From an uncultured Micrococcales bacterium (GTDB lineage: Bacteria > Actinomycetota > Actinomycetes > Actinomycetales > Microbacteriaceae), in the NCBI GenBank assembly GCA_903834635.1, contig CAILJO010000067.1, forward strand, positions 1 to 64,000: a stretch of 64,000 nt of DNA, in the 5' to 3' direction. Of this stretch, positions 1 through 64,000 are shown one piece after another (the first letter of the stretch is position 1; each line of letters starts with the position of its first letter). The position numbers and the translations under genes were made by a program. The notes beneath the pieces were generated by a model. That model was not told the origin of the DNA. It searched no databases and saw only the letters and a list, made by a program, of their open reading frames with translations.

Positions 1-1
1 A

Positions 2-742
<741 letters not shown>

Positions 743-756
743 AGCTAGTTTCAAAG

Positions 757-790
757 AGAAACCCCGTCACGTTGTGGCGGGGTTTTTCTT
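757..790 (+). terminator. rho-independent terminator after ilvC
   Basis: AACCCCG-tcacgttgtgg-CGGGGTT followed by TTTCTTT. Confidence 0.8.
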
Positions 791-799
791 TGTCGAACC

Positions 800-1333
800 T
801 CAGATTCTGCGATAGACGGTTTCGGTCAGTCCACTGTTGAACGAGCGGGTGCTTTCAACGGCGAAGCCATCGTAGGGGGTTTGGTCTTCGAAGAGTTTGA
901 CGCCGCCGAAGAGAACATCCGGGGCTCTAAAGATTCGCATGGCGTCGAGTTGCCCCGCCTCGATTAGCTGGCCAACGACGTTTGAACCGCCCATCACAAA
1001 AATCTGACCGGGGTGGTGGGCTTTGATCAGCGAAAGCACCTCGGCAATGTCGCCGCCGACGAAGTGCAGGTTGTCGTTCTGTTCGTTCTGATAGAGCTCG
1101 GGGATGTGGGTGAGCACGTAGGTGGGCAACAGGCGTTCACCCGAGACGCCCGCTTCGAGCTCGAACTCGAATGTGGCGCGACCCATCAGCACCGCCTGCG
1201 AACGGCTCATCAGCTCGGCAAAACCGTAGTCCTCGCCTGTAGCCAGATACTTTTCGGCCCACGACATATCGCCGTTTGGGCCGGCAAGATAGCCGTCGGC
1301 GCTGGTGGCGGCATAAAACACGGTTTCGTTCAC
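800..1333 (-). CDS. dihydrofolate reductase family protein (RibD C-terminal-like)
   Basis: MNETVFYAATSADGYLAGPNGDMSWAEKY...VLMGRATFE...IFVMGGSNVVGQL pattern of the RibD_C/DHFR fold. Confidence 0.85.
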   Translation of the reverse strand: MNETVFYAATSADGYLAGPNGDMSWAEKYLATGEDYGFAELMSRSQAVLMGRATFEFELEAGVSGERLLPTYVLTHIPELYQNEQNDNLHFVGGDIAEVLSLIKAHHPGQIFVMGGSNVVGQLIEAGQLDAMRIFRAPDVLFGGVKLFEDQTPYDGFAVESTRSFNSGLTETVYRRI

Positions 1334-1344
1334 GGGGTTCCTGT

Positions 1345-1923
1345 CTATTCGAGCGAAATCTCAAGAAGAGGTTTTGATTTGACCTGAATCACGAAGTCGT
1401 TTTCGCCTTTTTGCCATTCTGCCGAACTGACGAACTGAACGTTGACGGCACGCTCGAGATAACCCTCGACTCTGGCTGCGGCCCTGGATGCCTCGATTCG
1501 GTTGACATAGCCAACCAACAGAAGATCGACCTCGTGCGGGTCTGGGCCTAGTTGTCGAGTGAGGCGAGCCGCCCATGGACCAAACAAAAACGCCTGCTCG
1601 ATGCCGTCGATGCCATACAGGGCGGCGGGCATGATGGCAGCTGGCCCATAAGAGAAGGCAATGATTTTGCGAACGGCGTCGTGGAGTTCGTGCTGTTTAT
1701 TCACCTGGATGAGGTGCGCTCGGCCAAAGGTTCGAGAGGTGACAAGTCTTGCGTCGAGCAGGCGATCAACCTCGCGCATTGCTGTTGGCACCGAAGTCTT
1801 GGCGAAACGGGCGAGGTCGCTAATGCTGAAACCGTCATCGGGGTTCATGAACAACTGCGCCAGAATCAGCCCCTGGGTGTCGCTTCTGAGCAGGGGAGAC
1901 AACGCTGGTTTCTCGGTTCTCAC
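1345..1923 (-). CDS. winged-helix regulator fused to nucleotidyltransferase-like domain
   Basis: N-terminal wHTH (SDTQGLILAQLFMNPDDGFSISDLARFAKTSVPTAMREVDRLLDARLV), C-terminal FGPWAARLTRQLGPDPHEVDLLLVG. GTG start at 1923 preferred over the longer track ORF (1971). Confidence 0.65.
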   Translation of the reverse strand: MRTEKPALSPLLRSDTQGLILAQLFMNPDDGFSISDLARFAKTSVPTAMREVDRLLDARLVTSRTFGRAHLIQVNKQHELHDAVRKIIAFSYGPAAIMPAALYGIDGIEQAFLFGPWAARLTRQLGPDPHEVDLLLVGYVNRIEASRAAARVEGYLERAVNVQFVSSAEWQKGENDFVIQVKSKPLLEISLE

Positions 1924-2046
1924 ATTTGTAACATAACTTACGACTAATGAAATAAACAAATGCAGGCACACCAGTGTCGCGCTCTAAACTCGTGAATAGG
2001 CTCCAAGGTTGCAGCCCACAAACCCCACCACATCAAAGGAAAAGCC

Positions 2047-3639
2047 TTGTCTAAGCCTGTCGTTTTGATCGCCGAAGAACTGTCGCCTGCAACCGTTGAG
2101 GCACTCGGCCCAGATTTTGAAATCGTAAACGTTGACGGCACCGACCGTTCAGCGTTGCTTAAGGCGCTGGCTACGGCCGACGCCATCCTGGTGCGTTCTG
2201 CAACCCAGGTCGATGCCGAAGCAATCGCCGCAGCTCCAAAGCTCAAGGTTGTTGCCCGTGCCGGCGTTGGACTCGACAACGTTGACATCAAGGCGGCGAC
2301 CAAGGCTGGCGTTATGGTCGTGAACGCACCGACCTCAAACGTTATCTCGGCAGCCGAACTTGCCATCGGTCTGATCTTTTCGACCGCACGTTTCATTCCT
2401 GACGCCAACGCATCGCTCAAGGCTGGAGAGTGGAAGCGCTCGAAGTTCACCGGTGTCGAACTTTATGAGAAGACCATCGCAATCATCGGCCTCGGTCGCA
2501 TCGGCAGTCTTGTCGCTCAGCGTTTGGCTGGCTTTGGCGCACACCTGATTGGCTACGACCCTTATGTCACGCCAGCCCGCGCCGAGCAGATGGGCGTCGA
2601 GCTCGTCACTCTTGAAGAGGCCATGAAACGCGCCGACTTCATCACCATCCACATTCCAAAGACTCCAGAGACCACCGGCTTGATTGGCAAGAAAGAATTC
2701 GCCATCGCGAAACCAAACCTGCGCATCGTCAATGCCTCGCGCGGTGGAATCATCGACGAGGATGCCCTGCACGAAGCACTGTCGACCAAGCGCATCGCAG
2801 GCGCCGGTCTAGATGTGTTCGTTAACGAGCCACCAAAGGGTTCGCCGCTTCTTGATCTCGAAAACATTGTGGTCACTCCGCACCTTGGTGCATCGACCGA
2901 TGAGGCTCAAGAAAAGGCCGGCATCTCGGTTGCCAAGTCGGTGCGGTTGGCGCTGGCCGGCGACCTTGTTCCTGACGCCGTCAACGTGGCTGGTGGCAAC
3001 ATCGACGCATCGGTCAAGCCCGGCATCGCGCTCATGGAGAACATGGGTCAAATCTTGTTTGGACTCTCGGGCGGCAACGTCACAGCAATCGAGGTCGAGG
3101 TTCGTGGCGAAATCGCGGCCCACGATGTTTCGGTTCTCAAACTTGCCGGCCTAAAGGGCTTCTTTGAGAACGCCGTAACCGACCAGGTTTCATACGTCAA
3201 CGCTCCATTACTCGCCGAGCAGCGTGGCATCGAAGTGAAGCTTTCGGTTAGCCCGGTCAGCGACGAGTATCGCAACGTGACTGCAATCAAGGCGATTCAC
3301 ACCGATGGCACTGTCACCTCGGTGGCCGGCACCGTCATTGGTCCAAAGCTTTATCAAAAGATCGTTGCCATCAACGGTTATGAGGTCGAACTCGCCATGG
3401 CAGAGCACCTAGTGCTGATGGTCTATGGCGACCGCCCGGGCATCGTGGCTGTCTATGGACAGGCCTTTGCCGAGGCAGGCATCAACATTGCAGCCATGCA
3501 GATTGCCCGTCAGCAAAAGGGTGGCAAGGCTCTCTCGGTCATCACCGTTGACTCGCCTGTTCCGGCCGATGTGCTCGAAGGTGTTCGCAAGACCATCGAA
3601 GCCGACACCATGAAGGCCATCGACCTGACGGTTCACTAA
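2047..3639 (+). CDS. serA: D-3-phosphoglycerate dehydrogenase
   Basis: Full-length 530 aa; NAD-binding GLGRIGSLVAQRLAGFG, NASRGGIIDEDAL, C-terminal ACT domain; TTG start with upstream GGA-rich RBS. Confidence 0.96.
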   Translation: MSKPVVLIAEELSPATVEALGPDFEIVNVDGTDRSALLKALATADAILVRSATQVDAEAIAAAPKLKVVARAGVGLDNVDIKAATKAGVMVVNAPTSNVISAAELAIGLIFSTARFIPDANASLKAGEWKRSKFTGVELYEKTIAIIGLGRIGSLVAQRLAGFGAHLIGYDPYVTPARAEQMGVELVTLEEAMKRADFITIHIPKTPETTGLIGKKEFAIAKPNLRIVNASRGGIIDEDALHEALSTKRIAGAGLDVFVNEPPKGSPLLDLENIVVTPHLGASTDEAQEKAGISVAKSVRLALAGDLVPDAVNVAGGNIDASVKPGIALMENMGQILFGLSGGNVTAIEVEVRGEIAAHDVSVLKLAGLKGFFENAVTDQVSYVNAPLLAEQRGIEVKLSVSPVSDEYRNVTAIKAIHTDGTVTSVAGTVIGPKLYQKIVAINGYEVELAMAEHLVLMVYGDRPGIVAVYGQAFAEAGINIAAMQIARQQKGGKALSVITVDSPVPADVLEGVRKTIEADTMKAIDLTVH

Positions 3640-3647
3640 GCAAAAGA

Positions 3648-3675
3648 AAAAGCCCCGGAGCGATCCGGGGCTTTT
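3648..3675. terminator. bidirectional rho-independent terminator between serA and rhodanese gene
   Basis: AAAAGCCCCGGA-gcga-TCCGGGGCTTTT symmetric hairpin between convergent genes. Confidence 0.9.
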
Positions 3676-3689
3676 CGCTTTAAGCGAGC

Positions 3690-4007
3690 CTAGAGGCTGG
3701 CTGCATATGAGACTTCGCGACCAGAGGCAATCCAACCGTCGGTTCCGCCCTCAATCGAAACGGCGTCAAAGCCCTTGCCAACCAAGAATTCGGCAGCGGT
3801 TTGGCTGCGACGACCCGACTTGCAAATAACAAAAATCTTCTCGCCCTGAGGAATCTCAAGGTAGCGGTCAGGCACAGTGCCCAAAGGCATGTGGTGAGCG
3901 GTTGGCACGTGGCCATCTTCAAACTCGTGGTCTTCGCGAACGTCAAGAACGTAGGCATTGGTTTCGATCTCGAGTGCTAGGTCTGAAACGTTGATTTCGT
4001 GGGCCAT
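3690..4007 (-). CDS. rhodanese-like domain protein
   Basis: VLDVREDHEFEDGHVPTAHHMPLG...VICKSGRRSQTAAEFL; ATG at 4007 preceded by AAGGATT RBS (track start 4031 is too long). Confidence 0.9.
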   Translation of the reverse strand: MAHEINVSDLALEIETNAYVLDVREDHEFEDGHVPTAHHMPLGTVPDRYLEIPQGEKIFVICKSGRRSQTAAEFLVGKGFDAVSIEGGTDGWIASGREVSYAASL

Positions 4008-4047
4008 GGTGAATCCTTCTTTCTTATTCAAAGTTTAGACTCAACAC

Positions 4048-4731
4048 ATGACCCAATCGCTGCCACGCAAAGTATCCACGCTGATTCGCAAGGCGGTCGC
4101 CAAGTTGACTGGTCGCAAAAGCCCTTCGCTCTATTGGGATCTCAAATACGACACCGATGACTTCGTCTATACCAAGGTGGCCAATCGTTTTGTGGTCGAG
4201 CTCTGCACTCCACTGAAGCCTGGCAAGGCAATCGACTTGGCCGGGGGAGAAGGCCGCAACACCGTTTGGCTCGCCGAGCAGGGTTGGCAGGTCGAAGACG
4301 TTGACATTAGCAAAAACGGCTTGGCCAAGTGCGCCGAGTTTGCAGCCGAGCTCGGTGTTAGTGCTCGAGTCACAACTCTTTGCGCTTCTGGCACCGATTT
4401 TGTCTCGACATTAGCTCCAGCAGATCTTGGCATCATTCCTTATCTTCAGGTGGACAACTCGATTCTCGAGGCGTCAATCAAAAACCTGGTTGGTCAACTA
4501 AAGCCGCACGGAGTTCTGGTTGGTGTTTGGCACGCTCGTGAAAATCTCGGAGTCGGCTTTGGTGGTCCGCAAGACCCAAACGTTTTGCCGTCAGTTGAGT
4601 CGATGACAAAGATTTGTGGTGAGCTGCCGCTAGATGTTCAGGTGCTCGAACTTCGAGAAGGTCAGGTTCAAACCAAAGAGGGTCTGAAGCCTTCAATTAC
4701 GCTCGTTCTAAAGGCAATCGTTCGAGGCTAG
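4048..4731 (+). CDS. class I SAM-dependent methyltransferase (TehB-like)
   Basis: SLYWDLKYDTDD..., AIDLAGGEGRNTVWLAEQGWQVEDVDISKNGLAK motif. Confidence 0.8.
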   Translation: MTQSLPRKVSTLIRKAVAKLTGRKSPSLYWDLKYDTDDFVYTKVANRFVVELCTPLKPGKAIDLAGGEGRNTVWLAEQGWQVEDVDISKNGLAKCAEFAAELGVSARVTTLCASGTDFVSTLAPADLGIIPYLQVDNSILEASIKNLVGQLKPHGVLVGVWHARENLGVGFGGPQDPNVLPSVESMTKICGELPLDVQVLELREGQVQTKEGLKPSITLVLKAIVRG

Positions 4732-4806
4732 TGCCCGCATTGCAACTCGCAGGCGCAGGTTGCAGGAGTAAAGTTGTAACAAATCTTCTTGACTTGGAGC
4801 AACATC

Positions 4807-5844
4807 TTGACGCGAGTTTATGACATCGGAGTTATCGGTGGCGACGGCATTGGCCCTGAGGTCACCGCTGTCGCGCTCGAGGCAATCAACCGTGTTACCG
4901 CTGGCTCTGGTGTCGAGTTCAAGACCACCGAATATGACCTTGGCGCTCGTCGCTTTCTTGCCACCGGTGAAACCCTGACCGATGCCGACCTTGAGTCGCT
5001 GAAGCAGCACGACGCGATCTTGCTCGGCGCTATCGGTGACCCACGTGTTCCGTCAGGCGTTCTCGAACGTCAGTTGCTTTTGAAGCTTCGTTTCTCTTTC
5101 GACCACTATGTCAACCTGCGCCCAACCAAGCTCTACCCGGGTGTTGTCTCTCCGTTGGCAAACCCTGGCGAGATCGACTTTGTGGTCGTGCGCGAGGGCA
5201 CCGAGGGGCCATACGTCGGCAACGGCGGGGCCATCCGTGTGGGAACCCCGCAAGAAGTCGCCAATGAGGTTTCGGTGAACACCGCGTTTGGTGTTGAGCG
5301 TTTGGTTCGCTACGCCTTTGAGCTGGCAAGCACCCGCGACCGCAAGAAGGTCACGTTGGTTCACAAGCACAACGTTCTGGTGCACGCCGGTTGGCTATGG
5401 CAGAACACCGTGAACCGCGTCGCCGAGGAGTTTCCTGCCGTCAAGGTCGACTACCTTCACATCGATGCCGCAACGATCTTCATGGTGACTGACCCAGAGC
5501 GTTTCGACGTAATCGTCACCGACAACCTGTTCGGCGACATCCTCACCGACCTAGCCGCAGCCATCGGTGGCGGCATTGGGCTCGGCGCTTCGGGCAACAT
5601 CAACCCCGACGGAGAATTCCCGAGCATGTTCGAGCCCGTTCACGGCTCTGCACCAGACATCGCCGGCAAAAACCTGGCAGACCCAACCGCAGCGATCCTG
5701 TCGGCGGCTCTGCTACTCGAGCACCTGAAGAACCCGGTTGCTGCCGCTCGAATCGAGCGCGCCGTGGCCGATGACTTGGTCAACCGTGGCGACCAAAAGC
5801 GCACCACCGACCAGGTTGCGCAGAGCATCTTCTCGCGGCTCTAG
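4807..5844 (+). CDS. leuB: 3-isopropylmalate dehydrogenase
   Basis: [56 protein letters not shown] start at 4807 with GGAG RBS. Confidence 0.95.
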
Positions 5845-5860
5845 AGCAGAAAAGAACGAC

Positions 5861-6949
5861 ATGACGATTCAGTTTGAAGTAGTCCGAAACCCATCACCGA
5901 TGCCCGCGGCGCAACGCGCAGCCGTGCTCGAAAACCCTGTCTTCGGCCAGCACCGCACCGACCACCAGGTCATCTGCGTTTGGGAGAAAGACAAGGGTTG
6001 GACCAGCGCAAGGGTTGAGCCTTATGGCCCAATCACGATGGACCCAGCCGCTGCCGTGCTGCACTATGGCCAAGAGATTTTCGAGGGCATCAAGGCTTAT
6101 CGTCACGACGATGGCACGATCTGGACCTTCCGCCCGCTCGAAAACGCACGTCGCCTGCAGCGCAGCGCCGTTCGCATGGCACTCCCTGAGGTTCCTGAAG
6201 AACTCTTCATCGAGTCACTTCGCCAACTGATTGCGGTTGATGGCGACTGGGTTCCTGAGCCGGTCAACGAGAAGACGCTTTACATTCGCCCATTCGAGAT
6301 TGCCGCCGAAGACTTCTTGGGAGTTCGCGCCGCACATCGCGCTGAATACCGAGTGATTGCCAGCCCTGTTGGCCCATATTTCACCGGGGGGCTCAAGCCG
6401 GTTTCAATCTGGGTTGCCCTCGACTCAGCTCGCGCCGGCAAACACGGCACCGGTGAGGCCAAGACCGGCGGAAACTACGCGGCATCGCTCATGGCTCAGA
6501 ACGAGGGCTATGAACAAGGATGCTCGCAGGTTATGTTCCTCGACGCCGAGACCGCCACCTACATCGAAGAGCTCGGTGGCATGAACCTGTTCTTTGTTTA
6601 CAAAGACGGTCACGTCGTCACTCCAAGCCTCGACGGAACCATTCTTCGCGGCATAACTCGAATGTCTGTCATCCAGTTAATCAAAGACCGCGGCATTCAC
6701 ATCGAAGAGCGCAAGTTCACTCTCGATGAGATGCGAGCCGGCATCAACGGCGCAGACATCGTAGAGGTTTTTGCTTGCGGAACGGCAGCGGTCATCACAC
6801 CAGTCGGTCAGTTCAAGAGCCGCGAAGAGACCATCGGTTCTGCCGATGCCCAGCCTGGCGAGTTAACCGCGAGCCTGCGCGAAGAACTGACCGGAATTCA
6901 ATATGGCCGCGTGCAAGACCGCCACGGCTGGATGACACAGCTGGCCTAA
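5861..6949 (+). CDS. ilvE: branched-chain amino acid aminotransferase
   Basis: HYGQEIFEGIKAYR, KTGGNYAASL PLP-Lys region, EVFACGTAAVITPVG; ATG 5861 (track start 5738 too long). Confidence 0.95.
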   Translation: MTIQFEVVRNPSPMPAAQRAAVLENPVFGQHRTDHQVICVWEKDKGWTSARVEPYGPITMDPAAAVLHYGQEIFEGIKAYRHDDGTIWTFRPLENARRLQRSAVRMALPEVPEELFIESLRQLIAVDGDWVPEPVNEKTLYIRPFEIAAEDFLGVRAAHRAEYRVIASPVGPYFTGGLKPVSIWVALDSARAGKHGTGEAKTGGNYAASLMAQNEGYEQGCSQVMFLDAETATYIEELGGMNLFFVYKDGHVVTPSLDGTILRGITRMSVIQLIKDRGIHIEERKFTLDEMRAGINGADIVEVFACGTAAVITPVGQFKSREETIGSADAQPGELTASLREELTGIQYGRVQDRHGWMTQLA

Positions 6950-7707
6950 TGCGCGTCGCAAAATTTTCTATCGCGGGCGAGGCTCGATTTGGGTTAGTTG
7001 ACGGACCCGAGCTGGTCGTCTTCAAAGGTCACCCGTTGTTTTTCAACTATGAGACCACGGGCGAGCGCGTGCCGCTCAAAGACGTTCAGTTGTTGCCGCC
7101 AACCCTGCCAACCAGCAAGATCGTCTGCATCGGCAAAAACTATGCCGACCACGCAGCTGAGATGGGTGGCGACGCACCAAAAGAGCCACTCATTTTTCTC
7201 AAGCCGAGCACGTCGTTGATTGGCCATGGCGAAACCATTGTTCGCCCCGCTATCAGTGAGCGAGTCGACTTCGAGGGCGAGCTCGCCATCGTGATCGGTG
7301 CAATCGCCAAGGATGTCTCCGAGGCAGACGCCCTCGACTATGTCTGGGGCTACACAATCGCCAACGACGTAACCGCTCGTGACATCCAAGACAAAGACGG
7401 CCAATGGACCAGAGCTAAGGGCTTTGACACTTTCTGCCCGCTAGGCCCATGGATCGAAACCGAGTTCGAGCTCGATGGTCAAACGCTTGAGACGCGCGTG
7501 GATGGCGACCTTCGGCAGCACGCCAGCATCGACCTTTTGATTCACAAGGTGCCGCGCATCATTCAGCATGTCTCACAGGCAATGACGCTATTGCCGGGCG
7601 ATGTAATTCTGACCGGCACTCCTGCGGGTATTGGCCCGATGGAGTCTGGCGAAGTTGTTGAGATCTCAATCGAAGGCATCGGCTCGCTGAGCAACCCTGT
7701 CGAATAG
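6949..7707 (+). CDS. fumarylacetoacetate hydrolase family protein
   Basis: IVCIGKNYADHAAEMGG, GYTIANDVTARDIQ, KGFDTFCPLGPW, GDVILTGTPAGIGP; ATG overlaps ilvE stop (TAATG). The extreme 3' end is duplicated at 9171-9203. Confidence 0.93.
   Translation: MRVAKFSIAGEARFGLVDGPELVVFKGHPLFFNYETTGERVPLKDVQLLPPTLPTSKIVCIGKNYADHAAEMGGDAPKEPLIFLKPSTSLIGHGETIVRPAISERVDFEGELAIVIGAIAKDVSEADALDYVWGYTIANDVTARDIQDKDGQWTRAKGFDTFCPLGPWIETEFELDGQTLETRVDGDLRQHASIDLLIHKVPRIIQHVSQAMTLLPGDVILTGTPAGIGPMESGEVVEISIEGIGSLSNPVE
7670..7702 (+). repeat. 33-bp direct repeat, left copy (3' end of FAH-family gene)
   Basis: tcgaaggcatcggctcgctgagcaaccctgtcg, identical to 9171-9203. Confidence 0.98.
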
Positions 7708-7722
7708 TCTTGTTTTTTTTTG

Positions 7723-7739
7723 GAAAGGTGTTACCTTTC
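7723..7739. promoter_or_regulatory. inverted repeat GAAAGGT-gtt-ACCTTTC upstream of the first islet gene
   Basis: Perfect 7-bp arms, 3-nt loop, preceded by a T-run and about 27 bp upstream of the ATG at 7767; operator or attenuator candidate. Confidence 0.35.
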
Positions 7740-7766
7740 AAATAAATAATCTATTGGGGGATTTAA

Positions 7767-8333
7767 ATGAATGCTCATTCACTATCCAAGGTCAAGAAAA
7801 TTGTCCTGGTTTCAAGTTACTTAGTCTCAACTTCTTTGATCTCCCTTTCAGTCCTGCCACCTGCCCAAGCCAGCTCACTAGAAACGGCTCATCAGGGGAT
7901 TCATGGAAAGTTTCAGGAAAATGCCTGGGAAGCTCAAATAGACGATTATCTAGCCATGCACGAACCAAAATATCTTGGAGAAGCACCAGCCAACCCTCCA
8001 GTATTTGTGTTCAAATCCAAACCTCAGACAAAAATCCTTTCTTACCTAAAAAAGAAGAAAGCCTCTTTTCGGGTCGATAAGAAGTGGCTGAACGCAAGTC
8101 AACTTCTTGAACTTCGTGATTCGTTCAGCCCCTTTATCGACAAGTATTGTGGGCAGTCACCCAGCTTTCTGAGCGCCTATGGTTACGCGGGCAATCCGGT
8201 CACAGCTCACCTTGAGGTTCAGCTGGTCTCGGAATGCCTCGATTCACTAACCTCTCATTCATCAGAATTCCCAAATTTCAAGCGTTTAGATTTTCGTGTC
8301 TATGACTACTCTCAGCTTTCGTTTCATTGGTGA
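7767..8333 (+). CDS. hypothetical secreted protein (islet gene 1)
   Basis: ATG with GGGGG upstream; N-terminal signal peptide MNAHSLSKVKKIVLVSSYLVSTSLISLSVLPPAQAS; two cysteines in the mature part; no recognised domain. Confidence 0.7.
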   Translation: MNAHSLSKVKKIVLVSSYLVSTSLISLSVLPPAQASSLETAHQGIHGKFQENAWEAQIDDYLAMHEPKYLGEAPANPPVFVFKSKPQTKILSYLKKKKASFRVDKKWLNASQLLELRDSFSPFIDKYCGQSPSFLSAYGYAGNPVTAHLEVQLVSECLDSLTSHSSEFPNFKRLDFRVYDYSQLSFHW

Positions 8334-8386
8334 GGAATTGAACGTTTCGACTATCTAAGTCATTTTCCAGGAGCGAGGAGAAATCA

Positions 8387-9148
8387 ATGCTTAGCAATAA
8401 TATTTCAAACAAAGCCAGAGCACTCCTGGCCACTCTTGGGATAGCATTCACGTTTATAACCCCGTTGGTAGCTAGCACTGCTCTCGCGGATGAACCACAA
8501 TCGGCAAGTGATTCAAGCGATGGCGCACTGACTTTTGAAGGCTATTCTCCGGCCGCTGACGGCGAACTTGCTGATGACCTTGGTCAAAATTCTCAAATAG
8601 CTGTCCCTGACTCCTCGGGGGCTGAGCTCGAAACACCAGCATCAGACGAGTTTCTGAGCCCAGACGAAAATCCAATTAACGACGATGCAACCTTCGTGCA
8701 AAGTTACTTGGATCTTCCGATGTTCAAAGTCGAAAAGCTTATTTGGGATGCAGTAGAGCAAGGCAAAGGTATCAACATCTCCACGTTCCAGGGAGGCTCC
8801 GATCAGAAGTTGCAGATCATGACTAATGAACTGGGGAGAAATTACCTGCTGTCATATTTTGCTAACACAGGGCTCCTCGATTCTGTCGAGTTTCAAACTC
8901 CATCTGGCATGAACTGGAGCCATGTCTATTGGCTGCAGAATCAAGTGAGTGGGATTTTTGAGCAAGATTTACTGACTGGCGGTGTAGGTATTGGTATCAA
9001 TGGTGAAATCACGGTGATGACCAATCAGGCTGGCTATGAAGCTCTGGCAAGCCAGCTTCACCCGTCGGATATGCAAAATCTAACTTTTGAACTCGGAGAA
9101 GACATCAGCGTCGATTCTGAGGTTGGCTCGGGTTTGGCAAAACCGTAG
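8387..9148 (+). CDS. hypothetical secreted protein (islet gene 2)
   Basis: GAGGAG RBS; signal peptide MLSNNISNKARALLATLGIAFTFITPLVASTALADE; acidic linker then a ~130 aa domain; no recognised family. Confidence 0.75.
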   Translation: MLSNNISNKARALLATLGIAFTFITPLVASTALADEPQSASDSSDGALTFEGYSPAADGELADDLGQNSQIAVPDSSGAELETPASDEFLSPDENPINDDATFVQSYLDLPMFKVEKLIWDAVEQGKGINISTFQGGSDQKLQIMTNELGRNYLLSYFANTGLLDSVEFQTPSGMNWSHVYWLQNQVSGIFEQDLLTGGVGIGINGEITVMTNQAGYEALASQLHPSDMQNLTFELGEDISVDSEVGSGLAKP

Positions 9149-9170
9149 TTAGCAATAGTTCCACAAGCAT

Positions 9171-9203
9171 TCGAAGGCATCGGCTCGCTGAGCAACCCTG
9201 TCG
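9171..9203 (+). repeat. 33-bp direct repeat, right copy (duplicated FAH-family gene 3' end)
   Basis: Identical to 7670-7702; reads in frame (F)[14 protein letters not shown] ending 14 nt before the gltX ATG. Confidence 0.98.
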
Positions 9204-9221
9204 CCTAAACTTGAAGTCATA

Positions 9222-10727
9222 ATGACTTCTTCAGCGATCACCGCACCTTTCACCACCGCAACCGGATCAGACGTTGTGGTGCGTTTCTGCCCATCACCAA
9301 CTGGAACCCCGCACGTTGGTCTTGTTCGCACCGCCCTCTTCAACTGGGCCTATGCGCGTCACACCGGGGGCAAGTTTGTTTTTCGCATCGAAGACACCGA
9401 CGCCGAGCGCGACAGTGAGGAGTCGTTCGAAATGATTCTCGAGGCCCTGCGTTGGCTAGGCCTCAACTGGGATGAAGGCGTCGGCGTTGGCGGGCCGAAC
9501 GAGCCTTATCGTCAGTCTCAGCGCACCGATATCTATCTAGAAATCGTCGAAAAGCTCAAGGCTTCGGGCCATCTGTATGAGTCATACATGAGCGGCGAAG
9601 ACATCGATGCCCGCAATGAAGCCGAGGGTCGCGCCAAGCAGCTTGGCTATGGCAACTGGGAGCGCGATGCATCTGAGCGCGCCAAATACATCAAAGATGG
9701 CGTCTCGCCAGCTCTGCGCCTTCGCGTGCCCGACGTAGACATCACCTTCGACGACCTGGTTCGTGGCGAAATCACTTTTCCGGCAGGGTCGTTTCCTGAC
9801 TTTGTAGTGGTTCGACCAAACGGTCAGCCGCTCTATACGCTGGTCAACCCGGTTGACGACGCGCTGATGGGTATTACGCATGTTCTTCGTGGCGAAGACC
9901 TGCTGTCTTCGACCCCTCGCCAGATCGCGCTCTACAACGCGATGTTCGAGGCAGGCATCACCAAGTTCATTCCGCGCTTCGGTCACCTGCCTTATGTGAT
10001 GGGCGAGGGCAACAAGAAACTTTCTAAGCGCGACCCTGAGTCGAACCTCTTTCACCACCGCGACCGTGGATTCATTCCAGAGGGTCTGCTCAACTACCTG
10101 GCTCTTCTCGGGTGGGGCATCAGCGCAGAGCGCGACATCTTCAGCCTCGACGAGCTAGCCGAGCACTTTGATGTCGAAAACGTGAACCCAAACCCTGCAC
10201 GCTTCGACCAGAAGAAGGCAGACGCCATCAACGCGTCACACATCCGCCTGCTCTCGGTTGACGATTTCGCCGAACGCCTGATTCCTTACCTGCAGTCAGC
10301 GGGCGTGCTTGGTCACCAAATCTCCGATGTCCAAAGGGCGACCCTCAAGGCCGCGGCACCTTTGGTGCAGGAGCGCATGGTCGTGTTGAGCGAGGCTCCG
10401 GGACTTCTCGGTTTCTTGTTCAAGACCGCCGACGAGATCGTGATCGAAGACGATGCTCGCGAGGGTATGCCAGAGAACGTGGGCGAGGTGCTGGCGGCAG
10501 CCATCGGTGCGCTCGAAAACGTTAGCGATTTCAAGACCGAAGCCATTCAAGAAGCCCTAAACCACGCCCTGATTGAGGTGCTTGAACTAAAGCCGAGATT
10601 CGCCTTTGGCCCGCTGCGCACTGGCATTTCGGGGCGTCGAATCTCTCCGCCACTGTTCGAGTCGATGGAGATCTTGGGCAAAGAAGAAACGATCAAGCGT
10701 CTCGCTGCGTTTGCTCGAACGGTCTAG
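9222..10727 (+). CDS. gltX: glutamyl-tRNA synthetase
   Basis: [32 protein letters not shown] (HIGH-type motif), KLSKRDPES (KMSKS-type). Confidence 0.97.
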
Positions 10728-10788
10728 CAAAGATAAACTAGCAAGTCGAGTCAGGTTGCTCACCGCGGCCGTCTCGGGTTTCATACCT

Positions 10789-10860
10789 TGGGGTATGGTG
10801 TAATTGGCAACACGGATGATTCTGGTTCATTTGTTCTTGGTTCGAGTCCAGGTACCCCAG
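10789..10860 (+). tRNA. tRNA-Gln (CTG)
   Basis: TGGGGTA...TACCCCA acceptor stem, anticodon loop TTCTGGT, TTCGAGTCC T-loop. Confidence 0.93.
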
Positions 10861-10869
10861 CAATAAATT

Positions 10870-10899
10870 CCAGTCGAGAAATCGGCTGGTTTTTTGTTT
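10870..10899 (+). terminator. rho-independent terminator after tRNA-Gln
   Basis: CCAGTCGA-gaaa-TCGGCTGG followed by TTTTTTGTTT. Confidence 0.8.
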
Positions 10900-10947
10900 A
10901 ACCGAGTGTCTGCATGCCTAGCAGCGAGTCGTTTGCGAATGCCTCGA

Positions 10948-11586
10948 TTAGTCGAGTTCGATCGAGTCGCCGACCTGCAAAAACGTGAACGTTCCGCCGT
11001 GCTGCTCGGTCACAGCCTTGACCCGACCGTTGTTCATCTGGTGCCCGAGCTCGCTCAAGTGAATGTTGTGAGTGGCAAAAGACTGCTTCGGCTTGACGGC
11101 GTCGACAAAGTCCATGACATCCGAGATTTTTAGCCAAGGCGCCGAAGTTGGGCAGGCAAGCATCTTGACCGGGCGGTCTGGCAAAGTGAATGAGTCGCCT
11201 GGGTAATAAACCGCATCATCGACCATCACGCCGCAGTTTTGAATGATCGGAATGCTGAGGTGAATCTCTGCGTGCAGGTCGCCAAAAAACTCGACGGTGA
11301 ACGGGCCAACCTCATAAAAGTCGCCGTGGTGAACCGCCACGGTGTTGCGGTCGCCAAGTCGTTCGCGCACCTCATCGGTGCCATAAATCGTGACGCCGGG
11401 GTTGTTGGCGATGATGGCGTCTAGTTGCTCTTCGAAGCAGTGATCGTCGTGCTTGTGGGTAATAACCACGCCGATGACTCCGTCGGCTTCGCCCATCGGT
11501 TCGCTATAAGAACCTGGGTCAATCAGAAGGCGTTTGCCATCTTTGATGAGCTCTAAACAGGCGTGCCCGTGCTTCACAATCTTCAT
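10948..11586 (-). CDS. MBL-fold metallo-hydrolase
   Basis: GVVITHKHDDHCFEEQLDAI, VYYPGDSFTLP, metallo-beta-lactamase fold histidines. Confidence 0.88.
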   Translation of the reverse strand: MKIVKHGHACLELIKDGKRLLIDPGSYSEPMGEADGVIGVVITHKHDDHCFEEQLDAIIANNPGVTIYGTDEVRERLGDRNTVAVHHGDFYEVGPFTVEFFGDLHAEIHLSIPIIQNCGVMVDDAVYYPGDSFTLPDRPVKMLACPTSAPWLKISDVMDFVDAVKPKQSFATHNIHLSELGHQMNNGRVKAVTEQHGGTFTFLQVGDSIELD

Positions 11587-11661
11587 GGTGTTAGGTTACC
11601 TCGCTCTCTGGGCAGTGGCGGGTTGGGGCTCGAATGGAGCGTGTGGGTAGGCTTGAAGGCA

Positions 11662-13737
11662 ATGGAAACCATGCAGCACCACGAGCACGATCACGCCAGC
11701 CACGGCTCGCACAATCACATGCGGCATGCCGAACACGACCACGCGGAACACAACCCGAAGACTTTCAAAGTCTGGTTTTGGGTCTCACTGGCGCTGACCT
11801 TTCCTGCGTTTTACTTCTCGGCCACCTGGCAACACATCTTCGGTTTCAACGCTGTCAGTTTTGCATATTCGAACTTTGTGCCGGCAGGAATCGGAGTTGT
11901 TTTGGTTTGCACGGCAGGGCTGGTGTTCTTCAAAGGCGCGATTCGCGAGCTGAAACAGCGCAAGCCGGCGATGATGTCGCTAATTTCACTGGCTTTGATT
12001 GTTGCCGCGGGCTATAGCGCCTATGTTTCGGTTGCCCAGCTGCTCGGATTCGCTGGCATGGCCATGGACTTTTGGTGGGAACTTGCATCGCTGGTCACCA
12101 TCATGATGCTCGGTCACTGGATTGAAATGGCCGCGGTGACCAAGGCGCGATCGACCATGCGTGACGTTGCCGCCCTGCTGCCTGACGAAGCCGAATTGGT
12201 CGCCGGCAAAACAACAGAAAAGGTGGCCTTTGCCGATCTTCAAGTTGGCGACATTGTGTTGGTTCGCCCAGGTGCAACGGTTCCGGCAGATGGTGTTGTC
12301 GTCCAAGGAAAATCAGTTGTTGATGAATCGCTCGTCACTGGTGAGTCAAAGCCGGTAGAAAAGCTTCAGGGCGACTTGGTGATTGGCGGCACCATCAATG
12401 CATCCGCAGCGAAGCGCGGGCAAGGTGCGCTGACGGTGCGCATCACAGCGGTGGGTTCGCAGACTTTGGTGTCTGGAATCATGCGTCTGGTCGCCGAGGC
12501 ACAGGCAACTAAATCTAAGGGGCAGCTGCTAGCCGAGAAAGCTGCCGGTTGGTTGTTTTATGTCGCCATCTCAAGCGCACTCTTGACCGGTGGTATTTGG
12601 TTGATCATCGGCACGCAGCCGGTAGGTTTTGTAATCGAACGCATCGTCGGCGTGCTCGTGATTGCTTGCCCGCACGCTCTTGGGCTAGCGATTCCGCTGG
12701 TCACATCGATCAGTTCGGCACGGGCGTCTAAAGCTGGATTGATCATCAAGAATCGCTCCGATTTTGAGTCAGCACGACTAGTCAAAACCGTGCTGTTCGA
12801 CAAGACGGGCACGCTTACCACCGCTCGCAGAACCTTGCTCGAGAGCAAACTGTCGATCGGTTCTGAGCTGAGTTCAACCGACGAACTGCTGGCTTTTGCG
12901 GCCGCGGCTGAGTCTCAGTCGGAGCACGTTCTGGCCTCGGCCATCGCCGAGGCCGCCCAACTCAAGGGTTTGCAAATCGCTCAACCCGAGAACTTTGAAT
13001 CGACCAGCGGCAGGGGAGTTGCAGCAAACGTGGCCGGTCACGAAGTTCAGGTGGGAAGCCCCGCACTGTTGACCTTGAACAACATCCACATTCAAGCCGC
13101 CGATCTGTTTGCCGTTGCCGAGGCCAACGAGCGTGGCAATACGGTGGTTTTTGTTGTGGTCGACAAAAAGTTGGCGGGCTTCATCGAGTTTGGCGACGAA
13201 CTGCGCGAATCATCGCTCGAGGCAGTTGCAGAACTGCAGCGCATGAAGATCGATGTCGCGATGGTGACAGGCGATGCCACGGGAGTCGCCCAGGCTGTCG
13301 CCAAGCAACTCGACATCGACCATGTCTTTGCCGAGGTTTTGCCTGCCCGCAAAGGCGAAATCGTCAAGCAGCTGCAGGCCGATGGTCGACGCGTGGCTTT
13401 TGTGGGTGATGGCATCAACGATGCGCCCGCGCTAGCCCAGGCCGACGTTGGGCTCGCGATCGGTGCCGGCACCGATGTTGCTCTCGAATCTGCGGGATTG
13501 GTGCTTGTCAACAGCGACCCGATGGCACTGGTCAGCGCGATAAAACTCTCGAAGCGAACCGTTTCAAAGGTTCGACAAAACCTTTGGTGGGCTGCCGGAT
13601 ACAACCTGATTGCGATTCCGATTGCAGCGGGCGCGTTTGCTTTTGCTGGCCTAGAACTCACACCAGCGCTCTGTGCGGTGCTAATGTCGCTTTCAACCGT
13701 CATTGTTGCCGCGAACGCGCAACTGTTGAGGAGATAA
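11662..13737 (+). CDS. heavy-metal P1B-type ATPase, CopB-like
   Basis: His-rich N-terminus, IACPHALGLAIPL (CPH motif), DKTGTLT, GDGINDAPALAQADVG; start at 11662 or 11671. Confidence 0.92.
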   Translation: METMQHHEHDHASHGSHNHMRHAEHDHAEHNPKTFKVWFWVSLALTFPAFYFSATWQHIFGFNAVSFAYSNFVPAGIGVVLVCTAGLVFFKGAIRELKQRKPAMMSLISLALIVAAGYSAYVSVAQLLGFAGMAMDFWWELASLVTIMMLGHWIEMAAVTKARSTMRDVAALLPDEAELVAGKTTEKVAFADLQVGDIVLVRPGATVPADGVVVQGKSVVDESLVTGESKPVEKLQGDLVIGGTINASAAKRGQGALTVRITAVGSQTLVSGIMRLVAEAQATKSKGQLLAEKAAGWLFYVAISSALLTGGIWLIIGTQPVGFVIERIVGVLVIACPHALGLAIPLVTSISSARASKAGLIIKNRSDFESARLVKTVLFDKTGTLTTARRTLLESKLSIGSELSSTDELLAFAAAAESQSEHVLASAIAEAAQLKGLQIAQPENFESTSGRGVAANVAGHEVQVGSPALLTLNNIHIQAADLFAVAEANERGNTVVFVVVDKKLAGFIEFGDELRESSLEAVAELQRMKIDVAMVTGDATGVAQAVAKQLDIDHVFAEVLPARKGEIVKQLQADGRRVAFVGDGINDAPALAQADVGLAIGAGTDVALESAGLVLVNSDPMALVSAIKLSKRTVSKVRQNLWWAAGYNLIAIPIAAGAFAFAGLELTPALCAVLMSLSTVIVAANAQLLRR

Positions 13738-13738
13738 G

Positions 13739-14632
13739 TTGCAACGTATCGGCATCATCATCAATCCGACCTCTGGCAAAGGCAACGGCAAGGTTCACGG
13801 CGAAGTAGCCAAGCAGACGTTCATCGATGCCGGGGTAGAGGTCATCGACCTGAGCGCTGACGATTTTGAGACTGCCCGCAAGAACGGCCAGCAGGCTATT
13901 GCCCAAAAGAAACTCGACGGACTCGTGGTGGCTGGCGGCGATGGCATGGCTCACCTCGGGGCCAATCTCTGCGCCGGAACCGATGTTCCGATGGGTTTGA
14001 TCGCTTGCGGCACCGGCAACGATGCCGCGCGCACCCTAGGTTTGCCGGTCGTCGATGGCGCTGCCGGCGCCAAAGTCATTCTCGATAACATCACCCGCAG
14101 CGTTGACCTGGGTCACGGCAAGAATGAAGATCGTGAGTTCTATTTCTTCGGCAGCATTTCGGCCGGATTCGATGCCGTCGTGAATGCACGAGCAAACACT
14201 TGGTCTTGGCCAAAGGGCCCTAGCCGCTACATTCTTGCCATGCTACGCGAGCTTGCTGTTTTCAAGCCGCTCAAATACACCGCAACCGTCGACGGCAAAG
14301 AGCGCAAAGTTGAAGCCATGCTTTGTGCAGTTGCCAACGCTCGGTCGTTTGGCGGCGGAATGCTGATTGCGCCAGAGGCAAGCATCGAAGACGGAGAACT
14401 CGACCTGTTCATAGTTCACCCGCTAAGTCGCCCGGCGTTTTTGAAGATGTTTCCAAAGGTTTATACCGGTGGTCACGTCACACACCCTGCAGTTGAGATT
14501 GTTCGTGCAAAAAATGTCTCACTCAATGCTGGCAATGTGCCGACCTTTGCCGACGGCGAATACGTCGGAAACAAACCGATGCAGATAAAAGTAGCCCCAC
14601 GAACACTGAACGTATTCGTGGGGCAACCTTAG
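13739..14632 (+). CDS. diacylglycerol/lipid kinase family protein
   Basis: IGIIINPTSGKGNG, VVAGGDGMAHLGANLCAGTDVPMGLIACGTGNDAARTLG. Confidence 0.9.
   Translation: MQRIGIIINPTSGKGNGKVHGEVAKQTFIDAGVEVIDLSADDFETARKNGQQAIAQKKLDGLVVAGGDGMAHLGANLCAGTDVPMGLIACGTGNDAARTLGLPVVDGAAGAKVILDNITRSVDLGHGKNEDREFYFFGSISAGFDAVVNARANTWSWPKGPSRYILAMLRELAVFKPLKYTATVDGKERKVEAMLCAVANARSFGGGMLIAPEASIEDGELDLFIVHPLSRPAFLKMFPKVYTGGHVTHPAVEIVRAKNVSLNAGNVPTFADGEYVGNKPMQIKVAPRTLNVFVGQP
14594..14624. terminator. hairpin overlapping the 3' end of the lipid kinase CDS (weak terminator candidate)
   Basis: GCCCCACGAA...TTCGTGGGGC 10-bp perfect arms between convergent genes; no downstream T-tract. Confidence 0.45.
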
Positions 14633-14638
14633 GACCGA

Positions 14639-15328
14639 TTATGCCTTCAAAGAAACCTGTCCATCTTTGATGTAAAGGTGCTTTTTGGCTCTCTTTGCCA
14701 CTGCAGAGTCGTGTGTAACAACAATCAGGGTGATGCCCTCTTCTTTCCAGAGCTTCTCGAGAACACTCACGATCTCGTCGCGAGTGCTTTCGTCTAGGTT
14801 TCCCGTTGGTTCATCGGCGAGGATGATCTTTGGGCTCTTGACCAGTGCTCTCGCGATTGCAACACGCTGCTGCTGGCCGCCTGAGAGCTCACTAGGAAGG
14901 TGATTTGCGCGGTCGGCAAGAGAAACCTTCTCCAGCGCCTTCAGAGCCAGATCGTGGCGCTCCTGCTTGTCGATTCCAAGGGGAACCAACGCGGTCTCGA
15001 CATTCTCGATAGCCGACAGAGTCGGAATCAGGTTGTAATTCTGAAAGACAAAGCCAATTTTCTTGGCACGGAGTTCACCGAGTTGAGCCTCGCTGAGTTC
15101 GTTCAGGAATTCACCATCCAGCTCAATCGCGCCGTTGGTTGGGTTGTCCAGCAGACCGAGCATTTGCAAAAGTGTGCTTTTGCCTCCACCAGTTGGGCCC
15201 TGAATCGAAACGAAGTCGTTGGCAGCGATCTCAACGTTTACGAGATCAAGTGCTTTGATTTCTTTCTTCTTTTGGTGAAAAACCTTGCTAACGCCTACCA
15301 GTTGGTAAGCAAGTTTGATGTCTGACAT
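14639..15328 (-). CDS. ABC transporter ATP-binding protein (MacB/LolD-type)
   Basis: Walker [10 protein letters not shown], signature [15 protein letters not shown], Walker [13 protein letters not shown]. Confidence 0.93.
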
Positions 15329-16893
15329 TACGCCACGCTCCTAAGGGCTTGTGCTGGACTTAGTTTTGCTGCTCGGAATCCTCCAAAGACACCAGCCAAT
15401 AGGCCGCCTAGCAGAGCAAAAGCAAAGGCTAGAACCAAGATGTTCGGTGAAACACTTGCGTTTAGAGCAACATTTACGACTGAGGCAGTCGTCTGGCGAA
15501 TTCCCGGAGGACCTCCGAACCCACCACGGTCGCCACCGCCAAATCCGGTCGCGGCTTGCAGCGAACCTGAAAGGCTAGGAGAAAGTGCGTTTACCAGGGC
15601 AATGCCGCCGTAGCCGAGCACGATTCCAAAGATGCCACCCAGGATGCTGGTCACCAACGATTCACCGATAACCTGACGCACGACTCGGCTTGACTTCCAG
15701 CCGAGAGCCTTCAGGGTTCCAAACTCTCTGGTCCGGCGAGTGACTCCCGACATCGTAAAGAGAATGGCGATCAAGAATGCTCCGGCCAAAACTGCCATCG
15801 ATAGCCAGGTACCAACATTGTTGACGACGCTCGATGCGGTCGACAGCGAGCCGGTGACGGTTGAGGCCAGGTCGCTCGAAGTGTTCACCGTAGCGACTGA
15901 ATCAAGTTTTTTGATTGCTGTCTTAAGCGAAGGAATCACGTCAGCCGACTTTGCCGACACATACACGTTGGTGACCGCTCCGGTTTTTCCAGAAAGAGTT
16001 TGAGCGACGTCCAATGGAATGTATGCGTTAGAAGAGGTAGTTGCCGCAGTTGAAGTCGACTTGGCAATCCCGACGACGGTGAACTTCGTGGCCGAGATAG
16101 TCAGTGTAGAACCCAGCTTTAGGGCAGCGCCCGAAGCGTAAGTCGAATCCAGAACCGCGACATCCGAGCCAGCGTCAGCAGGCTTTAGCGCCCTGCCCGA
16201 GGTAACAACAACGGTGCTTAGTGGCCCGATTTTGTTGGCGCCCGCCGCCGTAGAAATTCCCTCGACGGTCATTCGGTTGATGTTGAAACGGCTTCCGCCA
16301 TTGCCATCAAAGCCGCCACGACCCTGTCCTCCACCGAAAGTCGGGGCAGGCTGAGAACCAGTTTCGGTCCCTTGTTGGGTTCGGCTTTGAGTGCCCTGAG
16401 CTTGCTGGCCACCCTGGTTCAGCGAAGTTGAACCACCAATTGGGGTGCTTCCCGTTGTTGAAGAGCCTGTTGACTGATTGAAGGTAGGAAGTTGACCAGA
16501 AAAGTTAAGACTGTCTAGCTTGAGCGTAGAAACAACCTGAGAGACACCTGCAACCGCAGAAACCTTTTGCACATAAGCAGAGGTGAGAGTTCCGGTTCCC
16601 GGCTGCACGGTCAGGAAAGACCGGCTAAACGCCTGGGTTCCTGTTCCGCCTGTTTTGCCACCAACATCGAACTGGTGAGGGCCCCCCGAAAAACTCGTGT
16701 CGGTTTTGGTGATCGAGACATCGGTGCCGATTCCATAAAGGTTCGAAAGCACCTTGTCTTGAGCGGTCTTGATGCCTCCGGCGGCTCCGTTGACGACCAT
16801 CACGAGTCCGATTGCAACGGCTAGTCCAAACGCTATAAAGAGTGTTTGTTTGCTTCGTCGGGTTAGTTCCCGGCGCAGGTATGTGAGAAACAT
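15328..16893 (-). CDS. ABC transporter permease (MacB/FtsX-like)
   Basis: N-terminal TM then large extracytoplasmic region, C-terminal FtsX-like TMs (TRRTREFGTLKALGWKSSRVVRQVIGESLVTSILGG, AAKLSPAQALR). Confidence 0.9.
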   Translation of the reverse strand: MFLTYLRRELTRRSKQTLFIAFGLAVAIGLVMVVNGAAGGIKTAQDKVLSNLYGIGTDVSITKTDTSFSGGPHQFDVGGKTGGTGTQAFSRSFLTVQPGTGTLTSAYVQKVSAVAGVSQVVSTLKLDSLNFSGQLPTFNQSTGSSTTGSTPIGGSTSLNQGGQQAQGTQSRTQQGTETGSQPAPTFGGGQGRGGFDGNGGSRFNINRMTVEGISTAAGANKIGPLSTVVVTSGRALKPADAGSDVAVLDSTYASGAALKLGSTLTISATKFTVVGIAKSTSTAATTSSNAYIPLDVAQTLSGKTGAVTNVYVSAKSADVIPSLKTAIKKLDSVATVNTSSDLASTVTGSLSTASSVVNNVGTWLSMAVLAGAFLIAILFTMSGVTRRTREFGTLKALGWKSSRVVRQVIGESLVTSILGGIFGIVLGYGGIALVNALSPSLSGSLQAATGFGGGDRGGFGGPPGIRQTTASVVNVALNASVSPNILVLAFAFALLGGLLAGVFGGFRAAKLSPAQALRSVA

Positions 16894-17034
16894 TGGATCC
16901 TTAGGTCATCAAACGGTTTTCAATAACACTAGGAGAGGTTTCTGAATGAATCCTGATAAGACCTTACGAGCTTTCTAAGAGAACCGGGGTAGCGAGGCCC
17001 TCGAGGGTGTGGCATAATCGAAAGGTTGCTTCTC

Positions 17035-17107
17035 GGCCCCATCGTTTAGCGGCCTAGGACACCGCCCTCTCACGGCGGCAGCAGGGGTTCAAATCCCCTT
17101 GGGGTCA
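17035..17107 (+). tRNA. tRNA-Glu (CTC)
   Basis: GGCCCCA...TGGGGTC acceptor, CCGCC-CTCTCAC-GGCGG anticodon arm, GGTTCAAATCC T-arm. Confidence 0.95.
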
Positions 17108-17170
17108 CAATCTCGCCTTCGATGAATTCGTTCTCGGAGGCGAGACTTATTTAACGGGTAATCTGAACGC

Positions 17171-18055
17171 ATGATTCGACGCTTCAATAGGCTGGTTTCA
17201 CTAGCCAGTTCGCTTGTCGATTTCACTGCCGTTTTGCCGAGTTTGCCGGCAAGGGGTGGCGATGTTATTGCCACAGAATCCTTCAGCGCTGTAGGTGGCT
17301 CATTCAACGTAGAGTCGGCCGCCGCCCGTCTTGGACTTGCTACCGTTCATGCAGGATCTTCTGGGGAAGGCCCCAACAGTGAATTGTTGCGAGCTGCGCT
17401 GGCTTCCGAAGGCATCGTTGATGTTGGTCGCAGGTATTTGGGTCAGGATATTGGAATCTGCATCGCGATGGTTGAGCCATCGGGCGAGCGCACCTTTGTC
17501 ACGACACAAGGCGCCGAGACTCGACTTGACCTAGATCATCTTGGCGGCATAAAACTTTTGCCAACCGACGCTTTGTATCTCTCGGGTTATGACCTTTTGT
17601 ATGCGGGTTCGAGAGCAGCACTCCAAGCCTGGCTCAATGAGGACCACCTAAACGGGGCGGCATTGTTCTTTGACCCAGGTCCGCTAGTTGCCGAAATCGA
17701 TCAAGAAGCCCTCGAACTTCTTCGAAGGAACGCGTTTTTGATCACATGCAACGAGGCGGAGTTTGATTTTCTGAAACCTCGATTTGATGACCGTGCGCTC
17801 TTTGCTCGTCGAATCGGTGCTCAAGGATGCGAGCTTTATGAGTGCGCTGACCTTCGCCAAAAGGTTGCAACGCCTGCGGTTGAGGCTCTAGACACGACCG
17901 GTGCGGGCGACGTGCATACCGGTGCCTTGATTGCGATGCTTGCTGAGGGGCACTCGTGGCGAGACGCGCTCGAACTTGCCAACCGAGCGGCCGCGATTTC
18001 GGTCACCAAGGGCGGTGGAGCAAGCGGACCCACGCGTGCCGAGCTCGAAATCTAG
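17171..18055 (+). CDS. PfkB-family carbohydrate/nucleoside kinase
   Basis: ARGGDVIATESFSAVGGSFNVESAAARLGL; DTTGAGDVHTGALIAML PfkB signature. Confidence 0.9.
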   Translation: MIRRFNRLVSLASSLVDFTAVLPSLPARGGDVIATESFSAVGGSFNVESAAARLGLATVHAGSSGEGPNSELLRAALASEGIVDVGRRYLGQDIGICIAMVEPSGERTFVTTQGAETRLDLDHLGGIKLLPTDALYLSGYDLLYAGSRAALQAWLNEDHLNGAALFFDPGPLVAEIDQEALELLRRNAFLITCNEAEFDFLKPRFDDRALFARRIGAQGCELYECADLRQKVATPAVEALDTTGAGDVHTGALIAMLAEGHSWRDALELANRAAAISVTKGGGASGPTRAELEI

Positions 18056-18134
18056 TGCCGAATCGTTAGCCGAAAATCTGACGGCATAGACATTCTTGGC
18101 TCTAACCTAGGAGTGTCTTGAACAGGACGCACAC

Positions 18135-18149
18135 ACCGGTTCGACCGGT
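18135..18149. promoter_or_regulatory. inverted repeat ACCGGT-tcg-ACCGGT upstream of the NCS1 permease gene
   Basis: Two perfect ACCGGT half-sites separated by 3 nt, about 21 bp upstream of the ATG. Confidence 0.3.
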
Positions 18150-18170
18150 TGAGCCTAGAAAGGTAAAACC

Positions 18171-19631
18171 ATGGCTAAAAGTGAAACTTTTGAAGTTGAG
18201 CAAAACGGTCTCAACGTTATTCCAGAATCAGAACGTCACGGCAAGCCGAGTGGCCAGTTTTGGCCTTGGGCTGGCTCCAACATTTCAATCTTCGGCATAT
18301 CGATGGCGGGCTGGATCTTTGGCTTCGGTCTAAACTTTGGCCAGCTGACTGCCGCATCGCTCATCGGCATCGTATTCTCGTTTGCACTCGTGGGCATCAT
18401 CGCCCTCGCCGGCAAGCGTGGTTCGGCGCCAACCATGGTGATCTCGCGTGCGGCATTTGGTCTTCGCGGCAACGCGCTGCCAAGCATCGTCTCTTATTTG
18501 CTGCTGGTTGGATGGGAGATCGCGCTGGTGTCGCTCGGTGTGCTTGCCTCAAACACAGTCATGGCCAAGCTCGGCTGGTCGTGGGGCACCGACAACTTCT
18601 TCGGCAAGCTCTTGGCGTTTGTCGTTCTAGCCGGATTCACAGTGCTTTCTGGCGTCTGGGGCTTCAAGTTGATCATGCGCATTCAGCGCTGGATCACCGT
18701 TGCCGGCATCGTTCTTACCGTCGTGTTTATTGCCCTGACTTTGCCAAGCATCAACCTTTCTAGCCTCAACGCTCTTCAGGCCGGTTCGACCACCACCTTC
18801 ATTGCTACCGTCGTTTACGCGGCAACTGCCTTTGGTCTTGGCTGGGTAAACAGCGGTGCCGACTACTCGCGCTACTTGCCACGAAATGCTTCGGGCAAGG
18901 CGATTTGGGGCTGGACCACTTTTGGCGCATCGATCGCGCCGATCATCCTGGTTATTTATGGTTTCTTGTTGGCAGCATCTAACGCAGACATTGCCAAGAA
19001 CATCGGTGGCGACCCAATCGGTGCGCTACTGGTGGCCCTGCCTGCCGGCACCGAGTGGTTCTTGCTGCCGTTCTTGCTGGTGGTCGTAATCGGCTTCTTG
19101 GGTGGTGCAATTCTCGATATCTATTCGTCAGGTCTTGCACTCTTGACCATGGGGGTCAAGTTGCCTCGTGCAGCTGCCGCGGGAATCGATGGCGTGCTGA
19201 TGGTTCTCGGAACCATCTACTTCGTGTTTGTTGCGTCTGACTTCTTCTGGCCGTTCCAAGCTGGTCTATACATTCTTGGCACTCCGATCGCTGCATGGAC
19301 TGGTGTGTTCATCGCCGACCTTGCTCTTCGCAAAAAGGACTACACCGACGCCGACCTTTACACCGCAAAGGGTCGCTACGGCTCGGTCAACTGGTCTGGC
19401 CTTGGCGCGATGGTCGTCGGAACAATCGTTGGACTCGGCTTCATTGTCAGCCCTGACACTAGCCTGACGTGGACCAGCTGGGAGGGCTACCTGTTCAAAG
19501 CTCTAGGCGCAACCGCCGACAACCCGGGCGACTGGTACTACAGCAACATCGGAGTCTTCTTGGCTCTGGTCATCGGTTTCGTTGGTCACTTTGTGGCCGG
19601 TCGCGCCGGTGTTCGCCGCCAAGAGAAGTAA
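18171..19631 (+). CDS. NCS1-family purine-cytosine permease
   Basis: 12-TM-like hydrophobic profile; PRAAFG-type motif (VISRAAFGLRGNALPS), NSGADYSRYLPRNASG. Confidence 0.9.
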   Translation: MAKSETFEVEQNGLNVIPESERHGKPSGQFWPWAGSNISIFGISMAGWIFGFGLNFGQLTAASLIGIVFSFALVGIIALAGKRGSAPTMVISRAAFGLRGNALPSIVSYLLLVGWEIALVSLGVLASNTVMAKLGWSWGTDNFFGKLLAFVVLAGFTVLSGVWGFKLIMRIQRWITVAGIVLTVVFIALTLPSINLSSLNALQAGSTTTFIATVVYAATAFGLGWVNSGADYSRYLPRNASGKAIWGWTTFGASIAPIILVIYGFLLAASNADIAKNIGGDPIGALLVALPAGTEWFLLPFLLVVVIGFLGGAILDIYSSGLALLTMGVKLPRAAAAGIDGVLMVLGTIYFVFVASDFFWPFQAGLYILGTPIAAWTGVFIADLALRKKDYTDADLYTAKGRYGSVNWSGLGAMVVGTIVGLGFIVSPDTSLTWTSWEGYLFKALGATADNPGDWYYSNIGVFLALVIGFVGHFVAGRAGVRRQEK

Positions 19632-19664
19632 TCTCCGGCTCAGTTTCTGAGCGCGTTCGCCCTG

Positions 19665-20903
19665 TTAGCGGTTCTTGCCGCGAAGCAGGGCGAATCCGCT
19701 TAACAGCACAACGGCAGAAACCGGAATCAGAGCCGCAAGGTTTAGCCCCAAGAATGCAAAAGCCGCAAGGATGCTGCCGCTGACTGCGCCGCCAAACGCT
19801 CCGCTGAGCATCATCAATGAGTCGCTTGCGCCTTGCACGTTGGTCTTTTGCTCGAGAGGCACAGACTCAACCAAAAGCGCCGAGCCCGAGACGGTGGCGG
19901 CCGACCATCCGAGCCCCAGAAGAAACAGCCCGAGCCCGATCTTGTCAAAGCCCATCTGACCGAAGCCGGCGATCAAAAGTGCTGCGATGAAAATGCCTTG
20001 ACCTACAAGGACGGTCGGCAGCTTGCCAATCTTGTCAGCGAGAATGCCGAACAGTGGCGAAAAGGCATACATGCCGGCGATGTGAAGGCTGATCGTGAAG
20101 CCGACCAGGCTCAGGGTCGCGCCCTGGTGCTCCATGTGAACCGGGGTCATCGACATGACAGAAACCATCACCATGTGGCTAAGGGCGATGCTCAGCATTG
20201 CATAAAGCGCACGAGGGTGCTGACGAATGGTTTGGATGGCGCTCTTGATTGAGCGACTTGGGCGCGCGCTGCCGGCATCTTGGTTGGCTTGCATCGCTGT
20301 CACCAGAGGGTCGGGGCGAAGTCCAAACCAAAATACCGTCGTTGCGCCAAGCTGGGCCGCGATTGTGATCATGAACGGGCCGGTCATATGAGGCAGACCT
20401 AGCGCGTTGCCGAGCACCTCACCTGGGCCAAAAAGGTTTGGGCCGATGACGGCACCAAAAGTGGTCGCCCAAACCACCAGCGAAAGGTCGCGACCCCTTG
20501 AGTGGTTGCTTGGCAGGTCGGTGGCGGCAAATCGTGCCTGAAGCCCGGTTGCCGAACCCGCACCCAAAAGGAATAGACCGACCAAAAGTAGTGGCAGCGA
20601 CATAACAGCCGCGGCGGTGATCATCAGGCTTGCGCCGAGAATGGCGAGTGTTGCGCCAGTGGCCAGGGCAGGGCGACGACCACGAGAATAGGCGATACGG
20701 CTAAGCGGAATGGCCCAGGTTGCAGCGCCCAAGGTTGAAAAAGTTGCGGCCGCACCAGACCAAGCTGGGGTGCCAGAGATGTGCTCGGCGAGCAGGGCGC
20801 CGATCGAAAGGGTTGAACCGAGACCGAAACCAGAGAGCACCTGGCCGGCAGTCAAAACGCGCACAGTTTTTCTTTGCAGACTTGCCAGGGCTTCGTTGTT
20901 CAT
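19665..20903 (-). CDS. MFS transporter
   Basis: Multiple TM segments, SRIAYSRGRRPALATGATLAILGA, FGILADKIGKLPTVLVGQ. Confidence 0.88.
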   Translation of the reverse strand: MNNEALASLQRKTVRVLTAGQVLSGFGLGSTLSIGALLAEHISGTPAWSGAAATFSTLGAATWAIPLSRIAYSRGRRPALATGATLAILGASLMITAAAVMSLPLLLVGLFLLGAGSATGLQARFAATDLPSNHSRGRDLSLVVWATTFGAVIGPNLFGPGEVLGNALGLPHMTGPFMITIAAQLGATTVFWFGLRPDPLVTAMQANQDAGSARPSRSIKSAIQTIRQHPRALYAMLSIALSHMVMVSVMSMTPVHMEHQGATLSLVGFTISLHIAGMYAFSPLFGILADKIGKLPTVLVGQGIFIAALLIAGFGQMGFDKIGLGLFLLGLGWSAATVSGSALLVESVPLEQKTNVQGASDSLMMLSGAFGGAVSGSILAAFAFLGLNLAALIPVSAVVLLSGFALLRGKNR

Positions 20904-20960
20904 TAGCCCAGCCTAAGCCACGCAGGATAAACTTGAAGTTCAGACAAACGCAAGGTGATT

Positions 20961-22382
20961 ATGACTTCGAAGCCGCTGACTCTGGCCGAAAAGGTTTGGA
21001 ACGACCACTTGGTCGCAAAGGGCGAAAATGGCTCGCCAGACCTGCTCTACATCGACCTGCACCTCGTTCACGAAGTGACCAGCCCTCAAGCCTTCGATGG
21101 CCTGCGCCTTGCCGGCCGCCCGGTTCGCCGACCTGACCTGACCATCGCGACCGAAGACCACAACACCCCAACCTGGGACATCGACAAGCCGATTGCCGAC
21201 ATAACCAGCCGCACCCAGATCGAGGCCCTTCGCAAGAACGCCGCCGAGTTTGGCATTCGCATTCACTCCCTTGGCGATGTCGATCAGGGCATCGTGCACG
21301 TGGTTGGCCCTCAGCTCGGTCTGACTATGCCCGGCATCACGGTGGTCTGTGGTGACTCACACACTTCGACCCACGGCGCCTTCGGCGCCCTTGCCATGGG
21401 TATTGGCACAAGCGAGGTCGAGCACGTTCTCGCCACTCAAACGCTGCCACTCAAGCCTTTCAAGACCATGGCCATCAACGTAGAAGGCACCCTGCGCCCA
21501 GGTGTGACCGCCAAAGACATCATCCTCGCTGTGATCGCCAAGATCGGCACCGGCGGTGGTCAGGGCTACGTGCTCGAATACCGCGGCAGTGCCATCCGTG
21601 CACTTTCAATGGAAGCCCGCATGACGATTTGCAACATGTCGATCGAGGCAGGTGCCCGCGCTGGAATGGTCGCGCCAGACCAAACCACCTTCGACTACCT
21701 GCACGGCCGCCCACATGCTCCAGAGGGTGCCGACTGGGATGCCGCCGTCGAATACTGGAAGACCTTGCCTACCGACGATGGTGCAAAGTTTGACGCCGAG
21801 GTTTATCTCGATGCCAACACCCTCGACCCGTTCGTAACCTGGGGTACCAACCCTGGTCAGGGAGTTTCGCTGCTCGACACCGTGCCGAACCCTGCAGACT
21901 TCGCCGACCCGAACGACCGAGCCGCCGCCGAGCGCGCGCTTGAATACATGGACCTCACGCCGGGCACCAAGATGAAAGACATTCGCGTCGACACCGTGTT
22001 CTTGGGTTCTTGCACCAACAGCCGCATCGAAGACCTTCGTGCCGCCGCCTCTATCATCAAGGGCAAGACCAAAGCCGAGGGTGTTCGCATGATGGTTGTG
22101 CCTGGTTCGGCAAAGGTTCGCCTGCAGGCCGAGGCCGAAGGCCTGGACGCAATCTTCAAAGACTTCGGTGCCGAGTGGCGCTTTGCCGGTTGCTCGATGT
22201 GCCTCGGCATGAACCCGGACCAGTTGGCTCCTGGTGAGCGCGCTGCATCGACCTCGAACCGAAACTTCGAAGGCCGTCAGGGCAAGGGCTCTCGCACCCA
22301 CCTGGTGTCGCCACTTGTCGCCGCAGCCACCGCGATTCGCGGCACGCTCTCGAGCCCAGCCGACCTTGAGGAGCCCAACTAA
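20961..22382 (+). CDS. leuC: 3-isopropylmalate dehydratase large subunit
   Basis: [78 protein letters not shown] 20961 follows AAGGTG. Confidence 0.97.
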
Positions 22383-22984
22383 TGGAAAAGTTTGAAACTT
22401 ACACCGGCGTCGGGGTTCCACTGCGCCGCAGCAACGTCGACACCGACCAGATCATTCCAGCGGTCTATCTGAAGCGCATCACCAAGACCGGCTTCGAAGA
22501 CGCACTCTTCTCGGCTTGGCGCAACGACCCAGAATTTGTTCTCAACCAAAATGCCTATCGGCACGGCTCGGTGCTCTTCGCCGGGCCGGACTTCGGCACC
22601 GGCTCGAGCCGCGAGCACGCTGTTTGGGCGCTTCGCGACTATGGCTTCAAGGCTGTTTTCTCGAGCAAGTTCGCCGACATCTTCCGCGGCAACTCCGGCA
22701 AGCAGGGTCTAGTCACCGGAATCATCGACGATGCCACCATCGAAAAAATATGGCTGGCACTCGAAGCTAACCCTGGTTTAGAGGTCACCGTGAACCTGGT
22801 TGACAAGACCGTTGTCGTGGGCGACATCCGTGCCGATTTCGAGATTGACGAATACACTAGGTGGCGTCTGCTTGAAGGGCTCGATGACATCGGGCTCACC
22901 CTGCGAGACGAACAGTCGATCACCGACTTTGAGGCTAAGAGAGCGGCTTGGTTGCCCAAGACACTCCCTGCCAAAGGAGCCTAA
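22382..22984 (+). CDS. leuD: 3-isopropylmalate dehydratase small subunit
   Basis: [48 protein letters not shown] overlap with leuC. Confidence 0.97.
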
Positions 22985-24297
22985 TGAGCCAGATCACCGT
23001 TAAGGGCGGCAAGCCGCTAGTCGGGCGCGTTGACGTTCGCGGAGCCAAGAACCTAGTCACCAAGGCCATGGTTGCGGCTCTTCTCGGCGACAACGCCAGC
23101 GTGCTTCGCGATGTGCCGCACATCAGCGACGTCGAAGTCGTTTCGAAACTGTTGCAACTTCATGGAGTTCTAATCACCCACGGTGAAGACGGAACCATGA
23201 CACTCGACCCAAGCAATGTGAAATCGGCACGCATGGTTGACATCGATGCCCACGCTGGGTCTTCGCGTATTCCGATTTTGTTCTGCGGCCCGCTGCTGCA
23301 CCAGCTTGGCGAGGCTTTCATTCCTGACCTCGGCGGTTGCCACATTGGCGACCGACCAATCGACTATCACCTAGAGGTGCTGCGCAACTTTGGTGCCGTC
23401 ATCGACAAGCAGCCAAACGGAATTCGCCTGAGCGCACCAGATGGTCTTCACGGCGCAAAAATCTCTCTAAAGTACCCAAGCGTCGGTGCTACCGAACAGG
23501 TTTTGTTGACCTCGGTTCGCGCCGAAGGTTTGACCGAACTTAGCGGCGCGGCAGTTGAGCCAGAGATTATGGACCTCATCGCCATTCTGCAAAAAATGGG
23601 CGCAATCATTTCGGTAGACACCGACCGCGTGATTCGCATCGAGGGCGTCAAGAACCTTGATTCCTATAACCACACCGCACTTTTTGACCGAAACGAGGCG
23701 GCTTCTTGGGCAGCTGCTGCCTTGGCAACCCACGGTGACATTTTTGTCGGTGGCGCACGCCAGCCAGAGATGATGACTTTCTTGAACGTGTTCCGCAAGG
23801 TTGGCGGTGCCTTCGATATCAAAGAAGACGGCATCCGGTTCTATCACCCTGGTGGTGACCTGAACCCGGTTGTGATCGAAACTGACGTGCACCCTGGCTT
23901 CATGACCGACTGGCAGCAACCGCTGGTCGTTGCTCTTACCCAGGCCAAGGGGCTATCTATCGTTCACGAAACGGTTTACGAGAACCGTTTTGGCTTCACC
24001 GATGCGCTCGTTCAGATGGGCGCACAGATCCAGATTTATCGCGAATGTCTTGGCGGCAACCCTTGTCGCTTTGGGCAGCGCAACTTTAACCACTCAGCGG
24101 TAATCTCAGGCCCAACTCCGTTGCACGGTGCCGACATTCGAGTGCCAGACCTTCGTGGCGGTTTTAGCCACATGGTCGCGGCATTGGCAGCGGAGGGTGT
24201 TTCAAACGTGACCAACGTTCAACTCATCTCCCGTGGCTACGAGCACTTCTTGACGAAACTCGAAGCACTCGGCGCCGAATTTACCTATACGGAGTAG
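22984..24297 (+). CDS. murA: UDP-N-acetylglucosamine 1-carboxyvinyltransferase
   Basis: ITVKGGKPLVGRVDVRGAKNLVTKAMVAALL; EPSP-synthase fold; TAATG overlap with leuD (ATG 22984; track start 22948 too long). Confidence 0.95.
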   Translation: MSQITVKGGKPLVGRVDVRGAKNLVTKAMVAALLGDNASVLRDVPHISDVEVVSKLLQLHGVLITHGEDGTMTLDPSNVKSARMVDIDAHAGSSRIPILFCGPLLHQLGEAFIPDLGGCHIGDRPIDYHLEVLRNFGAVIDKQPNGIRLSAPDGLHGAKISLKYPSVGATEQVLLTSVRAEGLTELSGAAVEPEIMDLIAILQKMGAIISVDTDRVIRIEGVKNLDSYNHTALFDRNEAASWAAAALATHGDIFVGGARQPEMMTFLNVFRKVGGAFDIKEDGIRFYHPGGDLNPVVIETDVHPGFMTDWQQPLVVALTQAKGLSIVHETVYENRFGFTDALVQMGAQIQIYRECLGGNPCRFGQRNFNHSAVISGPTPLHGADIRVPDLRGGFSHMVAALAAEGVSNVTNVQLISRGYEHFLTKLEALGAEFTYTE

Positions 24298-24300
24298 AAC

Positions 24301-25107
24301 ATGGCTAAAAAGAAGTCCGGCGACTTTTTGAAGATGCCGAAGATTCACGCAAAGGACATTCACTTCGGCACTCGAATCGTCGCCAACATCTTGCGCCCGA
24401 TTGTTCGTTCTCTCTATCGCGTTGAGGTCAAAGGCATCGAGAACGTCCCAAAGACCGGCGCCTATGTTCTTGGCGCCAATCATGTGACCTACTTGGATGC
24501 CTTGGCGGTTGCCTATTTGGTTTACTTCAAGTTGCACCGCACTCCGCACTTTTTGGCCAAAGGCAACCTATTCAAGACTCCTATCGTGGGGTCGATCTTG
24601 CTTGGGGTCGAGCAGGTGCCGGTTTATCGCGGAGGCCACTCAAACCGTGAACCGATGGATGCTGCCAATGCAGTTCTGCAGGCTGGCCGCGTGATTGCGA
24701 TTTTCCCCGAAGGCACGCTCACACGTGAGCCAGACGGTTGGCCAATGCGCGGCAAGATCGGTGCACTTCGAATGGCTCTAGAGAACGATGTTCCATTCAT
24801 TCCCATGGCTCAGTGGGGCAGCGAAGTTGTGCTGCCTACCTACTCGCGCAAGTTGCGACCAAAGCCGTGGCATCCGGTGCGCATGATCATCGGCGAGCCT
24901 TTGAACCTCGACAAATATCGCGGGCGAAAGCTTTCAAACAACGAATACCTCGAAGTGACCGAGCTCGCCATGAAGGCAATCACCAAGCTGACCGAAGAAC
25001 TTCGCGGAGGCAAGGCTCCAGCCAAGTTGTTTGATCCTCGTGAACACGGGCTGGCCGAACACGGAAACTTCAAGACTGGACCTAAGAAGCAAGTGGGTGA
25101 AGAGTAA
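24301..25107 (+). CDS. lysophospholipid acyltransferase family protein (PlsC-like)
   Basis: GANHVTYLDALAVAY (HX4D-like), IAIFPEGTLTREPDGWPMRGKIGALRMA. Confidence 0.92.
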   Translation: MAKKKSGDFLKMPKIHAKDIHFGTRIVANILRPIVRSLYRVEVKGIENVPKTGAYVLGANHVTYLDALAVAYLVYFKLHRTPHFLAKGNLFKTPIVGSILLGVEQVPVYRGGHSNREPMDAANAVLQAGRVIAIFPEGTLTREPDGWPMRGKIGALRMALENDVPFIPMAQWGSEVVLPTYSRKLRPKPWHPVRMIIGEPLNLDKYRGRKLSNNEYLEVTELAMKAITKLTEELRGGKAPAKLFDPREHGLAEHGNFKTGPKKQVGEE

Positions 25108-26108
25108 TGGCCAAAATTGCCGTTATGGGCGCCGGATCTTGGGGAACCACCTTTGCCAAGGTTCTCACCGACAGCGGAAACGACGTGACTCTTTGGGCTC
25201 GCCGCACCGATGTCGCCGACGAGATCAACAACGAACACCGCAATGGCGACTATCTGCCCGGCATCGAATTGCCTCATGACCTCAAAGCATCATCCGACGT
25301 GGCTGAGGTTCTTTCGGGAGCCGAGCAGGTTTATATTGCCGTTCCTTCGCAATCGCTTCGCACAAGCCTTGTTGAGTGGGCACCTCACCTGCCGGCCGAT
25401 GCCATTTTGGTGAGCCTTATGAAGGGTGTCGAAAAAGACACCGGGCTTCGAATGTGCGAGGTCATCGAGGCAGTCACCGGGTTTAGCAAAGACCAGATTT
25501 GCGTGGTCAGCGGACCAAACCTGTCACTCGAAATCGCGGCGGAACAGCCGACGGCATCGGTGGCGGCTTGCGAATCGCTAGAAAATGCCGAACTAGTGGC
25601 CAAGGCGGCAAGTTGCGCCTACTTCACCACATTCACCAGCAAAGATGTCATCGGCACCGAGTTTGGCGGAATTCTGAAGAACCTGATCGCCGTGGCGATC
25701 GGAATCGTGAACGGCGTTGGTTATGGTCAAAACACCAAGGCCTCGATCATGACTCGCGGCCTAGCCGAAATGTCTCGTTTTTCTGAGGCCTACGGCGGCA
25801 AGAAGAAGACCATGAAGGGGCTGGCAGGTCTCGGCGACCTGATCGCTACTGCCGAATCTCCACTGTCACGAAACCACAAAGCAGGCGAAATGCTTGGCAA
25901 AGGCTATCGTCTGAGCGAAGTCGTCAAACGCCTTTCGCAGACCGCGGAAGGTCTTGCGTCAATTGCGCCGGTTCTTCAACTTGCCGAAGCTAAAGGCATA
26001 AAAATGCCTATCGTCGAGCAGGTTTACGCCGTGATGCAAGGCAAAATGCATCCCCGAGACATTGCCCCACACCTAACCCACGAATCAGACGAACCGCAGA
26101 GCGAATAA
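25107..26108 (+). CDS. gpsA: NAD(P)H-dependent glycerol-3-phosphate dehydrogenase
   Basis: AVMGAGSWGTTFAKVLTDSGNDVTLWARR, SGPNLSLEIAAEQPTA, LAGLGDLIATAESPLSRNHKAG. Confidence 0.96.
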   Translation: MAKIAVMGAGSWGTTFAKVLTDSGNDVTLWARRTDVADEINNEHRNGDYLPGIELPHDLKASSDVAEVLSGAEQVYIAVPSQSLRTSLVEWAPHLPADAILVSLMKGVEKDTGLRMCEVIEAVTGFSKDQICVVSGPNLSLEIAAEQPTASVAACESLENAELVAKAASCAYFTTFTSKDVIGTEFGGILKNLIAVAIGIVNGVGYGQNTKASIMTRGLAEMSRFSEAYGGKKKTMKGLAGLGDLIATAESPLSRNHKAGEMLGKGYRLSEVVKRLSQTAEGLASIAPVLQLAEAKGIKMPIVEQVYAVMQGKMHPRDIAPHLTHESDEPQSE

Positions 26109-27202
26109 TGGCAAAAACTCGTGTGGCACTTTTGTTCGGTGGTCGATCGTCGGAGCATTCGATTTCTTGCGCGACTGCCGCCGGTGTGATGGGTGCCATC
26201 GATCGCACCCGATTTGATTTGATTCCGATCGGCATCACCCAAAAAGGTATTCTTTGCCCGGTCGATGACGACCCGCAAAAGTGGGCTCTGACGGCAGGCG
26301 AACTTCCGGTTGTCGAGTTCAACGGCAAAAAGATCATCTGGCCCGAGCTGGGCCAGCACGAACTGCGCTATACCGACATGACCACTGGTCTCACCGAGTC
26401 ACTCGGTGATGTTGATGTCGTTTTCCCCGTGTTGCACGGGCCTTACGGCGAAGACGGCACCATCCAGGGTTTTCTAGAGCTGCTCGAAATCGCATATGTT
26501 GGCAACGGCGTTTTTGCCTCTGCGGCCGGCATGGACAAAGAGTTCACCAAGGCTCTGTTCATGGCAGCAGGGGTGCCAGTAACGCCGCACGTGGTCATTC
26601 GAGAGCAACAGTGGCTCACCGACCCTGAAAGTTGCCTCGAGCGCGTCAAAGGCCTCGGAACGCCGCCACTTTTCGTTAAGCCGGCTAGAGCGGGCTCATC
26701 GGTGGGTGTTTCAAAGGTTTCCAACATGGATGCCTTCGCCGCAGCCTGCGAAGAGGCCTTTGCGCATGACAACAAGTTGGTCGTCGAGCGCGGACTCGTC
26801 GGCCGCGAGGTCGAGTGCGCCGTTCTAGAGGGGCACCTAGGCAAGCGCCCACGTGTTTCGGTCGCCGGCGAAATCATCGTCAAGGGTCGCGAGTTTTATG
26901 ACTTCGAAGCCAAGTATCGCGACGAGGCTTCGGTCGATTTGATTGTTCCTGCCGACCTCACCGCGGAGCAGCTAGACGAAATGCAGTCGATCGCTCGCAA
27001 GGCATTTGAGGCCATTGGTGGTGCAGGGCTGGCGCGCGTCGACTTCTTCTTGACCAAAGACGGTTTCTTCGTCAACGAGATCAACACCATGCCCGGCTTC
27101 ACGCCGCTATCGATGTTTCCGTCGCTCTGGCAGGCGAGCGGCATTGCCTATAAAGATCTGATCAGCGAACTGATCGATCTAGCGTTGCAAGAAAAAGGTT
27201 AG
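26108..27202 (+). CDS. ddl: D-alanine--D-alanine ligase
   Basis: LFGGRSSEHSISCATA, VFPVLHGPYGEDGTIQGFLELL, FFVNEINTMPGFTPLSMFP. Confidence 0.96.
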   Translation: MAKTRVALLFGGRSSEHSISCATAAGVMGAIDRTRFDLIPIGITQKGILCPVDDDPQKWALTAGELPVVEFNGKKIIWPELGQHELRYTDMTTGLTESLGDVDVVFPVLHGPYGEDGTIQGFLELLEIAYVGNGVFASAAGMDKEFTKALFMAAGVPVTPHVVIREQQWLTDPESCLERVKGLGTPPLFVKPARAGSSVGVSKVSNMDAFAAACEEAFAHDNKLVVERGLVGREVECAVLEGHLGKRPRVSVAGEIIVKGREFYDFEAKYRDEASVDLIVPADLTAEQLDEMQSIARKAFEAIGGAGLARVDFFLTKDGFFVNEINTMPGFTPLSMFPSLWQASGIAYKDLISELIDLALQEKG

Positions 27203-27651
27203 AGACAGTGCGCGGTCACTTTGCCGCGATTGACTGCCTCTGAAAGATCGTCGAGCGCCGTTGAACCTGAGACCTTGGTGCTATCCAAAATAACTTCGGT
27301 GGCTGGAGTGCGGCCGAAGGTTATAAATCGGTAGCTCGGAGCTTTTGAACCGTCAACCAACCAGTCAACTTTTGAAACGGTTACGCACTTCAACTTGCTC
27401 ACCGTGACGGGTGCTATTCCGCAACGCAAAAGGATATTTGCCGGTGTTCCCCAAGCCGCTGTTGCTTGGGCATTGGTCAAACGGCGAGACTGCGACCCAA
27501 CGGTGTCGCCGAGACGCACGATGACCGCGGCGCATCCTGGGTTATTTGAATCGGGAGCAGCTTGAAGGTTGATGGTCGAGGCGCAACCGGTCAAGCTGGC
27601 GGCCAAAATCGAAACCGAAGCAAATGTGAGTAGGGCGCGAGAAATCTTCAT
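27199..27651 (-). CDS. DUF3515-like lipoprotein
   Basis: Lipobox SLTGC after signal peptide; NPGCAAVIVRLGDTVGSQSRR...TAAWGTPANILLRCG. Confidence 0.75.
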   Translation of the reverse strand: MKISRALLTFASVSILAASLTGCASTINLQAAPDSNNPGCAAVIVRLGDTVGSQSRRLTNAQATAAWGTPANILLRCGIAPVTVSKLKCVTVSKVDWLVDGSKAPSYRFITFGRTPATEVILDSTKVSGSTALDDLSEAVNRGKVTAHCL

Positions 27652-27674
27652 CGCTTACAGGCTACCTTTGGATA

Positions 27675-28637
27675 GTGAGTTTTTCAGAAACCGTAGGCGA
27701 GCTGGGTGAAAACGAGGCCCTCAAGCGAACCGTAGCCAGGCTGAACCAGGGCGAATACACCTTGGTTGGCTCGGGCGATGACGCCGCGGTGATCAAGGCT
27801 GCCGATGGGCGATTTGTGGTCACCACCGACACCATGATCGAGGGTCACGACTTTAGGCTCGAATGGTCAAACGGTTTCGACCTGGGCTTCAAGGCCGTTG
27901 CCACCAATGTCTCGGACGTCGCAGCCATGGGCGCAAAGCCCACCTCGCTGGTCGTGGCGATTTCGGTTCCGGCGACGACAAAGATTTCATTTCTCGAAGA
28001 CTTCGCTGACGGTCTTCGAACCGCTTGTGAACAGCTAGCCCCTGGTTGTGCCGTGGTTGGGGGAGACCTGGCTGCCAGCGACCAGGTTTTCATCTCTGTC
28101 ACGGCCCATGGCGACCTCGAAGGTCGTGACCCGATTTTGCGATCTGGTGCTCGAGTTGGCGACATCGTTGCCGTCGCCGGAACCCTAGGTCGCGCTGCGG
28201 CCGGCCTAAGTCTGCTCTTTTCGGGCGACAAAGACGCCATCTCGGCCTATGACGCTCTGGTTGGCGTTCAATTGCGCCCAGAACCGCCTATCGCCGCAGG
28301 CATCGGTGTTCATGCAACTTCGATGCTCGACGTCTCAGACGGGCTCTCACGCGACGCAGCGCGCATTGCCAAAGCGAGCGGGGTCGCCATTCGCATCAAG
28401 GGTCAAGATTTGCAGGGTTTCGAGGCCATGCTCGACGATGTCGCTTTGCGACTTGGGGTTTCATCGCGCGACTGGGTGCTGTTTGGCGGCGAGGACCACT
28501 CGCTGCTAGCTACCTTTGCGCCTGGTGTTCAGATTCCGCGGGCTTTCAAGCCGATCGGTGTAGTCGCCGAGGGGTCTGGGGTTTGGCTAGACGAGCGCGA
28601 ACTGCCCGAGTCTGGCTGGGATTCAATCCGCGGCTAG
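27675..28637 (+). CDS. thiL: thiamine-monophosphate kinase
   Basis: GSGDDAAVIKAADGRFVVTTDTMIEGHDFRLEW, ATNVSDVAAMGAKPTSLVVAIS, DVSDGLSRDAARIAKAS. Confidence 0.93.
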   Translation: MSFSETVGELGENEALKRTVARLNQGEYTLVGSGDDAAVIKAADGRFVVTTDTMIEGHDFRLEWSNGFDLGFKAVATNVSDVAAMGAKPTSLVVAISVPATTKISFLEDFADGLRTACEQLAPGCAVVGGDLAASDQVFISVTAHGDLEGRDPILRSGARVGDIVAVAGTLGRAAAGLSLLFSGDKDAISAYDALVGVQLRPEPPIAAGIGVHATSMLDVSDGLSRDAARIAKASGVAIRIKGQDLQGFEAMLDDVALRLGVSSRDWVLFGGEDHSLLATFAPGVQIPRAFKPIGVVAEGSGVWLDERELPESGWDSIRG

Positions 28638-29591
28638 TTACTTGTGTAGGGCTGCGTTTAGCGTGATGCCTACGCCACTGCGAGGGGTAGCCTCGACGCG
28701 GCCAGTAACAGAGTTGCGACGGAACAGCAGGTTTGCCACTCCCGACAACTCCGATGCCTTCACGGCGCGCTCGCCGCTCTCGTCGATGACGGTGACCTTG
28801 GTTCCTGCGGTCACATAGAGACCAGCCTCAACAACCGAGTCATCACCAATCGAAATTCCTACGCCGGCATTTGCGCCAAGTAACGCGCGCTCGCCGATTT
28901 TCACTCTCTCGCGGCCGCCGCCCGAGAGCGTGCCCATGATTGAGGCACCGCCGCCGATGTCAGAGCCATCGCCTACGACGACGCCCTGAGAAATGCGACC
29001 CTCCACCATTGCCACGCCGAGCGTGCCGGCGTTGAAGTTCACAAAGCCTTCGTGCATGATCGTGGTTCCGGGTGCGAGGTGAGCGCCAAGACGAACGCGC
29101 GATGCATCGGCGATGCGCACCTTCTTTGGGGTCACATAATCCAAGAGCCGCGGAAACTTGTCGATGGCGTGAATCGTAATCCCAGCGCGTTGCAGCCCTG
29201 GGCGAAGAGCATCCAGCTCATCAACGTGAACCGGACCAGCCGAGGTGAAGCCGACAATCGGCAAGGCTGGCAACAGGCCATCGAGGTTGATGGTGTTTGG
29301 TTTTACCAAAAGGTGAGACAGAAGGTGAAGGCGCAGATAGGCATCGGCGGTACTGGCAACAGGCAGAGCTAGGTCGATTTCGGTGCGCACAACCTGCACC
29401 GAAACGTTGCGGCGAGCATCTGAGCCAACTAGCGCATCGAGCTGCTTTGGAACGACCCAAAGGGCATCGGTCTTAGGGGCATCACCAAGTTGAGGGTTTG
29501 GATACCAAACGTCGAGCACGGTCGAATCGGCCGCGATGGTGGCCAAACCGTGGCCCCACGCCTTGCCTGCAATGAAATTCTCTGAAGTCAC
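28638..29591 (-). CDS. dapD: 2,3,4,5-tetrahydropyridine-2,6-dicarboxylate N-succinyltransferase
   Basis: Left-handed beta-helix hexapeptides (RLGAHLAPGTTIMHEGFVNFNAGTLGVAMVEGRISQGVVVGDGSDIGGGASIMGTLSGG). Confidence 0.93.
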   Translation of the reverse strand: MTSENFIAGKAWGHGLATIAADSTVLDVWYPNPQLGDAPKTDALWVVPKQLDALVGSDARRNVSVQVVRTEIDLALPVASTADAYLRLHLLSHLLVKPNTINLDGLLPALPIVGFTSAGPVHVDELDALRPGLQRAGITIHAIDKFPRLLDYVTPKKVRIADASRVRLGAHLAPGTTIMHEGFVNFNAGTLGVAMVEGRISQGVVVGDGSDIGGGASIMGTLSGGGRERVKIGERALLGANAGVGISIGDDSVVEAGLYVTAGTKVTVIDESGERAVKASELSGVANLLFRRNSVTGRVEATPRSGVGITLNAALHK

Positions 29592-29620
29592 AGGTCAAGG
29601 TTACAGGTAGGCTCATAGGT

Positions 29621-30700
29621 GTGACGGCTCTAACTCTCAACACTGGCGCGGATGTAATCGAACTCACCCGCGAGATTTGCGACATCGAATCGGTTTCGGG
29701 CAACGAAAAGGCGCTCGCCGATGCGATTGAAACCGCCCTGCGCTCGGCCAGCCACCTCGAAGTCATTCGTGACGGCGACGCGATTGTTGCTCGCACCAAC
29801 TTGGATCGCGACAAGCGCGTGGTCATCGCCGGTCACATCGACACGGTGCCCGTTGCTGACAACCTGCCCGTCACTCGAATGTTGCAGGACGGCAAAGATG
29901 TGCTCTGGGGCCGCGGCACCGTCGACATGAAGGCCGGCGTTGCCGTGCAGCTCAAACTTGCTGTTGAACTATCAGAACCAAACGTTGACGTCACCTGGGT
30001 TTTCTATGACCATGAAGAGGTCGAAGCGTCGTTGAACGGCCTCGGTCGTATCGCGCGCAATCGACCAGAACTTCTCGAGGCATCGTTCGCTGTGCTCTGT
30101 GAACCATCAAATGCTCAGGTCGAGGGCGGCTGCAACCGCACACTTCGCGTCGATGTTCGAACCCGCGGCGTCAAGGCTCACTCGGCTCGTCCTTGGATGG
30201 GCGAGAACGCCATTCACAAGGCTGGTGAGATCTTGACCACGCTCATGAACAACACTCCGGCATCCGTCGAAGTCGATGGTCTGGTCTATCGCGAAAGCTT
30301 GAACGCCGTGCTGATCAAGGGCGGCATCGCGACCAACGTGATTCCAGACGAAACTGTGATCACCGTCAACTACCGCTTCGCGCCATCGAAGACCGCCGAA
30401 GAGGCGTTTGACTTCATGAAGGTCTTTTTCGAAGGCTTTGAGGTCGAGCTAATCGACTCTGCCGACGGAGCGCGACCAGGCCTAGACCTGCCAGAGGCCG
30501 CAGCATTTGTGGCAGCAACCGGTTCGACTCCAAAGCCGAAATACGGCTGGACCGACGTCGCTCGTTTTAGCGCACTCGGCATTCCTGCCGTCAACTTTGG
30601 CCCTGGCGACCCAAACAAGGCTCACGCCGACGACGAGAACGTCCCTGTCGAGCAGATTCTTTCTTGCGAACACGCTCTTCGCAGCTGGCTAACCAACTAG
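29621..30700 (+). CDS. dapE: succinyl-diaminopimelate desuccinylase
   Basis: VVIAGHIDTVPVADNLP, WGRGTVDMKAGVAVQL, YDHEEVEASLNGLGR (M20 family); GTG start. Confidence 0.93.
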   Translation: MTALTLNTGADVIELTREICDIESVSGNEKALADAIETALRSASHLEVIRDGDAIVARTNLDRDKRVVIAGHIDTVPVADNLPVTRMLQDGKDVLWGRGTVDMKAGVAVQLKLAVELSEPNVDVTWVFYDHEEVEASLNGLGRIARNRPELLEASFAVLCEPSNAQVEGGCNRTLRVDVRTRGVKAHSARPWMGENAIHKAGEILTTLMNNTPASVEVDGLVYRESLNAVLIKGGIATNVIPDETVITVNYRFAPSKTAEEAFDFMKVFFEGFEVELIDSADGARPGLDLPEAAAFVAATGSTPKPKYGWTDVARFSALGIPAVNFGPGDPNKAHADDENVPVEQILSCEHALRSWLTN

Positions 30701-30702
30701 TC

Positions 30703-31899
30703 GTGACCTCGCGCCTGCAATCACTCAAGTCGCGCTGGTGGTGGCCACCGGTGCTGATTTGGGCGGCTACTCGAGCGCTCACCACCGCACTCTTTGCCAT
30801 CGTCGCATACCTGCAGGGCGCAAACTATTGGACGCCCGCGCATCCCGGTTATTTCGACTTCTTGAACATCTGGGACGTCGAGTGGTACCACCGAATCTTC
30901 GACCACGGCTACCCGTCAGTGTTGCCAACCAACCCCGATGGCTCCGCCCAGCAGAACGAGTGGGCGTTCATGCCGGCCTTTCCGTTTCTGGTGCGTGCGA
31001 TCAACGCCGTCACGGGAATTGATTGGAAGTATCTCGCGCCGATTCTGGCGACCATCTTCGGGTTCATTGCCGCAGCGCTGATTTATCGACTTCTCGCTCG
31101 AGTCATGCCAAAGCCAGCGGCACTTTGGTCGCTAACGCTAATGGGTCTCTGGTGTGCCAGCCCGGTTCTTCAAGCTGGTTATGCCGAATCGATGGGCCTT
31201 GCGCTGCTGGCAGGCGCGCTGCTTTTGATTCACGATCGAAAGTATCTTCTAGCCCTAGCACCGATAGCTTTGATGGCCTTCACCCGACCTGGGGTTCTCG
31301 CCATTGCACTGGCCATGGCCATGATTTTTGCCGATCGCCTTTGGCGCTCTAGAAACAGTCCTGCAGATTTTGCGATCGACGAGAAAGTTCGGCTGTTCGT
31401 TGCCGGCGTCGTCACTGCACTGTTGGGCCTGGCTTGGTCTTTGGTTGCCTGGCTTGCAACCGGTCGAACCGACGCCTACATCTCAACCGAGCTGGCTTGG
31501 CGTGCAGGCTACACGGGTACGCAGCACTTTGTACCGTTTCAGTCTTGGTTGATTAGCGCCAACTGGTACTTTCCAGGATTGCCCGGACTGGCAATTCTCT
31601 TGCTTCTCGTCGGGCTCGTAATCTGGAGTGTTTTTGCCAAATCGGTTATCTCTCTCGGGCTGACCATGCGCACCTGGATAGGCGCCTATTGGATCTACCT
31701 GTTTGTGTTCTTTTATCCTCAATCGAGCACGTTTAGAATCTTGATCCCAGTCTTTCCAATGCTCGCGGCACTTGGGCTGAGCACGCAAAAGGCGAGCCGT
31801 TTGGCCAAGTTTGGCATCTTGGCTAGTTTCACTGTGCTGCAACTATGTTGGCTCTTGACCTGCTGGATGTACACGGCACCCGATTTCAGCCCACCATAA
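30703..31899 (+). CDS. integral membrane glycosyltransferase (PIG-V/mannosyltransferase-like)
   Basis: Multi-TM; IWDVEWYHRIFDHGYPS...NEWAFMPAFPFLVRAI pattern of PIG-V-type mannosyltransferases; GTG 30703 (track start 30664 overlaps dapE). Confidence 0.75.
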   Translation: MTSRLQSLKSRWWWPPVLIWAATRALTTALFAIVAYLQGANYWTPAHPGYFDFLNIWDVEWYHRIFDHGYPSVLPTNPDGSAQQNEWAFMPAFPFLVRAINAVTGIDWKYLAPILATIFGFIAAALIYRLLARVMPKPAALWSLTLMGLWCASPVLQAGYAESMGLALLAGALLLIHDRKYLLALAPIALMAFTRPGVLAIALAMAMIFADRLWRSRNSPADFAIDEKVRLFVAGVVTALLGLAWSLVAWLATGRTDAYISTELAWRAGYTGTQHFVPFQSWLISANWYFPGLPGLAILLLLVGLVIWSVFAKSVISLGLTMRTWIGAYWIYLFVFFYPQSSTFRILIPVFPMLAALGLSTQKASRLAKFGILASFTVLQLCWLLTCWMYTAPDFSPP

Positions 31900-31957
31900 G
31901 GCTCTGAGCGCCTAAAAGGGTGTTCACAAAGTTGTTACCAATCCGAAACCTCTGGCT

Positions 31958-31985
31958 TGAACTCGAGGTATTTTTTGCGCAAAAT
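31958..31985 (+). promoter_or_regulatory. sigma70-like promoter overlapping perfect palindrome TTTTGCGCAAAA upstream of DUF3117 gene
   Basis: TTGAAC (31958-31963) - 16 bp - CAAAAT (31980-31985); palindrome at 31973-31984. Confidence 0.35.
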
Positions 31986-32037
31986 GTGTGAGAAAATTGA
32001 GGTTCTGGCATCGACGCCAAGCATCAAGGAGTAATAC

Positions 32038-32211
32038 ATGGCAGCAATGAAGCCACGCACCGGCGACGGTCCGATGGAAGCCGAAAAAGAACCACGCGGA
32101 CTAATCGTTCTTCGAGTGCCACTCGAAGGCGGAGGTCGTTTGGTCGTATCCGTAAACGAAGCAGAAGCAAAAGAGCTTTACGAAGTTCTTGGCGGCATCG
32201 TCAAGAAGTAG
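32038..32211 (+). CDS. DUF3117 family small protein (57 aa), absent from the supplied ORF track
   Basis: MAAMKPRTGDGPMEAEKEPRGLIVLRVPLEGGGRLVVSVNEAEAKELYEVLGGIVKK*; AAGGAG RBS upstream. Confidence 0.93.
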   Translation: MAAMKPRTGDGPMEAEKEPRGLIVLRVPLEGGGRLVVSVNEAEAKELYEVLGGIVKK

Positions 32212-32222
32212 GCGTCAAAACT

Positions 32223-32255
32223 AAAAGCCGATCACTGAATGTGGTCGGCTTTTTG
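32223..32255 (+). terminator. rho-independent terminator after DUF3117 gene
   Basis: AAAAGCCGATCAC-tgaat-GTGGTCGGCTTTTT. Confidence 0.88.
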
Positions 32256-32270
32256 GTTTAAGGTGGTGGC

Positions 32271-32299
32271 TATTTTCGTTTGCTGGCAAGCAGCAAGCC
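32271..32299 (-). repeat. 29-bp direct repeat, distal copy (duplicated 3' end of O-methyltransferase gene)
   Basis: tattttcgtttgctggcaagcagcaagcc, identical to 32305-32333; 5-bp spacer ttgtt. Confidence 0.97.
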
Positions 32300-32303
32300 T
32301 TGT

Positions 32304-32933
32304 TTATTTTCGTTTGCTGGCAAGCAGCAAGCCGTCACCAATCGGTGACATGACAGAGACGAAGTCATCGTTGTTGACAAAGAATCGAAGAGCATCACGA
32401 TACGTTGCGGTGGTTTCGTCGCGAATCGCGGGGTCTGGCACGCGGTCGCGCCAAAGTGCATGGGCGATGGCCACCACTCCACCAGGTCGCAGCAGTCGTG
32501 ATGCCTCGTGAAGTTGAAGTTCCAAAGTTTCTCGGTCGGCGTCGAGAAAAACCAAGTCATAGGCGGCATCGGCCATGTTGGACATGACCTCGCTGGCGCG
32601 CCCCTTAATCACTCGAGTGCGAGATGCAGCGATTTTGGCGTCTTTGAACGATGCCTTGGCGGCGGTCTGGTGCTCTGATTCGGTGTCGATGGTGGCCAAG
32701 ACGCAGTCATCGTTGCCGCTTAGCAACCAAAGGCCTGAGAGACCTGATCCGGTTCCGGCTTCGACAACTGCCTTGGCTCCAAGGGCCGAAACCAGCAGGG
32801 CAAGGTGAGCTCCGGTTGCGCCGGTGATGCATTCAACGCCAAGTTCTTCGGCGCGCATTCTGGCGCGCACCATGGCGTCGGCTTCGTCGACGAAGTCTTC
32901 GGCGTATTTCCAAGAATTGATTTTGTCTACCAT
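32304..32933 (-). CDS. O-methyltransferase family 3-like SAM methyltransferase
   Basis: AKAVVEAGTGSGLSGLWLLSG, DLVFLDADRETLELQLHEASRLLRPGGVVAIAHALW; ATG 32933 (track extension to 33152 overlaps tatB-like gene). Confidence 0.88.
   Translation of the reverse strand: MVDKINSWKYAEDFVDEADAMVRARMRAEELGVECITGATGAHLALLVSALGAKAVVEAGTGSGLSGLWLLSGNDDCVLATIDTESEHQTAAKASFKDAKIAASRTRVIKGRASEVMSNMADAAYDLVFLDADRETLELQLHEASRLLRPGGVVAIAHALWRDRVPDPAIRDETTATYRDALRFFVNNDDFVSVMSPIGDGLLLASKRK
32305..32333 (-). repeat. 29-bp direct repeat, genic copy
   Basis: Encodes GLLLASKRK C-terminus of the methyltransferase. Confidence 0.97.
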
Positions 32934-33009
32934 CTCAGGGCAAGCATATCCCCGCACAGCGCCGAACCCTTGGAGGCTTGCAGACTCGAACTGCGAGTAA
33001 CCTAGAAGG

Positions 33010-33354
33010 GTGTTCGGACTAAGTGGCGAAAAACTGTTGATCCTTGGGATCCTTGCAGCGTTCCTGCTAGGACCTGAGCGATTGCCAGAATACGCACGCA
33101 AACTTGCCCAGTTCATAAAGAGCCTGCGCACGATGGCCGACAACGCCAGCACTCAACTCAAGGGCGAACTCGGCGAAGGTTACGAAGATGTCGACTGGCG
33201 CAAGCTAGATCCGAGGCAGTATGACCCGCGACGCATCATTCGTGAGGCTCTCTTAGAAGACCTGCCAGATGCAGGAATCGAGTTGCCTAGGCAAAAGCCT
33301 GTGGTGCGCCTCGAAAAGGGGCAAGAGGCCCCATTCGATTCAGAGGCTACTTAG
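33010..33354 (+). CDS. Sec-independent translocase TatB-like protein
   Basis: MFGLSGEKLLILGILAAFLLGPERLPEYARKLAQFIKSLR: short N-terminal TM plus amphipathic helix. Confidence 0.85.
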   Translation: MFGLSGEKLLILGILAAFLLGPERLPEYARKLAQFIKSLRTMADNASTQLKGELGEGYEDVDWRKLDPRQYDPRRIIREALLEDLPDAGIELPRQKPVVRLEKGQEAPFDSEAT

Positions 33355-34877
33355 CCAAAACGCTTGAGCAGCGCGCTCAAAATCTTTAGCAGTGGCGCCA
33401 TGGTCTTGTAGTGACGGCCTCGCGTTGGCAAAGCAAATCCAAACTTGGCGACACCAACGGTGCGAGTGTCTGTGTAACGCAACATTCCCTGTCGGCCATT
33501 GCGACGACCCATGCCTGAATGCTTCATGCCACCCATCGGTGATCCCATAGAGGCAAACGATGCCCTGAAGCCCTCGTTGACGTTGACCGAACCGGCTTTC
33601 AATCGCGATGCCACACGGATGGCTTCGGCCTGATTGCCGACCACGCTGGCGTTGAGTCCGAACTCGGTGTCGTTTGCCTTGGCGATGGCATCTTCGATAG
33701 TCGAATAGCCTTCGACTGCGATAACAGGACCAAAAACCTCGTTCTTGAACATCTTGGCTTCGTCGTTGACGTCGACAAGCACGGTCGGTCTGAAGAAGTT
33801 TGGTCCAAGCTCTGGTTCGGTTACACCGCCCGAGAGAATTCTGGCGCCATGCTCGGTGGCGTCGGTGATGAACCCTTGAACACGTGCGAGTTGAGTGGCC
33901 GAGGTTAGGCTTCCAATGTCACTGTCGAAGTGCCCGGTCTTTCCGAGAACCAGCTCATCGGTTCTTCGAGACAACTCCGCCAAGAAGGCGTCACGGTCAG
34001 AGTTGTGAACATAAACACGCTCGGTCGAAACGCAGAGCTGACCAGCCGAGCCGAAAGCTGCGCCAATGGCAAGTTCAGCGGCGCGCCCAAGGTTTGCCCC
34101 CTGAAGCACGATCATCGGGTTCTTGCCACCAAGTTCAAGTGAATAACCAATCAGGCGCTTTGACGCGCGCTCGGCAACTAGGCGGCCGGTTGCAGTAGAA
34201 CCGGTGAAAGCAACATAGTCAACATGGTCAGTAATGGCGTTGCCGACTGCAGCACCGTCGCCCGCCACCACGGTCCATGCGTTTTCTGGCAATCCTGCTT
34301 CAACGGCTAACAGTCGACAGAACAGGGTTGTCAGAGCGGTTTGGTTGTCAGCCTTCTGAATCACAACGTTGCCGGCCGCAAGGGCAGGCAATACGTCGAG
34401 CATGGTCAGGGCCAAGGGGTAGTTCCAAGGCGTGATTACGCCAACCACACCAACTGGGTCGTGCTCAACCCAGGTCTGGGTCAAAACTGGAACACCTGCG
34501 CTGGTGCTCTCTTTCTTCATAAATTTGGCAGCCTTGCGACCGTAATAGCGAGCTGAACCGGCAGCACCAGCAAACTCCTCAAAGGCATGGGCCCGAGACT
34601 TGCCTGTTTCAAGCTGAAGAACGTCGAGCATCTTGTCTTGGTTCTTGAACATCAGGTCGTGCAGGCGCAAAAGCACCTTGGCCCGATCACGAATCGGTGT
34701 TGCACTCCAACTTGGCGCAGCCTGAATGCGAAGTTTGTTGATCGCACCCTCGACCTGCTCGGCGGTCATCTGCGGAATGTCGGCAACACGTTTGCCGCTC
34801 ACAGGGTTGATCAGGGCAAAGTGGCTGTCGGTCGCACCGAAGTGCGAGAGCAGGCTTGAGATGCTGGTATCGGTCAC
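33351..34877 (-). CDS. aldehyde dehydrogenase family (succinate-semialdehyde dehydrogenase-like)
   Basis: VITPWNYPLALTMLDVLPALAAGNVV, FTGSTATGRLVAERA, SLELGGKNPMIVL, FGSAGQLCVSTERVYV. Confidence 0.92.
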   Translation of the reverse strand: MTDTSISSLLSHFGATDSHFALINPVSGKRVADIPQMTAEQVEGAINKLRIQAAPSWSATPIRDRAKVLLRLHDLMFKNQDKMLDVLQLETGKSRAHAFEEFAGAAGSARYYGRKAAKFMKKESTSAGVPVLTQTWVEHDPVGVVGVITPWNYPLALTMLDVLPALAAGNVVIQKADNQTALTTLFCRLLAVEAGLPENAWTVVAGDGAAVGNAITDHVDYVAFTGSTATGRLVAERASKRLIGYSLELGGKNPMIVLQGANLGRAAELAIGAAFGSAGQLCVSTERVYVHNSDRDAFLAELSRRTDELVLGKTGHFDSDIGSLTSATQLARVQGFITDATEHGARILSGGVTEPELGPNFFRPTVLVDVNDEAKMFKNEVFGPVIAVEGYSTIEDAIAKANDTEFGLNASVVGNQAEAIRVASRLKAGSVNVNEGFRASFASMGSPMGGMKHSGMGRRNGRQGMLRYTDTRTVGVAKFGFALPTRGRHYKTMAPLLKILSALLKRFG

Positions 34878-35980
34878 AGGCTCAGTTTAAGTCTGCGACC
34901 CGCTAATCCGAGTGGTTCGTTGGCAATATTTTTGGCGACTTTCAGAATCACCTGAGCGGCCGAATCATCGGGATGAGACAAAACCACTGGCGCGCCAGCA
35001 TCTGAGCCTTCTCGCAAAGTCACAGACATTGGCACCTGAGCCAACAGGGCGACATCTAGGCCGCTGAGTTTGGTGAGGCGATCAGCCACTGCCTGCCCGC
35101 CTCCGGAACCAAAAATCTCCAGACGTTCACCGTTTGGTTGCTCAAGCCAAGACATGTTCTCGATCACACCAAACACGCTCTGACCCGTCTGCAGCCCAAC
35201 CGAGCCAGAACGTTCGGCCACTTCGGCTGCGGCAACTTGGGGAGTGGTCACCACGATGGTCTTGGCGGTAGGCAACAACTGGCCCAGGCTGATAGCAACG
35301 TCGCCGGTGCCTGGCGGCAGATCGACGAGCAAGAAATCTAGGTCGCCCCAATAAACGTCAACCAAAAACTGTTCGACCGCTCGGTGCAACATAGGGCCAC
35401 GCCAGGCAACTGGCTTGTTGTCGTCAAGAAACATGCCAATCGAAATGACCTTCACGCCGTGAGCAACCGGCGGCAAAATCATCTCGTCAAGTCGAGTTGG
35501 TTTGTCGGTGATACCAAGTTGCCCCGGAATGCTGAAACCAAAAATGTCGGCATCGACCAACCCAACTCGCAAACCTTGAGCAGCAAGGGCAACGGCGATG
35601 TTGGCCGTCAAACTCGACTTGCCAACTCCTCCTTTGCCAGAGCCAATCAAGAACACTCGAGTCAGAGTGTCTGCGCCAAAGGGGTTGCTGCGTGCCGCAC
35701 GACCGCCAAGCAAGTTGGCTTTGAGTTCGTCTCGCTCGATCTTTGACATGACGCTCATGTTTACGACGGCGCCATCGACAACAGTGGCAATCGCCGCTTC
35801 GACATCGCGCTGAATGCGGTCGGCGGCTGGGCAACCGGCAACGGTCAGTTTGATTTGCACGGTGGTTTCGCCAGAGGCATCGTTGATTTCGCCGACCATG
35901 CCAAGTTCGGTTATTGGGCGACGAAGCTCAGGGTCAATAACCGCTGACAGCGCGGCACGAATGTCGGCGACGCGACTCAT
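34874..35980 (-). CDS. Mrp/NBP35-family P-loop ATPase (Fe-S carrier)
   Basis: DUF59-like N-terminus (AALSAVIDPELRRPITELGMV), GSGKGGVGKSSLTANIAVALA, LVDLPPGTGDVAISLGQLLPT. Confidence 0.93.
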   Translation of the reverse strand: MSRVADIRAALSAVIDPELRRPITELGMVGEINDASGETTVQIKLTVAGCPAADRIQRDVEAAIATVVDGAVVNMSVMSKIERDELKANLLGGRAARSNPFGADTLTRVFLIGSGKGGVGKSSLTANIAVALAAQGLRVGLVDADIFGFSIPGQLGITDKPTRLDEMILPPVAHGVKVISIGMFLDDNKPVAWRGPMLHRAVEQFLVDVYWGDLDFLLVDLPPGTGDVAISLGQLLPTAKTIVVTTPQVAAAEVAERSGSVGLQTGQSVFGVIENMSWLEQPNGERLEIFGSGGGQAVADRLTKLSGLDVALLAQVPMSVTLREGSDAGAPVVLSHPDDSAAQVILKVAKNIANEPLGLAGRRLKLSL

Positions 35981-36501
35981 TTGCTCGACTTGGAGCCTTT
36001 TTCGGCCTTGTCATCGCGCAACTCTTCGAGAAGCTCGCGCATCAGGTCGCGCAGCTCATCTCGAACGAAGTCTTTGGTCGCCATGTCTTCCATTGCAATA
36101 CGCAGGGCGACAACCTCACGAGCCAAATATTCCGTGTCGGCAAGATTGCGCTCGGCACGTTGACGGTCTTGTTCAAATTTCACACGGTCGCGGTCATCCT
36201 GGCGGTTTTGAGCCAAGAGGATCAACGGTGCTGCATAGGAAGCCTGCATCGAAAGAATCAAGGTCAACAGGGTGAAGTTGGTTAGACGAGGGTCAAATTG
36301 AATGCTGGCAGGAGCCAAAGTGTTCCAGCTCAGCCAAACCGCACAAAACACGGTCATGCCAATCAAGAAACCGCCCGTACCCATGGCGCGAGCGAATGCC
36401 TCTGAGGCACGACCGAACTTCTCCTGGTCGATAGTGATTCGAGGCACGATGCGTGAACGGGTGCCAATCGGTGAATCTAGTCTGTTGCGTGAGTCAGCCA
36501 T
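35977..36501 (-). CDS. DUF1003 membrane protein
   Basis: MGTGGFLIGMTVFCAVWLSWNTLAPASIQFDPRLTNFTLLTLILSMQASYAAPLILLAQNRQDDRDR. Confidence 0.88.
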   Translation of the reverse strand: MADSRNRLDSPIGTRSRIVPRITIDQEKFGRASEAFARAMGTGGFLIGMTVFCAVWLSWNTLAPASIQFDPRLTNFTLLTLILSMQASYAAPLILLAQNRQDDRDRVKFEQDRQRAERNLADTEYLAREVVALRIAMEDMATKDFVRDELRDLMRELLEELRDDKAEKGSKSSK

Positions 36502-37745
36502 CAGGCACCTCCTTCGTCTTCAGTGCGCCAGTCTTCTGGCAGTAGGTGGTCGAGCACGTCGTCAACGGTGACCACGCCAATGAGGCAGTTCTCGTCGTCA
36601 ACAACTGGCAGTGCCACCAGGTTGTAGTTTGCAAAAGTTCGGTGAATAACCGAAATGTGGGTTGTCGCGCTAACCGGCTCGAGCTCGGTGTCTAGCAGAG
36701 TTCCAAGTCTCTCATGAGGCGGATAGCGAAGCATGCGCTGAAAGTGCACTGTGCCAAGGTATCGACCGGTAGTCGTTTCGTATGGCGGCAAGGTAACAAA
36801 CACCGATGCCGCTAGCACAGGCGAAATCGACTTGCGGCGAATCAAAGCCATAGCCTCGGCTACGGTGGCGTCGGCCGAACAGATGATTGGCTCTGTGGTC
36901 ATCAAACCACCAGCCGAAAATTCGTCGTACTGCATCAGCTTTCTGATGTCGTCGGCTTCGTCTTCGTCCATCAGTTCGAGGATCGCTTCGGTTCTTGCCT
37001 CAGGCAGGTTCGACATTAGGTCGGCTGCGTCATCTGGTTCCATTAGGTCCAAAACTTCGGCGGCACGTTCGTCGTCGAGTTCCTGAATGATTTCGATCTG
37101 CTCGTCTTCTGGAAGCTCTTCAAGAACATCAGCCAGACGCTCGTCATCGAGCTCCTCGGCAACCTCAACCATGCGCTCATCAGGCAGATCCATAAGTGCG
37201 CTTGCCAAGTCGGCAGGGCGAAGGTCAGAATATGTGGCCAAAAGCTGCGAGGCGCTCTGTGAGTCGTCTCCCATGTGGTTTTCGGTAACCTGATCCCAGT
37301 GAGCAAAAAGCGTGGTTCCTCGCGCAAATGGTGACGCCGAAGTCTTTGGTCGGCGCAAGAAAAGCTCGGTTACCTGCCAGTCGCGGTTTTTCGACTGCTC
37401 GATCGAAATGTCTTCGATGTTGGCAAAGCCGGTGCCGTCGAGAAGGTTCACCTTGCGACCCAAAATTTCGGCAACCACACGAACTTCTTGGCCACGTTGA
37501 GTGAACCTTCTGAAGTCGATTAAGCCGTTTGTGATGACCTGCCCTGGCGCAATCGAGGTCACTCTTGCGATTGGAACAAATACCCGACGGCGACCAGAAA
37601 TCTCCACAACGATGCCTGTGGCCTTAGGTGATCCCGATTTGCGGTACGCCACAAGAACGTCGATGACTTTTCCAACACGGTCTCCCGCTGGGTCAAAGAC
37701 GCCACAGCCAGCCAATCTGGCGACAAATACTCTTGTTGCGCTCAC
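36501..37745 (-). CDS. MgtE-N plus CBS-pair protein with PRC-like N-terminus (no TM channel domain)
   Basis: Repeated ELDDERLADVLEELPEDEQIEIIQELDDERAAEVLDLMEPDDAADLM helices, two CBS motifs, ends at HLLPEDWRTEDEGGA without TM segments. Confidence 0.85.
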   Translation of the reverse strand: MSATRVFVARLAGCGVFDPAGDRVGKVIDVLVAYRKSGSPKATGIVVEISGRRRVFVPIARVTSIAPGQVITNGLIDFRRFTQRGQEVRVVAEILGRKVNLLDGTGFANIEDISIEQSKNRDWQVTELFLRRPKTSASPFARGTTLFAHWDQVTENHMGDDSQSASQLLATYSDLRPADLASALMDLPDERMVEVAEELDDERLADVLEELPEDEQIEIIQELDDERAAEVLDLMEPDDAADLMSNLPEARTEAILELMDEDEADDIRKLMQYDEFSAGGLMTTEPIICSADATVAEAMALIRRKSISPVLAASVFVTLPPYETTTGRYLGTVHFQRMLRYPPHERLGTLLDTELEPVSATTHISVIHRTFANYNLVALPVVDDENCLIGVVTVDDVLDHLLPEDWRTEDEGGA

Positions 37746-37791
37746 AGAATAACCTTAGACGCTTAGTCGAAGGTCGTGGAAGAATGATCAG

Positions 37792-38307
37792 GTGAACAAA
37801 CCAAGAAGAAGCATTAAACCGGCTCTACCAGGCATGCCCCAGGGCGAGGTTGTCGGAACTTTTGACGACTACAACACTGCAGTGGTGTTCGTCGAAAAAC
37901 TGATTGCCAACGAGTTTCCTGCTCAGTTCATCGCCATTGTCGGAAAGAACCTGCGCACCGTCGAACGGGTTCGCACTCGCATCGATCAGGGCCGTGTCGC
38001 CTTGAGTGGAGCAATCACAGGTTCTTGGATGGGCCTTCTTTTCGGGCTATTCACCAGCAGTTCAGGCGCTGGAGCTTCAGCAGGTATGGGGACTCTCAGC
38101 CTGAACTCAATCGCACCGTCGGTGCTTATCGGAGCCGGACTTGGAACACTTTTCAACGTTGTTCGATTCAGCTTGGCTCGAAACAAGCGCTCTTTTGCTA
38201 GCCAGTCGATGGTCGTTGCGAGCGAATACCAAGTTCAGGTTCCAAGCAATCTAGTCAACGATGCCAACGTGGCGGCAGCTCGAGCGGAAAAAGCCGCCGA
38301 GCAATAA
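37792..38307 (+). CDS. general stress protein (17M-like) domain protein
   Basis: GEVVGTFDDYNTAVVFVEKLIANEFPAQFIAIVGKNLRTVERV followed by Gly/Ala-rich hydrophobic segment. Confidence 0.7.
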   Translation: MNKPRRSIKPALPGMPQGEVVGTFDDYNTAVVFVEKLIANEFPAQFIAIVGKNLRTVERVRTRIDQGRVALSGAITGSWMGLLFGLFTSSSGAGASAGMGTLSLNSIAPSVLIGAGLGTLFNVVRFSLARNKRSFASQSMVVASEYQVQVPSNLVNDANVAAARAEKAAEQ

Positions 38308-38351
38308 TCACCCGCTTTTAGGCCAGCCGAACCGCGGTTTTGCCTAAGGCT

Positions 38352-39773
38352 TTAGGCGAGGCGCGCCATCCAAGCTTCAATTTCATCGGCCGTGCGTGGC
38401 AATGCCGCCGAAAGATTTTCGACACCGGTCTCGGTGACCAACACGTCATCTTCGATTCGAGCACCGATACCGCGCAAGTTTTCTGGCACTAGAAGATCGT
38501 CTGGTTGCATGTAAAGCCCAGGCTCGATCGTGAAGATCATGCCAGGCTTTAGCTCCTGCTCAAGATAAAGCTCGCGGCGAGCTTGAGCACAATCGTGAAC
38601 GTCGAGTCCAAGGTGGTGACTGGTGCCGTGCACCATCCAGCGACGGTGAAGCTGGTTTTCAGGATCAAGCGACTCTTCGGCGCTCATGTTGATGAAACCC
38701 CACTCCGAAACCGTTTCGGCAATAACGCGCATCGCCGTTTCGTGTAGCACCCGAAACTTGACTCCTGGTTTTGCTATTGCAAAAACTGCGTCCGCTGCCT
38801 TCAAGACAGCGTCGTAGATTCGACGTTGATCAGCAGTGAACTTGCCGTTAACAGGCATCGTGCGGGTCACATCAGCGGTGTAAAGGCTGTCAACCTCGAC
38901 GCCTGCGTCGAGAAGAAGCAAATCGCCATCTTTGACTGGTCCGTCGTTGACGACCCAGTGCAAAATGCAGGCGTGCGAACCTGAGGCTGCGATGGTGTCA
39001 TAGCCGAGTTCGTTGCCTTCGACTCGAGCTGTTCCATAGAAGGCTGCGTCGATAACGCGCTCTCCTCGAGGGTGACCCATAGCTTTCGGCATCGCTCTGA
39101 CGACCTCTTCAAAACCCTTGACCGAAGCATTCACTGCCTTGCGCATTTCGGCGATCTCGTATTCGTCCTTCACAAAGCGAATCTCGCTCACGAACTCGGC
39201 GAGTTTTTCATCGCTCAGGCCCTCCTGCGTGATTCGGATGACATCGGCGTCACCATGTTCAGACATGAAGTCGTCAAACTCGGACAGCGAGCGGGTTGCA
39301 ATGTGCAGGTGAGCGCCAACCTGGGCAAGAGTGGGGCGTTGACCTACCCAAAATTCGCCGATGGTTGAATCCGAGAAGAACTCCCGAGTGTTGCGACCCG
39401 CGGTTTCTCTAAAGAACAGTGTTGAGGTGGCTCCGTGAGCCCTGGCGTCGATAACCAGAACCGAATCTGGCACCGTGTCGGTTCCCCAACCGGTTAGGTG
39501 AGCGAATGCCGAGTGGGGTCTGAATCTATAGTCGGAATCGTTGGCTCGAGTCTTCAGTGAGCCGGCCTCGATGATCACTAGCTTTCCTACGAACGCCTCT
39601 GCTACAAGCTTGCGACGGGCTGCTGCAAACTTTGCAACCTCAGCAACTGCAGGCAGGACATCGGGCTTAGAAGCCCAGTTTGAACCTACAAATTCAAGAA
39701 ATTTCTCGCTGGTAGGGCGGTGCGAACGGTTGTTAACGCGGTCGGCAATTTTCTGCTCTGACTTCTCACTCAT
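38352..39773 (-). CDS. aminopeptidase P family (Xaa-Pro aminopeptidase)
   Basis: LLLDAGVEVDSLYTADVTRTMPVNGKFTADQRRIYDAVL, MVHGTSHHLGLDVHD, MIFTIEPGLY metal ligands. Confidence 0.94.
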   Translation of the reverse strand: MSEKSEQKIADRVNNRSHRPTSEKFLEFVGSNWASKPDVLPAVAEVAKFAAARRKLVAEAFVGKLVIIEAGSLKTRANDSDYRFRPHSAFAHLTGWGTDTVPDSVLVIDARAHGATSTLFFRETAGRNTREFFSDSTIGEFWVGQRPTLAQVGAHLHIATRSLSEFDDFMSEHGDADVIRITQEGLSDEKLAEFVSEIRFVKDEYEIAEMRKAVNASVKGFEEVVRAMPKAMGHPRGERVIDAAFYGTARVEGNELGYDTIAASGSHACILHWVVNDGPVKDGDLLLLDAGVEVDSLYTADVTRTMPVNGKFTADQRRIYDAVLKAADAVFAIAKPGVKFRVLHETAMRVIAETVSEWGFINMSAEESLDPENQLHRRWMVHGTSHHLGLDVHDCAQARRELYLEQELKPGMIFTIEPGLYMQPDDLLVPENLRGIGARIEDDVLVTETGVENLSAALPRTADEIEAWMARLA

Positions 39774-39837
39774 TCCTACATCCTGCCATCAAAACGTGTC
39801 GTGGGTTGCCGATAGTCTGAGAGTGTCTAGGAGGCCT

Positions 39838-40740
39838 ATGAAAATCGATTTGCATGTTCACACGACCCACAGCGACGGCAGAGAAAGCATCAACCACGTG
39901 ATGCATAAAGCCCAAGATCTTGGCGTTGATGTTTTGGCTTTGACCGATCATGACACCACAGAAGGTTGGGCCGAAGCGAGTGAACTTGCGATTGAACTAG
40001 GCATCGGTCTGGTTCCCGGCATGGAACTCACCACTCGCGCAAACATTCCGCAGCCAGATGGTTCGGTGCTCAAATTTGGTGTACACATGCTCAACTATTT
40101 GCCAGACCCAAACAACGTCAAACTTCTTCAAGCTCTCGAGGGCATCCATGCTGGCCGTGAAGAACGACTGCGCGAAATGTCAGAGTTGATCTCAAAGCAC
40201 TACGAACATTCGTGGGATGAAGTTATCGCTCAAATCAAGCCTGGGGCAACCTTTGGTCGACCGCAGATCGTCGATGCCTTGGTCGCGCGAAACTACTTTG
40301 AGAACCGCGACGAAGGTTTCAAAAAACTATGGGGCACCCTTGACGGAATCTATGTACCGAACCGCAAGGTGCCCGACGCTATCGATGCGATTCGCTTGAT
40401 TCGCGAAGCTGGGGGAGTTCCTGTTGTCGCCCACCCACTCTCGCGCGGAAAACACCGCCAACCTGGCGACCCTTACCCGATCGAGAATTTCAGAAACATG
40501 ATTGAGGCCGGTCTGGGTGGCATCGAGGTTTATCACCGCGAGAACAGCGACGAAGATCGCGTTTGGCTGGAGTCAGTTGCTTTGGAGCACGATCTCATCA
40601 TCACCGGATCGAGCGACTATCACGGTGCCACCGGCAAACCTAATGAGTTGGCCGAAAACACCACCGCACCCGAGATGCTCGCTCGTCTTGTTGAGCAGGC
40701 AACAGGTTCACGCCCGATCAATCTGCCGAGTTTGGATTAG
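39838..40740 (+). CDS. PHP-domain phosphoesterase
   Basis: MKIDLHVHTTHSDGRESINHVMHKAQDLGVDVLALTDHDTTEGW; GAGG RBS, ATG 39838 (track start 39541 runs antisense to pepP gene). Confidence 0.93.
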   Translation: MKIDLHVHTTHSDGRESINHVMHKAQDLGVDVLALTDHDTTEGWAEASELAIELGIGLVPGMELTTRANIPQPDGSVLKFGVHMLNYLPDPNNVKLLQALEGIHAGREERLREMSELISKHYEHSWDEVIAQIKPGATFGRPQIVDALVARNYFENRDEGFKKLWGTLDGIYVPNRKVPDAIDAIRLIREAGGVPVVAHPLSRGKHRQPGDPYPIENFRNMIEAGLGGIEVYHRENSDEDRVWLESVALEHDLIITGSSDYHGATGKPNELAENTTAPEMLARLVEQATGSRPINLPSLD

Positions 40741-40766
40741 CCGCCTTCGACTCTTAGCATCAAAAA

Positions 40767-40797
40767 GAAAACCCCACCAAATCGGTGGGGTTTTTAC
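40767..40797. terminator. bidirectional rho-independent terminator
   Basis: AAAACCCCACC-aaat-CGGTGGGGTTTTT between convergent genes. Confidence 0.88.
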
Positions 40798-40803
40798 TTT
40801 GGT

Positions 40804-42273
40804 CTAGGCCTGTGTGCCACCGCGGGTGCGGCGACGTTGGCGGTCAGATGAAGGGCGCTTGTGCTCGCCGTCTCCGTGAGCTGGCTTGCTGTGGCCAGGT
40901 TCTTTGGCGACTGGCTTGTTGGCGCTGTCGCGAGATGCACCGTTTGCTGAGCCTCTAGAGCCGCCACTTCGGCTGCCATCACGAGAGCCGCCACTGCGAC
41001 CTCCGTCGCGTGAACCGCCACCGTTTCTGGTGCCAGATCCTGAGCGAGCAGGTGCATCGTCTCGTGGGCGAACGCCATCGGGCCAGGAAGAAGCCTTGAT
41101 GCGACCCTTGGTTCCGGCAGGAATTCCAAGGTCTTCAAAAAGGTGCTTCGACGACGAATAGGTTTCGACCGGTTCTTCGATTCCGAGCTCGAGCATCTGG
41201 TTGATGTTCTTCCAGCGTGTTAGGTCTTCCCAGTCAACAAATGTGACAGCGGTTCCGGTGCGACCAGCGCGGCCGGTGCGGCCGGTGCGGTGCAGGTAGG
41301 CCTTCTCATCTTCTGGAATCGTGTAGTTGATTACGTGAGTTACGTCGTCAACATCGATGCCTCGGGCGGCGACTTCGGTCGCAACCAAAATGTCTTTTTT
41401 GCCGCTGCGGAAAGCCGCCATCGAGCGCTCGCGCGCCTCCTGCGACATGTCGCCGTGCAACGCAGAAGCGTTGAATCCGCGGTCGATGAGCTCTTCAGAA
41501 ACCTTGGCTGCCTGACGCTTGGTCTTGCAGAAGATAACGGTCTTGCCGCGACCTTCAGCCTGCAGAATGCGGCCAACAACTTCGTCCTTGTCCATCGCAT
41601 GTGCACGATAAACAACCTGCTTAATGTCTGCCTTGGTGTGGCCTTCATCGGGGTCGTTGACACGGATGTGCACCGGACGGTTCTGGTATTTGCGAGCGAG
41701 CGAAACAATGGTGCCCGGCATTGTGGCCGAGAACAACATGGTTTGACGGTCGGCTGGCGTATAGGCAAACAGGCGTTCGACGTCGGGCAAGAAGCCGAGG
41801 TCAAGCATTTCGTCTGCTTCGTCGAGAACCATGAACTGAATGTGGCTCAGGTCGAGCTTCTTCTGCTTGCTCAGGTCGATGATGCGACCAGGCGTTCCGA
41901 CGATGATCTGTGCGCCGGCTTCGATTTCGGCGATCTGACCGTCATAGGCACGGCCGCCAACAAGAGTCGCAACTTTAGTTGGACGGTTGGAGCAGGCGAG
42001 CACTAGGTCTTCGGCAACCTGGATAGCTAGTTCGCGAGTTGGAACGACAACGAGTGCTTTCGCGCCAAGAGTTGGCTCAAAGCCGAGCGATTGAATGAGA
42101 GGCAGTCCAAAACCAAAAGTCTTTCCGGTGCCTGTCTTTGCCTGACCGATGATGTCTTGGCCGGTCAGTGCCAGAGGAATTGCTTCCTGTTGGATTGGAA
42201 AAGGCGTCGTGATGCCTTTGGTCTCGAGTGCATCAACAATGTCTTTGTCGATGCCGAGGGATGCGAATGTCAA
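40804..42273 (-). CDS. DEAD/DEAH-box RNA helicase
   Basis: AKTGTGKTFGFGLPLIQ, VLDEADEMLDLGF, SATMPGTI, HRTGRTGRAGRTG; TTG start at 42273 with AGGAGA RBS preferred over 42312. Confidence 0.93.
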   Translation of the reverse strand: MTFASLGIDKDIVDALETKGITTPFPIQQEAIPLALTGQDIIGQAKTGTGKTFGFGLPLIQSLGFEPTLGAKALVVVPTRELAIQVAEDLVLACSNRPTKVATLVGGRAYDGQIAEIEAGAQIIVGTPGRIIDLSKQKKLDLSHIQFMVLDEADEMLDLGFLPDVERLFAYTPADRQTMLFSATMPGTIVSLARKYQNRPVHIRVNDPDEGHTKADIKQVVYRAHAMDKDEVVGRILQAEGRGKTVIFCKTKRQAAKVSEELIDRGFNASALHGDMSQEARERSMAAFRSGKKDILVATEVAARGIDVDDVTHVINYTIPEDEKAYLHRTGRTGRAGRTGTAVTFVDWEDLTRWKNINQMLELGIEEPVETYSSSKHLFEDLGIPAGTKGRIKASSWPDGVRPRDDAPARSGSGTRNGGGSRDGGRSGGSRDGSRSGGSRGSANGASRDSANKPVAKEPGHSKPAHGDGEHKRPSSDRQRRRTRGGTQA

Positions 42274-42365
42274 AAAGTCTCCTATGAGTCCGTTCAAGTC
42301 TAGTTGGCGCAACTGTGAACCACCTGAGTATGTGCTGTGGGCGCACGGCGAGGTATCCTAGAGCG

Positions 42366-43139
42366 GTGTTCGAATGGTTACGTCGTCTGCGCCAAAAGGC
42401 GCGAGACATTGTGCTACCCGCTCGAGAAGAGCGCACGCCACGCAACCAAGAAAAGGTAAATCTCAAGCCCTACACCCCAGAGCCCCGAGTATTTTTGGGT
42501 CAGCTGGCATATCTTCAGTTGAGTCAATTCGAGTTGCTCACCAACGAGTTGAAATACTCGCCAAACACTCAGTACAAGGCCGAGTTGTCTGAGGCAGCGG
42601 CCAAGTCTTTTGAGAAATATCGCGGTATCGCGCGCATCCTTGCCTCGCTAGGCATCGATGCGACCGACGCCATGGATCCATTCACCGAACGAATTCAAAC
42701 TTTTCACTCGCGCACCAGCGGCAACGACTGGTTCGAAGGCATCATCAAGGTCTACTTGGTTTCGGGATTCCTAGACGATTTCTACCGCCGACTTTCGGTT
42801 GGTCTGCCGGCTGATGTTCGAGTCGATGTTGAGCGTGCCCTAAATGACAAAACTTTTGAGAAGTTCGCCAAGCGGGTGCTGCTCGAGTCGATGGCCGATG
42901 ACCCTCAGTTGGCGTCGCGTTTGGCTGTGTGGGGTCGTCGCCTGATGGGTGATGTGCTGCTTGAACTTCGAGCAGCCTTCGACAATCGCAAGTTGGCAGG
43001 CATTCCAAAGTCGAAAACTCTGACGCTAGATGAAGAGCGAATCGTAAATCTGCAGTCCTACAGCAAGCTCGAGCCGTTGATTTCTGAACTAATGGCCAAC
43101 CACTCGATGCGAATGGATGCGTTGGGCCTCACGGCTTAG
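42366..43139 (+). CDS. ferritin-like fold protein (tRNA-(MS[2]IO[6]A)-hydroxylase-like)
   Basis: FLGQLAYLQLSQFELLTNELKYSPNTQYKAELSEAAAKSFEKYRGIARIL; GTG 42366. Confidence 0.72.
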   Translation: MFEWLRRLRQKARDIVLPAREERTPRNQEKVNLKPYTPEPRVFLGQLAYLQLSQFELLTNELKYSPNTQYKAELSEAAAKSFEKYRGIARILASLGIDATDAMDPFTERIQTFHSRTSGNDWFEGIIKVYLVSGFLDDFYRRLSVGLPADVRVDVERALNDKTFEKFAKRVLLESMADDPQLASRLAVWGRRLMGDVLLELRAAFDNRKLAGIPKSKTLTLDEERIVNLQSYSKLEPLISELMANHSMRMDALGLTA

Positions 43140-43183
43140 CCAACAAGTCCAGTTGTTTCTAGCTGAAAACGTGGTTTTCTAAA

Positions 43184-43486
43184 CTAGGCGCGGTTTGATT
43201 TCGACAAGCGAAGCTCTTCGGCTTGTTGCTCATCGCGAATGTGCGCCAAACGATTGGCGCCGATGACCATGGCCACGGGCATAAGCACCATGACGATCAT
43301 CCAAGTCCATGCGTTGCTGTTAGGCATGCCAACCCAAATCAGCACACTCCAAATGACTGCGCCAGAGGCCAGGGCGATGGTTGGTGGAACAAGGGCACCA
43401 TACTTTTCAGCGTGCACCGAGATGTAAGGGGCGACTAGACCCAAGATGGCGGCATAAAGAACTACGACGACAAATGAAACGTCCAT
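43184..43486 (-). CDS. small membrane protein of unknown function
   Basis: MDVSFVVVVLYAAILGLVAPYISVHAEKYG... three TM-like segments. Confidence 0.65.
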   Translation of the reverse strand: MDVSFVVVVLYAAILGLVAPYISVHAEKYGALVPPTIALASGAVIWSVLIWVGMPNSNAWTWMIVMVLMPVAMVIGANRLAHIRDEQQAEELRLSKSNRA

Positions 43487-43710
43487 TAGGCGATAAATCC
43501 AACTCTCCGAGTTTCCTCGGCACCGATAACAACATATGCGAGAGCTTCGGCGGGAACAATGTGAACCACGCCCTTGGAGTCAACCAGGCTGATTGCCTTA
43601 GCGCCGCCGTTTAGTGCTGCGTTGACGGCTTCATTGATCTGCGCAGCCGACTGCGCTGACTCGAATTCGAGTTCGCGGGCTGCATTGCGGATACCAATTT
43701 TGACTTCCAA
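43486..43710 (-). CDS. DUF3107 family protein
   Basis: MEVKIGIRNAARELEFESAQSAAQINEAVNAALNGGAKAISLVDSKGVVHIVPAEALAYVVIGAEETRRVGF. Confidence 0.88.
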   Translation of the reverse strand: MEVKIGIRNAARELEFESAQSAAQINEAVNAALNGGAKAISLVDSKGVVHIVPAEALAYVVIGAEETRRVGFIA

Positions 43711-43801
43711 GAGTCCTCCTCTTTCACCAATAGATTACGCCAGACAGCGGACACTTTTGTGCCATCTCAAAAATGTCAGTGGCAGGCAATAGTGTTTGAG
43801 C

Positions 43802-46800
43802 ATGACTGAATCGACCTTCTTTATCGAGAGAGAGCGCCTTTCCAAGGTAGCTCTCACCTCGAAGCAGCAAGAGGTCGCAGCACTAGCGTTCAATACCCGC
43901 GCTGTCGTTTATGGCAGCCCAGGCTCCGGAAAGACTACCGCGCTTCGCGAGCTCTTTCTCTCGCAGATCAGCGGAGAGGCTGCACCGCTCAAGGCTCAAC
44001 AAATTTTGGCTCTCGCAGGGTCTCGCGAGGCGGCCAACCTTCTGCGCGATGACCTGGCTTTGGCATTTGGTTCAACAACAGCAGGGCCGATGGCCAGAAC
44101 GCTCTCATCATTCGCGTTCCAAGTTCTTCGACACAAGGCGCTCGCCGAGGGCACTAGAACTCCCGAACTCATTTCGGGCAGCGAGCAAGACAGAATGCTC
44201 GGCGAAATCATCAAAATGCTAGAAGGTGCCGACCTAAAGACTCTTGGGTGGCCTGCTCACATCACTTCGCAAGTCATTTCGCTCAAGGGGTTTCGTGCCG
44301 AGTTGCGCGATCTGATCACAGTTTGTCTCGAACACCGTATTAGCCCTGCTGAGCTTGCTGACCTCGGCGTTGAGAACAATCGTCAAGATTGGGTCGCGGC
44401 ATCAACCCTGTTTGCTGCCTATGAAAATATGCTCACCGAGCCAAAGCAAGACAACAGGCACGATGCTTCGACACTTCTTGATGTAGCCAGCAAATACCTT
44501 GAAAACGGCTCAGGATTCACTCCCGAAGTCGAGGCAATACGGCTCGTCTTAGTCGATGACGCACAAGAACTCACACCTTCCGCACGCCGACTTCTTGCGC
44601 AACTCGTGAGACGTGGTGCAGGTCTCGTTTTGTTTGGAGACCCCGACACGGCAACGCTCGGTTTCCGCTCTGGCGATGCGCGATCGATGGTGTCACTCAT
44701 GCAAGAAATTGGCGAGGCCAACCCTAAACAAATTGTCCTAACCGCTCCAGGTGGGCTGCGTCCATCTGAACTGTCAAAAGCCCTGGGCAACATCAGTTTT
44801 GGCTTACCGAGCGAGCAAAGTGGGCTTCAGCGCCGAGACTACGTCGTCGCCCGCGAAGAGCTCGAGAGTTCCCAAGTTGTCGAAGCCAAGGTTTTCAACT
44901 CACCGGTTGCAGAGTCAGCTTGGCTTTCTCGTCGCCTTCGCGAGCTTCACGTTCTCGAACGTGTTCGCTGGGGTGACATCGCGGTGGTGGCGCGTTCGCG
45001 TGCAACACTCGAACAGCTCGCAGCATCGCTTGCGTCCGAGCAAGTTCCGGTAACAATCGTTGGCACTCGCAAAGCTTTGCGTGATGAGTTTGCTTCCAGA
45101 GCGCTGCTCGACATTTTCGATGCGTTATTCAACAAGAGTGTTCTAGATCTAAGCGACGTTCGCCGACTTCTTGAGTCTCCATTTTGCGGTCTTGACTCAC
45201 TCCAACTTCGTCGACTTCGTCGCGCCCTCAGAAGGCAAGAACTCGAGGCAGATGGCATTCGAAACACCGACGAGCTTTTAGTTGGTCTATTCGATGCTCC
45301 GGGCAGTGCGGCGACAATCAAGACTCGCGAAGCCAAGATCGCCGATCGGTTCATCCGAAGATATTTTGAGGCCAAAGACCTCATTGAAGAGGGCGCAAAC
45401 ATAGAGGCTCTACTTTGGCACTTTTGGAATTTCACGGCGGGAGATCGAGCCCCTTTTAAACACTGGCACGAACTTTCGATGCAGGTTGATGAAGTTGGCG
45501 CTCAGATGAACCGCAACCTAGATGCAATCACCGCACTTTTTGCTGCGGCCAACCGTTTCGTCGAGCGCAACCCTGAGGCAAAGGCGCGCGAATTTGTTGA
45601 CCAGCAATTGGCTCTCGATCTTCCAGAAGACACCCTGGCGCTGAACTATCGCGACGACGATCGAGTCGCACTTCTAACTCCTTCCGGATTGATCGGCAAG
45701 CGTTTCAGCGTAATTGCGTTGCCTCGGCTTCAAGATGGGCTATGGCCTAATCTCAAGCCACGAACATCATTGCTGGCAGCAATGTCGCTTGATGCAATCA
45801 AATCTGGGCGAGCAACCAGCGTTAAAGATGCGACGCGCAACGAGCAACATGACGAACTGAGAATGCTTCACAAGGCGGTTGGCGCTGCCAGCGAAAAGCT
45901 GATCATTTCTGCTGTCGATGCAGAGGAGGAACAAATTTCTCCTTTCATTCGCATCTTGCTGACCAAGATTCCCGAAACAGAAACGAACTACAACCTTCCA
46001 AGAATCACTCTTCGAGGAATGGTAGGCGAACTGCGCCGCCGCTTGACTGTCTCGATAGATACTCACGAGCGACTAGGCCTGGCCTTTGCGCTGGCACGAC
46101 TGGCAGTTGAAGGAGCACCTGGTGCCAGCCCGAAAGATTGGTATGGACTTCTTGGAGCGTCCTCCGAAGAACCGCTGGTTGCTCTCGAAGGAGACGACGC
46201 CGGCCAAGTATGGCTTCACCCATCTCAGCTCGAAGCCTTCTTGACTTGCCCTCTGCACTGGTTCCTTAATTCCAACGGGGGCTCAGACACCACATTCGAA
46301 GCTAGTCTCGGCACACTCATGCACTCGGTTCTCGAAGCCGAAGAGGGAAGAGACGAAGCGCAACTGTGGCAGATTCTCGAAGACAAATGGCACACACTGC
46401 AGTTCGAAGCAGATTGGCTAGATGCCCGTGAAAAGCGTCGTGCGAAGAGAATGTTTGGCGCAATGATGCAGTACCTTCGTGACACCGCTTTGGCGGGAAC
46501 CAAGGTGTTGGGTCGCGAAGTCGACTTCAGATTCGAATACAACGGGGCTGTGATTAACGGAACTGTCGACCGAATTGAGCAGAAAGCCGACGGTTCAATC
46601 GTCATTGTTGATCTGAAAACATCAAAAACAGCCACCAGCGCAGAAGAAACTTTGCTTCACCCACAGTTAGGTCTCTATCAGTTGGCATTCCTGAATGGTG
46701 CCTTTGACCACATCGAAGGTATCGATGCCGATTCCAAACTTGCAGGGGCGAAGCTGCTCTTCACAGCAGATGGCAAGGTCGCGCTGCGTGACCAACCAAG

Positions 46801-46978
46801 CCTCGACCAGGATGAAACGGTGCGCGAAGCTATAGAAAAGATGGTTAAGAAAGCTTCAACCGAGATGGCAATGCCACAGCTCTACTTCGAGGCTCAAGTC
46901 GGTTCGCACTGCACTGACAAATTTTCCTACGGCACCTGCAAGCTGCACCTCACAAAGGCGGTTACCTATGTCGGATAA
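43802..46978 (+). CDS. adnB: UvrD/REP helicase with C-terminal PD-(D/E)XK nuclease, AdnB-like
   Basis: VVYGSPGSGKTTALRELF; nuclease core GTVDRIEQKADGSIVIVDLKTSKTATSAEETLLHPQLGLYQL; precedes adnA-like gene. Confidence 0.87.
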   Translation: MTESTFFIERERLSKVALTSKQQEVAALAFNTRAVVYGSPGSGKTTALRELFLSQISGEAAPLKAQQILALAGSREAANLLRDDLALAFGSTTAGPMARTLSSFAFQVLRHKALAEGTRTPELISGSEQDRMLGEIIKMLEGADLKTLGWPAHITSQVISLKGFRAELRDLITVCLEHRISPAELADLGVENNRQDWVAASTLFAAYENMLTEPKQDNRHDASTLLDVASKYLENGSGFTPEVEAIRLVLVDDAQELTPSARRLLAQLVRRGAGLVLFGDPDTATLGFRSGDARSMVSLMQEIGEANPKQIVLTAPGGLRPSELSKALGNISFGLPSEQSGLQRRDYVVAREELESSQVVEAKVFNSPVAESAWLSRRLRELHVLERVRWGDIAVVARSRATLEQLAASLASEQVPVTIVGTRKALRDEFASRALLDIFDALFNKSVLDLSDVRRLLESPFCGLDSLQLRRLRRALRRQELEADGIRNTDELLVGLFDAPGSAATIKTREAKIADRFIRRYFEAKDLIEEGANIEALLWHFWNFTAGDRAPFKHWHELSMQVDEVGAQMNRNLDAITALFAAANRFVERNPEAKAREFVDQQLALDLPEDTLALNYRDDDRVALLTPSGLIGKRFSVIALPRLQDGLWPNLKPRTSLLAAMSLDAIKSGRATSVKDATRNEQHDELRMLHKAVGAASEKLIISAVDAEEEQISPFIRILLTKIPETETNYNLPRITLRGMVGELRRRLTVSIDTHERLGLAFALARLAVEGAPGASPKDWYGLLGASSEEPLVALEGDDAGQVWLHPSQLEAFLTCPLHWFLNSNGGSDTTFEASLGTLMHSVLEAEEGRDEAQLWQILEDKWHTLQFEADWLDAREKRRAKRMFGAMMQYLRDTALAGTKVLGREVDFRFEYNGAVINGTVDRIEQKADGSIVIVDLKTSKTATSAEETLLHPQLGLYQLAFLNGAFDHIEGIDADSKLAGAKLLFTADGKVALRDQPSLDQDETVREAIEKMVKKASTEMAMPQLYFEAQVGSHCTDKFSYGTCKLHLTKAVTYVG

Positions 46979-49900
46979 CCGCGTTACACCGAATCAAATA
47001 TTCAGAGCCATCAAAAAGGATGACTCAAAGACGCTTACGGTGCAGCAAGAAACCGCCGTTCTTGCCAGTCGCAATCAGCCGGTTCTCGTGGTCGCTGGAG
47101 CGGGTTCAGGCAAAACTGAGCTCATGGCGATTCGTGTTCTTTGGTTAGTCGCAAATGAATTCGCTAAGCCACAAGATATTTTGGGTTTGACGTTTACCCG
47201 AAAGGCAGCCTCCGAGCTGGCAAAACGCATCAACAACGGGTTGCTGGAACTAGAGAAAACGGACTTTTGGCCACAGGCCTTAAAAGCCGAAGGCTACTCA
47301 ATGCCCGTCGTGAGTACCTACAACTCATACGCAAACAGCATCTTTCGAGACAATGCGATGTTGCTTGGGTATGAGCCCGAATCGATGCTGCTAACCGAAG
47401 GCAAAGCCTATCAACTGGCCAAAGAAGTAGTGCTCAAGTTCGGTGACACCATGGGAGTCGACTTAGACGAAGCCGACCTCACTCTCAAGTCCGTCGTAGA
47501 GGGCGTGCTCGATCTGGCGTCCGAACTGAATGACAACATTCAAAACGGAGACGCAGTCAAGCAGGTCATTCAAGACCTCAAGGCTCGAGTCCTGAGTTTT
47601 GCCAAAAACGGAAAACTGGCTGATACTCACCAAAAATTTTTTGCCGGTGCATTCAATACCGAGGTATTAGTGGACCTTGCCGAGGCTTATCGCAAAGAAA
47701 AAATGTTGCAAGGTTACGTCGATTACAGCGACCAAGTTGCCAAGGCAGAAGAAGTAGTTTCTCGCCACCCAGAGGTGAGTGACCGAGAGCGTGAAATTCA
47801 CAAGTTTGTTCTTCTCGATGAGTATCAAGACACCTCCTATTTGCAAACCAGGCTTCTGCGCACACTCTATGCAGATCACCCAGTATTCGCGGTCGGCGAC
47901 CCAAATCAATCCATTTATGGATGGCGCGGCGCCAGTGCTACCAATCTGAATGAGTACCTCGAACAGTTCTCAACAAATCCGCAGCTGCCAGTAATCGAGT
48001 TGCCGCTGCCAACATCTTGGCGAAACCCGAAGGTGGTTCTCGAAGCCGCTAACATCATTGCCGAGCCGTTGGCGCAATTGGCGCTATTCCAGCGAAACAG
48101 GGGCCTACAGCAAACCGAAGTGAGCAAACTCACTCCGATGCCTGGTGCAGCAGCTGGCCAGATCGACATTATGTGGCACGAACACATCGCAGACGAAGCA
48201 AAGGCCGTCGCGAAGTGGATGGCCGACCGAATGTCAAAACCACTTGATTCTTCCAAGCCAGACAAGCGACCGAGCGGTGCGGTTTTGGTTCGCAAAAAAG
48301 CACCCATGGACCTCATTGTTTCTGAGCTAGAGGCGGCCGGACTCGACGTCGAGGTCGTTGGTTTGGGTGGCCTACTCGAACTTCCTGAAATTGTTGACCT
48401 GGTGAGCGCTTTGAAGGTAATCAATTCGCCCAATGCAGGCAGCTCGCTTATTCGACTGCTCTCCGGACCTCGTTGGCGAATCTCGCCAAAAGACATTTCT
48501 CGTCTCAACCGGTGGGCTCGCCAAATCGGCAAAATGAGCGATAACGAGCTTCTAGAAAAGGTTGATTCCGGACTTGGCCCAGAATACGAAGCCTCGCTTG
48601 TTGATGCCCTAGATCTTCTCGCCGATGAGAAGAAAGACAGTCTTTATGGCATGTCAAACTCGGCTTTGAACAGACTCATCGACGCGGGCCAGACGCTTCG
48701 AAGGCTGCGCACTTTCAGTGGACTGCCACTGACCGAATTTGTTCAATACGTTGCTCGCGAAATGCACCTAGACATCGAGTTGGCTGCTAACCCCAGGCGA
48801 GTGAATCCGTTCTCAAACCTGAACGCATTCTTCGCTATCGTCGCAAACTACGTTGGCACCTCAAGCGGTTATCTACCCGCATTCCTTGAGTGGCTTGACT
48901 TTGCGGCGACACGAGAAAAGATCGAGGTTCCGGCAACGCCATCGAAGTCTGGCGTGGTTCAGGTTCTAACTGTTCACTCTGCCAAGGGGCTCGAATGGGA
49001 CTTCGTGGCCGTGCCAAACATGACGGACCGAGACTTTCCGAACGAACCTCGAAGCAAAAAGGGTTGGCTAACCACTGGAACATTGCCCTATCCGTTGCGG
49101 GGAGACGTTCGGTCTCTTCCAGAACTTGACCTAAGCATCGTCAACAAAGAATCCGATTTCAATCAAGTCAAGGCAAACTTTGCCGCGGATATCGAAGTTC
49201 ATCTTGAGCGCGAAGAACGCCGCCTTGCCTACGTTGCTATTACGCGCCCAAAGGTTCAGCTATTGCTGTCTGGTGCTCGCTGGAAGGTGAATACCAAAGA
49301 CGCCACCAAACCCCAAAACTTGCGGTACCTGTGCGAACCCTCGCCATACTTACTCGAGATTGCGTCGTCGGCGCTCGACAACGTGCGCATCTTGACGCCC
49401 GGAGAAGACCAAGGCACCCTAGCCTCATACTCTTCGCTCATCAACCCGCACCCGGCGGCCTCCATCACCGAGCCTTGGCCAATCGACCCGCTGGGGGCAA
49501 ACCATCGCAGCAAGCTAGAAGCGGCTGCGGCGATTGTTGAAGAAAACCTTCAGTTCGATGATGAAGATCAACATGAACTGCCTAAGTTGAACTCCATTCA
49601 ACCCACAGATGCTGGCACAGAAAAACTGATGAGTGAAGTAGAAGCACTAATAAAAGACCTTGAATTGACCGAGGAACGAGCAAAACTTGTTCGCCTTCCG
49701 GTGCGTATTCCTGCTTCAAGGTTCAAAGATTTCATAAAGAAGCCAAAGGAAATCGCCGAAGCATATCGTCGACCCATGCCCACCCAACCCTTCGCCGAAA
49801 CCATGAAGGGAACACTGTTTCACTCCTGGATTGAATCGCGTTATGGAATCATTTCAAATTCCGACGAGATAGACGATCCGGCGTCGGCAATGGTCGAACT

Positions 49901-50336
49901 CGACGAAACGACTTCCACGCAACTGGCGGATCTCAAGGCCAACTTTGAAACCTCTCGTTGGGCAGGGCTAAAACCCCGTGAAGTCGAAGTTGAAATCCAG
50001 GTCACTATTCAGCAGAACACCTTCATTTGCAAAATCGACGCGGTTTTTGACGTCAACCCCAATGATGAAGAACTGCCCGTAAAAAAGGTCGAGATTGTTG
50101 ACTGGAAAACTGGAAAACCTCCCGCAGACCAAGCTGAGGAAGACGAACGGGCGCTTCAACTGGCGCTGTACCGAATGGCTTACGCGCAACAATTCGGCTT
50201 AGAAGAAGATGAAATCGCAGTATGTCTTTATTACGTGGGTGAGAACAAAGTGGTTAGACCACTCAATGTTTTGACTCGCGACGAACTAATAACCGAGTGG
50301 CAAGGCGTTTTAGATACTTTTGAAACGATTGACTAG
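46968..50336 (+). CDS. adnA: ATP-dependent helicase/nuclease, AdnA-like
   Basis: VVAGAGSGKTELMAIRVLWLVAN, LLDEYQDTSYLQTRLLRTLYADHPVFAVGDPNQSIYGWRGA, HSAKGLEWDFVAVP, EIVDWKTGKPPADQAEEDERALQLALYR. Confidence 0.9.
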   Translation: MSDNRVTPNQIFRAIKKDDSKTLTVQQETAVLASRNQPVLVVAGAGSGKTELMAIRVLWLVANEFAKPQDILGLTFTRKAASELAKRINNGLLELEKTDFWPQALKAEGYSMPVVSTYNSYANSIFRDNAMLLGYEPESMLLTEGKAYQLAKEVVLKFGDTMGVDLDEADLTLKSVVEGVLDLASELNDNIQNGDAVKQVIQDLKARVLSFAKNGKLADTHQKFFAGAFNTEVLVDLAEAYRKEKMLQGYVDYSDQVAKAEEVVSRHPEVSDREREIHKFVLLDEYQDTSYLQTRLLRTLYADHPVFAVGDPNQSIYGWRGASATNLNEYLEQFSTNPQLPVIELPLPTSWRNPKVVLEAANIIAEPLAQLALFQRNRGLQQTEVSKLTPMPGAAAGQIDIMWHEHIADEAKAVAKWMADRMSKPLDSSKPDKRPSGAVLVRKKAPMDLIVSELEAAGLDVEVVGLGGLLELPEIVDLVSALKVINSPNAGSSLIRLLSGPRWRISPKDISRLNRWARQIGKMSDNELLEKVDSGLGPEYEASLVDALDLLADEKKDSLYGMSNSALNRLIDAGQTLRRLRTFSGLPLTEFVQYVAREMHLDIELAANPRRVNPFSNLNAFFAIVANYVGTSSGYLPAFLEWLDFAATREKIEVPATPSKSGVVQVLTVHSAKGLEWDFVAVPNMTDRDFPNEPRSKKGWLTTGTLPYPLRGDVRSLPELDLSIVNKESDFNQVKANFAADIEVHLEREERRLAYVAITRPKVQLLLSGARWKVNTKDATKPQNLRYLCEPSPYLLEIASSALDNVRILTPGEDQGTLASYSSLINPHPAASITEPWPIDPLGANHRSKLEAAAAIVEENLQFDDEDQHELPKLNSIQPTDAGTEKLMSEVEALIKDLELTEERAKLVRLPVRIPASRFKDFIKKPKEIAEAYRRPMPTQPFAETMKGTLFHSWIESRYGIISNSDEIDDPASAMVELDETTSTQLADLKANFETSRWAGLKPREVEVEIQVTIQQNTFICKIDAVFDVNPNDEELPVKKVEIVDWKTGKPPADQAEEDERALQLALYRMAYAQQFGLEEDEIAVCLYYVGENKVVRPLNVLTRDELITEWQGVLDTFETID

Positions 50337-51514
50337 AAAAGTTCGTTGTCTGTCTTCTCAGGAAGTTCGATTTCACGAGTTCTGTCATCGACAAAACTAG
50401 GTGACGGTTGTTCTTCACTGCTCGACTCTTCTGCGGCGGCTGTGGCAGAGCTCTTGACGATAACAACCTGGTCGATAGTTTCAATCGAGCCGTTTGTATC
50501 AAATGTTTCAATCAATGTTTCTGCGACAAAAGAATCGCTCACAAATGAACCCTCAGAGGCCGCTAGAGAGGCAAACTTCACCGCTCCCAGACTAGGCAAA
50601 AGCCCCTCGGCAAGTTCAGCAGCCAAAACTTCAAGTTCTGCTGACGCCTCGTCGATGATGCTTTGGTCTCTAACCTGAGTGCCGTGCAGAAGCCACCGGG
50701 CATGCGAAAGCTCTGAATAAAGCACAGCCCGTTGGGTCAAAGTTGAATCGAATGATTTCGTGCTCTGCGAATGGGCGATCCTGGCGGCGTCAAGCAGGTC
50801 AAGATTTCGCTTGCCAGCGATCCAAGTGAAGTCATCAGCCGGGTCACCGATGTGCAGCGCACCCCAGTTAAGGACCGCCGAAACCTGCTGGTCAATCTCT
50901 AGAACGTTTGATTCGGCCATCTCTCCGTGAACAACTGTCGGAGGGTACTGAAAAAGCGAAACGTCCTCTAGTGCATCCTGCCAACGTTCGAGCAGTGCGC
51001 GCGGCACCAACCCTGTCATCGCAACGTTGTCGAGCTCGTTCATTCGACGCTTAGCCACGTCGGCTGCTGAAAATTCCGGAAGCCCTGAGGCGCGAACAAT
51101 TTCAGGGTCAAGTGAATGTATCTCGGCTAACGCATGCCCGAGGCTTGTCAATGTTGGGCTGTTCGACATTAGGCGCCCGAGATCAATCGGCGATCCGTAA
51201 AGGTAGTCAAAGACAACGACTCGCCGGCGCTGAGCATCCATAGTCTCGCCGGCAATTCTCGTGACCTTGAACGACAGTTTCGATCGGACAACTGAACTCA
51301 ACGATTTGAGAACTGCAGTCTCAATATCCAGTTCAAGGGCTCCGGCCGCTGACTCAGGAACACGAATCACAAACTCTGAACCATCGGTGCATGTGATTAC
51401 AGCCGAATCAAAAAGTCCGGTCTGAGCACCATTGAGTCGCCTGACATTCTTGATGTCGAGGCTCGCAACCGCCGCCTTCGCTAACGCGGCTAAAATCAAG
51501 GGAGATTTACCCAT
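50333..51514 (-). CDS. aminoglycoside/macrolide phosphotransferase-like (APH family) protein
   Basis: VVHGEMAESNVLEIDQQVSAVLNWGALHIGDPADDFTWI degenerate Brenner-type motif. Confidence 0.78.
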   Translation of the reverse strand: MGKSPLILAALAKAAVASLDIKNVRRLNGAQTGLFDSAVITCTDGSEFVIRVPESAAGALELDIETAVLKSLSSVVRSKLSFKVTRIAGETMDAQRRRVVVFDYLYGSPIDLGRLMSNSPTLTSLGHALAEIHSLDPEIVRASGLPEFSAADVAKRRMNELDNVAMTGLVPRALLERWQDALEDVSLFQYPPTVVHGEMAESNVLEIDQQVSAVLNWGALHIGDPADDFTWIAGKRNLDLLDAARIAHSQSTKSFDSTLTQRAVLYSELSHARWLLHGTQVRDQSIIDEASAELEVLAAELAEGLLPSLGAVKFASLAASEGSFVSDSFVAETLIETFDTNGSIETIDQVVIVKSSATAAAEESSSEEQPSPSFVDDRTREIELPEKTDNELF

Positions 51515-51582
51515 GAGATTTAGGTTAGAAGTAGATTCGCTCTAAAACCCGTATCGCCACGCAAACTTCGAAATGAGCACAA

Positions 51583-52545
51583 ATGACAAACAGCGCTGAA
51601 GGTTCTTTCAACCTTCCGCTCGCGCGCTCTGCGGTAGACCGGGATTACCTATCTAGGAGTCGCCCAGAGCTTTTTGACGAACTTTGGGCCAACCCCAACA
51701 CCCGAGTTTTGACGATGCTCGATGGAGGAGTTCTTCTTCATGAAAACAACGGCTCGGCCTCAGCAGAGTTAAAACTGTTGCCTGTCGAGGCAGTGCCATC
51801 GGCCAAGTTGAGGGTTTACCTGGGTGTATCTACGCAAAACTCGGCCTTTGAGCCTTCGGGAACACCAATAGTTCTGGCAGTACTTTCAAAAAATGCGGCT
51901 GCGCTGATCGAGCCAGAGTCAAGCAACTGGCATCAATTGCGCAAGACCGGTGCTGGTCTGAGCGATCGAGACGCTGGTCTGTTTGCGCAGGCCTTGGCCC
52001 TAGCAAACTGGCACAATAACCACGAGTATTGCTCTCGTTGCGGAACACCGACGGTTGTTGAGCAAGGTGGTTGGGTGCGCAGGTGTTTCAAAGATGACGT
52101 CGAAAGTTATCCGCGCACGGACCCTGCAGTAATAGTCGCCGTTATTGATGACCAAGATCGTATTTTGCTTGGTTCGCAAGGGGTGTGGGAAGAAAACCGT
52201 TGGTCGATTCTTGCTGGTTTCGTAGAGCCGGGTGAATCGCTTGACGCCGCAGTGACTAGAGAGATGTTTGAAGAGTCCGGGCTAAAGGTCACTCAACCGA
52301 AATACCTGGCAAGCCAATCCTGGCCTTTTCCTTATTCCCTAATGCTGGGTTTCATAGCAAAGGCAGAGGGCGAACAACACCTGAAGGCTGACGGAGTGGA
52401 AATCGAGAAACTCAGATGGTTTTCTCGACAAGAGCTCAAGGCCGAAGCCCTCGAACTTCTGCTTCCAAACCGCATTTCGATAGCTCGTTCCATAATCGAG
52501 CAATGGTATGGCGAAGAGCTAGTCAGCAAATCTGAGGTCGGATGA
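51583..52545 (+). CDS. nudC: NAD(+) diphosphatase (Nudix)
   Basis: Zinc motif CSRCGTPTVVEQGGWVRRC, Nudix box GFVEPGESLDAAVTREMFEESGL, SQSWPFPYSLMLGF. Confidence 0.94.
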   Translation: MTNSAEGSFNLPLARSAVDRDYLSRSRPELFDELWANPNTRVLTMLDGGVLLHENNGSASAELKLLPVEAVPSAKLRVYLGVSTQNSAFEPSGTPIVLAVLSKNAAALIEPESSNWHQLRKTGAGLSDRDAGLFAQALALANWHNNHEYCSRCGTPTVVEQGGWVRRCFKDDVESYPRTDPAVIVAVIDDQDRILLGSQGVWEENRWSILAGFVEPGESLDAAVTREMFEESGLKVTQPKYLASQSWPFPYSLMLGFIAKAEGEQHLKADGVEIEKLRWFSRQELKAEALELLLPNRISIARSIIEQWYGEELVSKSEVG

Positions 52546-54221
52546 CCACCGATTCGCTTCTCGAGGCGCTCGATCCGGAACAGCGCGAGGCGGCTGAGAC
52601 TTTGCTTGGGCCAGTTTGCATTCTGGCTGGAGCTGGCACCGGAAAAACCAGAACAGTTACGCATCGAATCGCTTATGGCATTGGCGCCGGCTATTACACG
52701 GCAAGCCGAGTCATGGCACTCACCTATACCAACCGCGCGGCAGGTGAACTAAGAGCCAGACTTCGCCAGCTTGGCATCGTTGGTGCCTCAGTCAAGACAT
52801 TTCACGCGGCCGCATTGGCACAGCTTCAGTATTTCTGGCCACAGTTTGCTGGCATACCAGCTCCAATGGTCATTGACTCCAAATCGAAGATCATCGCCCA
52901 GGCCGCAGAATCGCTGAAGTTGAAGTTCGACACAGCCTCGGTTCGCGACATTGCCGCCGAAATAGAGTGGCGCAAGTATTCGATGTTGAGCCTTGATGAT
53001 TATGAAAAAGTTGCCGGCAGCAGGGGGATTGTCGGTGGTCTAAGCGCCGAGATGAACGTCAAACTACAGCGCGCCTATGAAGAAACTAAGGTCTCGCTCA
53101 ATCGCCTTGACTGGGAAGATGTGCTGATTCTCAACTTGGGGTTGTTGCGAGCAGAACCAAGGGCTCTAGCCCACGTTCACCAGCAATACCGGTTCTTTAC
53201 GGTGGATGAGTATCAAGACATTTCGCCGCTTCAGCATGCGCTTCTCGATGCATGGCTTGGCGACCACAACGACATCTGTGTAGTCGGAGATCCGAACCAG
53301 ACGATTTATAGTTTCACGGGCGCTTCAAGTGAGTACTTGCGTAACTTCGCAAATCGGTTTGAAGACACCAAAGTCGTGCAACTAACCAGAAACTACCGTT
53401 CCACTCAAGAGATTGTTGCGTTCGCTAATCGACTCACTGTGAAGTCGAGTGACATGGATCCGCTTGAATCTCAGGGTTCACTCGGATTGCCGCCGACCAT
53501 TCGTTCTCACGCGACGATTGCGGCCGAGGCAAAGTTTGTAGCCAACCAAGTAGCAGAGCGGCTTGCGCAGGGTGCCGCTGCACATGAGATAGCTGTTCTC
53601 TATCGAGTTAATGGTCAGTCAGAGGCTCTCGAAAACGCATTGGGTGATCTGGGCATCGAGTACCAAGTTCGCGGGGGAGAGCGCTTTTTCAACCGCCCCG
53701 AAATTCAAGGTGCGATACAAGCGATTCGCGCGGAGGCAATGTCGTCTTCGGAAAAACCGCTGAACCAAAGCGTCACTGACATAGCCCGTTCTTTTGGATG
53801 GCAACTAAAAGCGCCTAGCGAGCCTGGCGCGGCACTTGATCGCTGGGAGTCGTTGAGCTCGTTGATTCAAATAATTGACGAACTGCCTGAAGGATCAAAC
53901 ATCGTCGATTTCGCAAAAGAATTAGAAGAGCGTCAACGTTCGCAGCATGAACCTCAAAAATCTGCAGTGACCCTCGCCACTATCCATGCCGCAAAAGGCT
54001 TGGAATGGGACATCGTTCACATCGTTGGATTGAACGAAGGGTACTTGCCCATTTCCTATGCTCAAACTGAGTCTGAAGTTGCCGAAGAGTTGAGGCTTTT
54101 GTATGTCGGTGTCACTCGAGCCAAAAAAGAACTCACTTTGAACTACCCGAGCAGCGACATTGATGGCGGACGCTCAAGGCAGGGATCAAGATTCCTGAGT
54201 CTCTTCAAGTCGCGCGACTAA
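52542..54221 (+). CDS. ATP-dependent helicase, UvrD2-like (short form)
   Basis: ILAGAGTGKTRTVTHRIAYGIGAG, VDEYQDISPLQHALLDAWLG, HAAKGLEWDIVHIVGLNEG; ends without an HRDC or tetracysteine tail. Confidence 0.9.
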   Translation: MTTDSLLEALDPEQREAAETLLGPVCILAGAGTGKTRTVTHRIAYGIGAGYYTASRVMALTYTNRAAGELRARLRQLGIVGASVKTFHAAALAQLQYFWPQFAGIPAPMVIDSKSKIIAQAAESLKLKFDTASVRDIAAEIEWRKYSMLSLDDYEKVAGSRGIVGGLSAEMNVKLQRAYEETKVSLNRLDWEDVLILNLGLLRAEPRALAHVHQQYRFFTVDEYQDISPLQHALLDAWLGDHNDICVVGDPNQTIYSFTGASSEYLRNFANRFEDTKVVQLTRNYRSTQEIVAFANRLTVKSSDMDPLESQGSLGLPPTIRSHATIAAEAKFVANQVAERLAQGAAAHEIAVLYRVNGQSEALENALGDLGIEYQVRGGERFFNRPEIQGAIQAIRAEAMSSSEKPLNQSVTDIARSFGWQLKAPSEPGAALDRWESLSSLIQIIDELPEGSNIVDFAKELEERQRSQHEPQKSAVTLATIHAAKGLEWDIVHIVGLNEGYLPISYAQTESEVAEELRLLYVGVTRAKKELTLNYPSSDIDGGRSRQGSRFLSLFKSRD

Positions 54222-55240
54222 CGCAACTTGCATTCGCACTGTTGGTCCTGCGCCCACGTCAGCGGGGCAATTAGTCCTGTTCGATGATCAATCCTGCGAC
54301 CTTCAAAGTGCAATTTTCGCGGGTCATCTAGAAAACTCAACACAGATTCAAGGGCCACTCCTGCGGCCAAGAGAGTCGACTGGCTATCGTCAAGTCGCTC
54401 ATGTCGAAACTGAAGTTGTGTTGCCATGGCAGCCCAATCGGGGTCGAGTTTGAGCTCTTCGGTGTGCCTGCAAACTAAACACGGCGTGATGCCAGGCCTG
54501 ACCAGCGGACTAACCCGGGTTTCTTCGATGCCAAATTCGATCGAGAGATGCGCTGTTCCACCGCGAAGTATCTCGGAGTACTTTGGCGGTGTTGCCAAAT
54601 GGTGTGCAACATAAACGCTCGCCGACAAAGATTTGCTTGGCATGGTAGCAACCGCCAGCCGGCAAGGGTGAGAACCCGACTCAAGGCGTCTGGCCAATGC
54701 GTCACGCCGGGGAGACCCAAGCTCTTTTCCGTCATAGCCCAAAGGGCCAATGTCTTCGATTGCAACTGGTGAGTCATCATTGCAGAAGATTGCGCCAACG
54801 CCCGCCGAGGCTAAACCGAGGGCTAAAACCAATGAAGCTTTATCAGCCGAACCCAGAGCGATCACTCGAGCTGCTCGGGTGCGAAGAACAGTTTGGCCAT
54901 CCGTTCCGGTGTTAAAGCTCGCTCGAATAATCTCCGCGAACGCCTGAGCGACAAAACCTTCAGACAGTTGGCTATCTTTCGCCGGAGCGGTGTCTGTCTC
55001 ACGCAACAAAGCTGGCGCCAACCGGCTGAGCAACTCACCAGTCTCTTGGTCACTTGAACCTATTGAGCGCGAAATTGTTTGTAATGACCCATCGGCAACT
55101 CCGCGATAAAGCAGATTTATGAGTTTTTCTTGCTCGGTACGCATTCCCGAAAGAACTAGCGCTTCTTTTCCGAGGCCGAGTTGCAAGGTGGTTGGAGTTC
55201 TCCAAACCGGAAGGCGAGCGGGGTTGATTCGAATGACCAT
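54218..55240 (-). CDS. ThiF/E1-like protein (TOMM leader-binding-like), stand-alone
   Basis: Rossmann-like VIALGSADKASLVLALGLASAGVGAIFCNDDSPVAIEDIGPLGYD; C-terminal zinc-type ITPCLVCRHTEE...CECKLR. Confidence 0.72.
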   Translation of the reverse strand: MVIRINPARLPVWRTPTTLQLGLGKEALVLSGMRTEQEKLINLLYRGVADGSLQTISRSIGSSDQETGELLSRLAPALLRETDTAPAKDSQLSEGFVAQAFAEIIRASFNTGTDGQTVLRTRAARVIALGSADKASLVLALGLASAGVGAIFCNDDSPVAIEDIGPLGYDGKELGSPRRDALARRLESGSHPCRLAVATMPSKSLSASVYVAHHLATPPKYSEILRGGTAHLSIEFGIEETRVSPLVRPGITPCLVCRHTEELKLDPDWAAMATQLQFRHERLDDSQSTLLAAGVALESVLSFLDDPRKLHFEGRRIDHRTGLIAPLTWAQDQQCECKLR

Positions 55241-55300
55241 CCACGAAGTTTGCCCAAAAAGGCCAAACCAGGTAGTTGGTTATCAACAGGTCAAAACGTC

Positions 55301-56626
55301 CTATTCACCCAACAAATCCCGCAAGGCCACATCGATGGCATCTGGTGTTCCATTTGAACGGCGAATTCGCTCAATCAATAGTTGTGGGTTGTCGATTTCG
55401 GCCGCTGTCGGCAAGACATCTGGGTGGTCCCAAAGCCCATCTCTGACCTTGGAACCAAATTCGGCATGCATACTTCGCCACATGGCGACTGCCTCGCGCA
55501 AGCGCCTTGGGCGAAGTTGCAGACCGACCAAAGTGCCGAAGGTCTTCTCGGCCGGTCCACCTTCTGCACGTCTGCGTCGAACTGCCTCAGCCAGCGCGCC
55601 TGCTCGAGGCAACAGCTTGACGGCGTCTTCGGTGACCTGTTCTACCCAGCCGTCAATGAGAGCGAGAAGCGTTTCTATTGATGCAATAGCCCGTTCCTGC
55701 TCTTCTGTTCTGGCAGCAATCATGGCGCCTGAATCGATCGCCTTTCGAAGATCGTCAGGGTTGTTTAGGTCTAGATCTTCCGCGACATCTCGCATCTGTT
55801 CGACATCGATTGAAATATCCGATGCATATGCACTGATTTGAGAAATAACTGCGTCGCGCAGCCAGCGCGCGTGTTTAAAGAGGCGAGCGTAGGCAAGTTC
55901 TCGAACAATCAGATAAATGTAGGCCTGATCACTTTCGACGTCGAAGTTGGCGATGAACTCATCCATATTTTGAGGAACAAGGGCCGGGCGTTCAGGAAAA
56001 ATGGGCAGGCCTATGTCGCCACCGCTTAGAACCTCGCCGCTCAGCTTTCCGAGGGCCTGACCAAGCTGCATGGCAAACATGGCCCCGCCAGCCGAGCGCA
56101 TGAAACGGCCCGCCGTGTTCGAAAGGTTGGATAGTTCTTCGGGAAGGTTATTCTGCAGCGTGTCGGTGAGTGCCGCGGCCATACGTTCGGCCACTGGTTG
56201 GGACATCTGCTGAAACAACCCCAGTGCATCGGCAACCCACATCTCGCGAGTCAAGAGTTTTGGCTCTGAGTTGACTGGTGAAATCACAGTTGCGGCATCG
56301 AGCCAGAGTGAGCCGATCGACATTGCCTGGGTAATGGCGGCGCGTTGTGAATCGCTGGTCGCAAAAGCTCCAGTGCGGGCTATCTGTCGCGCCTGTTCGC
56401 TGGCAACCTTCCAGTTCACGCCGCCTTTGGTGTTTTCAGAACTGTCATTCATGGCACTTTGAAATTGCTGAAACATCGATGCAATGGCAGCGGGGTCATT
56501 TGGCAAGCCAGCGGCTTTGGCCAGTTGAGCTGGATCGATTCCGCCCTGTTTTTCTAAGAAGGCTCGCAACAACTCGGCAAAACCCTCGGGGTCGATGCCT
56601 TCGTTTTCAGATTCGTTTTCGTTCAA
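55301..56626 (-). CDS. zinc-dependent metalloprotease / hydrolase-like (DUF2342-type)
   Basis: IALRE-like region VRELAYARLFKHARWLRDAVISQI, FGTLVGLQLRPRRLREAVAMWRSMHAEFGSKVRDGLWDHPDVLPTAAEIDNP. Confidence 0.75.
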   Translation of the reverse strand: MNENESENEGIDPEGFAELLRAFLEKQGGIDPAQLAKAAGLPNDPAAIASMFQQFQSAMNDSSENTKGGVNWKVASEQARQIARTGAFATSDSQRAAITQAMSIGSLWLDAATVISPVNSEPKLLTREMWVADALGLFQQMSQPVAERMAAALTDTLQNNLPEELSNLSNTAGRFMRSAGGAMFAMQLGQALGKLSGEVLSGGDIGLPIFPERPALVPQNMDEFIANFDVESDQAYIYLIVRELAYARLFKHARWLRDAVISQISAYASDISIDVEQMRDVAEDLDLNNPDDLRKAIDSGAMIAARTEEQERAIASIETLLALIDGWVEQVTEDAVKLLPRAGALAEAVRRRRAEGGPAEKTFGTLVGLQLRPRRLREAVAMWRSMHAEFGSKVRDGLWDHPDVLPTAAEIDNPQLLIERIRRSNGTPDAIDVALRDLLGE

Positions 56627-56780
56627 GTTCGCTCCTCAAATCAGGTTATCTTTTTCGAGCTCGTTTTCGAGAGTCCAAATCCAACTTCACACCGATGTTC
56701 GCCGACAGCGTCACCTGCGAAAGGGCTAGTAGCGCTTCGGCTAGTCAACGCAGTCATAGGCTTGAACAAGGAGAGTGCTA

Positions 56781-57869
56781 GTGAAATCAGAGTTTGAACC
56801 GCGTCAAGGTCGCAAGTGGCGAAAGCGCCTTGGGGTTGCGCTTTTGGGTTTCTCATTTCTTGCCATAGTGGCGGCTTTTCTAACCCCAGCCCCTTATGTA
56901 ATTGAGAGCCCTGGTCCGGTCTTTAACGTGCTCGGCACTCTAGACAGCCACCAAATCATCACCGTGACTGGCGCTAAAACTTATGCCTCCACGGGTCAGC
57001 TCGATGCCCTCACAGTAAATGAACGTGGAACACCAAACCAACTTCCAAGTTGGGGTGAAGTCGCGGCGGCTTATCTGAATCCTGACGAAGTTCTTATTCC
57101 GATTGAACAGATGTTTGGCCCGAACACCACGACAGACCAGGTCAACAAAATGGTCACCAAGATGATGCTCGACTCGCAACGCGATGCTGTCGCTGTTGGC
57201 TTAAAAAAGTCAGGCGTCAGTTATGAGTCTTGGATTGCCGTTGATGGAATCAAAAAAGGCAGCCCAGCAGATGGCGTCTTCCTGCCTGACGACAAAATTA
57301 TTTCGGTCAATGGAGCGTTTCCCAAGTCTCTTGAGGATATGACCTCGACCATCTCTAAGTTGAACGGCAAACCCGTGGCCATAGAACTTGAGCGTGCAAA
57401 AAAGCTGATGGCTGTTGAAATCACACCGGTCAAAGATGCCGCCAGCGGCAAATGGCGCGTTGGGCTGTTCATCAGTTATCGATACACCTTTCCCTTCAAT
57501 GTGAAGGTCGATCTCGGCAACGTTACGGGCCCAAGCGCGGGCATGATGTTCACGCTGGGTATCATCGAAAAACTTGGCCCAAAAAGCCTCACCGGCGGGC
57601 AACATATCGCAGGAACGGGCACCATCGATGCCGCCGGAAATGTTGGACCAATCGGCGGCATTCAGTTGAAAATGAAGGGCGCCTCGAGGGCCGGCGCGAA
57701 GTTCTTTTTAGCCCCTCGCGATAACTGCGACGAGATCGTGGGCCACATTCCGGCTGGCATGCAAGTTGTTACCGTTCAAAACATCGACGATGCCTTGCAG
57801 GCGTTGGCCCCGCTTGAACAAGGCAAGAGTTTGCCGACTGCTTCGCCACTCGGTTGCCCTTCGCCTTAG
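56781..57869 (+). CDS. PDZ-domain Lon-like serine protease (S16-type)
   Basis: VTGPSAGMMFTLGIIEKLGPKSLTGGQHIAGTGTIDAAGNVGPIGGIQLKM gives Ser/Lys dyad; N-terminal TM; PDZ GSPADGVFLPDDKIISVNG; GTG 56781 after AAGGAG. Confidence 0.9.
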   Translation: MKSEFEPRQGRKWRKRLGVALLGFSFLAIVAAFLTPAPYVIESPGPVFNVLGTLDSHQIITVTGAKTYASTGQLDALTVNERGTPNQLPSWGEVAAAYLNPDEVLIPIEQMFGPNTTTDQVNKMVTKMMLDSQRDAVAVGLKKSGVSYESWIAVDGIKKGSPADGVFLPDDKIISVNGAFPKSLEDMTSTISKLNGKPVAIELERAKKLMAVEITPVKDAASGKWRVGLFISYRYTFPFNVKVDLGNVTGPSAGMMFTLGIIEKLGPKSLTGGQHIAGTGTIDAAGNVGPIGGIQLKMKGASRAGAKFFLAPRDNCDEIVGHIPAGMQVVTVQNIDDALQALAPLEQGKSLPTASPLGCPSP

Positions 57870-57937
57870 CAGACACTGCATCCGAGCCAAAAAATCGCTT
57901 CAACCGCTAGTTTTATAGAAGAACCTTTGGGAGAAAA

Positions 57938-60799
57938 ATGACATCACCTAGAACCGCAAACCGCAAAAAGAAGCCTTTTAGCCCGGCAAGAATCGCCACG
58001 CTGATTGTCGTGCTCATCGGCGCGGCACTGCTTGCAAGTGCAGGTTTCTACACCGACGTTCTCTGGTACACGCAACTGGGTTATTCGAGCGTGTTCTTCA
58101 CCCAGATTTGGGCAAAACTGGTGATGTTTGCCATCGGTGCGCTGACCATGGGCGGTTTGGTGGGGATCTCAACCTGGCTTGCCAATCGAACTCGTCCGAT
58201 TTACGCCAAACCTGCCCAGCCAAACGATCCTTTGGCGCAGTTTCGCGAAGTCTTTACGCAAATGCGCAAGGCGATTTTGATCGCTGTTCCAGTGGTCATC
58301 GGTATCTTTGCGGGTCTCACCGCGGTGTCTCACTGGGATGAAGCACTGCTTTACCTCAACGCAACTCCCTCAGGGCAGAAGGACGCACAGTTCGGCCTCG
58401 ATGTCTCGTTCTATCTCTTCAGCCTTCCGTTCTTGCACGCCGCAGTTGGCTTCTTGGCCACCGCAATGTTCATCTCAGCTATCTCGGCCGCGGTGATTCA
58501 CCTGGCAAACGGCGGCTTGCGTTTCAATGGTCGCAACGGAACCGCATCCAAGGCGGCTCGAATCCAGATTTCGGTGACAGCCGCGATCTTCATGCTTTTC
58601 GAAGCTGCAAGTCTTTGGCTAGACCAGTACAAGACAATGACCTCGCCGTCTGGGCTCTACACCGGTGCGACCTACGCCGATGTCAACGCTCTAATTCCAG
58701 GTCTCGAAATCATGGCCGCGATCGCGATTTTGGTCGCACTTCTTTTTGCTTTCACCGCGGCAGTTGGTCGTTGGCGCTTACCCTTGATGGCAACCGGACT
58801 CATGGTCGTTTCCTCTTTGATTCTTAGCGGCCTTTACCCATGGGTAGTCCAGCAGTTTCAAGTGGTTCCAAACGAGCGCACCCTCGAGTCGGAGTTCATT
58901 AAGCGAAACATCAACGCGACTCTGAAGGCCTACGGTCTTGAAAACATCCAAACTATTAACTACGACGCCAAGACCACAGCTACGAGCGGTGCTCTTCGCC
59001 AAGATGCCGAGACAACTGCGAACATTCGTATCATCGATCCATACGTGGTGTCGGCTTCGTTCCGTCAGCTCGAGCAGTTCAAGCAGTATTACGGCTTCAA
59101 TAGCCACTTGGATGTCGACCGCTACACGGTCAACGGCAAAGTTCAAGACACCGTCTTGGCTGCGCGCGAGCTAAACCAATCTGGTCTCGGTGACTCGCAA
59201 TCTTGGTACAACAACACGATTGTTTACACCCACGGCTATGGTCTGGTTGCCGCCTACGGAAACCAACGTTCAAGCGATGGCCAGCCTGTGTTTTTGCAGT
59301 CGGGTATCCCTTCGACTGGCGCATTGGGCAAGTTTCAACCGCGAATCTACTTCGGCGAGACCTCGCCGGAATACTCGATAGTCGGCGCACCTAAGAGTGT
59401 TGCACCGAAGGAGCTCGATTATCCGGGCGGTGCCAAGGGCGCTGAACAGACCTACACAACCTTTAATGGCAACGGTGGGCCAAAGCTAGATAGCTTCTTG
59501 ACACGCTTGGCTTATGCCTTGAAGTTCAAGAGCGAGCAGATTCTGTTGTCTGACGCAATCAGCAACTCATCTCAGATTCTCTATGACCGCAGCCCAATTC
59601 AACGAGTTCAGGCGGCAGCTCCTTATTTGACTCTCGATGCAGACACCTACCCGGCTGTAGTTGACGGGCACCTGGTTTGGATCGTCGATGGCTTCACCAC
59701 CTCGAACCAATATCCTTATTCTCGAGCCGAATCATTCGATAACGCCATCGTCGATTCATCGGGTGAGACCACCACCGGCAACGGTTCAATCAACTACATT
59801 CGAAACTCGGTCAAGGCGACGGTAGATGCCTACGACGGCAGCGTCAAACTTTATGCCTGGGATTCCAAGGATCCTGTTCTCAAGACTTGGCAGAAGATTT
59901 TTCCAAACACGGTCTTGCCAGTTTCAAAAATGTCTGGTGCTCTGATGAGTCACGTTCGCTATCCTGCCGACTTGTTCAAGGTTCAGCGTGCGATTCTGGG
60001 TCAGTATCACGTGACCGAGGCGGGTGCGTTTTACTCTCAGCAAGACGCTTGGATGACACCGAATGATCCGGTCGATTCGAGCAACGCTCTGCAGCCCCCT
60101 TATTACCTCACTATGAAGACACCTGGAGCTACCGGGTCGGCCTTCTCGCTTTATACGACGTTTATCCCGAGATCAACTGGAGCATCAAGCCGAAACGTGC
60201 TGACTGGTTATTTGGTTGTGAACTCCGATGCCGGCTCGGCGACTGGCCAGGTTTCGAGCGACTACGGAAAGATGAAGTTGCTTAGCTTGCCTCGAACGAC
60301 GATCGTGCCCGGTCCTGGCCAGGTGCAGAACTCGTTCTCGGTCGATCCAGATGTCTCTAGATTGCTCAACCTGCTTCGTCAGGGTTCAACCGTTGTAATC
60401 AACGGAAACTTGCTGACCCTGCCAGTAGGTGGCGGTTTGCTTTATGTGCAGCCGGTCTACATTCAGTCGACGGGTGAAACCTCTTATCCACTCCTCAAGA
60501 AAGTCCTAGTTGCTTTTGGTGACAAGATCGCCTTCGAAGACACCTTGGATGGCGCTTTGAACTCGCTGTTCGGCGGCAATGCCGGAGCGGGCACTGGAGG
60601 TTCAACCGGAACTGGTACAGGCACGGGAACAGGAACTGGCACCGGCGGCAATCAGGCGTTGGCCTCGGCTCTCGCCGACGCTCAACAGGCTCTTGCTGAC
60701 AAGGCGGCGGCATTGAAGATTGGTGACTGGACATCTTATGGTCGAGCCGATAAGGCGCTTCAAGAAGCCATTACAGCTGCCATAAATGCCAGCAAGTAG
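57938..60799 (+). CDS. UPF0182 family membrane protein
   Basis: Seven N-terminal TM segments, GFYTDVLWYTQLGYSSVFFTQIWAKLVMF, NDPVDSSNALQPPYYLTMKTPG. Confidence 0.93.
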   Translation: MTSPRTANRKKKPFSPARIATLIVVLIGAALLASAGFYTDVLWYTQLGYSSVFFTQIWAKLVMFAIGALTMGGLVGISTWLANRTRPIYAKPAQPNDPLAQFREVFTQMRKAILIAVPVVIGIFAGLTAVSHWDEALLYLNATPSGQKDAQFGLDVSFYLFSLPFLHAAVGFLATAMFISAISAAVIHLANGGLRFNGRNGTASKAARIQISVTAAIFMLFEAASLWLDQYKTMTSPSGLYTGATYADVNALIPGLEIMAAIAILVALLFAFTAAVGRWRLPLMATGLMVVSSLILSGLYPWVVQQFQVVPNERTLESEFIKRNINATLKAYGLENIQTINYDAKTTATSGALRQDAETTANIRIIDPYVVSASFRQLEQFKQYYGFNSHLDVDRYTVNGKVQDTVLAARELNQSGLGDSQSWYNNTIVYTHGYGLVAAYGNQRSSDGQPVFLQSGIPSTGALGKFQPRIYFGETSPEYSIVGAPKSVAPKELDYPGGAKGAEQTYTTFNGNGGPKLDSFLTRLAYALKFKSEQILLSDAISNSSQILYDRSPIQRVQAAAPYLTLDADTYPAVVDGHLVWIVDGFTTSNQYPYSRAESFDNAIVDSSGETTTGNGSINYIRNSVKATVDAYDGSVKLYAWDSKDPVLKTWQKIFPNTVLPVSKMSGALMSHVRYPADLFKVQRAILGQYHVTEAGAFYSQQDAWMTPNDPVDSSNALQPPYYLTMKTPGATGSAFSLYTTFIPRSTGASSRNVLTGYLVVNSDAGSATGQVSSDYGKMKLLSLPRTTIVPGPGQVQNSFSVDPDVSRLLNLLRQGSTVVINGNLLTLPVGGGLLYVQPVYIQSTGETSYPLLKKVLVAFGDKIAFEDTLDGALNSLFGGNAGAGTGGSTGTGTGTGTGTGTGGNQALASALADAQQALADKAAALKIGDWTSYGRADKALQEAITAAINASK
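60591..60649 (+). repeat. degenerate Gly-Thr dipeptide-encoding repeat within UPF0182 gene
   Basis: Encodes GTGGSTGTGTGTGTGTGTGG with varied GGN/ACN codons. Confidence 0.85.
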
Positions 60800-60835
60800 C
60801 AGCCATCGACTTTTCGTGCTAAACTGAAGGTTCGC

Positions 60836-60909
60836 CGCGGGGTGGAGCAGTTCGGTAGCTCGCCGGGCTCATAACCCGGAGGTCGTAGGTTCAAATCCTG
60901 CCTCCGCAA
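60836..60909 (+). tRNA. initiator tRNA-Met (CAT)
   Basis: CGCGGGG...CTCCGCA with C1-A72 mismatch, GGG/CCC pairs in anticodon stem (CCGGG-CTCATAA-CCCGG), GGTTCAAATCC. Confidence 0.95.
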
Positions 60910-60916
60910 CAAGTGA

Positions 60917-60946
60917 AAAAGTCCCAGTCGAAAGACTGGGACTTTT
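60917..60946 (+). terminator. rho-independent terminator after tRNA-fMet
   Basis: AAAAGTCCCAGTC-gaaa-GACTGGGACTTTT. Confidence 0.88.
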
Positions 60947-61000
60947 CCCTTTCTGTGCATAAATCGAGTGCCATCCTTTGATGGGGTCTATGTTGCTCAC

Positions 61001-61729
61001 ATGTTCTGGCAACACCGACACTGGCTTTCGATCTCAATCATTGTCACGCTCTCGTTTTTGATTCACACCTCTAATCCGGTGGCGGCTTTCGCGACCACAC
61101 CCTGCGGAAGCGAAGCGACCGTATCCGGCCGACTCAACTTTGGCTCCAAGGTCGAAAGCAACCGAGTTCTAATTTGCGCAGATTGGCTCAAAATAAAGGC
61201 AAGCGGCTCGAGTTCAAAATCTCGTCCCACGAAGTCCATAAATAATCACCACCCCGCCAAATCACCTAAGACTAAAGCGATTCGCTATTCCCATTCGGCT
61301 TCGGCATCGCCTACTCAGCCGAGGATTTTCGCGTCGAAAACTCAAGCATCTGTGGGGGAGCGAGTAGCTCTCGGAGCGTCAACCAGAACCCATTCTCGAT
61401 ATCGCTATCTGCTCGGCATTCCTGCCGAAGTCAGATTCAAGCCAGCTGGTTTTGATTGGCGGTTTTCAGATGGTGCACGAGCAACCTCTAAATCGCTGGC
61501 CCATGCATTTGCCAGAAGCGGATCACAGCTAGTGCGTTTGCGGGTCAAGTTTGCGATTGATTTTCGTTTTGCTGGTTCAAATTTTTGGCGAAAGTTGAGC
61601 AAGCCAATTTGGATTTCGTCGTTGCCCTTTGTAATTCACGTTGGGCAATCTCCGACAACAAGCGCCGTGCCAAGGTATGTGTTTTATGACTGCATCCAGC
61701 AACCTGCAGCTATTGGATGTCTCGGCTAA
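61001..61729 (+). CDS. hypothetical secreted protein with PKD-like segment
   Basis: Signal-like FWQHRHWLSISIIVTLSFLIHTSNPVAAFA; FKPAGFDWRFSDGARATSKSLAHAFARSGSQLVRLRV resembles a PKD/Ig-like strand pattern; start could also be GTG 60968. Confidence 0.6.
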   Translation: MFWQHRHWLSISIIVTLSFLIHTSNPVAAFATTPCGSEATVSGRLNFGSKVESNRVLICADWLKIKASGSSSKSRPTKSINNHHPAKSPKTKAIRYSHSASASPTQPRIFASKTQASVGERVALGASTRTHSRYRYLLGIPAEVRFKPAGFDWRFSDGARATSKSLAHAFARSGSQLVRLRVKFAIDFRFAGSNFWRKLSKPIWISSLPFVIHVGQSPTTSAVPRYVFYDCIQQPAAIGCLG

Positions 61730-61810
61730 AACTCACAGTTTTCTCTCATAAAATGTTCAGGTTGCCGTGTAACTCTCTTCTTGCAAACAGCAACACCGAA
61801 AGGCTCGAAG

Positions 61811-63064
61811 ATGACCAACATCGAAACCAACTCAGAATCAAACCTGTCTGAACACAACCACCAATTCTTTTTTGAGTCCAAAACCCAAGACTCGGCAAAG
61901 CCAGCTGGCAAAGCGGTAAAGCCGAAGCGTCAAAAAGTTGGACTAACTGCGACAAGCGCGCTGATCGTCGGTTCCTTGGTGGGCGGTGGCATCGGCGGTG
62001 CCGCCGGTGTTGCTAGCTTCTTGGTTAGCAGTCGTCCTGCGCCAATCGTGGTTAACAACCAAAGCGACGTCTCTTGGGTAACCTCCACCGCAGCCGTCGC
62101 GTTGCCTAGCGTTGTGACCATCTCGGTCGACAGCTCTAGTGCAGCTGGCACCGGATCAGGGGTATTTCTAACCGACAGCGGTTACATCTTGACCAATACC
62201 CACGTGGTCACTCTCGATGGCGCCACGAGCAAGGCCGTTGTTCAGGTTAAGACAACCGACGGGCATATCTATGACGCCGCAATCGTTGGCACCGACCCTG
62301 CCAATGACCTAGCAGTCATCAAGATCAGTGCCCCTATCAAGTTCACGCCTATTCAGTTTGCCGATTCTTCCAAAATCAATGTCGGTGACGCAGTGGTTGC
62401 ACTTGGTGCTCCGCTCGGTCTTGAATCAAGCGTTACCTCTGGCGTAGTTTCTGCGCTGGACCGCACCATTCAAGTTGCTTCATCAGCCCCAAACCAGGGT
62501 GGCACTCTTCAGTGGTGGAACGGAACCGGGGCGGCTCCGGTCAGCATGAAGGTCATTCAAACCGACGCGTCGATCAACCCAGGAAATTCCGGAGGCGCGC
62601 TAGTGAACCAACGAGGTGAACTTGTTGGAATCAACGTGGCAATTGCGACGGCGTCATCTTCGTCAACTACCAGTGGACAGTCGGGCTCGATTGGTGTCGG
62701 TTTTGCTATCCCATCAAACGTGGCCAAACGCATCGGCAACGAACTCATGACAACTGGCAAAGCCAGCCACGGGCTCTTCGGTGCAATGGTTAGTGACAAC
62801 GGCAGTGCCAAGTCAGCAGCCGTAGGTTTTTCGACAGGCGCAAAGGTTCAAAAGCTGACAACTGGTGGTGCGGCCGAAAAGGCTGGATTACAGGTTGGCG
62901 ACGTCGTTACCCGATTTGATGGACACCTGATTGCTTCAAGCGGCGACCTAACGGCTGCGGTTAGATTCTTGCCAGCTCACTCCAAGGCAACGGTTGAGGT
63001 CACGCGTGGTGCAAAAAGCCTGACCTTTAATGTCACTCTTGGAGACTTGGCTACCCTCAAGTAG
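61811..63064 (+). CDS. HtrA/DegP-like S1C trypsin protease with PDZ domain
   Basis: TM after cytoplasmic N-terminus; catalytic triad contexts LTNTHVVT, NDLAVIKI, NPGNSGGALVNQRGELVGINVAIA; PDZ KAGLQVGDVVTRFDGHLI; ATG 61811. Confidence 0.93.
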   Translation: MTNIETNSESNLSEHNHQFFFESKTQDSAKPAGKAVKPKRQKVGLTATSALIVGSLVGGGIGGAAGVASFLVSSRPAPIVVNNQSDVSWVTSTAAVALPSVVTISVDSSSAAGTGSGVFLTDSGYILTNTHVVTLDGATSKAVVQVKTTDGHIYDAAIVGTDPANDLAVIKISAPIKFTPIQFADSSKINVGDAVVALGAPLGLESSVTSGVVSALDRTIQVASSAPNQGGTLQWWNGTGAAPVSMKVIQTDASINPGNSGGALVNQRGELVGINVAIATASSSSTTSGQSGSIGVGFAIPSNVAKRIGNELMTTGKASHGLFGAMVSDNGSAKSAAVGFSTGAKVQKLTTGGAAEKAGLQVGDVVTRFDGHLIASSGDLTAAVRFLPAHSKATVEVTRGAKSLTFNVTLGDLATLK

Positions 63065-63087
63065 CCCAAGCGTGGCAGACTGAAAGC

Positions 63088-64000
63088 ATGTCAACGACGC
63101 CATCAGTTCAGTATTCAATCACCATGCGCCTCGAGGCGCCTGCAACTCCTACAACGGTCAGCCACCTCACCTCGGCTATCGAGGCTTCGGGAGGAATTGT
63201 CACTGCACTCGATGTGAACCACTCAGACCAAGAGCGCGTGCGTGTCGACGTTACCTGCGCCACCCGAAACAGTGAGCATGCCGATGAGATCGTCTCGGCG
63301 CTTAAGAGCATCGAAGGCGTTGTCGTTGGCAAAGTATCTGACCGAACCTTCTTGGCTCACCTCGGCGGCAAACTTACCGTCGAATCTAAACTTCCGATTC
63401 GCAATCGCGATGACCTTTCGCTGATATACACGCCAGGCGTGGCACGCATCTGTGAGGCAATTGTCAAAGACCCCAGCGATGCGCGTCGGCTAACCATAAA
63501 GCGAAACACCATTGCCGTTGTCACCGATGGCTCCGCCGTGCTCGGGCTGGGCAACATCGGGCCGTTGGCCGCACTTCCGGTGATGGAGGGCAAAGCTGCA
63601 CTCTTCAAGCGTTTTGCAGACATCGATGCCTTTCCGATTTGTCTCGACACTCAAGATGTTGACGAGATTGTTCGAACGGTCAAGGCGATTGCCCCAGGTT
63701 TTGCTGGTATCAACCTCGAAGACATTTCTGCGCCGCGTTGTTTTGAGGTAGAAGAACGTCTGCGTGCCGAACTCGACATTCCCGTTTTTCACGATGACCA
63801 GCACGGAACCGCGATTGTATGTGTCGCCGCGCTAAGAAATGCTCTCAAGGTTGTTGGCAAGAGAATGGAAGACATTCACCTTGTCATGTCGGGGGCGGGT
63901 GCCGCCGGCACCGCAGTGCTCAAGCTTCTGATTGCTGCGGGTTTGAAACATGCGGTCGTTGCAGACCAGCAAGGCGTGGTCTTTGCCGGTCGTGAGGACA
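63088..64000 (+). CDS. NAD-dependent malic enzyme with N-terminal ACT domain (3' end outside window; absent from ORF track)
   Basis: MSTTPSVQYSITMRLEAPATPTTVSHLTSAIEASGG..., LIYTPGVARICEAIVKDP, VTDGSAVLGLGNIGPLAALPVMEGKAALFK, IPVFHDDQHGTAIVCVAAL. Confidence 0.95.
   Translation, partial: MSTTPSVQYSITMRLEAPATPTTVSHLTSAIEASGGIVTALDVNHSDQERVRVDVTCATRNSEHADEIVSALKSIEGVVVGKVSDRTFLAHLGGKLTVESKLPIRNRDDLSLIYTPGVARICEAIVKDPSDARRLTIKRNTIAVVTDGSAVLGLGNIGPLAALPVMEGKAALFKRFADIDAFPICLDTQDVDEIVRTVKAIAPGFAGINLEDISAPRCFEVEERLRAELDIPVFHDDQHGTAIVCVAALRNALKVVGKRMEDIHLVMSGAGAAGTAVLKLLIAAGLKHAVVADQQGVVFAGRED

Follow-up and report, generated by a model that had tools for sequence, protein, structure and literature searches.

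We find that ORF1 and ORF2, two genes for secreted-looking proteins, very probably make up the entire cargo of a 1.47-kb islet that was acquired recently at an insertion hotspot, where a leuB-ilvE-FAH gene run meets the region upstream of gltX. The initial annotation could only suspect an insertion here; its borders are now fixed within the window, that is, the whole 64,000-nucleotide stretch of DNA that was analyzed. Across the genus, whose members have small genomes, that junction has repeatedly taken up short inserts, several of which encode secreted proteins. The features of the locus are as follows.

6949 to 7707, forward strand: core gene for an FAH-domain hydrolase (PF01557, E = 2.1e-72), the upstream neighbor, with its 3′ end duplicated
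7670 to 7702, forward strand: left copy of a perfect 33-bp direct repeat made up of the FAH-hydrolase 3′ end, with a native 5′ flank and a foreign 3′ flank
7703 to 9170, forward strand: the islet, read as an insertion (1468 bp, GC about 0.454), with genes missing from the other genus genomes searched
7723 to 7739, no strand assigned: perfect dyad GAAAGGTGTTACCTTTC upstream of ORF1, a possible operator
7767 to 8333, forward strand: ORF1, ATG start, 188 aa, predicted signal peptide, two cysteines in the mature part, orphan
8387 to 9148, forward strand: ORF2, ATG start, 253 aa, predicted signal peptide, acidic linker, C-terminal domain, orphan
9171 to 9203, forward strand: right copy of this 33-bp repeat, with a foreign 5′ flank and a native 3′ flank (CCTAAACTTGAAGTCATA) toward gltX
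9222 to 10727, forward strand: core gene resembling gltX (glutamyl-tRNA synthetase; name assigned from sequence), the downstream neighbor, with its native upstream region kept

Borders of the islet

The edges of the islet are the two copies of the 33-bp repeat, which is 100% identical between copies and duplicates the FAH-hydrolase 3′ end. Over distances of up to 15 kb, no exact direct repeat of the window exceeds it in length. The left copy runs on from the native FAH coding sequence. The right copy leads into the native gltX upstream region, which reads CCTAAACTTGAAGTCATA before the ATG and is nearly alike in the sister genome G014 (CCTAAACTTGAAGTCACA). Native and foreign halves are therefore reciprocal across the two copies, which argues for a real, recent insertion of 1.5 kb. 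The sister genome differs at several of the 33 positions, and thus the identity of the copies also points to a recent event. Allowing up to three mismatches, the 28-bp core of the repeat has two copies in the genome, both at the islet ends, and no other pair of exact direct repeats longer than 23 bp was found in about 144 kb sampled from this genome and three relatives.

The source contig (contig 67; 65,132 bp) belongs to a 1.49-Mb draft genome in 147 contigs, 93.7% complete and with an estimated contamination of 4%. In a draft of this kind, an islet from elsewhere could have been joined at a repeat during assembly. Such a chimera is scarcely credible here, given that the repeat core occurs exactly twice, at the islet ends, and that seven other genomes carry mostly unrelated inserts at the same junction.

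After the insertion, the FAH reading frame still closes as ...SNPV-x-stop. With that end of the frame intact and the gltX upstream region native, the spot is therefore selectively safe. The insertion duplicated 33 bp at the FAH 3′ end, and the DNA would have entered either by a single crossover within this stretch or by its fill-in. The reciprocal flanks would be explained equally well by a circle that carried the end of the FAH gene and by a staggered-break insertion with target duplication, and the recombination machinery would have been supplied from elsewhere.

Further repeats were observed at two places away from the islet. A tandem 29-bp direct repeat (TATTTTCGTTTGCTGGCAAGCAGCAAGCC) with a period of 34 lies at positions 32271-32333 of the window, just past a terminator-like hairpin. 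Elsewhere in the same genome (L079:9661-11303), several direct repeats of 18-23 bp are spaced 0.7-1.6 kb apart, possibly within a repetitive protein gene.

The FAH-gltX junction across the genus

The FAH-gltX neighborhood is widespread in the genus, and we take it as ancestral. We surveyed one genome per species, mostly drafts. Both genes were resolved in 40 genomes, and the gap between them is 9-64 bp in 32 of these. The remaining eight carry inserts of 0.6-4.2 kb, mostly of unrelated DNA, giving gaps of 1517 bp (the window), 1183 bp (G023), 973 bp (G039), 1750 bp (G056), 2213 bp (G011), 620 bp (G001), 2129 bp (G012), and 4202 bp (G054). Two more genomes, G051 and G020, have inserts visible from one side only and stand outside this count. 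As controls, the ilvE-FAH junction was interrupted in 0 of 39 genomes (largest gap 42 bp) and the junction from gltX to tRNA-Gln in 1 of 28 (G039). The difference between 8/40 and 0/39 has a one-sided probability of about 0.003, with the relatedness of the genomes ignored. The junction thus has the character of an insertion hotspot, being mostly empty in relatives and holding different DNA in several. The suspicion of a foreign islet with two secreted-looking orphans as its sole cargo is borne out by the 33-bp repeat, the short gap in most relatives, and the inserts in other genomes.

A TA(G/A)ACT-like element beside gltX is retained at most occupied junctions. In many loci of the genus upstream of gltX (e.g., L022), the FAH stop codon TAG opens TAGACTTG. 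This stretch resembles the −10 element of a gltX promoter, and the FAH gene may therefore end within that promoter.

The cargo of the other inserts is varied. The G054 insert encodes a secreted trypsin-like protease (PF00089) together with a GT8-domain protein, and in G051 a secreted trypsin-like protease lies immediately downstream of FAH. The G011 insert has a minus-strand gene for a secreted matrixin-like protease (PF00413), along with a PadR regulator and a membrane protein. The G023 insert also encodes a PadR regulator and a membrane protein of similar appearance, and this pair may be recurrent cargo. The G039 insert encodes a DUF4236-like protein of 54 aa (E = 0.0031, under the curated cut-off) and a secreted-looking orphan of 256 aa, while those of G056 and G001 encode, respectively, a DUF3238-matching protein with a small membrane protein, and a low-complexity, secreted-looking protein of 148 aa. 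Cargo that is not secreted also exists, namely, the PadR regulator and membrane protein of G023 and an MFS transporter in G012.

Similar genes were seen at two other junctions. In G033 (L094:2077-3805), a secreted trypsin-like protease and an exported-looking protein of 198 aa lie between a methyltransferase gene and leuB, a junction of the same gene run further upstream. G039 has a second insert, between gltX and tRNA-Gln (L016:2988-4468 and L112:4-1412), encoding a secreted trypsin-like protease and a secreted-looking companion of 217 aa. The Lys-rich tail of this companion is like that of the 256-aa orphan across gltX.

Duplication of a gene's 3′ end that leaves the gene intact is a classic footprint of site-specific integration. 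The islet might therefore be what is left of a site-specific integrative element targeting the FAH 3′ end, or have been carried in by one, with the repeats as attL and attR and with a recombinase that acts in trans or was lost. Elements that have attL and attR without recombination genes have been described as CIMEs, cis-mobilizable elements whose genes for integration and transfer have been lost (PMC5704250). The islet repeat, with the target 3′ end present at both borders and the gene kept intact, fits this origin, as do the reciprocal flanks. However, no ORF in the islet or in the FAH-gltX inserts read was recognized as a recombinase gene, the 28-bp core was missing from viral contigs, and the other seven two-sided inserts lack a duplicated FAH end (best p = 0.1). 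We thus regard an integrative element as possible but on the unlikely side. The earlier proposal that the islet is itself mobile was not sustained, as it holds no recombinase. Because those seven inserts show no duplicated FAH end, the mechanism that formed the repeat may be peculiar to the insert in the window.

Alternatively, the islet could have come in by homologous recombination, with the repeat having arisen earlier in a donor lineage; hotspots without mobile elements have been proposed to operate in this manner (PMC5635113). The inserts mostly differ by species, and those read have no recognized mobility genes, which agrees with a donor-lineage origin. This origin leaves the 33-bp duplication itself unexplained, and no islet-bearing donor was seen among 67 genus genomes; we consider it a reasonable candidate that falls somewhat short of probable.

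Whichever route brought in the islet, lineages of the genus appear to fill the FAH-gltX spot with differing short cargo, often genes for secreted proteins. A bolder generalization would be that tiny, recombinase-free cassettes, carrying only secreted orphan or protease-related cargo, insert genus-wide at one housekeeping 3′ end, duplicating it with machinery acting in trans. We think it quite doubtful that this is so. The junction nevertheless offers a compact site for studying how exported proteins are acquired by small genomes when no mobile element is visible.

The two secreted-looking orphans

On re-reading, the coordinates, shared orientation, and 53-bp spacing of ORF1 and ORF2 agreed with the initial annotation. 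The features it had described are likewise present in the translations: N termini that resemble signal peptides (read by eye, with cleavage between AQA and SS in ORF1 and between ALA and DE in ORF2), two cysteines in the mature part of ORF1, and, in ORF2, a linker rich in Asp, Ser, and Glu followed by a C-terminal domain. Composition is also unlike that of the neighboring genes, as it had claimed. Relative to seven neighbors, ORF1 and ORF2 are lower in GC (0.448 and 0.479 versus 0.556-0.598, about 57%), GC3 (0.44 and 0.47 versus 0.52-0.72), and codon index (0.55 and 0.54 versus 0.61-0.79).

Dinucleotide shuffling of the islet, repeated 2000 times, never produced a longest ORF of 253 codons or a second-longest of 188 codons; thus, the lengths of the two ORFs are not chance products. 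Shine-Dalgarno-like sequences precede both ORF1 (GGGGGA) and ORF2 (AGGAGCGAGGAG). The two genes may be cotranscribed from the AT-rich stretch that holds the dyad, which has no further copy in this genome or the other 66 genus genomes. Judging from their N termini, the products would be exported by Sec.

Neither protein could be assigned to a family at any search sensitivity used, as originally stated. Nothing usable was found for ORF1 or ORF2 in Pfam, NCBIfam, PHROGs, PADLOC, PDB sequences, or Rfam, and there were no homologs in 98 relatives or the 67 genus genomes and no relatives in viral contigs, phages, or plasmids. Among 393 genomes of the family, no homolog was accepted and one match (E = 0.005) was discounted. 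None was found among 85,462 GTDB species genomes, in a search sensitive to close relatives only, which distant homologs could escape. Structures of these two proteins, for which no relatives were detected, would be new information.

Several marginal matches were set aside. Those to DUF4891 (E = 0.098), PRK05537 (E = 0.17), and 8pjw (E = 0.0024; no single stretch passes alone) were taken as chance. A match in G018 (E = 0.065) lies within an ORF of 260 aa that resembles an unrelated aminotransferase-type enzyme, and the discounted family-level match (G398) lies within a frame of 1830 aa that resembles a YD-repeat protein; with 393 genomes searched, such a match is expected by chance. An internal repeat in ORF2 had p = 0.056. 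ORF1 bears a visual likeness to the 217-aa companion of the G039 protease, which was not significant (p = 0.12 to 0.36).

Single-sequence models of the two proteins were too poor for firm structure matches. That of ORF1 (pLDDT 52) is uninformative. The model of the ORF2 C-terminal domain (pLDDT 65) has two predicted alpha-beta-beta-alpha-beta units, arranged as helix-strand-strand-helix(-strand). A structure search with it yielded no match at E ≤ 0.001; matches begin at E = 0.05, with ferredoxin-like subdomains among the local ones.

Orphan propeptide-like domains were among the roles originally suggested. For ORF2, this would mean a free-standing prodomain that helps to fold, or inhibits, a secreted trypsin-like (S1) protease and that either persists as its companion or is what remains now that the catalytic part has been lost. 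The predicted topology counts weakly in its favor. So do the secreted S1 proteases with N-terminal pro-regions found at FAH-gltX in G051 and G054, between the methyltransferase gene and leuB in G033, and downstream of gltX in G039, there with a secreted companion gene. In addition, the summed BLOSUM62 similarity of ORF2 to ten S1 pro-regions (12.3) exceeded that of all 70 control fragments (maximum 10.7), although these were drawn from window proteins rather than secreted ones, so that composition could add to the result. With BLOSUM45, however, the sum of 9.7 fell within the controls (maximum 10.4), and one favorable result among several such comparisons carries little weight.

Profile searches with the S1 pro-regions, whose alignments are themselves unreliable, placed ORF2 among unrelated window proteins; PF02983 gave it no match, and the structure search none at E ≤ 0.001. 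ORF2 has no catalytic part, its operon has no S1 protease (its neighbors are ORF1 and gltX), and its own genome showed no S1 protease of the kinds seen in G033, G039, G051, and G054. We therefore consider a prodomain origin of ORF2 unlikely. The propeptide suggestion thus survives weakly for ORF2 and fails for ORF1, which shows no similarity to the S1 pro-regions.

No test of function was positive for either protein. The most likely function that we can offer, with low confidence, is that the ORF2 C-terminal domain is a binding or folding module of the protease-prodomain type and that ORF1 is its disulfide-bonded companion.

Relation to known systems

In prodomains of the alpha-lytic/streptogrisin type (PF02983), small alpha/beta units are joined to an S1 protease that is secreted. 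The predicted topology of ORF2 may be compatible with them and serves as a lead only. In contrast to these prodomains, ORF2 has neither a sequence or profile match to the family nor an attached protease domain.

The closest parallels for the locus concern its architecture. Like the replacement flexible genomic islands of aquatic prokaryotes, for which a boundary-homology model has been put forward, it holds different cargo from one related genome to the next while its position stays fixed (PMC4033161). With hotspots lacking mobile elements (PMC5635113), it shares a fixed pair of core genes with varying, mostly unrelated cargo between them, the lack of a recognized integrase in the inserts read, and a site that is empty in most genomes. 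It differs from them in that the inserts are very short (0.6-4.2 kb) and often encode secreted proteins, and in that the 33-bp duplication of the islet is not explained by pure homologous recombination. Like a CIME (PMC5704250), the islet contains no recombinase and lies between direct repeats that correspond to a gene's 3′ end, but it spans only 1.5 kb, no related integrative element was seen at the site, and its repeat is only a candidate recombinase substrate. The islet thus shares features of both hotspots without mobile elements and CIMEs.
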